Assembly: GCA_026928325.1 (NCBI GenBank)
Contig: JAIXKS010000008.1
Span: 1-44,927 of the forward strand
Length of the DNA: 44,927 nt
Source: Chitinophagales bacterium
GTDB taxonomy: Bacteria > Bacteroidota > Bacteroidia > Chitinophagales > Saprospiraceae
Reading direction: 5' to 3'
The notes under the pieces were generated by a model. That model worked only from the letters and a program-made list of their open reading frames with translations, was not told the origin of the DNA and made no database searches. Below, in pieces: positions 1 to 44,927 of this stretch (its first letter is position 1; each line of letters starts with the position of its first letter). The position numbers were made by a program, and so were the translations under genes.

Positions 1-163
1 TTACCACTATGCCTGCGTTTTTTGCCTTGATCTTTAAAAAAATAACTTCCATTATTATTTAAGTCTTTTTATAGACAGAGCACTAGGACAAAAAGCACAT
101 TACATAAACATTGAGCATCAAAGAATGATTTCCAATAGCGGTAAAAATCCCTTTAATCTTATG
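1..163. repeat. Partial dispersed repeat at left edge plus short intergenic stretch
   Basis: The first 14 bases are identical to the last 14 bases of the window. The stretch continues with GCGTTTTTTGCCTTGATCT, and its GCCTTGA part also occurs at 24291-24297 inside the intergenic element at 24.1 kb. I read this as one half of a repeat copy cut by the window edge. The rest, up to the lpd stop codon at 164, shows no gene and no clear hairpin terminator. Confidence 0.5.
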
Positions 164-1564
164 TTAAATGTGGATTGCTCTGTTGTCTGTTGCGGCTAAG
201 GCTGCTTCTTTTAATGCTTCTGTAAAGGTCGGATGCGGGTGACATATACGCGTCAAGTCTTCTGCACTCGCTCTAAACTCCATTAGAGCTACCGCTTCCA
301 TAATGACATCTGCTACTCTTGGACCGACCATGTGGACGCCGAGTATCTCATCGGTGTCTTGATGGGCTAAAACCTTAACAAGACCTTCTGTATCCATGCT
401 GGCTCGCGCTCTTCCGAGGGCTTTAAACGGAAATTTACCGACTTTATACGGGATATTCTCAGCTTTTAGTTCGGCTTCTGTTTTTCCCACTGTGGACAAT
501 TCAGGCCAAGTATAAACGACACCCGGAATGAGATTGTAGTTGATATGTGGTTTTCCACCGGCGATGTATTCGGCAACGTAAACGCCTTCTTCTTCAGCTT
601 TATGAGCCAACATCGGACCTCTTACGATATCTCCGATCGCAAAAACACCCGGAACAGCGGTTTCTAAGTGGTCATTGACGGCGATACTTCCTTTTGCGTC
701 TGTTGCTAGTCCTATAGCCTCAAGATTGAGACCGTCAGTATAAGGCTTCCGCCCAATAGCAACCAAGCAATAGTCCGCATCTATATCAAAAGCAGTGTCA
801 CTATCTTTTTTCTTTACAGAGACGATACAAGATTTTTTTGTGGCATTAACACCAGTTACAGCATGACCCAAGTGAAACTTTATACCCAATTTTTTTAAGG
901 AACGTGTCAATTCTCGAGTACAATCATCATCCATGGTAGGTAGGATTTTATCCATAAACTCGACCACTTCGACGGCGGTACCAAGTCGAGCAAATACGGA
1001 TCCCAATTCTAGGCCAATCACACCACCACCCACGACCACTAATTTTGAGGGTATCGTGCGGATATTTAAAGCTTCTGTTGACGTAATCACGCGCTGTTTG
1101 TCATAATTGAACATGGCAGGAGTTACGGGTTTTGAACCAGTAGCGATGATGACTTTATCTGTTTCGATTTCTTTTTTTTCTGTACCGCTATCTATTAAAA
1201 TTCGGTTTTTATCAATAAAAGAACCGTGACCGGTAAAGACATCGATTTTATTTTTTTTCATTAAGAATTCGACACCTTTACAAGTTTGGTTGACCACTTC
1301 GTTTTTGCGGTCAATCATCGTGTTGAGATTGACTTTTACTTTGCCGGTTTCTATCCCATGCTGGCTAAATTGGTGGACGGCATTGTGATAATGCTCGCTA
1401 CTGTCTAGAAGTGCTTTTGAAGGGATGCACCCGACATTGAGGCAAGTACCGCCTAGGGTCGAATATTTTTCAATGAGTGCCACTTTAAGACCGAGTTGAG
1501 CCGCCCTAATAGCGCCTACATAACCTCCGGGTCCTGAACCTATAACTACAACATCGTATTTCAT
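164..1564 (-). CDS. lpdA: Dihydrolipoyl dehydrogenase (E3 of 2-oxoacid dehydrogenase complexes)
   Basis: This FAD- and NAD-dependent flavoenzyme reoxidises dihydrolipoamide in the pyruvate, 2-oxoglutarate and branched-chain dehydrogenase complexes and in glycine cleavage. The 466-aa length is normal for the family. Visible parts in order are the FAD-binding GSGPGGYVGAIRAAQLG near residue 9, the redox disulfide GGTCLNVGCIPSK (Cys41 and Cys46), the NAD-binding GGGVIGLELGSVFARLG near residue 180, the second FAD motif AIGDIVRGPMLAHKAEEEG, and the C-terminal dimer domain with the catalytic pair His444/Glu449 in HPHPTFTEA. The start codon lies only 12 bp after the ricT stop, so the two genes are probably co-transcribed. 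No E1 or E2 genes are nearby, so this is likely a shared E3. Identification is secure. Confidence 0.97.
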   Translation of the reverse strand: MKYDVVVIGSGPGGYVGAIRAAQLGLKVALIEKYSTLGGTCLNVGCIPSKALLDSSEHYHNAVHQFSQHGIETGKVKVNLNTMIDRKNEVVNQTCKGVEFLMKKNKIDVFTGHGSFIDKNRILIDSGTEKKEIETDKVIIATGSKPVTPAMFNYDKQRVITSTEALNIRTIPSKLVVVGGGVIGLELGSVFARLGTAVEVVEFMDKILPTMDDDCTRELTRSLKKLGIKFHLGHAVTGVNATKKSCIVSVKKKDSDTAFDIDADYCLVAIGRKPYTDGLNLEAIGLATDAKGSIAVNDHLETAVPGVFAIGDIVRGPMLAHKAEEEGVYVAEYIAGGKPHINYNLIPGVVYTWPELSTVGKTEAELKAENIPYKVGKFPFKALGRARASMDTEGLVKVLAHQDTDEILGVHMVGPRVADVIMEAVALMEFRASAEDLTRICHPHPTFTEALKEAALAATDNRAIHI

Positions 1565-1576
1565 ATCAAATAAAAA

Positions 1577-3010
1577 TTATTGATTATTTCCGTCTTTTGG
1601 TTTACGGTTTTTATTAAAATATCTTTTTTTCTTTGCCGGTGCTTTACCTTCTTGATTACTTGGTTCCTGTCCAGATGTTGGCTTGACGTCTGGTTTATTT
1701 TGAACAGGATTATTTGGTTTCTGAGGTTGCGCTTGACCCAAATTTTGCTTGGGTTTAGGTTGGTTGGGCTTAGCAGGAGCTGGCGTTTCAGGCTTACTCT
1801 TTTGAGGTTGCTGATGCGACGTCTGTTGTGTCTGTTGTCCTGCAGGTCGGTTTGAAGTTTGCCCACCTTTTCCTTTTTTCCTTTTTTTATGGTGCTTCGG
1901 TTCCGGACGCAATTCGATTTGTCCAGTAACATCCTCGTATCCATGGTCGATATTTTCATCATCGACATCGACTTTAGAAGGATGCAGATTTTCTTCGCTG
2001 ATTAGCTCATTTGGAATGATGCCTTTATCATTCTGTGCTTTAAGTTCCTTGGCTCTAGAAGTACTCACAGCTATGATATTACTGCGCATTTTGTCGTTGT
2101 TTTCGTATGAATAGTACAGAAGACCTTTGAAAATATCTGTTTTCATCAATACGAGGGTTCCGATTTTTGTTTTAAGCACATCGGCATCTTCCGGAAAGCC
2201 TTCCAATGCATCCAAGTACATATCCAACTCATAATTAAGGCAACATTTGAGCCTACCACATTGCCCGGTGAGTTTGGATTGATTAATGGCTATATTTTGG
2301 TATCGCGCTGCCGAGGTACTAACGGATTTGAAGTCAGATAGCCACGTCGAGCAGCACAACTCTCTACCACAAGAACCGATTCCACCGATACGTGCAGCCT
2401 CTTGTCGAGCACCAATCTGTCGCATCTCGATTTTTACACGGAATTCTCGGGCGTATTCCTTAACAAGCTCTCTAAAATCGACTCTTCCTTCGGCGGTATA
2501 ATAAAAAGTGGCTTTCTTTTTGTCACCTTGAAAGGTAACATCACCGATTTTCATATCTAATCCCAATGTTCGGGCGATTACTCTGGCTTTAATCATGGTA
2601 TCGCGCTCCAAATCTCTGGCTTCTTCCAGCTTTTGAAGGTCTCGTTCATTGGCTTTGCGAAGAATTTTATTGACGATATTATCTTCAGCAATATATTTCT
2701 TTTTCATCTGCAATCGGACAAGATCTCCCGATAAGGATATCTGGCCTACGTCATAACCGTTGGTCGCTTCGACGACGACCATGTCGCCTGTCACGGCATA
2801 AGCCATGGGGTCGTTGATGAAAAAATCTTTATGTGAACCGTTTTTAAAACTTACTTCTACTATATTATAAGCGGATGGATCGTATATATCTCTTGCAGAA
2901 ATCCAGTCATATGTATTATGTTTATTACAACCACCGGAAGAACAATGTCCTTTATTACCACAACCTTTAGGAGTTCCATTTGATCCACTACCACAACTAC
3001 TACATCCCAT
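1577..3010 (-). CDS. ricT: RicT/PSP1 (YaaT-like) regulatory iron-sulfur complex subunit
   Basis: The central PSP1 C-terminal domain is clear. It carries RQIGARQEAARIGGIGSCG, then GRELCCSTWL and TGQCGRLKCCLNYE, a Cys-rich signature that in Bacillus RicT/YaaT binds [4Fe-4S] clusters with RicA and RicF and affects RNA processing. The N-terminus is also Cys- and Gly-rich (MGCSSCGSG, then several more Cys), and the last ~110 residues are a Lys/Pro/Gln-rich, probably disordered tail. I choose the ATG at 3010 (477 aa). The longer frame begins with a TTG at 3043 that overlaps the promoter -7 box TAACTTTG (3041-3048), so translation is unlikely to start there. RicA and RicF genes are absent from the window. 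Bacteroidota homologues are usually annotated as RicT or PSP1; their exact role here is inferred. Confidence 0.88.
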   Translation of the reverse strand: MGCSSCGSGSNGTPKGCGNKGHCSSGGCNKHNTYDWISARDIYDPSAYNIVEVSFKNGSHKDFFINDPMAYAVTGDMVVVEATNGYDVGQISLSGDLVRLQMKKKYIAEDNIVNKILRKANERDLQKLEEARDLERDTMIKARVIARTLGLDMKIGDVTFQGDKKKATFYYTAEGRVDFRELVKEYAREFRVKIEMRQIGARQEAARIGGIGSCGRELCCSTWLSDFKSVSTSAARYQNIAINQSKLTGQCGRLKCCLNYELDMYLDALEGFPEDADVLKTKIGTLVLMKTDIFKGLLYYSYENNDKMRSNIIAVSTSRAKELKAQNDKGIIPNELISEENLHPSKVDVDDENIDHGYEDVTGQIELRPEPKHHKKRKKGKGGQTSNRPAGQQTQQTSHQQPQKSKPETPAPAKPNQPKPKQNLGQAQPQKPNNPVQNKPDVKPTSGQEPSNQEGKAPAKKKRYFNKNRKPKDGNNQ

Positions 3011-3040
3011 TTCTTTAAAGGTTTTTTTATAATTAATATG

Positions 3041-3048
3041 CAAAGTTA
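3041..3048 (-). promoter_or_regulatory. Putative -7 promoter box of ricT-lpdA
   Basis: On the minus strand the sequence reads TAACTTTG followed by C, matching the Bacteroidota -7 consensus TAnnTTTG. Transcription would start near 3035, giving a leader of about 25 nt before the ATG at 3010. I see no good -33 TTTG at the expected spacing. Confidence 0.5.
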
Positions 3049-3239
3049 ATACTTAAAAGTGTTTTTAAGCATAGAATGTTGCTTTGGAAGTATTTATTTA
3101 ACATACATTTTGTGAATACAAGGGTAAAAAGAAGTGATTTTGGTGGCTTTAATATCTCTTTTTTCACTAAAGTATTACTATATGTTTCTTAGTAATTTAC
3201 CTATTTGTAAGGGCATTTTATTACTTTTTTTGGCAGATC

Positions 3240-4343
3240 CTAAGTGAGTATATATTTTTTTCCCGGAAGGGTTTTTATAAGACCTTTAAATTCTAACTCT
3301 AATAAAACAGAAGCCATCTCAGATGGATTCATTTGCAATTTATGGCTCAACATATCTATGGCTATTTCTCGATGATTCTTTATGATATCAAGAACTGTTT
3401 TTTCTTGTTCGTCTAACTCTACAAATAATTGTTTTTGAATCGTTTTGCTGGCATCTATATCGTCCCAGCGCATGATATAGGCGATATCTTTGGCGGATTC
3501 GATGAGGTGGGCTTTATTTTGTTTGATGAGTTGATTACATCCTTCGGAAAATTCATCCGATACTCTTCCCGGAACAGCAAAGACATCCTTATTGTAATCA
3601 TTGGCAAACTCGGCAGTGATGATGGAACCACCTTTGGATTTAGACTCAATGACGATGACGACGTCACTCATGCCGGCGATAATTCTGTTGCGCATCGGAA
3701 AATTTTCGCGGGCAGGTTTTGCATTATAAGAAAACTCACTTAAAAGACCACCATTCAGTACCATTTTATCGGTCAAACTCCGGTGTTCTGCCGGATAAAC
3801 ATTGGGGAGACCATTACCTAAAATGCCTAACGTCGGGATATTGTGTTCTACACTTTTGCGGTGCGCTACGCCGTCGATTCCAAAAGCCAAACCACTGATG
3901 ATGCCCACTTGATAAGCGGCTAATTCTTCGACGAGTTTTTCACAAAAATGAATGCCGTGATGTGTCGGTGTACGAGTTCCCACAATGGCCACTGTTCTGT
4001 AAAAATCTAAATCAAAGTTGCCTCTATAAAATAGAAGAATAGGTGCATCGTCAAAATTGAGCATTCTTTTGGGATATCCTTTGTCGTGATAAGTGATGAT
4101 ATTAACGTCACTTTTTAAGAGCAAGTGGATTTCTTTTTCCGCTTCTTGGATATATGCTTTAGGCTCAAAATTATTGGCAATTTGCGGGCCTATACCGGGA
4201 ATTTTCAGTAAATCTTGTTTGGATTTTCCGAATAAAGGCTCTATACCTCCACAGTAAGAGATCAGGATTTTTGCTATGACCGGCCCGATATTCGGCATTT
4301 TGGTCAAGGCTAGATAAAGTACCAATTGTTCCTCATTCATCAT
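3240..4343 (-). CDS. dprA: DNA-processing protein DprA (Smf)
   Basis: DprA binds single-stranded DNA entering during natural transformation and loads RecA. The 367-aa protein has an N-terminal helix-hairpin-helix/SAM-like part (MPNIGPVIAKI and IPGIGPQIA), the central Rossmann domain with AIVGTRTPTHHG, SGLAFGIDGVAHR, GNGLPNVYPAEHR, NFPMRNRIIAGMS and KGGSIITAEFA, and a C-terminal winged-helix-like domain. It starts with ATG ATG; the first ATG overlaps the TGA of the upstream membrane-protein gene by 4 bp, which implies translational coupling. No other competence genes lie in the window, so natural competence is not shown. DprA is common in non-competent species too. Confidence 0.95.
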   Translation of the reverse strand: MMNEEQLVLYLALTKMPNIGPVIAKILISYCGGIEPLFGKSKQDLLKIPGIGPQIANNFEPKAYIQEAEKEIHLLLKSDVNIITYHDKGYPKRMLNFDDAPILLFYRGNFDLDFYRTVAIVGTRTPTHHGIHFCEKLVEELAAYQVGIISGLAFGIDGVAHRKSVEHNIPTLGILGNGLPNVYPAEHRSLTDKMVLNGGLLSEFSYNAKPARENFPMRNRIIAGMSDVVIVIESKSKGGSIITAEFANDYNKDVFAVPGRVSDEFSEGCNQLIKQNKAHLIESAKDIAYIMRWDDIDASKTIQKQLFVELDEQEKTVLDIIKNHREIAIDMLSHKLQMNPSEMASVLLELEFKGLIKTLPGKKYILT

Positions 4344-6271
4344 TGCAAAGCGTTGGCAGCATCTTGATATTTTTTTGCTTGGTTGGGACTTCCTACCATT
4401 TCAAAAGCGGTCGCCAATGCTTGATTGACCGCCTTGTTATTGGGCTTGATCTCATAGGCAAAATTCAGATAGTTGATTGTCCAAGAATTTCTCTTGTCTT
4501 TCACCTTCATGAGCTCTTGACCTACCTCTAAGTAAAGCTGAAACAATTCTTCTTGATGCTCTCCACGCCCTTTGAGATAATCGCTAAATTCTTTAATAAA
4601 TGGCGTATCCGGCCGGCGAATGATGCACGGTTTCATGTCTTTGACATAGGTTTTTATATCGTTGGAAGATTTGAATCTTTCTGTTATCACACCGATAAGC
4701 ATCAAATTGGCATTGGAGTAATCCGGAACAATACTCAAGGCTTTATTGGCATAAAAAGCGGTCCAATCCAGAAGGTTGCGCTGTTCGTCGGTCAAAGTTT
4801 TGATTGCATTGGGCATGAGGGTTTCTTTGTATTTGTCAAAGAGCGCTGTGGCCATAAAAGAATTGGCACGAGCACTATTGGAAGAGATAGCTACGGCAGC
4901 ACTATTTAACGACAGAGCATCTTTCCATACCGGTACTCGTGCGTAACTTTTGGCAGAATATCCAATAAGCATAATTCCGGCCAAAACCATCCCTAAAGGC
5001 CGGCCGTATTTGGTCAGTTTGGGAAGATGCTCTACGAGAAAATAAGCAACTGCGATAGAAAAGCCTGCTGAAGCCATAAAGACGAATCGCTCATTCATAA
5101 AAGTACCGACATTGATGACAATATTAGATACGATGCTTAGGGTTATTAAGTAAAATAAGGCGCTATACGCATATACAGACTTTTTGCTAATCCCTTTTAG
5201 ACCGAAATAGGTCATCAAAGCGTAAGCGGCAAGGGATAATAGTGGAATAGCAGCTATGATGGAAGTCTTAGGTATGGCGTATGGGTAGTAATCGTGTGAA
5301 AGTGGATGTGGCCAGAAGAGCAAGGCGATATATTTGCCGAGGCTATACATGATGGAACCCATTTTTTCGATCGATGTCATACCTAAAAACGGGTTATTCA
5401 TCAAATCTTTAGATTGTTGTGCCAAATTGACACCGCCGGCCGTGTTTTGTCGCAATATCATATAAAGTACAGAAGCAATTACTAGCCAAATCATAATGGT
5501 TTTTAGCCTCGACCAGTTGGTGTTACTAAAAAAATAAATCGTCATCGGGATAACGGCTAAAAATGTAATGGCATTTTCTTTAGACAATAAACCAAGTAAA
5601 TAATAAACCGTGGTGCCTATCAGCCATCCGATTTTTCCGGTATCCATATATCTCAAGCTGCCATATAATGCCAAGAGAGAGAAAAGCATGGTCATTATTT
5701 CGTCGCGTCCTTTGATATTGGCTACCGCTTCTGTATGGATTGGATGCGCTATATAGAGTAAAGCGGCTATAAATGGTATCGAAAACCACCAATGATTGGC
5801 TTTAAAATTCCGAAACAACATCATAAGTACCATCATGAGCACAATGCCGGTAAGGCTGTAGAGAAGTATGTTGATAAAATGGCTTACTCGCGGGTTTAAT
5901 TCGCCTAAAATCCCGTATTCTATCGCAAAAGTAACGATAGACAAAGGTCGATATCGATTTCCTTGAACGAGATCTTTTTTCTCACCGAAATATCCTTCAA
6001 AGCTCTCCGTGGTCATAATTTTCCAAATCCCTTGAAATCCTTGCTTGGTGTATTGGTTTTCAGAAACGACGATTTTATCGTCCAATACATAATCATAAGG
6101 AAGACAGGTATAGTAAATACCAAAACTCAGTAGAACCAAGACGACAGAAGCTGCCCAATATTTTTTTATAAAAGATCCGGTATAGAAGTTTCCTTCAGTA
6201 TGTGCTGGTTGCTTTAAAGTAGCCGCAGCTGCTTGTGTAGCGCCTTGATTGGATGTTTTTCTTTTAGACAT
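4340..6271 (-). CDS. TMTC-like GT-C membrane glycosyltransferase with C-terminal helical/TPR-like region
   Basis: A 643-aa polytopic membrane protein with one hydrophobic segment at about 38-56 followed by many more to about residue 440. The first extracytoplasmic loop contains an acidic pair, Asp64-Asp65 in YVLDDKIVV, as in GT-C glycosyltransferases. HPIHTEAVANIKGRDE (176-191) closely resembles the signature of the TMTC O-mannosyltransferase-like family. The last ~200 residues are soluble and helical, in the place where TMTC proteins carry TPR repeats. By family it should transfer a sugar from a lipid carrier to an acceptor outside the cytoplasmic membrane; donor and acceptor are unknown. 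It overlaps dprA by 4 bp, which probably reflects compact packing and not shared function. Confidence 0.75.
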   Translation of the reverse strand: MSKRKTSNQGATQAAAATLKQPAHTEGNFYTGSFIKKYWAASVVLVLLSFGIYYTCLPYDYVLDDKIVVSENQYTKQGFQGIWKIMTTESFEGYFGEKKDLVQGNRYRPLSIVTFAIEYGILGELNPRVSHFINILLYSLTGIVLMMVLMMLFRNFKANHWWFSIPFIAALLYIAHPIHTEAVANIKGRDEIMTMLFSLLALYGSLRYMDTGKIGWLIGTTVYYLLGLLSKENAITFLAVIPMTIYFFSNTNWSRLKTIMIWLVIASVLYMILRQNTAGGVNLAQQSKDLMNNPFLGMTSIEKMGSIMYSLGKYIALLFWPHPLSHDYYPYAIPKTSIIAAIPLLSLAAYALMTYFGLKGISKKSVYAYSALFYLITLSIVSNIVINVGTFMNERFVFMASAGFSIAVAYFLVEHLPKLTKYGRPLGMVLAGIMLIGYSAKSYARVPVWKDALSLNSAAVAISSNSARANSFMATALFDKYKETLMPNAIKTLTDEQRNLLDWTAFYANKALSIVPDYSNANLMLIGVITERFKSSNDIKTYVKDMKPCIIRRPDTPFIKEFSDYLKGRGEHQEELFQLYLEVGQELMKVKDKRNSWTINYLNFAYEIKPNNKAVNQALATAFEMVGSPNQAKKYQDAANALQ

Positions 6272-6316
6272 AAGTAATAAATCTGTACTTTAGTAAATCT
6301 ATTGGCAAATTTCGAT

Positions 6317-6324
6317 TAGTTTTG
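6317..6324 (+). promoter_or_regulatory. Putative -7 box inside an 8-bp inverted repeat
   Basis: TAGTTTTG fits TAnnTTTG and lies 35 bp before the ATG at 6360. It is embedded in the inverted repeat TTGGCAAA (6303-6310) / TTTGCCAA (6321-6328), which sits between two divergent genes. The repeat could be an operator, but this is only inference. Confidence 0.4.
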
Positions 6325-6359
6325 CCAATAATTTTAATTTGAAAGGTCAAAGATAAACT

Positions 6360-7067
6360 ATGTTTTTTAAAAAAAGAATGCAGTGGTTGTCCGTTTTGTT
6401 GTTATTGCTTCCCTTAACAGCTTATAATCAGTTTAATATCAAGATTGGATATAGTGGCGGATATACGAAAGCACCAGAAATGAATGATATTGTATCTAGG
6501 TATAATCTAGATTTCGAATCTAAATATGGCGGAAAATTAGATGATCCCTTGGATGAAATCAAAATGCTTCATGGGTTGGAAATAGGAGCCCGTTATAGAA
6601 TGGGAAGTGTAGGTTTTGAACTGACTTGGAATAGCTTGAGTGATCGTAGTGATGCGTATGGAGCATTGGCATCGGGCACTAGAATCCAATCTAAATGGTT
6701 TACGAGCTTGACGGAGTATTCATTAGGGATTGAAAATTATATTGGAAATTTTGGTTATGGTGCTGCTTTTGGGTATCGAACGTTAAGGATTAAATCTGCA
6801 ATTGAAGGCACACAACGCAAAAAATCAAGTATTGTCTCCACTTCCGGCATGACGAGTAAGTTTTATTTGTTGTTTCAAATTCCTGGCGAAGTGGTTGCAC
6901 TTGCATTTAAGCCTTATGTAGAGATTCCGTTGAAAGCCTCAGATATAACAAATTTTGAACAATCTTTATTTTATCGGGTTGATGAAACCTATAAGCCATC
7001 TCAACCGACCCTTGAGCGATATATGATGTTTGGCCTATCGATTGTTCTATACAATGGCCCGCAATAG
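6360..7067 (+). CDS. Secreted protein, probable outer-membrane beta-barrel, function unknown
   Basis: I do not recognise a named family. The 235-aa protein begins with a Lys/Arg-containing N-terminus and a strongly hydrophobic stretch (LSVLLLLLPLTA), a typical signal peptide, followed by QFNIKIGYSGGY. The remainder has alternating polar/aromatic strands such as YGAAFGYRTLRIKS and RYMMFGLSIVLYN, and it ends close to a hydrophobic residue. This suits a small eight-stranded porin-like barrel. It is transcribed alone, divergent from the TMTC-like gene and convergent with upp. Confidence 0.6.
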   Translation: MFFKKRMQWLSVLLLLLPLTAYNQFNIKIGYSGGYTKAPEMNDIVSRYNLDFESKYGGKLDDPLDEIKMLHGLEIGARYRMGSVGFELTWNSLSDRSDAYGALASGTRIQSKWFTSLTEYSLGIENYIGNFGYGAAFGYRTLRIKSAIEGTQRKKSSIVSTSGMTSKFYLLFQIPGEVVALAFKPYVEIPLKASDITNFEQSLFYRVDETYKPSQPTLERYMMFGLSIVLYNGPQ

Positions 7068-7073
7068 CAAGAC

Positions 7074-7089
7074 GCTTTTTTAAAAAAGC
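7074..7089. terminator. Bidirectional terminator-like palindrome between convergent genes
   Basis: GCTTTTTT followed directly by AAAAAAGC is a perfect 16-nt palindrome in the 30-bp gap between the secreted protein gene and upp. It has no central loop bases, so a folded RNA hairpin would open the middle A/T pairs. The position argues for transcription termination from both sides. Confidence 0.45.
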
Positions 7090-7097
7090 AAAAAATA

Positions 7098-7748
7098 TTA
7101 TTCTTGAACCTTTCTACCAAAGGCTAAATCTCCCGAATCACCCAAGCCCGGTACAATATAGGATTTAGCGGTCAATTCGTCATCTTCTGCAACCATCCAA
7201 AGATGGGCTTTGGGATAAAGTCGCTGAATTTGCTTAACACCATAAGATGAGGCAATGATTGAAGCAATGTGGAGTTCTTTATATTGACCAAACTCTTCGA
7301 GGGCGTCAAGTGTTTTTTGGATCGAAGCGCCTGTAGCTAACATGGGGTCGGAAAGGATGAGCGTCACATCATCCAAATTTGGACAAGTGATATATTCAAG
7401 ATTGATCTCAAATGTACCGTCTTTATGGTTTTTGCGATAGGCTGCTACAAAGGCATTGCCGGCGTCATCAAGGTAGTCTAGAATGCCAAAATGGAGCGGA
7501 AGCCCGGCTCGTAGGATTGTACAAAGGATGACTTTTTCATCCGGAACATTCGAATTGCAAATGCCTAGCGGCGTTTCTGTTTCGATTGTTTTATAATTAA
7601 AATGCTTGCTGATCTCATACGCCAATATATTGCCGATACGTTCCATGTTTTTTCGGAACAAGAGTCGATTATTTTGAACTTGAACATCCCGCATTTGAGC
7701 CAGATATAGATTGGCGATACTATTTTTCTTGGATAGATTATGAATCAT
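7098..7748 (-). CDS. upp: Uracil phosphoribosyltransferase
   Basis: This enzyme salvages uracil, converting uracil and PRPP to UMP and diphosphate in the cytosol. The 216-aa length fits. Visible landmarks are ILRAGLPLHFGILDYL (the flexible arm region), the PRPP-binding loop SDPMLATGAS (residues 133-142), and the C-terminal uracil-binding segment VPGLGDSGDLAFG. It is a single gene, convergent with its downstream neighbour. The sequence is of the divergent Bacteroidota type, with an N-terminal LYLAQMRDVQVQ region, but the active-site motifs are intact. Confidence 0.95.
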   Translation of the reverse strand: MIHNLSKKNSIANLYLAQMRDVQVQNNRLLFRKNMERIGNILAYEISKHFNYKTIETETPLGICNSNVPDEKVILCTILRAGLPLHFGILDYLDDAGNAFVAAYRKNHKDGTFEINLEYITCPNLDDVTLILSDPMLATGASIQKTLDALEEFGQYKELHIASIIASSYGVKQIQRLYPKAHLWMVAEDDELTAKSYIVPGLGDSGDLAFGRKVQE

Positions 7749-8007
7749 AAAGCTACGAAATTTTCCGTAAAGAAAGGAATTTTTTTTTGAGTATCCTAAT
7801 ATCCGGATATGATATTCGACATATTTGAAGATGTAGGAATGTGCTCAGGGATTTCTTTTGGATATACATGGTATTTCGTACAATTATCGATTATGATTGA
7901 GGTTTAAGGTTTTATATTGGGAGCATTCTCTCTAATTTGTGTATATTTACCTTTTTAAGTGAGCCAATATTTTTTTCGAGGTTATTTTAAACCAATTGAG
8001 ACACGTG

Positions 8008-8886
8008 ATGACTTATCTAGATATCCTTCATGACACATGGACACCAATAGCGATAATTAAGGATATCCGTGGTGCCTCTGGGCTAATGTGGGTCAATCAA
8101 CGGCTATATATCGTTTCAGATAATTCTCATGTTTTGTATGAATATCAGCATCTTCACAACCGACAATTAAGAAAAATTAGCCTTAATCCTCATGGTACGC
8201 TGGAAGAACACTTAGACAAAGCCATTAAACCCGATTTTGAGGCTTGCTGTCACGTCGATGAAAAGGTCTTTATACTGGGTTCCGGATCGGCGGAAGGTCG
8301 ATTTGAGATGGTGGTTTTAGATCATGAATTTAACTTTTTGCATCGAGCTAGCCTACGGCATTTATATGATGATATGATGGCGTGTGGTGCTATAGATCCA
8401 TCGGATTTTAATATTGAGGGTATCGTCGTTCGATCGAATAAGGCTTGGTTTTTTAATCGTGGCAATGGACCAAACCAACGGAACGGCATTTTCGTGGTGG
8501 AAAACTGGTGGACAGATTCTTTTAAGGTCTTAGACTATCGTCCGATTATTTTACCGGATATCGAAGGGTATGCTACTACTTTTTCTGATGCTGCCCTCAT
8601 AGATGATACCATCTTGTTTTTGGCTACAGCCGAAAAAACCAATTCTGTGTATGACGATGGCGAAATCGTCGGCAGCGGCTTCGGTGTGCTTCATTTGAAA
8701 TCGTTAGAAGTCGAGCGTTTTGAAGTATTGACCAAAAGGTATAAATTAGAGGGCTTAGCTATTGAGTCTTATTCGGATGAGAATATTCACCTAATACTTT
8801 GTGATGATGCAGATAATTTAGGCGACGGAACGAATATTTTTTCTTTAAGATTAGAACGCAAATATCAGAATATATGGAATCTTTAG
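8008..8886 (+). CDS. Uncharacterised protein, DUF6929-like (probable beta-propeller)
   Basis: From memory the pattern matches the family called DUF6929: a SGLMWVNQRLYIVSD start, then DFEACCHVDEKVFILGSGS with R following, then NIEGIVVRSNKAWFFNRGNG, IEGYATTFSDAALI and a late LEGLAIES. These repeated blocks of a hydrophobic strand plus an acidic or Asn turn suggest a beta-propeller. No signal peptide is visible, so it is probably cytoplasmic. I prefer the ATG at 8008 (292 aa) to an in-frame TTG at 7996. Its 3' end overlaps the next gene by 13 bp, so the two are likely translated together. The biochemical function is unknown. Confidence 0.7.
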   Translation: MTYLDILHDTWTPIAIIKDIRGASGLMWVNQRLYIVSDNSHVLYEYQHLHNRQLRKISLNPHGTLEEHLDKAIKPDFEACCHVDEKVFILGSGSAEGRFEMVVLDHEFNFLHRASLRHLYDDMMACGAIDPSDFNIEGIVVRSNKAWFFNRGNGPNQRNGIFVVENWWTDSFKVLDYRPIILPDIEGYATTFSDAALIDDTILFLATAEKTNSVYDDGEIVGSGFGVLHLKSLEVERFEVLTKRYKLEGLAIESYSDENIHLILCDDADNLGDGTNIFSLRLERKYQNIWNL

Positions 8887-9362
8887 ATTATAAAAATAGC
8901 GACGGAGTAAAGCGATATATAGATGAAATCTATGCAGGTGGCTATAACAGATATCATGAATTTGAATACAAGTATTCCGATGAAAATAAAATAAAAATAT
9001 TATCCGAGCTCTTTGACCTTTGGGATGCGTTCGATGATGACGTTCGGTCTTTTTTAGCCTATAATGGCTTAGGAAATTATGTTTATGGCAAATGGTGTTG
9101 TTTTGATGATATAGTCCCGCTTATTATCCAACACGCAGACAAACCGGAGGTCATTGAAGCGATAGAACCCTTATTCCAAAAAGGACTCTTTGCAGTTGAT
9201 TTGTTGAAACAATTGGTACAAGAAAAAATAAAGGTCGTAGCTTGGGAAGAATCTATAAGAAATCGATGGACGGAAAAATCCTTTAAAGAAATCAACATGG
9301 ATACCAATGTGTTGACGATGTATAGAAATATTGATCAATATTTGAAGGCATTAGGTGCTTGA
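8874..9362 (+). CDS. Uncharacterised 162-aa acidic protein
   Basis: I do not recognise this protein. It is largely helical by composition, rich in Asp, Glu, Tyr and Trp, has no signal peptide or membrane segment, and contains an aromatic/Cys patch YVYGKWCCFDD near the middle. The ATG lies inside the 3' end of the DUF6929-like gene (13-bp overlap, different frame), which is strong evidence for a shared transcript and coupled translation. It is followed by a small palindrome at 9443-9459 and then by the convergent lipoprotein gene. Possible roles, such as a partner or regulator of the upstream propeller, are speculation. Confidence 0.65.
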   Translation: MESLDYKNSDGVKRYIDEIYAGGYNRYHEFEYKYSDENKIKILSELFDLWDAFDDDVRSFLAYNGLGNYVYGKWCCFDDIVPLIIQHADKPEVIEAIEPLFQKGLFAVDLLKQLVQEKIKVVAWEESIRNRWTEKSFKEINMDTNVLTMYRNIDQYLKALGA

Positions 9363-9442
9363 ATTATGGATGCGCATCTAAAGGCGCGCAAGTTCTTTTC
9401 TTGATCTGATATTTACCGAGCGAAACAATGCGAATTTTAGCA

Positions 9443-9459
9443 AATCATGGTACATGATT
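9443..9459. repeat. Short inverted repeat after the 8874 gene
   Basis: AATCATG and CATGATT form perfect 7-bp arms around a GTA loop, 80 bp after the stop codon at 9362. There is no T-run directly after it on the plus strand, so it is at best a weak terminator. Confidence 0.3.
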
Positions 9460-9475
9460 CTTTGGTAGCGTTGGG

Positions 9476-9509
9476 CTAAAAAACAAAAAGCCACGTTAAA
9501 TACGCGGCT
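9476..9509 (-). terminator. Rho-independent terminator of the lipoprotein gene
   Basis: Read on the minus strand, AGCCGCG, a 7-nt loop and CGTGGCT (9489-9509) form a stem with one mismatch. It is followed by TTTTTGTTTTTT. It lies about 40 bp past the stop codon of the lipoprotein gene. Confidence 0.75.
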
Positions 9510-9547
9510 CCTTGCTTATTTTATAATTCAATTGACGTTGTCAGTTT

Positions 9548-10486
9548 TTATAATTTAACATCAAATAAATAGTAGTCATTGTTGTTTTCAGTTGTAACTA
9601 CTACATCGGCAGTATAAAGTAAATAGTATTTTTCACCATTTTTTACGATAAAGATATCACCTGCTTGTACTTTTTCGGAAACATCTCTTTGTCCATCTGT
9701 ACTTTTATTAGTGAAAGCTACGCCATTACCCCAAAGTGCAACAATCTGCTCTTTGAATAATACATCGTCAAATGAGAAATTTTCAGAAATACCGTTTTGT
9801 CCTTTTTTAATGTACTTGATTTCAGAACCATTCATTCCGGAAATCTGCTGTTTCCATGTTTGGTCATTCAATACATCAACGATACCTTCATCTCTGATTT
9901 CAGCTTCTTTAGAACTTGGGTTTGTGCTAAGTGTACCTGTACTTGCACCTGTATCCAAATCTAGACCACCTTGACCAGCAGGACCTGATTGGTTTAATAG
10001 CTGTCCTTCAAGGGTATTAACCCTAGTTCCTACTACATTGATGATTAAAGATACTTTAGATGAATGGCCTTTATCATCTGTTACAAGAAATTCATAAGTT
10101 TTAGCTTCAATTGTTGGATGAGCTTTGATTGTAATTCGTTGTTCAAAAGCATTCACTCTATCTTGAAGTAACAATAGTGGGTTTGCTACACCTACAGAAC
10201 CATCAAAAGAAATTCGATCCGTAGTTATGTCAATTTTTTCTCCATCTTCTAAGATTGTCAATGTGTACATAGGATTTGATCCCTTTGCCGCAGAAAGATA
10301 CACAGAAAAACTTTCACCTAAAGCTACATCGCTATCTTCAGTTATATATCCTAATGCCTCATTGAGTTTTACACTTGGTGGTGTTGTCGTGTCAATTGGA
10401 TTATCTACATCGTCACCGCATGATGTAAGGAATAATGAAAATACGCCAAAAGCAAAAAATAATTTTAAAAATGTTAATCGATTCAT
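9548..10486 (-). CDS. Surface or periplasmic lipoprotein, function unknown
   Basis: The 312-aa product begins with a hydrophobic signal ending in the lipobox LTSCG, with the lipid-bearing Cys at residue 23, followed by GDDVDNP. Asp right after the CGD start is common on Bacteroidota outer-membrane lipoproteins. The next ~120 residues look like an Ig-like beta domain (strands around SFSVYLSAAKGS and YEFLVTDDKGHSSKVSLIINV). A Gly/Ser/Thr-rich linker follows, then a C-terminal domain ending YLLYTADVVVTTENNNDYYLFDVKL-like strands. I recognise no named family. It is monocistronic, with its own terminator. Confidence 0.65.
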   Translation of the reverse strand: MNRLTFLKLFFAFGVFSLFLTSCGDDVDNPIDTTTPPSVKLNEALGYITEDSDVALGESFSVYLSAAKGSNPMYTLTILEDGEKIDITTDRISFDGSVGVANPLLLLQDRVNAFEQRITIKAHPTIEAKTYEFLVTDDKGHSSKVSLIINVVGTRVNTLEGQLLNQSGPAGQGGLDLDTGASTGTLSTNPSSKEAEIRDEGIVDVLNDQTWKQQISGMNGSEIKYIKKGQNGISENFSFDDVLFKEQIVALWGNGVAFTNKSTDGQRDVSEKVQAGDIFIVKNGEKYYLLYTADVVVTTENNNDYYLFDVKL

Positions 10487-11012
10487 ATTATGCTAATTTA
10501 AAAATTACAAGTTATACTAGTGCTTTGCAGAGCACTATACTAAAGACGTTAAATAATGTCTAGGTCACTGAATGAACACTTTAATTTTTTAAAAAGTTTA
10601 AATTTTATATCTTAAATTATTCATTCTTTAACGTATTATTGGGTTATTACTTTTATTATTGAGGTAGATGGAACAAAATTCTGTTTAACTTTATAACGAA
10701 ACTAGGCTTCGATTTGTTATCTTTATCCGAAAAAACAATAGTGAATATCCGGAATTGGTCATGTATTATGAACGATATCTTGGTTTACAAATTTCGATGC
10801 ACGTAGAATCGCACTCAGAGCCAAATTAAAAAGTCTTCCTCATTATAATGGTTATTCCTCCGCTCTTCGATTGTCATTCAAGTCATTAAGTCGATTACAA
10901 TTGCACTTGATCGTCTGCTTGTTTGAGGATCCTTTTTTATAGATAATTGAAAAGGCAAGCCAACATATCACAAAAAGACTGTATATTTATGCCTTGATAA
11001 ATATCGATAATT
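10487..11012. other. Intergenic region between lipoprotein and sbcD
   Basis: This 526-bp gap separates two divergent genes. It holds a 7-bp inverted repeat, TAGTGCT (10518-10524) / AGCACTA (10531-10537), just upstream of the lipoprotein gene, which could be an operator. I see no convincing ORF, RNA gene or consensus TAnnTTTG box in the rest. Confidence 0.5.
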
Positions 11013-12218
11013 ATGCGCATACTACATACTGCGGATTGGCATCTTGGCAAAAGATTGGATTTTTACTTGCGGCTGGAAGAGCAAAAGGCGGTACTCAAGG
11101 AAATCATTCACATCGCCGATGAGCAAGCTGTTGATTTGGTAATTATAGCCGGAGATCTATTTGATACCTTTAATCCTCCGGTTGAAGCCATAGAGTTGCT
11201 TTACAGTACGGTAAGTAAATTGGCCAAAGGCGGTAAAGTACCGGTAATCGCCATCGCCGGCAACCATGATTCGCCAGATAGAATCCAAGTTCCGGACATC
11301 TTTGCTCGCACTAATGGTGTCATCTTCATCGGGAATCCCATGGAAACCGTACCGATATTTAGTATCGAGGATGGGTTTAGCGTCAATCATACGGATCGAG
11401 GATATATAGAGATTTTATTGCCACAATATGATTATCCAGTTCGAATCGTTCATACCGCATTTGCCAATGAATTGCGATTAAAAGAATATTTTGGTGTCGA
11501 TAAGCAAGCTTCGCTCCAACAAAGTCTGGCAGAAAAATGGCAAAACCTTACCGACAAATATTGTGATGATTCCGGCGTCAACTTGCTGACAACCCATTTG
11601 TTTATGCAAAAGCGGCATGGCGAAAAACTCGAAGAGCCGGACGGAGAGAAGCCGCTTCATATCGGAAATGCCGACTTGGTGTATTCAGATGCTATTCCTC
11701 CAGCGATTCAGTATGCTGCCTTGGGTCATTTGCACGGATATCGCGATGTAGGCGTTCATCAACCCGTTACCTATAGCAGTTCTCCGCTTTGTTATTCATT
11801 TGCCGAAGCAGGACAGCAAAAGTACGTTGTTCTTATCGATGCACAACCCGGAGCCCCGGTAAAAGTCGAAAAAATCCCACTTCATGGCAGCAAAAAATTG
11901 GAACGCAAAACTTTTCATACGGTAATTGATGCGGTTCAGTGGCTTTCTGAAAATCAGGATGCGCTCGTCGAATTGACGATGGAAACCGATATGTATCTTT
12001 CGGCCGCAGACCAAAAACAACTTCATGACACGCATAGCGGTATCATCTACTTGATACCTAAAGTTAAAAGTCTGAGCATAAATACAGCGGTTAAGGCTGA
12101 AATTGATCTCAACAGAGATATACAAGAGTTGTTTGTTGATTTTTTTAAGTCCAAAAAAGATGGACAGACACCCAATCAAGAAATGTTAGATTTGTTTAAC
12201 GAAATCATTCAATTATAA
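11013..12218 (+). CDS. sbcD: Nuclease SbcCD subunit D (Mre11-like)
   Basis: This is the metallophosphoesterase-nuclease subunit that cuts DNA hairpins and protein-blocked ends together with SbcC. The 401-aa length is normal. The metal-binding motifs are intact and in order: HTADWHLGKRL, AGDLFDTFNPP, AGNHDSPDR, LTTHLF and LGHLHGYRDV, followed by the capping-domain entry YSSSPLCYSFAE. Its stop codon TAA overlaps the ATG of sbcC by one base (12218), the usual coupled arrangement. Promoter elements are not obvious. Confidence 0.97.
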   Translation: MRILHTADWHLGKRLDFYLRLEEQKAVLKEIIHIADEQAVDLVIIAGDLFDTFNPPVEAIELLYSTVSKLAKGGKVPVIAIAGNHDSPDRIQVPDIFARTNGVIFIGNPMETVPIFSIEDGFSVNHTDRGYIEILLPQYDYPVRIVHTAFANELRLKEYFGVDKQASLQQSLAEKWQNLTDKYCDDSGVNLLTTHLFMQKRHGEKLEEPDGEKPLHIGNADLVYSDAIPPAIQYAALGHLHGYRDVGVHQPVTYSSSPLCYSFAEAGQQKYVVLIDAQPGAPVKVEKIPLHGSKKLERKTFHTVIDAVQWLSENQDALVELTMETDMYLSAADQKQLHDTHSGIIYLIPKVKSLSINTAVKAEIDLNRDIQELFVDFFKSKKDGQTPNQEMLDLFNEIIQL

Positions 12219-15200
12219 TGCTACCACTAAAATTGACGATAGAAGGTTTGTATTCATACAAAGCAGCTCAAACGATAGACTTCAACCGATTGACAGAAGC
12301 CGGGTTGTTTGGAATTTTTGGAACGACAGGATCTGGAAAATCATCCATCCTTGAGGCCATTTCTTTTGTTTTATATGGAGATATCGAGCGAATGAACAGC
12401 CGTGAAAATCGGGCTTATAACATGATGAATCTCGCTTCGGATCGCTTGTTTATCGAATTGGACTTTTTAAATTACGAGCGCAAAACTTTTCGCATTAATA
12501 GAGAATATAAGCGCAATAAAAAGAAGTTTGATACCATCCTTTCACCCATCGTTGCTACCTATGAATGGATCGATGAACATTGGATTCCAACCAATAAAAC
12601 GGCAGAAGAAATCCTTGGTATCTCCTACGATAATTTCAAGAGAACCATCATCATCCCACAAGGTCAATTTAGAGAGTTTCTTGATCTAAAAGATACGGCA
12701 AGAACTCAAATGATGAAGGAAATCTTTGGCTTGGATCGCTATGATCTCCAGTATAAAGCGCAAGAATTGAGAAATAAAAGCCTTGAACAAGCTAATATCT
12801 TGCAAGGTGCATTAAGCTCATATTCTGAAGTTACGACAGAAGCCATCGAGGCGCAGCGCAAACGGCTTATGGATGAATCGCTGGTCATGGATGCCACAAA
12901 GAAGGAGTATGAAACTGTTCAGGATAATTACCACTCCCTCAAAAAATTAAAATCGGACTTTGACGATTTAAAGATTAAAACCGCCGAACTCCAAGCCAAA
13001 GTAGCACAAGAAGCCGAACACAACCAAAGGCAAACCCGATTGGAAACTTTTGAAAAGGTATCAAGGATATTACGTCCGCTGTTTGTCGAGAAAAGGAAGC
13101 TTCAGGATGGTATCGCAAAAATCAATAGTGAATTAAAAGGAGTATTCGCTTTATTAGAATCGCGCAAGGCATCCTTGCTACAAGCCGAATCGAAAAAGCA
13201 AACATTGACACCGCAGTTTGAAGCCTTGCCCACTAAGAGACAAGAGATATCTGATTTGAAAATCATAGAAATAGTGTTTGAAAATGTTGCTAAATACCAT
13301 GATTTATCGGGAAGAATCGAAAAAGGAAAGGTCATGGTGGCAGCAATTCAAAAGGAATTGGAACAAAACAGGACATCTATTTTGGATAAAGACTCTGCCA
13401 TACAACAGTTGCAGGCACAAAGGATGGATACAGGTTTATTAATTGCGATTGGAGAATGGTACTCAACAAGTAAAAACCTGAACGCGTTGCGTCTGCAAAA
13501 GGAAGCGGAAATTCAAAAAATAAAAATTGAAATAGAAAAAGAACAAGAAAGTCTCAATCAAAGAAAGATACAACCATCTGATTGGAAAATTGTCTTTGAA
13601 GGACAAGAAAAGCAACTTCAGGAACAAAAAGCTACACTAAACGAAAAAATTAATTCCTTGGAAGTACAGCAAAAACTGGCGCATTATTCGCATGAACTGC
13701 ATGACGGTATGCCTTGTCCTCTTTGTGGCTCCGAGCATCATCCCAATATCAGTATTATAGAAGATGTAACAGATACATTGAAGGATATAAAAATTCAAAT
13801 ACAAACGATTGATACGGAACTAAAAACACTCGACCATACAAAATCCGAAGTTGGGCGAATCATCCAGCGATTGGAAATGCTCGAACAACATCTTTATAAA
13901 GAAAAAACGGATTACACTTCGTTGTCGGAAGCAATTAATACGCATCAGGATACATTTTCATGGAATGAATTTGACAAAACAGATGCTTCCCTTTTCGAAA
14001 CCAAACGCCAACAGTCACAAGATGTCGAAAACCAAATGGAGCAACAACAAAAATCTCTGAGAACGCTGCGCGAAAAGGCAGAAGAACTATCCGGAAATGA
14101 GAAAAAATATACGAGTTTATTGAACGATTATCTACAGCAACAAAGCAATATAGCGGCTGAAATGAAAGCCAATGAAAGTCATCTTGTTCTCCTTAAAGTC
14201 GAAGATTATAAAGACCTTTCAGGAAAGGAGATAAAAGAAAAATATACAAGCTTAGAAACTTTCGTACAAACGATAGAACAGGAATATAATACAGTTAGTA
14301 ACCAAATCAACGACCTAAAACCCAATGTTGCAGCACAAACTACCTTATTAGAAACCTACCATCATCAACACGAACAGGCGTCTAATGATGCTAAAAAGGT
14401 AGATGGCGAGATACAGCAACAGTGCATACTTTTGCATATTGAGGCGGACGAAGCCCAGCAACTAATCAATCAAGATTTAGATATAGAAAAGGAACGCAAA
14501 ATCATCCATGATTTCCGAGTAGCGTTAGAAGTCCTGAAAGAGAAAGTAGCCGGTATAAAAGCCAAACTACAAGATGCTGCCTATGACGAGGCTTCTTGGT
14601 TGCAGATAGAAAAACAATATCAAGCCCTTAAAGAAAAACTCGATATTTATACCCAACAGACCGCTCAAATACAGGGAGAAATTAAGCGACTCGAAGCAAG
14701 TTATCACAAAAAAATGGAACTGACCAAGGAATACGAACAAGTCGAACACCGGACAAATAACCTTCAAACCCTCTATAATTTATTCAAAGGATCTGCATTT
14801 GTCAACTACGTTTCGTCCGTTTATTTACGGCAACTTTGCCAACATGCCAATGTGCGTTTTCGGCAGATGACGCACAACAGTCTTATTCTTGATCTTAATG
14901 AAAATAATGAATTTGAAATCATTGACAATCTTAATGAAGGCAGAACAAGAAGCATAAAAACACTATCCGGCGGACAAGCCTTTCAGGTGTCATTGAGCCT
15001 AGCACTAGCATTGGCAGAACGTGTTCAATCTCGATCCGGAACAGAAAGAAATTTTTTCTTTATAGATGAAGGCTTTGGTACTCAAGACAATCAAAGTGTC
15101 AACATTGTCTTTGAAACCTTGTTGAGCCTGAATAGAGAAAAGAAAGTCGTAGGTATCATTTCGCATGTAGATGAGTTAAAGGACCGAATTCCTATCTCTA

Positions 15201-15250
15201 TCACAGTCAATAATGATCACGAACGAGGCAGCATCATCTCATGGTCATAG
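12218..15250 (+). CDS. sbcC: Nuclease SbcCD subunit C (Rad50-like ATPase)
   Basis: A 1010-aa SMC-like ATPase that pairs with SbcD to process DNA ends, hairpins and palindromes. The N-terminal ATPase half has Walker A GTTGSGKSS (35-43) and the Q-loop region IIPQGQFREFL. Two long Gln/Glu/Lys-rich coiled coils flank the zinc hook CPLCGSEHHP (Cys500 and Cys503). The C-terminal half carries the ABC signature LSGGQAFQVSLSLALALAE, Walker B FFIDEGFGTQD and the switch His in IISHVDEL. All key residues are present, so the complex should be active. The gene is translationally coupled to sbcD. Confidence 0.97.
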   Translation: MLPLKLTIEGLYSYKAAQTIDFNRLTEAGLFGIFGTTGSGKSSILEAISFVLYGDIERMNSRENRAYNMMNLASDRLFIELDFLNYERKTFRINREYKRNKKKFDTILSPIVATYEWIDEHWIPTNKTAEEILGISYDNFKRTIIIPQGQFREFLDLKDTARTQMMKEIFGLDRYDLQYKAQELRNKSLEQANILQGALSSYSEVTTEAIEAQRKRLMDESLVMDATKKEYETVQDNYHSLKKLKSDFDDLKIKTAELQAKVAQEAEHNQRQTRLETFEKVSRILRPLFVEKRKLQDGIAKINSELKGVFALLESRKASLLQAESKKQTLTPQFEALPTKRQEISDLKIIEIVFENVAKYHDLSGRIEKGKVMVAAIQKELEQNRTSILDKDSAIQQLQAQRMDTGLLIAIGEWYSTSKNLNALRLQKEAEIQKIKIEIEKEQESLNQRKIQPSDWKIVFEGQEKQLQEQKATLNEKINSLEVQQKLAHYSHELHDGMPCPLCGSEHHPNISIIEDVTDTLKDIKIQIQTIDTELKTLDHTKSEVGRIIQRLEMLEQHLYKEKTDYTSLSEAINTHQDTFSWNEFDKTDASLFETKRQQSQDVENQMEQQQKSLRTLREKAEELSGNEKKYTSLLNDYLQQQSNIAAEMKANESHLVLLKVEDYKDLSGKEIKEKYTSLETFVQTIEQEYNTVSNQINDLKPNVAAQTTLLETYHHQHEQASNDAKKVDGEIQQQCILLHIEADEAQQLINQDLDIEKERKIIHDFRVALEVLKEKVAGIKAKLQDAAYDEASWLQIEKQYQALKEKLDIYTQQTAQIQGEIKRLEASYHKKMELTKEYEQVEHRTNNLQTLYNLFKGSAFVNYVSSVYLRQLCQHANVRFRQMTHNSLILDLNENNEFEIIDNLNEGRTRSIKTLSGGQAFQVSLSLALALAERVQSRSGTERNFFFIDEGFGTQDNQSVNIVFETLLSLNREKKVVGIISHVDELKDRIPISITVNNDHERGSIISWS

Positions 15251-15320
15251 CAGGTAAACTAATAATTGTGCTAAAATAGAAAAGAGCGGTTGGAGCGCCA
15301 AAGTATTAATAATACGAGTT

Positions 15321-15421
15321 CATCCGTGTGCTATTTTAAAAGGACCGCAGATAAAATATCCGTGAAAATCCACCCAATCAGCGTCATCGGCGTGCTATCT
15401 TATAAAGGAATCCAGATAAAA
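15321..15421. repeat. Degenerate direct repeat, likely a dispersed intergenic repeat
   Basis: CATCCGTGTGCTATTTTAAA begins at 15321 and the related CATCGGCGTGCTATCTTATA begins at 15385, 64 bp later. Both continue into AAGGA, then CAGATAAAA, so about 36 bp are repeated with a few changes and one indel. Between them lies ATCCGTGAAAATCCACCCAA. I recall similar GTGAAAATCC...GTCATCCG strings scattered between genes in other Bacteroidota, but I cannot search. Confidence 0.55.
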
Positions 15422-15450
15422 ATAAAACCTTATACTATTAAGAAACGGCT

Positions 15451-16050
15451 TTAATCCAAAATTGTCTTGTCTTTGACGACGAGTTTCCATCCGGCACTTC
15501 TTAGGGCAAAATCCATCATGGACAAATAGTCTTGTTTTTCCTCCTCTGCTTTTTTGATTAATTGAGCTGTATTGCTTTTTCCCGCTATAAATGCTTTGGC
15601 ATTTTTATTAATCAAGTTAAACTCTTCTTTAGTGAAGGAATTAAAAGTGCCTTCAGTGATGTCATAGTAATCCAAATCGTGATCGATAGATAAGATTTCA
15701 GCGGAAGGAAGTTCGTTAAGAAAAACGGTTTTTTTAAGGCTGTCAATAGTGATATTGATATTATTAAAGTCATATCCTACGGACACTTTAGCGGTTACTC
15801 GCAATAGAATTTTTTTACTAAACAGATTGAAATAATCGTATTTATAAGACTCTTTATAGTCGTAAATCTCCGAAAAATGTCCTTCAACGCTGATAAGCTT
15901 AGTAACCGTTTTTAATTTTTCTTGTATCACCGTTGTACTTTCCGACTTTTTGGACTCCAATAAAGAACTCCTGGTAAAATACCAAACAGCCATTCCACCC
16001 AATAAGAACGCTAAGATGACAACAATATATTTTTGAATTAAGGTTTTCAA
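15451..16050 (-). CDS. DUF4230 domain protein, membrane-anchored
   Basis: A 199-aa protein with a single N-terminal transmembrane segment (about residues 8-26, VVILAFLLGGMAVWYF) and a soluble domain matching DUF4230. The match rests on the early LKTVTKLISVEGHFSEIY, the central ILLRVTAKVSVGYDF and SILSIDHDLDYYD-like region, and an Ala/Lys/Glu helix before the C-terminus. Members are usually thought to face the periplasm or cell exterior; no activity is established. It lies downstream of, and on the same strand as, DUF3108, but a 218-bp gap makes a shared transcript uncertain. Confidence 0.8.
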   Translation of the reverse strand: MKTLIQKYIVVILAFLLGGMAVWYFTRSSLLESKKSESTTVIQEKLKTVTKLISVEGHFSEIYDYKESYKYDYFNLFSKKILLRVTAKVSVGYDFNNINITIDSLKKTVFLNELPSAEILSIDHDLDYYDITEGTFNSFTKEEFNLINKNAKAFIAGKSNTAQLIKKAEEEKQDYLSMMDFALRSAGWKLVVKDKTILD

Positions 16051-16268
16051 GGTTTTTTACAATTGTGCTTCATTTATATTATAACAATATTTCCGGCATT
16101 TGTTTTTCATAATTCGTATTAACTGTTACTCCAACATTACTTATTTCTTTTCGAAAAACTACTGTAAATAGCAACTGATATCATTGAACTTAAATCGTTG
16201 TAGCAATCATAAAAAAAGTTAAATATATGAAAGTGATTATCCGCTTTTATAAGCTTAAACGTCATCTT

Positions 16269-17090
16269 TTAGACCTTAGCAGCCAATGGATATTTGAGTC
16301 CTTTATGGGATTTTAATACCATTTTCACGCTTCCTACTGCTATTGGAGATTCAATAAGTAATGGTATCTTGTTCATATCGTCAGAGACCCATATCGTCAT
16401 CTTATTACCTTTTTTAAACACATTGCCAACGACCACTTCTGGATTGATGCGAATGGTATTGAATTTGCCTAAATCCTTGATCTTCTTTTGTTCTTTACCT
16501 TCTACAAGAATACCGATTGGAAAGATTTCTTTGTCTAGCATCATTTGAAGGTTCATTTTATCGCCTTTCCCATAATTATTCAAGTCTGTTGTACGCAATT
16601 TGTATAGATTAGACACCAAATCCTGCATACATCCCTCGTATTTGAGTGCCTGAACAGTTGCTGAGTTTTTGGTTTTACCCTGATAGGTATAAGCTATATT
16701 CTTGTTCTGTTCAAAATGAATACTATCGTACAGTCTATAATTGCCCTCTTCCACGATCCTGACAAAATTACTAGGAAGCATCGTATTTTTATCTATTTTC
16801 GAATAGAAATAGTCATTCACTTTAAATACGGATTCGTAGCTTGCATAGGTTTTTCCGATGGCTTGAATCTCGTAACTGTCATGGTTTTCCTTTACAGAAA
16901 AATCAACTTCTCCTGCAGGTATCCAGAGCAGCCCAAGATTGTAATATACTTTGTATGTCAACGACTCTCCATGATTGAATGTGTTATTTACAGCAGTACA
17001 TGGTATATTACTCACGTTGCCAGCCTTATATGTAAAAGAGATGGTCGCCAATGCAAGCGGAATCATCCAAATAAGCATTTTTTTACGCAT
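16269..17090 (-). CDS. DUF3108 domain periplasmic protein
   Basis: A 273-aa exported protein with an N-terminal signal peptide (MLIWMIPLALATISFTYKA). The mature part matches DUF3108: GESLTYKVYYNLGLLWIPAGEV at the start, YEIQAIGKTY, then TMLPSNFVRIVEEGNY, a middle YEGCMQDLVSNLYKLRT, and a final WVSDDMNKIPLLIESPI block ending near GSVKMVLKSH. The family probably forms an antiparallel beta-barrel-like fold in the periplasm; function is unknown. Its start overlaps the 3' end of the LPG-synthase-like gene by 8 bp, so the two are co-translated. That pairing may point to an envelope-lipid role, which is inference. Confidence 0.85.
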   Translation of the reverse strand: MRKKMLIWMIPLALATISFTYKAGNVSNIPCTAVNNTFNHGESLTYKVYYNLGLLWIPAGEVDFSVKENHDSYEIQAIGKTYASYESVFKVNDYFYSKIDKNTMLPSNFVRIVEEGNYRLYDSIHFEQNKNIAYTYQGKTKNSATVQALKYEGCMQDLVSNLYKLRTTDLNNYGKGDKMNLQMMLDKEIFPIGILVEGKEQKKIKDLGKFNTIRINPEVVVGNVFKKGNKMTIWVSDDMNKIPLLIESPIAVGSVKMVLKSHKGLKYPLAAKV

Positions 17091-18054
17091 GGTCTTCCTT
17101 TTTAAAATACTGATAAAAATTGGTTTTTGTCAATATATACAATCCGCCTAAAGCCGGAATAATCAAGTTAATAAACCACAACAGAAAGGTTGCTGCTAAT
17201 GCAATAATACTACTAACTCCCGATGCCGACCATACTAATATCGCAAGTTCTCCACGGGCTATGATACTCATGATGGTTGGCAATGGGATACCTGTTTGTA
17301 TCAGATAAATCCCGGTGATATTGGCCAACATTAACCCTGGTGAAACTTCGACGTGTAGGAAAATCATAATCAATACATACTGTCCTACATATACTGCATA
17401 TCTCAACAGCGACAATAGCAGTACCCGATGCAGCAGGGATGATGAATATAATCGTAGGCTTGTCAATCGATCTTTGTACTTGTGCAACCAGGTATTGTTG
17501 GTCACAAAATCTACCGCTTTCGGCAGATGATAGTACAATAGTAACAACAGCACAATCTGAATGGCTATCAGTATTGTAAACGGAACGAACCACGCATTTG
17601 TAACGGAAAAAACGTTTTTAAGAAAATAATAACTAAAGGTAAGTCCACCGGCGATATTCCAGAAATTTTGTGCAATACTGCCCAATAACGTAGCCGTGAT
17701 GACTTCGGGTTTTTGGTTTTTGTCGGAGGTAAGTGCCCTACCTGCATACTCACCGACTCTACCAGGAGTAAAGATGCCGGTAGCAATGCCGGCAAGTACG
17801 ATTTTGATTGCTTTTCGAATATGAATCGCCTCAAAAGGAGACATTAGCAGTTGCCATTTTTTACCTTCTAAGTACCAATTAAAAACCATCAATCCTATAA
17901 TTGCCATAAGCAAAAATACATACAGCGTATTTAGAGTTACGGATCGAAGTTGTTCCACAATTTGCAAAGTACCTTCACTGCGAAGTTGTCGGATGATTAG
18001 AACCAAAATGGTTGCGATCAGGCCATATTGGAGATATGTGATGACTTTTTTCAA
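17083..18054 (-). CDS. Lysylphosphatidylglycerol synthase-like (UPF0104/YbhN) membrane protein
   Basis: A 323-aa integral membrane protein with about eight hydrophobic segments and the family motif IFTPGRVGEYAGRAL near residue 95, as well as the late GIPLPTIMSIIARGE and ALGGLYIL. These match the LPG_synthase_TM (flippase-like) domain. It lacks the large C-terminal aminoacyl-transferase domain of MprF, so aminoacylation of lipids is not expected; lipid or polyprenol-linked substrate movement is the usual guess. It is the first gene of a two-gene unit with DUF3108. Confidence 0.85.
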   Translation of the reverse strand: MKKVITYLQYGLIATILVLIIRQLRSEGTLQIVEQLRSVTLNTLYVFLLMAIIGLMVFNWYLEGKKWQLLMSPFEAIHIRKAIKIVLAGIATGIFTPGRVGEYAGRALTSDKNQKPEVITATLLGSIAQNFWNIAGGLTFSYYFLKNVFSVTNAWFVPFTILIAIQIVLLLLLYYHLPKAVDFVTNNTWLHKYKDRLTSLRLYSSSLLHRVLLLSLLRYAVYVGQYVLIMIFLHVEVSPGLMLANITGIYLIQTGIPLPTIMSIIARGELAILVWSASGVSSIIALAATFLLWFINLIIPALGGLYILTKTNFYQYFKKEDHA

Positions 18055-18080
18055 AGGCGTGCTTATAAGATTATGACTAA

Positions 18081-18088
18081 CAAAAATA
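18081..18088 (-). promoter_or_regulatory. Putative -7 box of the LPG-synthase-like/DUF3108 unit
   Basis: The minus strand reads TATTTTTG, which fits TAnnTTTG. It lies 27 nt before the ATG at 18054. No clear -33 element is seen. Confidence 0.4.
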
Positions 18089-18187
18089 CAGATATTTATA
18101 CAATATTATGGAGATAACATTGTTTTTATTTTATATTTTCATTGCAATATCCATTGTGAAACTTTATATAAATACCACTTTTTTGTC

Positions 18188-18195
18188 TATTTTTG
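18188..18195 (+). promoter_or_regulatory. Putative -7 box immediately before the ABC ATPase start (leaderless candidate)
   Basis: TATTTTTG fits TAnnTTTG and ends only 4 bases before the ATG at 18200. If used as a -7 element, transcription would start at or next to the start codon, so the mRNA would have almost no leader. Confidence 0.4.
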
Positions 18196-18199
18196 CGAC

Positions 18200-18835
18200 A
18201 TGATTCAAACAAAAGATCTCGCATATACCTATACGGGAGGTGCGTCCATCGTTTTTCCGGATATATCTTGTGCTGCCCGAGAGATGCTATTGATACTCGG
18301 CGCCTCTGGTATTGGTAAGACGACTTTATTGCATCTCTTAGGTGGTATATTGCGCGTGCAGCAGGGAAATATTTTAATCGATACTACGGATATTAGCTCT
18401 TTGTCGGGAGCAGCCTTAGATCATTTTCGTGGCCAGAATATCGGTATAGTCTTTCAACAGAACCACTTTGTAGAAGCCCTAAACGTACTCGAAAATGTTT
18501 TATTGGCACAAAGTTTAGCAGGTCGGTCAATAAACAAAGAAAAGGCCTTGAAGCTCTTAAAAAGATTGAATATTGACCATAAAGCTGGTCAGTATATCCG
18601 CAATCTCAGTCAAGGTGAAAAACAACGTGTGGCAATCGCCCGTGCCTTAATTAATGACCCTAAGATTGTGTTGGCAGATGAATTAACTTCGGCATTGGAT
18701 GATGATAATTGTACTGAAGTGCTTCATTTGTTACAAGAACAGGCGCATCATGCCGGATCTGCCTTGATTATCGTGACGCATGATACGCGACTGAAAGACA
18801 AAATTGATCGGAAAGTAATATTGGAAAGGCCATGA
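18200..18835 (+). CDS. ABC transporter ATP-binding protein (LolD/MacB type)
   Basis: A 211-aa nucleotide-binding subunit that powers the FtsX/MacB-like permease encoded next. It has Walker A GASGIGKTT (34-42), the Q-loop in VFQQNHF, signature LSQGE (136-140) within LSQGEKQRVAIARAL, Walker B with Asp160-Glu161 in IVLADELTSALDDD, and the H-loop IVTHD. Members of this branch usually work as mechanotransmitters or lipoprotein/small-molecule extractors, not classical importers. Its stop codon overlaps the permease start by 4 bp (ATGA). The gene order with the following two CFFCG proteins recalls zinc-responsive loci, so a role in metal handling is possible. Confidence 0.92.
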   Translation: MIQTKDLAYTYTGGASIVFPDISCAAREMLLILGASGIGKTTLLHLLGGILRVQQGNILIDTTDISSLSGAALDHFRGQNIGIVFQQNHFVEALNVLENVLLAQSLAGRSINKEKALKLLKRLNIDHKAGQYIRNLSQGEKQRVAIARALINDPKIVLADELTSALDDDNCTEVLHLLQEQAHHAGSALIIVTHDTRLKDKIDRKVILERP

Positions 18836-20109
18836 ATATTTTAAAATTAGCCATCAAGAATATCCTTAAAAATCCACTCAACTTGTTGATGAGTACGGTA
18901 CTTTTCGGATTGGGCGTCGGATTAATTACGTTTTTACTCCTTTTCAACACGCAGCTCAAAGAAAAATTTGATAAGAACCTAGCCAATATTGATCTCGTCG
19001 TCGGGGCTAAAGGTAGTCCATTGCAGATGATCCTTTGCAATATGTATCATATAGACTATCCGACCGGAAATATCGATATCAAAGATGCCCGCCCGATATT
19101 GCGGGACGATCATCCTTTGATTGAGAAAGCCATTCCCTTGTCGCTTGGAGATAATTACAAATCTTATCGCATTGTCGGTACAAATCATGATTTTATAGGG
19201 TTGTATCATGGCAAAATAGCGCAAGGTCAACTTTGGAAAAAGGATCTTGAAGTGACGATCGGAAGCGTCGTAGCGCTTGAAACCGGGCTAAAGATTGGAG
19301 ATACTTTTGCGAGTGCACACGGATTTAACATGGACGATCACGTACATGATAATCATGGTTTCGTTGTCGTAGGCGTGTTAGAAGGTACGGGATCTGTTAT
19401 GGATCAATTGATCATGACCAATACCGCTTCTATCTGGAAGGTACACAGTCATGAAGAAGATGATGACGACCACGAACATGATGAAGCAGACCATCATCAC
19501 GACCAAGATCATGACCACGACCAAGACAATGGCAATGCTCATTTGCTACTCCATACCGACCAGCAAATCACGTCGGTACTCATTCAGTATAGAAACAAAA
19601 CCAATTTTCAGGCTTTAAATTTTGGCCGAAATATCAATGATAATACAGAAATGCAAGCTGCCTCGCCGGCTATAGAAATCAACCGTTTGTATAATATGAT
19701 TGGTATAGGAACCGATGTTCTGCATGGATTAGCGATACTTATTGCAGGTGTATCGGCACTATTTATATTTATCATGTTGTTTAAGAGTATGCGGGAGCGT
19801 AGATATGAGTTAGCTATCATGCGTGTATTGGGTGCCGGAAGGGTAAAGTTGTTTTTATTGATCATTTTGGAAGGGTTGATATTGGCTTTAATCGGTTACG
19901 CAATCGGTATCTTGATCGGTCATCTCGGCATGGAGTTGGTCGCTAAGTTTTTAAAGGCGGATTTTAGGTATTCCTTTACGGGAATGAAATGGATTCCCGA
20001 AGAAATATATTTGTTGGCTGCCGCTTTGGTTTTAGGGTTGATTGCAGCCCTCATACCGGCGATACAAGCAGCAAAAACAGATATTAACAGAACATTATCG
20101 AGAAAATAG
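18832..20109 (+). CDS. FtsX/MacB-type ABC permease with His/Asp-rich periplasmic loop
   Basis: A 425-aa permease with one N-terminal membrane helix (about 15-37), a large extracytoplasmic domain, and three C-terminal helices (about 288-310, 335-360 and 385-415). The last block carries the usual MRERRYELAIMRVLGAGR cytoplasmic loop. The unusual part is the periplasmic domain. AHGFNMDDHVHDNHG (162-176) is followed by residues 205-237, which contain ten His and many Asp/Glu, including HEHDEADHHHDQDHDHDQD. Such runs bind Zn, Ni or Cu in many proteins. The gene overlaps its ATPase by 4 bp and is followed, 73 bp on, by two secreted CFFCG proteins. A metal-linked transport or sensing role is inferred. 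Confidence 0.9.
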   Translation: MNILKLAIKNILKNPLNLLMSTVLFGLGVGLITFLLLFNTQLKEKFDKNLANIDLVVGAKGSPLQMILCNMYHIDYPTGNIDIKDARPILRDDHPLIEKAIPLSLGDNYKSYRIVGTNHDFIGLYHGKIAQGQLWKKDLEVTIGSVVALETGLKIGDTFASAHGFNMDDHVHDNHGFVVVGVLEGTGSVMDQLIMTNTASIWKVHSHEEDDDDHEHDEADHHHDQDHDHDQDNGNAHLLLHTDQQITSVLIQYRNKTNFQALNFGRNINDNTEMQAASPAIEINRLYNMIGIGTDVLHGLAILIAGVSALFIFIMLFKSMRERRYELAIMRVLGAGRVKLFLLIILEGLILALIGYAIGILIGHLGMELVAKFLKADFRYSFTGMKWIPEEIYLLAAALVLGLIAALIPAIQAAKTDINRTLSRK

Positions 20110-20182
20110 TCACTACTAAAGCATCAATTCGACCATTCGAATCGTTATACAATATAGTAGTAAAAGGAAAATATTAAATACA

Positions 20183-20638
20183 TTGAACGTACCTAAAACA
20201 TTTTGGATAATTTGTTTGCTAGTTTTCTTCCATACCGGAATATCTTACGGTCAATCGAAGGATGTATGGATGACGTTAAGTCTTGTTACGTTTAAGACAA
20301 CGTATAATCCCGATTTGCTTATGGAAGAAAGTGTTGCTAAGCTTTCATCAGCAGTTGAAAAACTAGAAGGAACAGAGGTAGAATTAGAAGGATATATCAT
20401 TCCGCTAACCGGACAGGTTACCCAAAGTCACTTTATGCTGAGTAAATTCCCACAAAGTACTTGTTTTTTTTGTGGGAAAGCTGGACCAGAAACAGCGATG
20501 CAGGTATTTATGCGGGATAATAAAAAGATTAAAGTCACAGAACGAAAAGTTCGGGTTAAAGGTACCTTATATATTAACCCTAAGGATGCGTCTAGTTTGC
20601 TTTATACACTTGAAAATGCTGTTTTGACAGAGATTTAA
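20183..20638 (+). CDS. Secreted CFFCG-AGPE protein, first of tandem pair (DUF3299-like?)
   Basis: A 151-aa protein with a signal peptide (FWIICLLVFFHTGISYGQ) and a single compact domain. The core reads LEGYIIPL, then HFMLSKFP and CFFCGKAGPETAMQV, then a second beta unit VRVKGTLYINP. The EGYIIPL-F-C layout, the length and the position after an ABC ATPase/permease resemble DUF3299 proteins (small OB-like, Cys-containing, periplasmic); that link is a remote match from memory. The start is a TTG at 20183. No in-frame ATG lies upstream before the signal peptide, and AAAAGGAAAA at 20162-20171 is a good ribosome-binding site. It is paralogous to the next gene. Confidence 0.75.
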   Translation: MNVPKTFWIICLLVFFHTGISYGQSKDVWMTLSLVTFKTTYNPDLLMEESVAKLSSAVEKLEGTEVELEGYIIPLTGQVTQSHFMLSKFPQSTCFFCGKAGPETAMQVFMRDNKKIKVTERKVRVKGTLYINPKDASSLLYTLENAVLTEI

Positions 20639-20648
20639 AAACCTAAAA

Positions 20649-21089
20649 ATGATGAGATCATTATTCTTTATATTAGCCTTGTTCATGGGTGCTTCTTTGG
20701 AGGCTCAAAACAAAGAAGACATTTGGAAGCAATTGTCCAAAGTCACTTATAAAAAAGAATATGATGCCTTAATGGGTTTTAAGGTAGATAAGCCGGTCTT
20801 TGGAGAATCTGTGCGCCTACTTGAAAACAAAGAAATTGTAATCAGAGGCTATATCATACCAACCGATGGCTATAAAAGCCATAAGGAGTTTGTGTTTTCG
20901 GCTTATCCATTTAGTATGTGTTTTTTTTGTGGAGGTGCCGGGCCGGAGACTGTGATGGAAGTAGAAGCGATAGAAGCCATAAAATACACCGTAGAACCCA
21001 TTACTATTAAAGGTATATTAAAATTGAATGACAAGGATATCAACCGCTTGATGTTTAAACTCGTTCAAGCTCAATTTGTTAAAAGCTAG
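20649..21089 (+). CDS. Secreted CFFCG-AGPE protein, second of tandem pair
   Basis: A 146-aa exported protein (signal peptide SLFFILALFMGASLEAQ) clearly paralogous to the preceding gene. Both share D-(V/I)-W near the mature N-terminus, a VT(F/Y)K strand, GYIIP, a F-S-x-(F/Y)P segment, CFFCGxAGPETxM and a G-(T/I)-L-x-x-(N)-D/K-x-D tail. The pair of Cys in CFFCG with a following acidic residue could bind a metal or form a disulfide. The 10-bp gap to the first copy indicates one transcript. The function is not established; see the first copy for the DUF3299 comparison. Confidence 0.75.
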   Translation: MMRSLFFILALFMGASLEAQNKEDIWKQLSKVTYKKEYDALMGFKVDKPVFGESVRLLENKEIVIRGYIIPTDGYKSHKEFVFSAYPFSMCFFCGGAGPETVMEVEAIEAIKYTVEPITIKGILKLNDKDINRLMFKLVQAQFVKS

Positions 21090-21110
21090 TCATCATTTAA
21101 CCTTAACGTT

Positions 21111-22034
21111 ATGAACTTTCAACAGCCTATATCGGTTACAACTCTTGCTCAAAAGTATTCATTATTAATCAAGGGAAATACGCATAATTTAGCCCTAGGG
21201 ATTAATGAAATACACAAAGTTAGAAAAGGCGATATCACCTTTGTAGATGTTGAGAAATACTATTTAAAGTCTCTAAATTCCCAAGCGACAATTATTATCA
21301 TTAATAAGGATGTTCCTTGCCCAGAAGGTAAGACCCTATTTATTACAGAAGATCCTTTTGCTATTTATAACCAAATTGTTTGGGAAAACAGACCAATGAA
21401 ATATCTCCAATCTAACATGGGCGAAAACGTCAGTATCGGCGAAGACACACATATAGATTTTGGAGCGTATATTGGACACGATGTTACGATTGGCAAGGGT
21501 TGCTATATCCAATCGGGCGCATATATCGGAGATAATACCGTTATTGGCGATCGGGTCAATATCCAGGCCGGTGCATTGATAGGTACAGATGCTTTTTATT
21601 TTAAAAAAATCAATGGTAAGTACCAAAAATGGCGTTCCGGAGGTCGAGTTATCATCGAAGATGACGCAGAGATAGGAGCCGGATGCACGGTCAATCGTGG
21701 CGTATCGGGAGATACGATCATCGGTAGCGGCACAAAATTAGACAGCCAGGTGCATGTGGGACATGGTGTCGTCATTGGCAAGGATTGTCTGATAGCGGCA
21801 CAAGTAGGTATAGCCGGAAAAACCATGATTGGCTCCAACTGTGTCATCTACGGTCAGGTAGGCATAGCCCAAAATCTGGTAATAGGCGACAATGTAATCA
21901 TCCTCGCCAAAAGCGGCATATCAAAAAATCTTGAATCCAACAAAACCTACTTCGGTATTCCAGCCGACGATGCCCGCACCAAGTTTAAAGAGTTACTCAG
22001 CATAAAGCAACAACTCAGGGAAAGGAGGAAGTAA
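21111..22034 (+). CDS. LpxD-like UDP-3-O-acylglucosamine N-acyltransferase family protein
   Basis: A 307-aa left-handed beta-helix protein. The N-terminal ~100 residues resemble the LpxD uridine-binding domain ([15 protein letters not shown]). Many isoleucine-patch hexapeptides follow, with the LpxD-type segment [17 protein letters not shown], then [20 protein letters not shown], and the likely catalytic His218 in HVGHGVVIG. LpxD proper is usually about 340 aa and adds the N-linked 3-hydroxyacyl chain of lipid A. This shorter form may be a second LpxD paralogue or an acyltransferase for another nucleotide sugar. It starts 21 bp after the CFFCG pair, so it may share their transcript. Confidence 0.8.
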
Positions 22035-22291
22035 TCCAGTTTGACATAGGTTAACAGGTTCTCTTCACTTTATTTCAAAATTATCAAAGAAGGGTTATCT
22101 AATAGTAATTTCTTTTAGGTGTAAGGTTATAAATGGTTTTTCCGATTTTATTTTTATAGCAATCTATATTTTTGTGTTGTAACTAATTGATTACGACCGT
22201 CTATTCAGTAAAAGCAAATCAGATAAAGCACAGGTTTGTTAAATATTTGTTAAATTAGTAATTTGCTATTATTTATGTAACGTAAATTTTT

Positions 22292-22299
22292 TAATTTTG
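22292..22299 (+). promoter_or_regulatory. Putative -7 box before the T9SS type A protein
   Basis: TAATTTTG fits TAnnTTTG and lies 28 bp before the ATG at 22328. The -33 region is not convincing. The rest of the 293-bp gap after the LpxD-like gene shows nothing else I can support. Confidence 0.4.
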
Positions 22300-22327
22300 A
22301 TTATTAAAGCACTTTAAAAACATTTTT

Positions 22328-23965
22328 ATGAAAAATTTAATATCATATATATTTGTATTGTGCGGTATAAACTTTGCAATAGCACAGGAAACTATTGATG
22401 TGAAGTTTAATGAGGCAGTACCAATATGGGTACATACTATGGTTGATACAACCTTTGTCCCAGTATCTGGTCAGCCATATTTTACAAAGTATTCTTCCTT
22501 ATATCCACATATAGCACACAGAGATGGTGATTTTGTTTATACTATGGGTGTGTGTACAGAAAAACAAAGTCTTAGAGACTATGGGTTTGTATTGGATAAA
22601 ATAGATTTGAAAACAGGGCTGAAAGTATGGTCGCATTATAATACGCCATACAATGCGGGTCATAAGGACTTTTATCACACAATATATGTGTCCGAAAAGG
22701 GAATTGAGTTAGTTGGCTCAACAGAGGACACGGACGGTAGACTTTTTGCAACCTATAAAGTAATAGATATTAATACAGGTGATTTAGTAAAATTCAGAAA
22801 GTCTGAAAATGGTGGATTAAATGACAATTTTTACACGAGGTATTTTGATGGTCACGTATTACATTCGGATTCTGTTTTACTCCATGGGTATGAATTTGTG
22901 TACGTCAGTGGTACAATTGAAAACCCCATTTATGATTATAGTTTGAAAACTGAAGTTTATGATCGGGATATGAACATTCTGGAAGGTAGGTCTTTCTCTT
23001 TTGAATTTGATAATCTTGGTGATTTTTCAATAGATCAGCCTAATATGACCTTGCGTTTGAATGAAAATACATTGGTAAGCCTTGCATATAAAGACCGAAT
23101 AGAATCCTGGGATAATCTGGGTACTAAAATTATGTGGACTAATATTTCTGATCCTTACGATATAAAAATCCGTCAAATCAGAGATTATACTGATATAGTA
23201 CCTGGAACAAAAGCACATTTCAATCTTCAACGCTTCCAAACTTTCAACAATTCCATATTTTTAAGTCATTATTATCCTAATTTTGACATTGAACAGAATA
23301 CAAGCTATGTCTTATGGTTGGACTCAATCGGGGATATTAAAACTTTTGTACCCGTATCTAATCATAGAGAGCATATTTATGAGCTGACTGAAATGATGTA
23401 TGCAAATGATGATTTTGCGTATTTAAGCGCTTTTCCGTCGGTAACAGGCAAATATGGTTTTGATATAATCCGGATAGAGCAGGGTGTTGACACGGTAAGA
23501 TATATCTCATCTCTAACATCTGCAGTTGAAGGGGAAGCCTATGCGAAAAATTCCTATAATCTTACACAACTATTTGATGACGGCTACTTGATTACCGGTG
23601 GTTATTCTACAAAAGAGGGACAAGGAACTAAATCAGCATATAAGATTTATTGTTTTAAAGCAGCTGACTTAGGCATTCATTTTGAGCCGGTAAGCACGTC
23701 CAATGTCAGTACTTCAAAACTCAATTTTGATATATTTCCTAATCCGGCATCTTCATCATTATATGTAAAATTGACGGATACAAATCAAAATTATAAAATG
23801 AATATTTTGGATTTGAATGGTAAGCTGATATCGACCAGCAATATTGAGCAGAATTTTGCTCATGTCGATATTTCAAATTTACATAACGGCATTTATTTTG
23901 TGAAGCTAATAAACGAAAAAGGAGAACAGGTTAGTGAGTTAAGGAAATTAGTGAAGATTGAATAG
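22328..23965 (+). CDS. Secreted T9SS type A sorting-domain protein, function unknown
   Basis: A 545-aa protein with an N-terminal signal peptide (ending FAIAQ). The C-terminal ~80 residues form a T9SS type A sorting domain: FDIFPNPASSSLYVKL, MNILDLNGKLIST, ISNLHNGIYFVKL and a basic end RKLVKIE. The signal is thus for export to the cell surface or medium, with possible anchoring. The middle ~440 residues hold repeating hydrophobic strands with D/N turns (for example YKVIDINTGDLVK) and may be a beta-propeller-like domain; no enzyme motif is visible. It is a single gene, convergent with the DUF3127 gene. Confidence 0.8.
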   Translation: MKNLISYIFVLCGINFAIAQETIDVKFNEAVPIWVHTMVDTTFVPVSGQPYFTKYSSLYPHIAHRDGDFVYTMGVCTEKQSLRDYGFVLDKIDLKTGLKVWSHYNTPYNAGHKDFYHTIYVSEKGIELVGSTEDTDGRLFATYKVIDINTGDLVKFRKSENGGLNDNFYTRYFDGHVLHSDSVLLHGYEFVYVSGTIENPIYDYSLKTEVYDRDMNILEGRSFSFEFDNLGDFSIDQPNMTLRLNENTLVSLAYKDRIESWDNLGTKIMWTNISDPYDIKIRQIRDYTDIVPGTKAHFNLQRFQTFNNSIFLSHYYPNFDIEQNTSYVLWLDSIGDIKTFVPVSNHREHIYELTEMMYANDDFAYLSAFPSVTGKYGFDIIRIEQGVDTVRYISSLTSAVEGEAYAKNSYNLTQLFDDGYLITGGYSTKEGQGTKSAYKIYCFKAADLGIHFEPVSTSNVSTSKLNFDIFPNPASSSLYVKLTDTNQNYKMNILDLNGKLISTSNIEQNFAHVDISNLHNGIYFVKLINEKGEQVSELRKLVKIE

Positions 23966-24057
23966 TCCGAAAATATACAAAGCATTCTACCACCGACACT
24001 GAAATACGATAGATTGTTACTTCAATTAATACTTTTTTATTTTTCGTGTCAGATAAA

Positions 24058-24102
24058 AATCTATTAAAGTTATTTGTGGTCCACAAATAACTTTAATAGA
24101 TT
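24058..24102. terminator. 45-nt perfect palindrome, probable bidirectional terminator
   Basis: Two perfect 22-bp arms flank one central T: AATCTATTAAAGTTATTTGT plus GG, and the exact reverse complement ending in AATAGATT. It lies 93 bp after the T9SS gene, between convergent genes. It would form a very stable hairpin in RNA, or a cruciform in DNA. No clear T-run follows on either strand, so terminator function is an inference from position. Confidence 0.5.
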
Positions 24103-24120
24103 CGGGCAATTTTAAATCTA

Positions 24121-24352
24121 ATACCAAAGTGACATTCAAATTAGTCCAATCTTCATCAAAAAACATCCGATTTCTTCGTTAGAAATACTCGCCATAGCTT
24201 TTTTTATGACCAAGCCGCAAGCGGTATCTATACTTGAATGCCGTTCAGGCATTCATTAGGCTTTGCTTAAACCGTATAGATATATTTTCTGCCTTGAACT
24301 CTGACATTTTTTATTCAGAATCTTTGGACTGATACAAAAATTACTTTGGTAT
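24121..24352. mobile_element. 232-bp MITE-like element with 29-bp imperfect terminal inverted repeats
   Basis: The left end reads ATACCAAAGT (24121-24130) and the right end ACTTTGGTAT (24343-24352), an exact 10-bp inverted repeat. AGTCCAA at 24143-24149 and TTGGACT at 24324-24330 match again at the same distance (22 bp) from each end, giving about 22 of 29 matching bases. Inside are nested hairpins: TATCTATAC (24225-24233) / GTATAGATA (24274-24282) and TGAATGCC (24235-24242) / GGCATTCA (24248-24255). It has no coding capacity. The segment 24176-24197 recurs at the right window edge with one mismatch. Confidence 0.6.
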
Positions 24353-24363
24353 AAAATACAAGA

Positions 24364-24753
24364 TTAGAATGGCAAGTCATCTCCAAAGTCAGCATTATTG
24401 CCTCCTGCGGATTCATTGCCAGAAAACGGATCATCAAAAGGTAAATCATCTTTTACTGGTGGCGGTACTGTCGAAAAACCGCCATCTACAGCAAGTCTTT
24501 CTACTTTCCAAGCTTGGAGATTGGTAAAGTATTTATCTTGCCACTCTCTACCGCGCAAGTCAAAAAAGACTTTTATCTTTTCATCGGCATTAAAACCGTC
24601 AATCACGCCGCATTTGTCCTGAACCAATTGAAATTTAACAAATTGCGGATATTGATCTTCCGTTCTGATGACAAATTCGCGCGTTTGAAAAGTTTCCGTT
24701 TTACTTTCTGTATCGAATATTTTATGGAGTAATCCTTGGACTTCAAATGACAT
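24364..24753 (-). CDS. DUF3127 protein with SSB-like acidic C-terminal tip
   Basis: A 129-aa protein whose N-terminal ~95 residues match DUF3127 (small OB-like beta domain): FEVQGLLHKIFDTES, FQTREFVIRTEDQYPQFVKF, FDLRGREWQDKYFTNLQAW. The last ~30 residues are a flexible Gly/Asn/Asp-rich linker ending DDLPF. That tail is like the protein-docking tip of bacterial single-stranded DNA-binding protein (DDDIPF in E. coli). It sits 24 bp downstream of proS on the same strand, so the two are probably co-transcribed. A role at single-stranded DNA or in recruiting repair proteins is plausible but unproven. It is not ordinary SSB, whose OB motifs differ. Confidence 0.8.
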   Translation of the reverse strand: MSFEVQGLLHKIFDTESKTETFQTREFVIRTEDQYPQFVKFQLVQDKCGVIDGFNADEKIKVFFDLRGREWQDKYFTNLQAWKVERLAVDGGFSTVPPPVKDDLPFDDPFSGNESAGGNNADFGDDLPF

Positions 24754-24777
24754 TTTTATTGAGTTTAAATGATATAA

Positions 24778-26247
24778 TTAATAGGCTTTGGCAAATAAAA
24801 CTTTTTTGTTGGATGGTCTTCCGGAATAAACACATACACCGTGTTCCTCTGGTGCATCAATCGGAATACATCGAATGGTTGCTTTGGTTTCTTCTTTGAT
24901 TTTATCTTCCGTTTCCGGTGTTCCGTCCCAATGAGCTAATACAAAGCCACCTTTATTTTCTATAACGTCTTTGAACTGATCAAAGTTCTCCACTTGCGTA
25001 ATATGGTTATCTCTATAGTTTTTGGCTCTATTGAACAGATTGGTTTGGATATCGATGAGTAATTGTTCTACATAGGGAACAATGTTATCTATTTCTATCG
25101 ACATTTTTTCTTTAGTGTCTCTTCTTGCTACTTCGATCGTTTTATTTTCGAGATCTCTTTTTCCCAAACCCAATCTTACCGGTACACCTTTCATCTCATA
25201 TTCTGCAAATTTGAAACCCGGTCTTTTGGTTTCGTCTGTATCGATCTTGACACTAATGCCTAAAGCTTTTAGACTATCTGCGATTTCTTGGGCTTTTTCA
25301 ATCAAGGCCTCATCCGGTTTAGGGATAGGTACGATGACGACTTGAATAGGTGCGAGTTTGGGCGGAAGTACTAGACCTTCGTCATCGGAGTGCGTCATGA
25401 TTAGTCCGCCGATAAGTCGAGTTGACACACCCCAAGAGGTTGCCCATACATATTCGTTTTCATTTTTATCATTGCTAAAAGTAACGTCAAATGCTTTAGC
25501 AAAATTTTGCCCTAAGAAGTGTGAAGTTCCAGCCTGAAGTGCCTTTCCATCTTGCATCAACGCTTCGATAGTGAAAGTGTCATCTGCACCCGCAAAACGT
25601 TCGGATTCTGTTTTGAAACCTTTGATAACAGGCATGGCCATGAAGTCTTCTGCAAAAGTAGCATATACATCGTGCATTTGTCGGGCTTCATGAATCGCTT
25701 CTTCTTTGGAGGCGTGAGCGGTATGCCCTTCTTGCCATAAAAACTCGGCTGTTCGCAAAAAAGGTCGTGTTCGCATCTCCCAGCGTACGACATTGGCCCA
25801 CTGATTGATTAGGATAGGAAGATCTCTATAGGACTGAATCCAATCTCTGTAAGTATTCCAAATGATGGCCTCACTGGTAGGTCTGACGACGAGTTCTTCC
25901 TCCAATTTGGCTTCTGGGTCAATCATGAGTTTTCCGGGCTGATCGGGATCATTTTTTAATCTATAGTGAGTAACTACTGCACATTCTTTGGCAAAACCCT
26001 CAGCATTTTTTTCTTCTGCCTCAAATAGACTCTTAGGTACAAATAATGGAAAATAAGCATTGACGTGCCCCGTTTCTTTAAACATTTTATCGAGCTGGTC
26101 GCGCATTTTTTCCCAAATAGCATAGCCATAAGGTTTGATAACCATACAACCACGAACAGCTGAATTTTCTGCTAAACCCGCCTTCTTGACGATGTCATTA
26201 TACCATTGGGAGTAATTCTCTTCCCTACCTGTGATTTCCTTTGCCAT
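24778..26247 (-). CDS. proS: Prolyl-tRNA synthetase, archaeal/eukaryal type
   Basis: A class II aminoacyl-tRNA synthetase that charges tRNA-Pro. At 489 aa it lacks the ~180-aa editing insertion of the E. coli type and follows the short archaeal/eukaryal form used by many Bacteroidota. Landmarks are motif 1 around [12 protein letters not shown], motif 2 [33 protein letters not shown], the proline pocket region [14 protein letters not shown], motif 3 near [14 protein letters not shown], and the anticodon-binding domain beginning [11 protein letters not shown]. The C-terminal zinc-binding-like domain ends [15 protein letters not shown]. Confidence is high. Confidence 0.97.
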
Positions 26248-26428
26248 AATTTACTTAGTAATAAGTATTTTATTAATATGTTAAAATTAAATTAATAATC
26301 TAGGATTTAAAACTTTACGCCGTGATTTATCGTCATAAAAGTAACTAAAAAGTTGAGTTGGTGACGTTTAATACGACTTAAGTGATAGAATTTTAAAACT
26401 TTAAGTTGATTTTAACGAAAATGTGGGG

Positions 26429-26436
26429 CAAAAGTA
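26429..26436 (-). promoter_or_regulatory. Putative -7 box of proS
   Basis: The minus strand reads TACTTTTG, fitting TAnnTTTG, 182 bp before the proS ATG. It would imply a long leader, so a second, closer promoter cannot be excluded. Confidence 0.3.
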
Positions 26437-26449
26437 ATAAATTGCAGTC

Positions 26450-26457
26450 TAATTTTG
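26450..26457 (+). promoter_or_regulatory. Putative -7 box of the 26500 gene
   Basis: TAATTTTG fits TAnnTTTG and lies 43 bp before the ATG at 26500. It is back to back with the candidate proS box 14 bp away on the other strand. Confidence 0.4.
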
Positions 26458-26499
26458 TATAAATAGAACATATTACATTCAAAATAAAAATATTTAATC

Positions 26500-27891
26500 A
26501 TGGGCAGAATGTATGCTAAAATCGGATTTTTAATTTTCATTATGGCAGTAAGTTTCAGACTGAATGCACAGTTTGATGATTTATATTATGATTATGCCAC
26601 AGATGAAATAGCTTATACTACTTCAACAAACAATAATCAGGTCAATGCGATTAGTACGACTGATTACTACGAAGAAGATAGTAATTACGATGATCAGGAA
26701 TATGGCAATTATGATGAATATTCCTATGCCGATAGGCTTAACCGATTTCACGGTTCGTCCTCGGTAGCCAACGATTACTATTACAATTCATTTGATGATT
26801 GGTGGTACAACGATACTTACAATTACAATTATTATTCAAATAGCTATTACGATAATTATTATTATCCTTCTTATCCATACAGAAGTGGTATCAATATTTA
26901 TATTGGCAATACTTGGGGATGGAATAGCTATTATCGTCCATGGGGATGGAGTGGATATTATTCTTATTGGAATAATTGGTATCGTCCATGGGGATATAAC
27001 AGCTACTATTCTCCATGGGGCTGGAATAATTATTATGGCTATGGATACGGAGGAGGCATGATTAATAATTACTATTATGGTGATGTCTATTATGGTAATG
27101 GTTATTATAACAATGGCTGGCACAATAGCAATCCTGGCAGCGGATCCGGTAATACAACCAAGACGTATTATGGAAGTCGAAAAGGCGGAGCCGTGTCCTC
27201 ATCTGTAAATGGCAGAGAAGCTTCACCGCGTAAACCAGACACTGGTACCGGAGTTAAAGATGGAGTGAAACAAGTGGGTATTGGTGAAGGTTTGAGACAA
27301 GATGCTTCGGGCTCAAATTCTAGCACAAATCGCGTTAAAAACACGGGTGATACACAAAAAGTAGAGTCTGTGCGCACAGAAGATAAATCTTCAACAAGTC
27401 AGCGCAATAGAATTTTCAATACGGATAGAAACAACAATTCTAATGGTACTGAAGGTGTGAGAAGTAATGAAAAACAAGAAGGAACCATTCGCAATAATAC
27501 GGGAACAATGAATCAAAACCGCAGCGGTGATATTCGTTCAAATGATGCTTCTTCTTCTGGCGTAAGAAGCGACAATAATACTCGAGTTACAGCACCGACG
27601 AGTACGCAGCCTACGAATACTCAGAGAAATACAACAACACAACCAAGGAATAATACAACGACGACACCTAGCCGTTCGATGGACAACAGCACGAGATCAA
27701 ACCCTGTAAATAGCGGAAGTTCAAGACAGTCCCCGACTTCTTCACCTTCTAGAAATTCAGGTTTTAATTCTGGAAGTAGCAATTCATCCGGTAGTTCTAT
27801 GGGATCTAGTCGAAGTTCTTCATCCGGTAGTTCTATGGGTACGAGTAGTGGTTCTTCATCAGGTAGAACTTCACAAAGAGGCGGTAGATAA
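26500..27891 (+). CDS. Secreted Tyr/Asn/Trp-rich and Ser/Asn-rich low-complexity protein
   Basis: A 463-aa protein with a signal peptide (IGFLIFIMAVSFRLNAQ). Residues ~25-210 are very rich in Tyr, Asn, Asp and Trp, with a loose repeat built on PWGW/PWGY followed by two residues and YY (for example YYRPWGWSGYYSYW). The rest is a basic Ser/Asn/Thr/Gly/Arg-rich disordered tail ending SSGSSSGRTSQRGGR. There is no T9SS sorting domain and no enzyme motif. Similar proteins occur in Bacteroidota as hypothetical secreted proteins; an extracellular-matrix or adhesive role is only a guess. Codon repeats create several shadow ORFs on the other strand. A hairpin terminator follows. Confidence 0.75.
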   Translation: MGRMYAKIGFLIFIMAVSFRLNAQFDDLYYDYATDEIAYTTSTNNNQVNAISTTDYYEEDSNYDDQEYGNYDEYSYADRLNRFHGSSSVANDYYYNSFDDWWYNDTYNYNYYSNSYYDNYYYPSYPYRSGINIYIGNTWGWNSYYRPWGWSGYYSYWNNWYRPWGYNSYYSPWGWNNYYGYGYGGGMINNYYYGDVYYGNGYYNNGWHNSNPGSGSGNTTKTYYGSRKGGAVSSSVNGREASPRKPDTGTGVKDGVKQVGIGEGLRQDASGSNSSTNRVKNTGDTQKVESVRTEDKSSTSQRNRIFNTDRNNNSNGTEGVRSNEKQEGTIRNNTGTMNQNRSGDIRSNDASSSGVRSDNNTRVTAPTSTQPTNTQRNTTTQPRNNTTTTPSRSMDNSTRSNPVNSGSSRQSPTSSPSRNSGFNSGSSNSSGSSMGSSRSSSSGSSMGTSSGSSSGRTSQRGGR

Positions 27892-27931
27892 GAATTATAC
27901 GAATCGAGGCACATAAAGGTAAATAGCATAT

Positions 27932-27968
27932 AATAAAGGCTGATGATGGTTTTTTATCAGCCTTTATT
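27932..27968 (+). terminator. Rho-independent terminator after the 26500 gene
   Basis: AATAAAGGCTGAT and its exact reverse complement ATCAGCCTTTATT form a 13-bp stem around an 11-nt loop, 40 bp after the stop codon. The T-rich end of the second arm provides the weak U-tract. The stem is symmetric, so it could act in both directions. Confidence 0.75.
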
Positions 27969-28022
27969 GTTCCCTAAAATCCAAATTAATTTCAATTCTT
28001 ATAAAGGCAAAAATCTTAAATC

Positions 28023-29507
28023 ATGATGAAAAGATATAGTATAACAGGCATCTTCTTAATGATGACTCTATTGATGTACGCACAAAACATCACGGATGTG
28101 GTAAGGTGGTCTAGTATAGATTATGTAGGTACAGCAAGGACACTAGGCGTAGGTAGTTCTTTTGGGTCTATGGGTGGAGATTATTCTGTGATAAACATCA
28201 ATCCGGCAGGTATCGCCGATTATAGAATTTCAGAATTTATGTTAACGCCCTCACTGCGGAACAGTAATTCTAAATCCTGGTTTGTCAATAGTAGTCAAGA
28301 TCAAACTGAAAATAAATTTAATAAAATCGGGTTGGATAATATTGGGATCGTCATTGCCTCAGATCCAGGAACCAAATTGACTAGTTCAAACTTGGCGATA
28401 GGGTATTCTAGGATTGCAGATTTGAATCGAAGTGCCGTTATCAGCGGGACAATACCCGGATCTATTACGAATTATTTTGCAGATCAGGCACAAAACCTCA
28501 CAGTGGATCAGCTGGATGATTTTATAGCTTATCCTGCGTATAATGTAGGAGCTATTTTAAAGGATGAAAATAGTAATACGTATTATACAGATTTTATTCC
28601 ATCACAAAAGGTATATCGGACACAAGATATTTATCAGCGAGGTGGTATCGACGAACTTACCCTTGGGTGGGCAGGAGAATACGAACATCGTTTGAATATG
28701 GGTTTGAGTTTGAGCCTACCCTTTGCAAGATTTGAGGAGTTGAAAACGTATAAAGAAGTAGATAGTGCAGCAGATGAGGTTGAGTATTTTGATCATCTTT
28801 CTTTTATCGAGAGATTAAATACCTCAGGTGTCGGTTTTAATTTTAAAGCCGGATTTGTCTATAAGATAAACAGTAATATACGCTTAGGTGGAAGTTTTCA
28901 CTCGCCGACATGGTATAGTCTTAATGATGATTATAGCAATACGGTTAGCTATGCATTTACCGATGGAAGAGGAAGTTTTGATAATAAATACGATACTCCT
29001 GACGGGTCTTTTGGTTATACGATTACGACACCATGGAGAGCAATAGGAAGCTTAGGAACCATTCTAAGATTTGGAGATGTTAGAGGTTTTATAAACGGAG
29101 ATATAGAATATGTGGATTATAGTAATGCCAGTTATAAGGGTAAAGTTTATAATAATGACCCAGCAGAGTTGGCACATAACAATGAAGTCAACAGAGACAT
29201 TGTTACAAAACTAGGAAGTGCAGTAAATGTTCGACTTGGTGGAGAGTTTGCATATAGTGCTTTTCGTGTCCGATTAGGGTATGGCATCGAAAGAACAGCG
29301 TACAATGCCGATGATTTTTATAACAATAAGGTCTCTTTTGGTTTAGGTTTCCGCGATGATAATTTCTTCATAGATTTGGGTATCCGATTGTCACAACATA
29401 GTGAAGGATACTACCCATATTACGTCCAAGATGCCGCTCTAAGCCCATTAGCTAATATTGAAACGAATAAGACAAGAGGTAATCTGACGATAGGTTTTAA
29501 ATTTTAG
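28023..29507 (+). CDS. Outer-membrane protein, FadL/OmpP1/TodX-like
   Basis: A 494-aa protein with a signal peptide (GIFLMMTLLMYAQ) and a long beta-barrel. Early in the mature part it has ARTLGVGSSFGSMGGDYSV followed by INPAGIA, the N-x-A-G motif typical of FadL-type transporters of hydrophobic compounds. Strands alternate through to a C-terminal end NLTIGFKF with a terminal Phe, as outer-membrane barrels have. Bacteroidota paralogues are many and their substrates mostly unknown. It is separated from the upstream gene by a strong terminator and is probably transcribed alone. Confidence 0.75.
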   Translation: MMKRYSITGIFLMMTLLMYAQNITDVVRWSSIDYVGTARTLGVGSSFGSMGGDYSVININPAGIADYRISEFMLTPSLRNSNSKSWFVNSSQDQTENKFNKIGLDNIGIVIASDPGTKLTSSNLAIGYSRIADLNRSAVISGTIPGSITNYFADQAQNLTVDQLDDFIAYPAYNVGAILKDENSNTYYTDFIPSQKVYRTQDIYQRGGIDELTLGWAGEYEHRLNMGLSLSLPFARFEELKTYKEVDSAADEVEYFDHLSFIERLNTSGVGFNFKAGFVYKINSNIRLGGSFHSPTWYSLNDDYSNTVSYAFTDGRGSFDNKYDTPDGSFGYTITTPWRAIGSLGTILRFGDVRGFINGDIEYVDYSNASYKGKVYNNDPAELAHNNEVNRDIVTKLGSAVNVRLGGEFAYSAFRVRLGYGIERTAYNADDFYNNKVSFGLGFRDDNFFIDLGIRLSQHSEGYYPYYVQDAALSPLANIETNKTRGNLTIGFKF

Positions 29508-29758
29508 ATTTCAGGCTTTTGAGGTGCTTTTTGATATCGAATGGTTTGTTAGGAAAGTTGGGTAGTAAGGAATAAGAACTTTTTTAGGATTTTATTGGTC
29601 TTAAGGGTGAAAAATGTTTTAGCTTGCTTGTACCTTATAGGGTGCAAAAACATTTGTAAACTTGTCTCTGATTCATCCTTGTTTAAGCTTGGCCGTATGA
29701 AAGAGAGTAGTATTGTGGTTTTTTATAACGTAAGAAGGGATTGAATACTTTGTAACTC

Positions 29759-30703
29759 TTAGGCTTTGATTCTATTGTTTTTTATGAGTATTTCTCTTAC
29801 TTCTTTTTCTAACCTATTGGTAATATTTGCAAGCAAAGGGATAGCTATACCATTGTCAAATCCATTTAATATTACCTGAATAACGCTTTCTTCTCTACCT
29901 TCTTCTCGACCCTCTTCTCTGCCTTCACTTTTACTTCTTTCTACTATTTTTTGATAAGTTGTCATGATATTTTGTTTTATGGATTCAGGAATTGATTCTA
30001 TTGCTTTTCCCAGATCTTGTGACTCCATTTCTGATACCTCTAGTGTATAAACGACGATCATTTCAAAAAAGTTCATATCTTCCGTTTTACTTGGAAATAG
30101 CCTGAAAATTCGTTCGAAATCTGCTTGTAGGGCTATTGGATTGAAACGACTTTTCTGCGCTAATATTGCCGCTGCCATCAACCCGTTTTGTATCTTTAAT
30201 ATGTCGTCTGTCGATATCGTGTTGAGCGATATTAATAACTGTTTTAGCTTAGGGATGTATTGCATGATTGATTCCGGATAGCCTTCAAATCGCTCTGTTA
30301 GTTCAGGAAGTTTCCATGCTTTTTCTCCTTGATAATAGACGATGGGGATTATAGGCAGAATAGGCTTCTTTTCACGGATATGCTTCATCCAATGGGAAAA
30401 CAAATAATGGCCAACCTGAATCGTCACATTTTTGTCAGGATTCGATTTGTGTTCAAATAATAAGGTAACGGCTACTTCTTCTGCGCCTTTTTCCTTTAGT
30501 TTCATATGATATACTATATCCGAAAAATACTCCTTCAATTCCTCGGTAATATAGGATTCCTGAATAATCTCAATCGTCTCTATGGCTACAACATTCAGGA
30601 TATTTTCAGGGAGCACTTGCTCGAAAAAGGCAATTGCTCTATCCGTATCCATAAAGGAAGCTCTCACAAATTTGTCATGGATGTTGTTGATCTCGTCAGC
30701 CAT
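29759..30703 (-). CDS. Rpn/YhgA-family PD-(D/E)XK nuclease (putative transposase-like)
   Basis: A 314-aa member of the Rpn (recombination-promoting nuclease)/YhgA family. The catalytic core is visible: Asp62 in FSDIVY, then Glu84-x-Lys86 in LLFEHKS and Gln96 in TIQVGHY. After it comes the usual ILPIIPIVYYQGEKAW. Proteins of this family are DNA endonucleases that promote recombination. Near the C-terminus three copies of Gly-Arg-Glu-Glu are encoded by a 12-bp tandem repeat at 29888-29923, a common feature of the family. It is flanked by gene-poor DNA on both sides, which fits a mobile or recently arrived gene. Confidence 0.88.
   Translation of the reverse strand: MADEINNIHDKFVRASFMDTDRAIAFFEQVLPENILNVVAIETIEIIQESYITEELKEYFSDIVYHMKLKEKGAEEVAVTLLFEHKSNPDKNVTIQVGHYLFSHWMKHIREKKPILPIIPIVYYQGEKAWKLPELTERFEGYPESIMQYIPKLKQLLISLNTISTDDILKIQNGLMAAAILAQKSRFNPIALQADFERIFRLFPSKTEDMNFFEMIVVYTLEVSEMESQDLGKAIESIPESIKQNIMTTYQKIVERSKSEGREEGREEGREESVIQVILNGFDNGIAIPLLANITNRLEKEVREILIKNNRIKA
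29888..29923 (-). repeat. Three 12-bp in-frame tandem repeats coding Gly-Arg-Glu-Glu
   Basis: On the minus strand GGCAGAGAAGAG, GGTCGAGAAGAA and GGTAGAGAAGAA follow each other directly inside the Rpn nuclease gene. Gain or loss of a unit would keep the frame and change the length of a charged helix. Confidence 0.8.
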
Positions 30704-30972
30704 GTATATCTTCTTATAAATGGTTCAATCTTATACTATCATGTAGCAAATATAGTATTTTTATATTGAAGGGTGAGAAAAAGTTTTTGTTTTGCCCGTC
30801 CAAAATCAGAATGGTGCAAAACCACTTTTTGGTGGTTAAGTCTTTCTAACGATTGTAAAAAAATGATCAAAAAGTTGGATATTGAATTAGTTGTATAAAA
30901 ACTAACAAAAAAGTCGATGGCTTCACGATTATTTCAAAATAGTTCTAAATATTGGATGCTTGGTTAAAGTAA
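30704..30972. other. Intergenic region upstream of the Rpn nuclease gene
   Basis: Together with the terminator that follows, this makes a 326-bp gap. It must hold the promoter of the minus-strand nuclease gene, but I find no clear TAnnTTTG match. No ORF or RNA gene is supported. Confidence 0.4.
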
Positions 30973-31004
30973 AAAGCCTACCGTCGATTTCGATAGTAGG
31001 CTTT
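30967..31004 (-). terminator. Rho-independent terminator of the PKD-like adhesin gene
   Basis: On the minus strand AAAGCCTAC and GTAGGCTTT (30996-31004 and 30973-30981 on the plus strand) form a 9-bp stem around a 14-nt loop. The second arm runs into TTTTTACTTT. It lies 26 bp past the stop codon at 31030. Confidence 0.8.
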
Positions 31005-31029
31005 AGGGTTTTATATGATGATTGTTAGC

Positions 31030-32736
31030 TTACTGCTTAATGACGCGTTGTATAGATGTGGTGCCATCACTATATTGGATGTGGACAAAATACACACCGG
31101 ATCGCAACTGGCTTAGGTCGATTGTCATTTCCTGCCCATGAATAGCGCTTTCTTTAACAAGACCTTGTGTCATGTCATAAACTTGGATTGTATTTATAAC
31201 TTGGTCGGCTTGGATTCTTATCGCTTCAGTAACTGGATTGGGTGTAATTCTTGCGTCGGAGGATCTTTGTACTACTACTCGCTTACAAATCTGTTGTGAG
31301 CAACCCAGCGTTCTGCTAAAGACGTTTAAGCAAACTTTATACGTGCCGGCTTGGCTTAGTTCAATGCGAAGGTCTTTTCCTCTGTAGGTGGCTTCTTCAG
31401 GACCTTCAATTGTCCAATAATATTCGCCATCGGTTACGTTGCTTTTGCCTTCAAAGGCAAACCAATTATTGCTTTGGCTATAATCAAAATCAAGTCGAAT
31501 TGGGCAATCTGTGGTCAAAATCGGGTCGCCAATGACTATTTTTTTACAGATGGTGGTTGAACAGGCTCTAATTGTATTGGCATCTCCGCCTAAAGTGACG
31601 GTAAGACAAATTTCATACGCACCGTCTTTGCGGAATTGATGTTTAAATTCTTGACCCGAGCCGGTTGTGCCATCGCTGACTTTCCAAGAATAGCTTGCTC
31701 TATTTCCTGCGGAAGATTTGGCAATAGCGTGCATAATGTTTCCTGATATATCCAATCTAAAATCCGCAATGAGGCCGCAGAAATTGTCTGCATCGGTAAT
31801 TCTAAACTCCTTACATATTTTGTAAGTACAAGCTCTGGTGTCTGCATTACTTCCTCTTCTAACGACGGTCATACATACTTTGTAAGTTCCGTTTTTGCGA
31901 TATTGTTTTTTAGTTGCTTGTCCATCTGCTCTAGTATTGTCGTCAAATTCCCAAAGAAATCGATCTGTATTGGTAGTATCATCTGACTTGGCGTAAAACT
32001 CAACATTGCCACCAGTAATTTTAAAATCAAAGTCAGCCCTGATGCCACAAGGATTTTCAACATCCTTAATTTTTATAACTTTGCATATTTTTTGCGAGCA
32101 TGCGAGGTTTTGACTATTAGATAAACGTTTGTATATCGTCAAGCAAACCTTATATTCTCCATCTCGTTTGAATTCTTTTTTGACTTCAGCGCCTGAGGCT
32201 CTGGTTTTGTCATCAAACTCCCAAACATAATTATCCGTATTCGCAGGATTGTCCGACCAACCTTTGAATACGACCACGCCGTCAAATACTTCATAACTAA
32301 AATCTACTTTAAACGCACATGGGTCGTCATCATCTGTTAATTTTATGGTTTTACAGACTTCTTCGGTACAAGCACTTGCGTCTTCACCATTGGCAGAGCG
32401 GATAACTGTTAGGCAAACTTCAAAAGTACCCTTTGTACGAAATTCTTTTTTAAATTCCTTACCTTGACCCCATGTGCCATCACTAAATTTCCATTGATAT
32501 TCATCTATATTCTGGCGATCATTGCTCCAGGCATAAAAAGCAACTGTATTTCCAAAAATCTCATATTTGAAGTCTGCTTCTACATCGCAATTTAAGGAAA
32601 CCGGATTTAATAAAATAGGGAAGTTCGCTTTATTTAATAAATTTGTTTCAGCAAAAAGGCTATTCGTTCCTATAAAAAGAAAGAAGAAGATCGCAATTTT
32701 TGCGTGAAATAGATAGTGGGTGATTTTCCTTGTCAT
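31030..32736 (-). CDS. T9SS type A protein with five Cys-rich PKD-like repeats
   Basis: A 568-aa surface protein. After a signal peptide (IAIFFFLFIGTNSLFA) come five ~90-residue domains starting near residue 48. Each has C-x3-ADF, a G-x-V-x-F-x-A-x-S strand, a Y-x-W-x-F-x-D-x-T motif, G-x-Y-x-VCLTV, then AC-x3-(I/V)CK and an acidic linker. This is the PKD fold with four regularly placed Cys per repeat, probably disulfide-bonded. The last ~75 residues are a T9SS type A sorting domain (ITPNPVTEAIRIQ, IQVYDMTQGLVKE, LRSGVYFVHI, basic end RVIKQ). It is likely an adhesin or structural surface protein. It is a single gene with a strong terminator. Confidence 0.85.
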   Translation of the reverse strand: MTRKITHYLFHAKIAIFFFLFIGTNSLFAETNLLNKANFPILLNPVSLNCDVEADFKYEIFGNTVAFYAWSNDRQNIDEYQWKFSDGTWGQGKEFKKEFRTKGTFEVCLTVIRSANGEDASACTEEVCKTIKLTDDDDPCAFKVDFSYEVFDGVVVFKGWSDNPANTDNYVWEFDDKTRASGAEVKKEFKRDGEYKVCLTIYKRLSNSQNLACSQKICKVIKIKDVENPCGIRADFDFKITGGNVEFYAKSDDTTNTDRFLWEFDDNTRADGQATKKQYRKNGTYKVCMTVVRRGSNADTRACTYKICKEFRITDADNFCGLIADFRLDISGNIMHAIAKSSAGNRASYSWKVSDGTTGSGQEFKHQFRKDGAYEICLTVTLGGDANTIRACSTTICKKIVIGDPILTTDCPIRLDFDYSQSNNWFAFEGKSNVTDGEYYWTIEGPEEATYRGKDLRIELSQAGTYKVCLNVFSRTLGCSQQICKRVVVQRSSDARITPNPVTEAIRIQADQVINTIQVYDMTQGLVKESAIHGQEMTIDLSQLRSGVYFVHIQYSDGTTSIQRVIKQ

Positions 32737-32956
32737 AAATATATCTTTTAAGAATGGATTAAGATTACTATGTACAAAATTATAGTTTTATTTGGTTATT
32801 GACTATAATATTTTCTTATGTCTATATTCAGGCATAGTAGAAAGGATTTATTTTATTATCTTGCTATGTAAATTTAGTAGTATATGAAGTCTATATTTTT
32901 TTATAAAAATCGGTAAAAATATCGGTAAAAACGCTTCAACTCCATTAAAAACTAAT

Positions 32957-32964
32957 TACCTTTG
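32957..32964 (+). promoter_or_regulatory. Distal -7 box TACCTTTG
   Basis: TACCTTTG followed by C matches the Bacteroidota -7 consensus. It would give a leader of about 180 nt for the adhesin gene. Confidence 0.4.
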
Positions 32965-33095
32965 CGCAATCAAGCCAGTCGATTTCCCTCCTATTGGCTA
33001 TAAAATAATTTTATATTAGTAGTAGCCTGAGAAAGTTAACAAATCATTTAACAGTTCATACAATAAGATTTCTGTTAAATGTGTTTGTTTATAGT

Positions 33096-33103
33096 TACCT
33101 TTG
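33096..33103 (+). promoter_or_regulatory. Proximal -7 box TACCTTTG of the large adhesin gene
   Basis: TACCTTTG followed by C, with a weak -33-like TCTG about 21 bp upstream. It lies about 50 bp before the start codon and is the better promoter candidate. Confidence 0.5.
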
Positions 33104-33153
33104 CGCCGTTTTTTAAAATATGAGAATACCATAAATATTAATACTTTGTGAAT

Positions 33154-36100
33154 ATGATATTTAAAAAAAGTACTTTATATAAGTTATTGATTATACTGTT
33201 GATTAGCCTAGAAGGTGTAGGACAGCCCTTGTTGAGATTTAATATAAATCAAGTCTCAGGAATGAAAGGAGATATAGTATGCGTAGATATCCATGTAGAG
33301 AACTTTACGGATATCAGTTCGATGCAGTTTAATATTTCTTATAATGCAACGCTAGTCAGCCCGATTACGCCAATCGATTTTTCAACTTCTGATCTTGCAC
33401 CAGATATCGATAATAGTAATTTTAACTTAAATACGAAGGACAATGGGTATATAAAATTCGTTTGGGAACATACGCCTTCGATTACCTTACCCGATGGAGC
33501 TTTACTGTTTACTCTATGTTTTCAAATCATAGGAGATCCTGGTAATATTTCACCTGTTTATGTCAACAATTTATTGTTGGATATTGAAATATGTAGGGAA
33601 AACGAAATGGATGAAAGGATTTGTGTAGATAAGGTAGATTCAGAAATTGGAACAATAACGATAACATCCAATAACCTTCAAGTCTTTGTCAATCGCTGTG
33701 ATGCGGATGTTAATAATACTGCGAATGGCGGTAGTGCAACTTTTTATGCAGCCGGAGGAACTCCACCTTATACATATACGATTAATCCGGGAGGATATAC
33801 CGGTACGCTCAACTCAAATGGTGAAAGAGGGCACGAAGAAAACCTACCAATGGGTAATTATACCATTGAAATCACGGATGCTGCCGGCCTAAAGGTAAGT
33901 AAAAATTTTGTGGTAAGCAGCAACTTACCGATTGTTGTAACAGAAGATGTTAAAGATCCAAGTTGTTTTAGTCGAAGAAACGGACGAATCGAAGTGAATG
34001 CAAGCGGTGGTCTAGGGCCGTATAAATACGAATGGTCAAATTATGTCAGTAATACAGGAATAAATAACGGTTTATATGCGGGCAACTATACGGTTACAAT
34101 CACAGATTTTAATGGATGTGAAGTCATAAGAAGCTTCCAATTAAAGGCTGATACCTTAAAATTTGATGTAGCCATTTTGGATTCGACAGCTTGTCAAGAA
34201 GTGAGAACGGGTGTCATCACGATATCTAATGTTTCTGGAGGAACTTCGTTTTCAGATGGGAGTTATCAATATTTAGTTAATAATGTTGGTTCGCCAATTA
34301 AGTTTATGAGTCCGTTTGATGTAACAAAATTGCCTGGCGGTGTACTCAAGGTTGTTGTTCAGGATTCGTTTGCATGTCGAGTAGAAAAAGAAATTGTGAT
34401 GCCGTCAGCGATGCCATTTGGCTTTAATATCGAAGAGTTTAATAATGTCTCGTGTCATGGATTGAATGATGGATATATTAAAATCAGACCCGATAGTGGA
34501 TTTGGATTTAGTTATATTCCGGATGATAAGATGGACGAAACACAAACTGGTAATTTAGGTGGTTCTTTTGTTGCAAGCAATCTCCAGCCGGGTATTTATA
34601 CGATTATTGCGAGAAATAATTATGGCTGCGTTCAGCCTTACGAATTTGAGATTAAAGATCCGGGACCGATTGAATTGAATGACCTTGTAATCCAGCCGGA
34701 TTGCAACGATAAGGGTTCAATCACTTTAAATCCTACTGGTGGTACGGGTGCCTATACTTACAATTGGAGTACAGGTAATGGCAATGTGAATCAAATTATT
34801 GATATTGTTACCGGTGGTACTTTTGTCGTAACTGTAACAGATGAAAACAATTGTTCGGCAACGAAATCATTTTCAATCAATGACTATGGCGCCTTGGCAA
34901 TCAGTGTAGAAAGTAATGATGTAAGTTGTCAGGGAAGAACAGACGGAAGTGCATTTGTGGAAGTGGTTTCAAATACGGGAACGATACCGATGTTTACTGT
35001 TTTCTGGAAAGATGCCAATGGAGTTACTATCGCCACTGGTCCAACAACAATAAATAATCTTCCTCCGGGCAACTATTTTGTGGAGGTAGTTGATGAATTT
35101 GGGTGTAGTAGTACGCCTCGGCCATTTACGATTCACGATGCTCCGGAATTGACCATCGTAACAAATATCGACCCGGTCAAATGCTATGATCAAGAAGGTA
35201 CCATTACTGCTTCTGTCAATGGTGCGGTAGCGGGATATACATTTGAATGGCGCGACAAGGTTTCAGGCCAAATCTTGGATAATGACAATGTAATTACGAC
35301 AAAAGCCGGGACTTATGTATTGAAAATAACAACAGCAAGCGGATGTTCGGTTGAAAATGACATCGTGTTAACCCAGCCAGATAAGATTGTATTTGATTCA
35401 CCGGAATTAAGAAAAGTGACTTGCTTTGGTGATGATAATGGTCAAGCGGCGATATTAATTTCTTATCCTCAAATCACGTTTGAATGGAGTTCCGGATCAG
35501 TAGGGCCATTTGCTATAAATCTACCGGCAGGTCCGGGATGGGTCGTCGGTAAATCATTGGGTTGTGTGTCAGATACCATACATTTTATCATCGATACCAA
35601 TCCTATTCTTGAGCTAGATAACAGCAAAACTCAATTAACAGAACCAAGTTGTTTTGGAGATTCTAACGGTTCTATAGCTGTTGATGCTATTGGCGGAACT
35701 GGTATAGGCTATAAATATGCATGGGATAATGGTGCGCAGTCATCGATTATCAATAATCTCCCAGCAGGTGATTATGTCGTAACGATTAGTGATAATAACA
35801 ATTGCGAGCAAGTCATAAGTTTTACATTGTCCCAGCCGGATTTACTAGAGGTATTTTTAGACAATGCGAGATCGGTAGAATTAGATTGTAACAATACAGA
35901 TAACGGAAGCATAGCCTTGACAACGCGAGGTGGTAATCCAGGTGTTAAACAAATAAAATGGGAGACAGGTATAAATACAGAAGGCAATGTAGCCGTAAAT
36001 CTATCTCCGGGTACTTATTGTGCAACTGTAACCGATAATCAAGGTTGTTCGGCAACCTACTGTCATACACTCACAGCACCGATTCCACTTGAGGGAAAAC

Positions 36101-36885
36101 TTCGTACACCTGCAGAGCCTGTGTGTTTCGGTGGAAGTACGTGTCTTTCAGTTGAATATATCAGTGGAGGTACTGGAAATGCCTATACTTTCCAGATAAA
36201 TAATGGAATTCGATATCCGATCGATAGCTGTGTGACCGTCTATGCAGGACAATACTACATCAGCTTGATTGATTCAGCAGGTTGTTCGATCGATACGGTC
36301 ATCATGATTAATCAACCCAACCCGATACAAGTAGAGTTGGGAGAAGATAAGGATATCCAATTGGGACTTCCTTCTCCACAAATTATACCATTTATAGACT
36401 CTCCGGTAGGCATAAGCAGTGCTGTTTGGTCACCCAATGAGTATATCGAATGTCTGAATATAGATTGTACTCAAGTAGAGATGACGCCGCCAATTACCAC
36501 AACTTACTTCCTTACAGTCACCGATAATAATGGATGTACGGGAAGTGATGAGATTACGATTCGTGTGCGGGAAGTTCGCAATGTATATTTTGCCAATGTC
36601 TTTTCTCCGAATAGTGACGGGTACAACGATTACTTTCAAGCGGTAACGGGTATAGGCGTAGAAAGAATAGTCGCCTTCTCTGTGTATGATCGTTGGGGCA
36701 ATCGAGTGTTTTTTAAAGAGAATTACGTGCCGGATCCCGCTGGAACAGATGGATGGGATGGAACCTTTTCAGGAAGAAAAATGAACCCGGGAGTTTATGT
36801 GTATTATGCTAGGGCGTTGTTTATTGATGGTAAGGAAATCGATTATTCGGGATCTGTAACCCTCATTGACAGCGATAGGAATTAA
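33154..36885 (+). CDS. Giant surface protein: cohesin-like domain, SprB-type repeats, T9SS type B sorting domain
   Basis: About 1243 aa from the ATG at 33154 (an in-frame GTG lies at 33148). After the signal peptide, residues ~25-170 look like a cohesin domain (VSGMKGDIVCVDIHVENF, MQFNISYNATLV, GALLFTLCFQI). Then come about ten to eleven SprB-like repeats of ~85 residues. Each opens with a Cys-containing P-x-C-F/N-x4-G-x-I, then GG-x-G-x-Y-x-Y-x-W, and closes with LPAGxYxVxITDxxxC. The end is a type B (gliding-associated, CHU_C) sorting domain: NVFSPNSDGYNDYF, FSVYDRWGNRVF, GWDGTFSGRKMNPGVYVYY. It should be exported by T9SS and displayed as an adhesin, as SprB is in gliding bacteria; gliding itself is not shown. 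Confidence 0.88.
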   Translation: MIFKKSTLYKLLIILLISLEGVGQPLLRFNINQVSGMKGDIVCVDIHVENFTDISSMQFNISYNATLVSPITPIDFSTSDLAPDIDNSNFNLNTKDNGYIKFVWEHTPSITLPDGALLFTLCFQIIGDPGNISPVYVNNLLLDIEICRENEMDERICVDKVDSEIGTITITSNNLQVFVNRCDADVNNTANGGSATFYAAGGTPPYTYTINPGGYTGTLNSNGERGHEENLPMGNYTIEITDAAGLKVSKNFVVSSNLPIVVTEDVKDPSCFSRRNGRIEVNASGGLGPYKYEWSNYVSNTGINNGLYAGNYTVTITDFNGCEVIRSFQLKADTLKFDVAILDSTACQEVRTGVITISNVSGGTSFSDGSYQYLVNNVGSPIKFMSPFDVTKLPGGVLKVVVQDSFACRVEKEIVMPSAMPFGFNIEEFNNVSCHGLNDGYIKIRPDSGFGFSYIPDDKMDETQTGNLGGSFVASNLQPGIYTIIARNNYGCVQPYEFEIKDPGPIELNDLVIQPDCNDKGSITLNPTGGTGAYTYNWSTGNGNVNQIIDIVTGGTFVVTVTDENNCSATKSFSINDYGALAISVESNDVSCQGRTDGSAFVEVVSNTGTIPMFTVFWKDANGVTIATGPTTINNLPPGNYFVEVVDEFGCSSTPRPFTIHDAPELTIVTNIDPVKCYDQEGTITASVNGAVAGYTFEWRDKVSGQILDNDNVITTKAGTYVLKITTASGCSVENDIVLTQPDKIVFDSPELRKVTCFGDDNGQAAILISYPQITFEWSSGSVGPFAINLPAGPGWVVGKSLGCVSDTIHFIIDTNPILELDNSKTQLTEPSCFGDSNGSIAVDAIGGTGIGYKYAWDNGAQSSIINNLPAGDYVVTISDNNNCEQVISFTLSQPDLLEVFLDNARSVELDCNNTDNGSIALTTRGGNPGVKQIKWETGINTEGNVAVNLSPGTYCATVTDNQGCSATYCHTLTAPIPLEGKLRTPAEPVCFGGSTCLSVEYISGGTGNAYTFQINNGIRYPIDSCVTVYAGQYYISLIDSAGCSIDTVIMINQPNPIQVELGEDKDIQLGLPSPQIIPFIDSPVGISSAVWSPNEYIECLNIDCTQVEMTPPITTTYFLTVTDNNGCTGSDEITIRVREVRNVYFANVFSPNSDGYNDYFQAVTGIGVERIVAFSVYDRWGNRVFFKENYVPDPAGTDGWDGTFSGRKMNPGVYVYYARALFIDGKEIDYSGSVTLIDSDRN

Positions 36886-37022
36886 GGAAGGTAGCATGGG
36901 CTCATGAATAGCGCAAAGCCCGAAAATACCCATTGTTCAAGCAGTAATCAGAGCGTGTAAATTTATGGTTTTAATGAATTTCTTTTGATTCATTAAGAAC
37001 GGTGTATATATTTCATTTTTCC

Positions 37023-37053
37023 TTTGAAAGTATATAAAAATTCCGTATCTTTG
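37023..37053 (+). promoter_or_regulatory. Consensus Bacteroidota promoter of gyrB
   Basis: TTTG at 37023-37026 and TATCTTTG at 37046-37053 are spaced by exactly 19 bp, matching the -33 TTTG and -7 TAnnTTTG consensus. Transcription would start near 37060, giving a leader of about 35 nt. Confidence 0.75.
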
Positions 37054-37086
37054 CAAACTTAATATAATTGCGTTCTTCGAGCGTAG

Positions 37087-39054
<1,968 letters not shown>

Positions 39055-39386
39055 GCACGATGTTGGTTAAAGGTAGGGACTTTATTTTTGTATGATTAGA
39101 CACCTGGATGTACAAGTGCCTTTCATTCGATGCTTTGTCTAAATAGGGCTTAGTAGCCGGCGAAACACGAGAATCATCTAACGCGGATTTTTTGAAAAAT
39201 AAAGTAATTGTGCTTGTATGATTAATTTCAATCAAAAAATGTTGATTTTCGTGGTGCTTTAGCTCTTTTTTGATCATAGCACGGCATTTAATCAAAAAGT
39301 AGCATCGTCGGATGAAAAGTTCTCTTATTTTTATGATTTGAAAGCATTTATCTAAGTAGTTACAAAATAAAAATTAAAAGTTTAAG
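39055..39386. other. Intergenic region between gyrB and mutL
   Basis: 332 bp with no gene I can support. It holds an AT-rich hairpin AATCAA (39230-39235) / TTGATT (39242-39247) followed by TTC, at most a weak gyrB terminator. A 93-codon minus-strand frame crosses it into the gyrB end; see rejected items. No TAnnTTTG box for mutL is seen. Confidence 0.4.
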
Positions 39387-41228
39387 ATGTCAGATATCAT
39401 AAAATTATTACCGGACAGTATAGCCAATCAAATCGCTGCTGGAGAAGTAATACAACGTCCGGCATCTGTGGTTAAAGAATTATTGGAAAATGCCATTGAT
39501 GCCGGAAGTTCGCAAATACGGCTAATCATTAAAGATTCGGGAAAAACATCAATCCAAGTCATCGACAATGGTAAGGGTATGTCAGAAACAGACGCTCGGA
39601 TGTCATTTGAAAGACATGCTACCTCTAAGATTTCATCAGCCAATGATCTGTTTTCGATTCGGACGATGGGATTTAGGGGTGAAGCCTTGGCTTCTATTGC
39701 AGCGATAGCCCATGTCGAGATGATTACTCGGCCGGCTGAGGAAGAGGTCGGACATAGATACATCAATGAAGGTAGTGTTATCGTAAAGTCCGAAAAGGTT
39801 CAAGCCATGCAAGGAACGACGATTACCGTTAAAAACCTATTTTACAATGTTCCGGCACGAAGAAAATTTCTCAAATCGGATCCGGTAGAGATGAAGCATA
39901 TTTTAGATGAATTTCATAGAGTTAGTCTAGCGCATCCGGAAATATTTTTTTCGTTGGACCATAATGGAAATGAAGTGTATCATTTGCCTAAAAGCAATCT
40001 AAAACAGCGTATTGTCGGCATTTTTGGAAAAAATATCAATGAAAAACTGGTTCCGGTCAATGAAGAAACAGAGGTGGTCACCATCACGGGATTTACGGGA
40101 AAGCCCGAAGCAGCCCGTAAAACAGCGGGTGATCAATACATTTTTGTAAACAATAGATTTATCAAGAGTCATTATCTCAACCACGCTGTTCGTTCTGCCT
40201 ATGAAAGCTTGATCGCCAAGGAAATGTTTCCTACTTATTTTTTATTTCTAGAGATAAATCCGGGACATATTGATATCAACGTACATCCCACCAAGACAGA
40301 GATCAAGTTTGAAGACGAACGATTAATCTATAATTACCTGCGGGTGAGTTTGCGGCACAGCCTGGGTCAATACCATGTAGGATCGTCTCTAGACTTCGAT
40401 ACCGATACCAATTTTGTGGGTAAATATTCGGGAAATTTCGGGTTTCCACAACGGAATGAAGGGTTGCAATCCACTTCAGGTTCGGGTCAGCTGTTTGCGG
40501 GGTCGTCATTCGTCCATAAGCCAGAAAAAAGAAATACCGATGAATGGCTCGAAGTATATAAAGGACTCCAAGAGTTACAGCCGACGGACAAAGTGGACGC
40601 AGGAAGTCTCGAAGCGGAAGCTTTTAAATTATCTGATCATGAAGCCGGCAACTTAGACCATGGCATGAGAGACCTACTTCAATTGAATGGTCAATATATC
40701 GTCATCCAATCCAAATCCGGGTTGATGCTCATCGATCAACAGACGGCACACGAGCGTATTTTATACGAGAAGTACTTAAATATACTAAAATCCGGCACGG
40801 CTCCGACGCAGAAAGAACTTTTCCCGCGAACGATAGAGATGACGGCTGATAAGAGTGAAGTCTTGAAAGCCCTACTCCCTAAGATTAATGATCTAGGGTT
40901 TGAATTAGAAGATTTTGGTCATCATACTTTTATTATTCATGGGACACCTGTCGGGTTAGATTCTAATACCGATATAGATGCGTTAATTCAAGATATCGCG
41001 TATAATTATTCCGAAAATAAGGATTTTGGTTCAGGAATTGAAGAAAATTTGTCTCGATCGATGGCCACATCCTCGGGAATCAAGCGAGGAAAAAAGCTTG
41101 AAAAAGAAGAAATGATTGCTTTAACGGAGCAACTTTTTGCATGTAAGATGCCGCATACCAGCCCAAGTGGCAGAAAATGTTATATAGTTATAGAACATGA
41201 TGAATTGTTTAAACGTTTTAATTCATAA
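39387..41228 (+). CDS. mutL: DNA mismatch repair endonuclease MutL
   Basis: MutL couples mismatch recognition by MutS to strand nicking and excision. The N-terminal GHKL ATPase is intact: IANQIAAGEVIQRPASVVKE, ENAIDAGSSQI, VIDNGKGM, FERHATSKI and TMGFRGEALASI. A ~100-residue linker follows. The C-terminal dimerisation/endonuclease domain has LIDQQTAHERILYE (Asp450 to Glu461), a form of the DQHA(X)2E(X)4E nuclease motif with Gln and Thr in place of His and Ala, and the late segment ACKMPHTSPSGRKCY. The acidic residues needed for metal binding are kept. At 613 aa the length is usual. It is the first gene of a likely operon with two rhomboids and an EEP protein (gap of 12 bp). Confidence 0.96.
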   Translation: MSDIIKLLPDSIANQIAAGEVIQRPASVVKELLENAIDAGSSQIRLIIKDSGKTSIQVIDNGKGMSETDARMSFERHATSKISSANDLFSIRTMGFRGEALASIAAIAHVEMITRPAEEEVGHRYINEGSVIVKSEKVQAMQGTTITVKNLFYNVPARRKFLKSDPVEMKHILDEFHRVSLAHPEIFFSLDHNGNEVYHLPKSNLKQRIVGIFGKNINEKLVPVNEETEVVTITGFTGKPEAARKTAGDQYIFVNNRFIKSHYLNHAVRSAYESLIAKEMFPTYFLFLEINPGHIDINVHPTKTEIKFEDERLIYNYLRVSLRHSLGQYHVGSSLDFDTDTNFVGKYSGNFGFPQRNEGLQSTSGSGQLFAGSSFVHKPEKRNTDEWLEVYKGLQELQPTDKVDAGSLEAEAFKLSDHEAGNLDHGMRDLLQLNGQYIVIQSKSGLMLIDQQTAHERILYEKYLNILKSGTAPTQKELFPRTIEMTADKSEVLKALLPKINDLGFELEDFGHHTFIIHGTPVGLDSNTDIDALIQDIAYNYSENKDFGSGIEENLSRSMATSSGIKRGKKLEKEEMIALTEQLFACKMPHTSPSGRKCYIVIEHDELFKRFNS

Positions 41229-41240
41229 TTTATATAGTCG

Positions 41241-41840
41241 ATGCTCAGGATTACAGAAGTAGTAAAAAATATCATCATTATCAACGTTATTGTGTATTTT
41301 GCAGTAACCTATTTAATACCTATTCCCGGGATAGATCGGTATTTTACATTAGTATCACCAGGACAGGAGTATATGGTTCATGGTATTTTATACAAGTTTG
41401 AACCCGTTCAGATCATCACGCATATGTTTATGCATGGCAATGAAATGCACCTTTTATTCAATATGATTGGGTTGTACTTCCTTGGACCTTGGGTAGAATC
41501 CAGCTTGGGACCCAAGCGTTTCTTAATTTTATATATCGCTTGTGGACTATTTGCTTCTATTGCACAGATGTTTTTATCAGGTGGTATGATGGTGGGCGCT
41601 TCGGGAGCGACTTATGGTGTTTTAGCTGCTTTTGCGACGATGTTTCCCAATATAAAATTGATGCTTTTGTTTCCTCCGATACCGATTAAAGCCAAATATA
41701 TGGCCATTGGCTTGATTGTTTTAGGCGTATATTATGGATTTAGCGGAACACAACAAGGTATTGGCCACTTTGCGCATATTGGAGGCGCTATTTTAGGATT
41801 TTTGATGGTTAGAATGTGGAAGATGCAGAATCTACAATAA
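41241..41840 (+). CDS. Rhomboid-family intramembrane serine protease
   Basis: A 199-aa polytopic membrane protease that cleaves substrates within or near the membrane. The catalytic residues are visible: Asn74 in HLLFNMIG, Ser121 in GASGATYG and His179 in HFAHIGGAILG. HMFMHGNEMH precedes the Asn, as in bacterial rhomboids. It is compact, with six membrane segments and no extra domains. It starts 12 bp after mutL and is followed, after another 12 bp, by a second rhomboid; this tandem arrangement is common in Bacteroidota. Confidence 0.93.
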   Translation: MLRITEVVKNIIIINVIVYFAVTYLIPIPGIDRYFTLVSPGQEYMVHGILYKFEPVQIITHMFMHGNEMHLLFNMIGLYFLGPWVESSLGPKRFLILYIACGLFASIAQMFLSGGMMVGASGATYGVLAAFATMFPNIKLMLLFPPIPIKAKYMAIGLIVLGVYYGFSGTQQGIGHFAHIGGAILGFLMVRMWKMQNLQ

Positions 41841-41852
41841 ACATATAAAGCG

Positions 41853-42728
41853 ATGTTTAGATCCATTGGTAAAGATATACAAGCAGCTTTTGATTATGGC
41901 AGTATGCTGACAAAGATTATTATTATCAATGTCGGTGTGTACGTCATCATGGCTTTGTTGAAAGCCTTTATTCCAGAAGTATATATCACGAATATTTTGC
42001 CTTATCTAGCCTTACCTGGAGATTTAAAGATTTTGATGTATCGCCCATGGACGATGCTCACGCATATGTTTTTGCATGATGGATTTTGGCATATGGGTGT
42101 CAATATGCTCATGTTGTATTGGTTTGGGAATATAGGTGGAGATTTATTGGGAGACAAAAAGATTTTGCCGGTATATATCATGGGTGGTCTATCGGGGGCA
42201 TTGTTATATTTGGGCTTTTTTCAGTGGTCTTCATTAGCCGGAAGTATGGCTATGGGTGCATCTGCTGCTACTTTAGCCATTATCTTTATGGCGGTCGTCA
42301 CAGCACCGGATTATGAGATGAATTTGATTTTACTAGGTCGAGTAAAAATCAAATATATCGGGATGGTCATTTTGTTTTTGGATTTTATCAATACAGCGAG
42401 CACGACCAATGCAGGAGGTCATATTGCGCACTTAGGTGGTGCTTTATTCGGGATATTATTTGTTTCTTTATTGAGACGAGGCACGGATTTGTCATCCATA
42501 TTTTATTTGCGAAAGAATAGTGGTCGTCGCCAACAAAAATCGATGACTCGAAAGCCTCACTTGAAGATTTCACATAAATCTACGGATTTTCAACAAAAGA
42601 AACAAGTACCGGTGAAAGCCAATATGGAGTCTCAGGTAGATGCGATTTTAGAAAAAATAAAAGCGAAAGGCTATGATAGTTTAACGGACGAAGAAAAGGA
42701 AACTTTATTTTTAGCCAGTAAAAAGTGA
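41853..42728 (+). CDS. Rhomboid-family protein with C-terminal soluble tail
   Basis: A 291-aa paralogue of the preceding gene. The rhomboid core keeps the catalytic residues: Asn84 in HMGVNMLML, Ser137 in MGASAATLA and His193 in GGHIAHLGG. The usual GxSG reads GASA here, with Gly138 replaced by Ala. After the last membrane helix (~205) a basic, flexible linker leads to a C-terminal helical motif, VDAILEKIKAKGYDSLTDEE followed by K, seen at the end of many Bacteroidota rhomboids. Activity is likely, but the GASA change might alter it. It is in one transcript with mutL, the first rhomboid and the EEP gene. Confidence 0.9.
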   Translation: MFRSIGKDIQAAFDYGSMLTKIIIINVGVYVIMALLKAFIPEVYITNILPYLALPGDLKILMYRPWTMLTHMFLHDGFWHMGVNMLMLYWFGNIGGDLLGDKKILPVYIMGGLSGALLYLGFFQWSSLAGSMAMGASAATLAIIFMAVVTAPDYEMNLILLGRVKIKYIGMVILFLDFINTASTTNAGGHIAHLGGALFGILFVSLLRRGTDLSSIFYLRKNSGRRQQKSMTRKPHLKISHKSTDFQQKKQVPVKANMESQVDAILEKIKAKGYDSLTDEEKETLFLASKK

Positions 42729-42731
42729 CCC

Positions 42732-43775
42732 TTGAAATATATTGAGAAACTGATACTGATGATTAATTTGGGATTTGCGGCCGCGATATTGCTGTCTTAT
42801 CTGGCGCCTCTAATCGACCCTGAATTGATCTGGTCTATCTCGTTTTTCGGACTGTTTTACCCGGTATTTCTGATTATCAACGTCTTATTTGTTTTATTTT
42901 GGGTATTCAAAAAGCCGCAATACGCCTTGGTTTCTTTCATTTGTATCTTGATTGGTTGGAGCCAACTCAAGGGCTTTGTTGGGTTTAATAGTCAACGGAT
43001 CGAACACAGTGACTCGGCTATAACATTGATGACTTATAATATCAGCAATGCCCTTTATGGTTATGATAAAAAGGCAGATCAGCGAAAAATAAAAAAGGAT
43101 AATTTTATAGCTTTTTTGGAAAAATATAAGGATACCGATGTGCTCTGTATCCAAGAAGTGGGAGATTATGCCAGAGATATATTAAAAAGTACTTTTCCCA
43201 AGCATCATATGTATTTTAAAAACAAAGGTGCGGTCATTTTGTCCCGATTTCCGATTGTAGATAAGGGAGAAATTGATTTTGGTACCATCACTAATTCTTG
43301 TTTGTGGGCGGATATACGGATAGACAAGGAAATATATAGGGTGTATAGCTTTCATCTTCAGTCCAATCAGATAAGCAAAGATGCAGAAAATTTTGTGATT
43401 AGTCCGGAGCTCAATCAAAAGCAAGCGTGGTACGACATCAAAGGCATGATGCGGAAATATAAAAACAGACACCTGCAACGGAGTCGCCAAGTAGAAAAAA
43501 TCGAAACCCATGTGCAAAAATGTGACCATAAGGTCATCTTGGCTGGTGACTTAAACGATCCGCCACAGTCTTATACATACAAGATCATGTCAAAATATGG
43601 GAAGGATGCTTTTAGAGAGCGCGGCATGGGCATAGGAACCACTTATGCAGGGAGAATTCCATTGTTGAGAATAGATTATATCTTTGTGGATAAATCGATG
43701 CAGGTAGCGACCTTGGATATCATCAAAGATAACTTTTCTGACCATTATGGTTTGATAAGTACAATAGAAAAATGA
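42732..43775 (+). CDS. Membrane-anchored endonuclease/exonuclease/phosphatase (EEP) family protein
   Basis: A 347-aa protein with two or three N-terminal membrane segments (residues ~8-75) followed by an EEP domain. Visible motifs are LMTYNISNA (Asn), VLCIQEVGDY (metal-binding Glu), FHLQSNQ, AGDLNDPP (catalytic Asp/Asn) and FSDHYGL (Asp-His). The family includes DNases and inositol-phosphate or sphingomyelin phosphatases; the substrate cannot be told here. The start is a TTG at 42732, 3 nt after the upstream stop; an ATG at residue 10 would cut into the first membrane segment. It ends the mutL-rhomboid operon. Confidence 0.88.
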   Translation: MKYIEKLILMINLGFAAAILLSYLAPLIDPELIWSISFFGLFYPVFLIINVLFVLFWVFKKPQYALVSFICILIGWSQLKGFVGFNSQRIEHSDSAITLMTYNISNALYGYDKKADQRKIKKDNFIAFLEKYKDTDVLCIQEVGDYARDILKSTFPKHHMYFKNKGAVILSRFPIVDKGEIDFGTITNSCLWADIRIDKEIYRVYSFHLQSNQISKDAENFVISPELNQKQAWYDIKGMMRKYKNRHLQRSRQVEKIETHVQKCDHKVILAGDLNDPPQSYTYKIMSKYGKDAFRERGMGIGTTYAGRIPLLRIDYIFVDKSMQVATLDIIKDNFSDHYGLISTIEK

Positions 43776-43813
43776 AATTTTTAGAATCGAAATAATATTA
43801 AAACGTTAAAGAT

Positions 43814-44830
43814 ATGATGAATACAGCAATGGAAATAGCAAAAGAGAATCTTGAGCATAAGGGATTTTTAGATATTGAAGTGGATCCGTCGCTAGATTTA
43901 GTTGAGGAAATCAATAAGTTGAAAAAAGAAAAAAATGCGATCCTCCTAGCGCATTATTATCAAGAATCCGAAATCCAAGATGTTGCCGATTATATCGGAG
44001 ACAGCCTTGGACTAGCTCAGAAGGCTGAAAGTACGGATGTGGACATCATCGTATTTGCAGGCGTACATTTTATGGCTGAAACCGCCAAAATGCTTAATCC
44101 CAATAAAAAAGTAGTGCTTCCAGATTTGAAAGCTGGATGTTCGTTATCAGATAGCTGTCCGGCACCATTGTTCAAAATGTTTAAAGAGAAATATCCGGAT
44201 CATGTAGTGGTCAGTTACATCAACTGTACTGCGGAATTAAAAACCTTGACAGATATCTGTTGTACATCATCCAATGCAGAGGCTGTCGTCAATAGTATTC
44301 CGGCGGATAAGGGCATTATCTTTGCACCAGATAAAAATTTGGGAGGATATCTACAGAAAAAAATCGGTCGGGATATGATTCTTTGGAATGGGTCATGTAT
44401 GGTACATGAGATTTTTTCCAATGAAAAAATCACCAAGCTCATGGTGCGACACCCAGAGGCCAAGTTTATAGCGCATCCGGAGTGTGAAGACCATATCCTC
44501 GAAAAGGCAGATTTCATTGGTTCTACTTCTCAATTGCTAAAATATACCAAAGAAAATGAAGCGACTTCGTTTATTGTAGCGACAGAACCCGGTATCATCT
44601 ATCAGATGGAGAAGGCTTCACCGGATAAAACGTTTATCCCTGCGCCACCTTCTACCAACTGTGCTTGTAATGAATGCCCTCATATGAAGCTCAATACCCT
44701 TGAAAAACTTTATTTAAGCCTAAAATACGAACTTCCAGAAGTCCAATTGGAACCGTGGGTGATAGAGCAAGGCAAAGTGTGTATCGACAGGATGTTGGAT
44801 ATCAGTAGAAAGGCGGGATTTAAGATGTAG
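43814..44830 (+). CDS. nadA: Quinolinate synthase
   Basis: NadA condenses iminoaspartate with dihydroxyacetone phosphate to quinolinate in de novo NAD synthesis. The 338-aa protein has the [4Fe-4S] ligands at Cys109 (LKAGCSLSD), Cys195 (NGSCMVHEIF) and Cys288 (CACNECPHM). Other conserved parts are ILLAHYYQ, GDSLGLAQKAE, FAGVHFMAETAK, SYINCTAELK, HPECEDHI, GSTSQLLKY and ATEPGIIYQM. It begins ATG ATG; the first is taken. It lies 38 bp after the EEP gene, so it may be the last gene of that operon or have its own promoter. nadB and nadC are not in the window. Confidence 0.97.
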   Translation: MMNTAMEIAKENLEHKGFLDIEVDPSLDLVEEINKLKKEKNAILLAHYYQESEIQDVADYIGDSLGLAQKAESTDVDIIVFAGVHFMAETAKMLNPNKKVVLPDLKAGCSLSDSCPAPLFKMFKEKYPDHVVVSYINCTAELKTLTDICCTSSNAEAVVNSIPADKGIIFAPDKNLGGYLQKKIGRDMILWNGSCMVHEIFSNEKITKLMVRHPEAKFIAHPECEDHILEKADFIGSTSQLLKYTKENEATSFIVATEPGIIYQMEKASPDKTFIPAPPSTNCACNECPHMKLNTLEKLYLSLKYELPEVQLEPWVIEQGKVCIDRMLDISRKAGFKM

Positions 44831-44891
44831 TATTTTAGTGCTCTTTCCACAAAAAGATCTTAATGAAATGTCGTTCTTTTTTCAAATCTCA

Positions 44892-44927
44892 TCGTTAAAA
44901 ATACTCGCCATAGTTACCACTATGCCT
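44892..44927. repeat. Partial dispersed repeat at right window edge
   Basis: TCGTTAAAAATACTCGCCAT plus AG (44892-44913) matches 24176-24197 in the 24.1 kb element at 21 of 22 bases. The last 14 bases (44914-44927) equal bases 1-14 of the window. ATAGT and ACTAT within this stretch form a small inverted repeat. The copy is cut by the window edge. Confidence 0.6.

Follow-up and report, generated by a model that had tools for sequence, protein, structure and literature searches.

The four adjacent genes at positions 18,200 to 21,089 of the window (the whole 44,927-nucleotide stretch of DNA analysed here) probably represent the ABC family of ZrgC/ZrgB and PA4064/PA4065 in a Bacteroidota branch that would handle zinc in the periplasm in an ATP-driven manner. 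This reading is based on the gene set, the kinship of the family, the conserved His residues, the co-occurrence with OB-fold CxxC proteins, and the linkage of relatives to metal genes and to a palindromic box. The novelty is a Bacteroidota version of a known Zrg-type family, in which the His-rich, presumably metal-grabbing stretch is borne by the permease itself. The features are as follows.

18200..18835, plus strand: LolD-type ABC ATPase (211 aa; PF00005, E 7.1e-30).
18832..20109, plus strand: FtsX/MacB-fold permease with a His-rich periplasmic stretch (425 aa; PF02687, E 1.5e-15; PF12704, E 1.1e-6).
19318..19320, plus strand: codon of H163, the first near-invariant His (HG motif), found in 125 of 126 Bacteroidota permeases and invariant in the alignment of 20.
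19345..19347, plus strand: codon of H172, the second near-invariant His (122 of 126; invariant in the 20).
19444..19446, plus strand: codon of H205, the third near-invariant His (WxxH in most), which opens the His-rich stretch (125 of 126; invariant in the 20).
19444..19542, plus strand: His/Asp/Glu-rich stretch, residues 205-237, read from the sequence.
20183..20638, plus strand: exported OB-fold-like DUF3299 relative 1 with CFFCGKAGPE (TTG start, 151 aa; PF11736, E 8.1e-4, below the cut-off).
20462..20473, plus strand: codons of C94-F-F-C97 in protein 1; both Cys are kept throughout two alignments, of 27 and 43 relatives.
20649..21089, plus strand: exported DUF3299 relative 2 with CFFCGGAGPE (146 aa; PF11736, E 0.011, below the cut-off).
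21111..22034, plus strand: LpxD-like hexapeptide acyltransferase (TIGR01853, E 1.4e-69, just below the cut-off; NF002060, above the cut-off).

The first four genes are open reading frames on the plus strand at the coordinates first assigned to them, which confirms the preliminary description of an ATPase, a permease and two small exported proteins encoded side by side on one strand. The ATPase and permease genes overlap by 4 bases; a gap of 73 bases precedes the first small gene and one of 10 bases separates it from the second. The LpxD-like gene starts 21 bases 3' of the second small gene and is possibly co-transcribed with the module, but it is regarded as lying outside the module proper. 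An LpxD-like cluster also adjoins the module in a locus of the same genus (L037). Among the neighbour clusters listed for Saprospiraceae, no widely recurring conserved neighbour was seen beyond the module, and no zinc-specific genes were found around the window's own module.

Ten His lie within residues 205-237 of the permease and another four within residues 163-175 (H163, H170, H172 and H175); counted on the sequence, the ten and the second cluster agree with what was given at first. We collected 132 Bacteroidota permeases, of which 126 were distinct after removal of 6 near-identical copies. The His-rich region was measured from H205 (included) to the residue before T247. His accounts for 22% of this region versus 2% of the remaining permease across the 126 proteins. 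The median is 8 His per region; at least 4 are present in 109 of the 126 and 2 or fewer in 8, so that most homologues also have the His loop noted in the window. The length of the region varies from 12 to 148 aa, and in the window permease the stretch is predicted by AF2 to be disordered (pLDDT below 50 at residues 214-227). We also aligned 20 chosen permeases: 7 from Pseudomonadota and Deinococcota and 13 drawn from the 53 loci of the order. Across these three phyla, no His other than H163, H172 and H205 is invariant in the alignment. Since the enrichment and the near-invariant His extend across the 126 Bacteroidota permeases, the His-rich stretch goes beyond chance. All three His are lost in only one of the 126 (L085, from the complete genome G106), and H172 alone is absent in three more (L065, L088 and L124). 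Thus, three concrete permease residues (H163, H172 and H205) can be offered for testing.

Both small proteins possess the motif CFFCG-[KG]AGPE and, judged by eye, a hydrophobic N-terminal stretch, as had been described. Their PF11736 (DUF3299) scores are 19.9 bits for protein 1 and 16.3 for protein 2, against a cut-off of 22 bits. The profile similarity to DUF3299 that had been suggested was nevertheless borne out by hhalign (probability 95.8, E 7.6e-9) and by the fold of protein 1 (AF2 pLDDT 89.3), for which the best match is 4hsp, the structure of PA4066 (E 1.1e-4, TM about 0.43). The best PDB match by sequence is also 4hsp, a weak one (E 0.054). As judged from profiles and a predicted structure, the small proteins are remote relatives of DUF3299 (ZrgE/PA4066) and are not members by the Pfam cut-off. 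Proteins 1 and 2 are 33% identical and fall into different clades, each with orthologues in other Saprospiraceae, in a tree that has good support for only 19 of its 48 inner branches and in which long branches come together. A third CFFCG-family protein is encoded elsewhere in the genome. The doubled small gene, which had been taken as a special trait, is not one: it is doubled in two proteobacterial ZrgA loci, and two or three copies occur in 17 of 80 Bacteroidota loci. Among the retrieved papers that mention DUF3299, none deals with Bacteroidota, judged by title.

The module is common within Bacteroidota. Among the 198 genomes of the order, the permease was found in 53 and the DUF3299-like protein in 52. 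Both were present in 51 of the 54 genomes with either (Fisher p 1e-43, a value overstated by shared ancestry). Two genomes have the permease without the DUF3299-like protein. The complete one of these is G106, the same genome whose permease lacks all three His. The ATPase gene lies directly 5' of the permease gene in 51 of the 53 order-level loci and in 70 of the 80 named loci; there is no DUF3299-like gene close downstream in 28 of the 53 and 35 of the 80, respectively. Of 79 named loci, 17 have a COG0523 cluster near the module, 18 a MerC-like cluster and 21 a Fur-family cluster; only 2 of each kind lie outside Pedobacter. In that genus, the module stands beside MerC-like and Fur-family genes, and mostly COG0523 too.

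Pedobacter also shares a palindromic box. In 18 of 20 Pedobacter, TTGCAA-N5-TTGCAA with 0-1 mismatches was detected 5' of the gene run, 0.7-1.5 kb before the permease; 30 control palindromes gave at most 2 of 20. The test comprised 50 upstream regions and included a one-mismatch control. The box precedes the module in G177 and G041 as well and, with one mismatch, in G012; copies elsewhere are near TonB receptors, MerC-like and Fur-family genes. A candidate metal regulon of Bacteroidota emerges from this comparison. No metal-linked neighbour was recognised at 3 of the 16 site loci that were read, 2 of 7 perfect sites in one scan were inside unrelated genes, and in G176 a backwards control pattern turned up 2 sites. 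The scores of the tested Fur-family genes are far below the NCBIfam Zur cut-off, and PerR is the closest match of the one adjoining a box in G161. A Zur-like box upstream of 18200 had been envisaged for the window. With the consensus from the relatives, the best match there had 3 mismatches, a level also frequent in shuffles, and a box of the relatives' kind before the window's module was therefore rejected. The only relaxed box in the window's genome is near a MerC-like gene on a different contig.

The best NCBIfam model for the ATPase is LolD (E 4.5e-51), yet the score is 173.5 bits versus a cut-off of 307.75; that for the permease is LolCE, with 52.8 bits versus 362.45. The AF2 model of the permease (pLDDT 88.8) was matched by Foldseek to LolCDE, MacB, HrtBA and YbbAP. 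Thus, the permease fold and the ATPase class are those of LolCDE and MacB. However, LolCDE contains a LolC/LolE pair, whereas the window run has one permease and does not reach the family cut-offs. In MacB the ATPase is fused to the permease, whereas the window has separate genes. The module might be an ordinary Lol/MacB-type envelope transporter of lipoproteins, lipids or stress signals, with the His loop as a neutral low-complexity insert. The names of the best models, the LpxD-like gene that comes next and the drift in length of the loop region are in its favour, but the LolD and LolCE scores are far below the cut-offs. In addition, the conserved His, the tie to the DUF3299-like protein and the linkage to COG0523, MerC-like and Fur-family genes in Pedobacter would be left unexplained. 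We consider this explanation highly improbable.

Alternatively, the genes might encode a MacB-type exporter whose substrate is a metallophore or a metal-metallophore complex. The available text of PMC11481552 reports PA4063-PA4066 as zinc-regulated, assigns it to pyochelin-cobalt export, presents genetics for PA4065, and finds no evident zinc-binding ability of PA4066. The match of the permease to the MacB structure 5gko (TMq 0.65) agrees with such a role. However, inspection by eye of the recurrent neighbour clusters revealed no gene for a MacA-like adaptor, a TolC-like protein or a metallophore. Because the periplasmic His are conserved and the partner carries CFFC, a bare metal is suggested as the substrate. 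Metallophore export seems quite unlikely for the window genes.

The kinship with Zrg-type loci is distant but was found by direct search. A tblastn search with the window permease retrieved ZrgA(DUF2796)-ATPase-permease-DUF3299 loci of Aeromonas, Phaeobacter and P. aeruginosa; hits at three ZrgA-containing loci cover 70-74% of the query at 25.6-27.8% identity (E 1e-23 to 2e-22). The Phaeobacter locus also carries a Fur-family gene. The run of an ATPase, an FtsX/MacB-type permease and DUF3299-related proteins is likewise that of ZrgABCDE in Vibrio (zrgB, permease; zrgC, ATPase; zrgA, DUF2796; zrgE, DUF3299). The homology of the permease, with the three His common to both sides, concerns Zrg-type loci of Proteobacteria other than Vibrio. 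Unlike these systems, the window has no adjacent ZrgA, and the His-rich stretch sits on its permease; moreover, ZrgE-type proteins have a C-x-H-x-PPPP site, whereas the small proteins of the window have CFFCG-AGPE. PA4063-PA4066 of Pseudomonas aeruginosa has the same gene types as the window, and its PA4066 gives the best PDB match in both sequence and fold. It differs in the same respects (ZrgA, the place of the His-rich stretch and the CFFCG-AGPE motif), and the window has no box. Expression of both the Vibrio and the Pseudomonas operon is switched up when zinc is scarce, according to the accessible parts of PMC9817125 and PMC11481552.

A search with a ZrgA model found no match in the 198 genomes of the order, including the window's own; its 14 control genomes gave no match either, although the model did detect ZrgA in 5 of 5 proteobacterial records that carry it. 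In the permease loop, the ZrgA match is weak (E 0.11) and confined to the His stretch. A ZrgA fused into the permease was rejected as an effect of composition, and nothing shows the fusion of a His-rich binder that had been proposed, the loop being predicted as disordered. Thus, the view of the locus as a Bacteroidota counterpart of Zrg-type loci stands in that the permease retrieves ZrgA loci and the small proteins resemble DUF3299; the ZrgA fusion and the special duplication do not.

If the module were a true zinc importer, the permease would carry zinc into the cytoplasm and the His loop would substitute for ZrgA. The absence of ZrgA matches from the order is in line with this, as is the published account of the V. 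cholerae operon, in which zinc is imported and ZrgA serves as the binding protein (PMC9820375). On the other hand, the predicted permease fold is that of LolCDE, MacB, HrtBA and YbbAP, which are not known to be importers. The same source, in its available portion, describes the His-rich loop of ZrgA as dispensable and a ZrgE knock-out as without growth effect (PMC9820375). Since that loop is dispensable, a loop alone need not replace ZrgA. We regard import as unlikely.

For a Zrg-related module that handles zinc in the periplasm, the following steps can be proposed. The His-rich stretch would gather zinc loosely and raise its local concentration, and within the MacB-like periplasmic domain H163, H172 and H205 may form or feed a candidate metal site. 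By analogy with other MacB/LolCDE-type machines, ATP hydrolysis would move this domain and open the site. The OB-fold protein may then receive or deliver the metal via its CFFC pair. From there zinc might reach the cytoplasm, periplasmic enzymes or another carrier; we lean towards its being passed between periplasmic proteins. Counting against the zinc reading are the published findings on the ZrgA loop, ZrgE and PA4066 given above, the missing box and the lack of zinc-specific genes around the window's module, and the loci that have no DUF3299-like gene close downstream. The module points to a little-studied zinc handling in the cell envelope. The accessible text of PMC11481552, PMC8561739 and PMC9820375 leaves open by what means a permease resembling exporters would serve zinc, and which function the DUF3299 protein has.

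In a third branch, in Deinococcota and Alphaproteobacteria, the module is paired with a PhoA-family alkaline phosphatase. The gene order in 11 opened loci is alkaline phosphatase (PF00245), CPFC protein, ATPase and permease. As in the window, these operons encode a LolD-type ATPase, a related permease and a small CxxC protein (CPFC), and hhalign places the latter nearer to the small proteins of the window (98.6, E 1e-15) than the ZrgE-type proteins. The permeases aligned from 3 Deinococcota and 1 alphaproteobacterium keep the three His; unlike the window permease, these four have no His-rich stretch after H205. The alkaline phosphatase family consists of zinc enzymes, and the added branch is tied to it. 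A literature search for a PhoA-linked ABC operon gave nothing relevant by title, and no name was found.

A wider reading, which we put forward only as a tentative possibility, is a cross-phyla family of ATP-driven envelope zinc metallation machines with a three-His permease and an OB-fold CxxC/CxH partner, handing metal between periplasmic proteins and not across the membrane; NosDFY for copper would be a comparable case in concept. Its branches would be ZrgA in Proteobacteria, PhoA in Deinococcota and Alphaproteobacteria, and the permease-borne His-rich stretch in Bacteroidota. The OB-fold partner is seen in all three branches and ZrgA in one. In the PhoA branch, the machine would load alkaline phosphatase with zinc; thus, this branch makes a periplasmic metallation role directly testable. 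As far as we found, such a family is unnamed in the literature. Within the PhoA branch, the Cereibacter permease carries a His/Asp-rich stretch between H163 and H172, and an RND adaptor and pump are encoded further downstream in the PhoA-type locus of Ensifer (L095).

Four adjacent genes, which the preliminary description had taken as a possible metal-handling ABC module, were borne out by the sequence and by reading of the open reading frames, and this four-gene finding is real. The genes, and the gene that follows them, are listed below.

18200-18835, + strand, ATPase
18832-20109, + strand, permease
20183-20638, + strand, small protein 1
20649-21089, + strand, small protein 2
21111-22034, directly 3' of the module, LpxD-like acyltransferase

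Pfam and NCBIfam profile matches place the ATPase in the LolD class. In the permease, an FtsX domain at the C-terminal end and a MacB-like periplasmic domain were detected with Pfam, and the predicted structure (pLDDT 88.8) matched the folds of LolCDE, MacB, HrtBA and YbbAP. Residues 214-227, within the His-rich stretch (residues 205-237), had pLDDT below 50. The two small proteins have the CFFCG-AGPE motif and hydrophobic N termini in common. The acyltransferase gene, which is arranged in the same way in a locus of the same genus (L037), may be co-transcribed with the module. At 22328-23965, a secreted protein is encoded, the C-terminal end of which resembles a type IX secretion sorting domain, as judged by eye. 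A third homologue of the CFFCG domain, lipoprotein-like, is encoded on contig C3 of the window's genome (L003:1501-1863), away from ABC genes.

The small proteins had been proposed to resemble DUF3299, the family of ZrgE and PA4066. The Pfam DUF3299 matches of proteins 1 and 2 (E = 8.1e-4 and 0.011) were both below the curated cut-off. A profile-profile comparison, for which five proteobacterial loci supplied seven DUF3299 proteins, agreed with the proposal (probability 95.8, E = 7.6e-9, a lenient value because it was computed for one pair). With a profile of 27 relatives, the best PDB sequence was that of PA4066 (4hsp), with a weak E-value of 0.054. The AF2 model predicted for protein 1 (pLDDT 89.3) gave a single fold match below 1e-3, which was 4hsp (E = 1.1e-4); the TM-score was no more than about 0.43. 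We class the small proteins as remote relatives of DUF3299, and their fold is OB-like. In CFFC, both Cys residues were invariant among 27 and among 43 aligned sequences, whereas ZrgE-type proteins possess C-x-H-x-PPPP at this position.

The main idea, that the module is a Bacteroidota counterpart of Zrg and PA4063-PA4066, holds. In the portions of three papers that bear on these operons, both are zinc-shortage systems of unsettled mechanism (PMC9820375, PMC11481552, PMC8561739): the Zrg operon is read there as an import system (PMC9820375), PA4063-PA4066 as exporting pyochelin-cobalt (PMC11481552), and PA4066 has no known role (PMC8561739). No paper on a Bacteroidota counterpart was found among the matches listed from the open-access literature, which is weak evidence of absence. 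ZrgA (DUF2796) was not found in 198 genomes of the host's order, Chitinophagales. Judging from the context in relatives and from the known cousins, zinc is likely the metal handled.

The permease was present in 53 of the 198 genomes of the order and in 64 of 395 genomes of a phylum sample, in which up to four candidates per genome were scored. For a named scan, 80 loci were kept from at least 576 relatives; the hosts were Saprospiraceae, Pedobacter, Cyclobacteriaceae, Dyadobacter, Proteiniphilum and others. The best-matching named relatives came mostly from Saprospiraceae, most likely the family of the window's own host. The ATPase gene lay directly 5' of the permease gene in 51/53 order loci and 70/80 named loci, and a DUF3299-like gene lay close behind the permease gene in 25/53 and 45/80, respectively. 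Two or three DUF3299-like genes were present in 17 of the 80 named loci. In eight Pedobacter loci (L160, L164, L170, L172, L173, L174, L179 and L181), three such genes follow the permease in tandem. When it is not beside the permease, the DUF3299-like gene is nearly always elsewhere in the genome. Both proteins were present in 51 of the 198 genomes, the permease without the DUF3299-like protein in two (G077, 83% complete, and G106, 100%) and the DUF3299-like protein without the permease in one (G013, of the same genus as G077). The Fisher p of 1e-43 for this co-occurrence is overstated because the genomes are related.

Twenty permeases were chosen for alignment, namely those of 13 of the 53 order loci (L085 left out), four Pseudomonadota and three Deinococcota. 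Exactly three His residues were invariant, H163, H172 and H205; the first two belong to the second His cluster of the preliminary description, and H205 is the first residue of the His-rich stretch. For a wider count, permeases were taken from all 53 order loci and from every named locus but L140, which was without a complete frame (79 of 80); this gave 132, or 126 after removal of six near-identical copies. H163, H172 and H205 were conserved in 125, 122 and 125 of these, respectively, and only the G106 permease (L085) had lost all three. The span from H205 to T247 was 12-148 residues with a median of 8 His. At least four His were present in 109/126 and at most two in 8/126. In the alignment, the stretch after H205 was absent from the seven permeases outside the phylum; in the Cereibacter permease, the residues between H163 and H172 include a stretch rich in His and Asp. 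The earlier idea that a His-rich metal binder is fused into the permease is better put as a His-rich stretch carried by a permease with a family-wide three-His motif of its own, within an order whose 198 genomes gave no ZrgA match. From these alignments, we read the three His and the stretch as a putative conserved core site plus a variable stretch that would collect metal.

Sixteen plasmid-collection loci, chosen from homology-search matches, were also examined. The order ZrgA-ATPase-permease-DUF3299 was found in five (Aeromonas, Phaeobacter, P. aeruginosa, Sulfitobacter and Rhodobacteraceae SC52); in the last two, DUF3299 genes stand in tandem. Eleven had the order alkaline phosphatase-small CPFC protein-ATPase-permease (Thermus, Allomeiothermus, two Deinococcus, Qingshengfaniella, Cereibacter, Ensifer, Shinella, two Paracoccus and Rhizobium). 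This operon, with a LolD-type ATPase and an FtsX-type permease, recurs on plasmids of Deinococcota and Alphaproteobacteria (L092-L098, L100-L102 and L104). Two CPFC proteins tested had no Pfam match of their own; the CPFC proteins were closer to the window's small-protein family than ZrgE is (hhalign 98.6, E = 1e-15). The phosphatase belonged to PF00245 (PhoA family) in 11/11 loci, and PhoA-family members are zinc enzymes. This link, a matter of gene order only, is the best clue to a possible role of the family in loading metal in the periplasm. In the Ensifer locus, a copper-chaperone gene and an RND pump are nearby. A literature search on the PhoA-linked ABC operon gave nothing pertinent among the matches listed.

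A search for a Zur box had been suggested earlier. In relatives, a palindromic box, TTGCAA-N5-TTGCAA, precedes the module in two genomes, G177 and G041, and a version with a single mismatch does so in G012; upstream of the window's module, no such box was found. Boxes with 0-1 mismatch occurred in 3/50 upstream regions, versus 0.14 expected from shuffles. Five genomes were scanned, including three picked for already having the box, and perfect boxes occurred in seven places: three at the module, one between MerC-like and SCO1-like/Fur-family genes, one before a TonB receptor and two inside unrelated genes of G012. A relaxed box was found in 25 places in nine Saprospiraceae genomes, and a backwards control pattern in two, both in G176. 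Thirteen of 16 site loci were near MerC-like genes, TonB receptors, a Fur-family gene, a DUF3299-like lipoprotein or a CzcA-like RND gene, and three were without such neighbours; the gene names were mostly assigned by eye, with Pfam for five genes, and two G105 sites may be one place on overlapping contig ends. By coordinates, one G161 site has a TonB receptor on one side and a lipoprotein-ATPase-permease run on the other. In G105, a lipoprotein similar to the L003 CFFCG homologue carries the box at its start.

In Pedobacter, a box with 0-1 mismatch lay 0.7-1.5 kb before the permease in 18/20 loci, which are of one genus and not independent; 30 control palindromes gave at most 2/20 in the same test. 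Six loci were read by gene, with gene types from Pfam on one example each. The box was just before a MerC-like gene in five and the ATPase gene in L169, and in four of the six a divergent COG0523 frame has its 5' end there. The gene run closes with a Fur-family gene. In Bacteroidota, such boxes are repeatedly found next to MerC-like genes, which may be part of a metal regulon and not of mercury resistance.

Of the two Fur-family genes in the window's genome, one is nearest to Zur (E = 1.8e-12, 47.3 versus 167 bits required). The only relaxed box of this genome is on another contig (L202:1501-1951), about 50 bases upstream of a MerC-like gene; a divergent FabG-like gene flanks the box on its other side. 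At L139:2409-2890, a DUF3299-like gene on the - strand, beside the module, is preceded at a distance of 13 bases by a perfect box.
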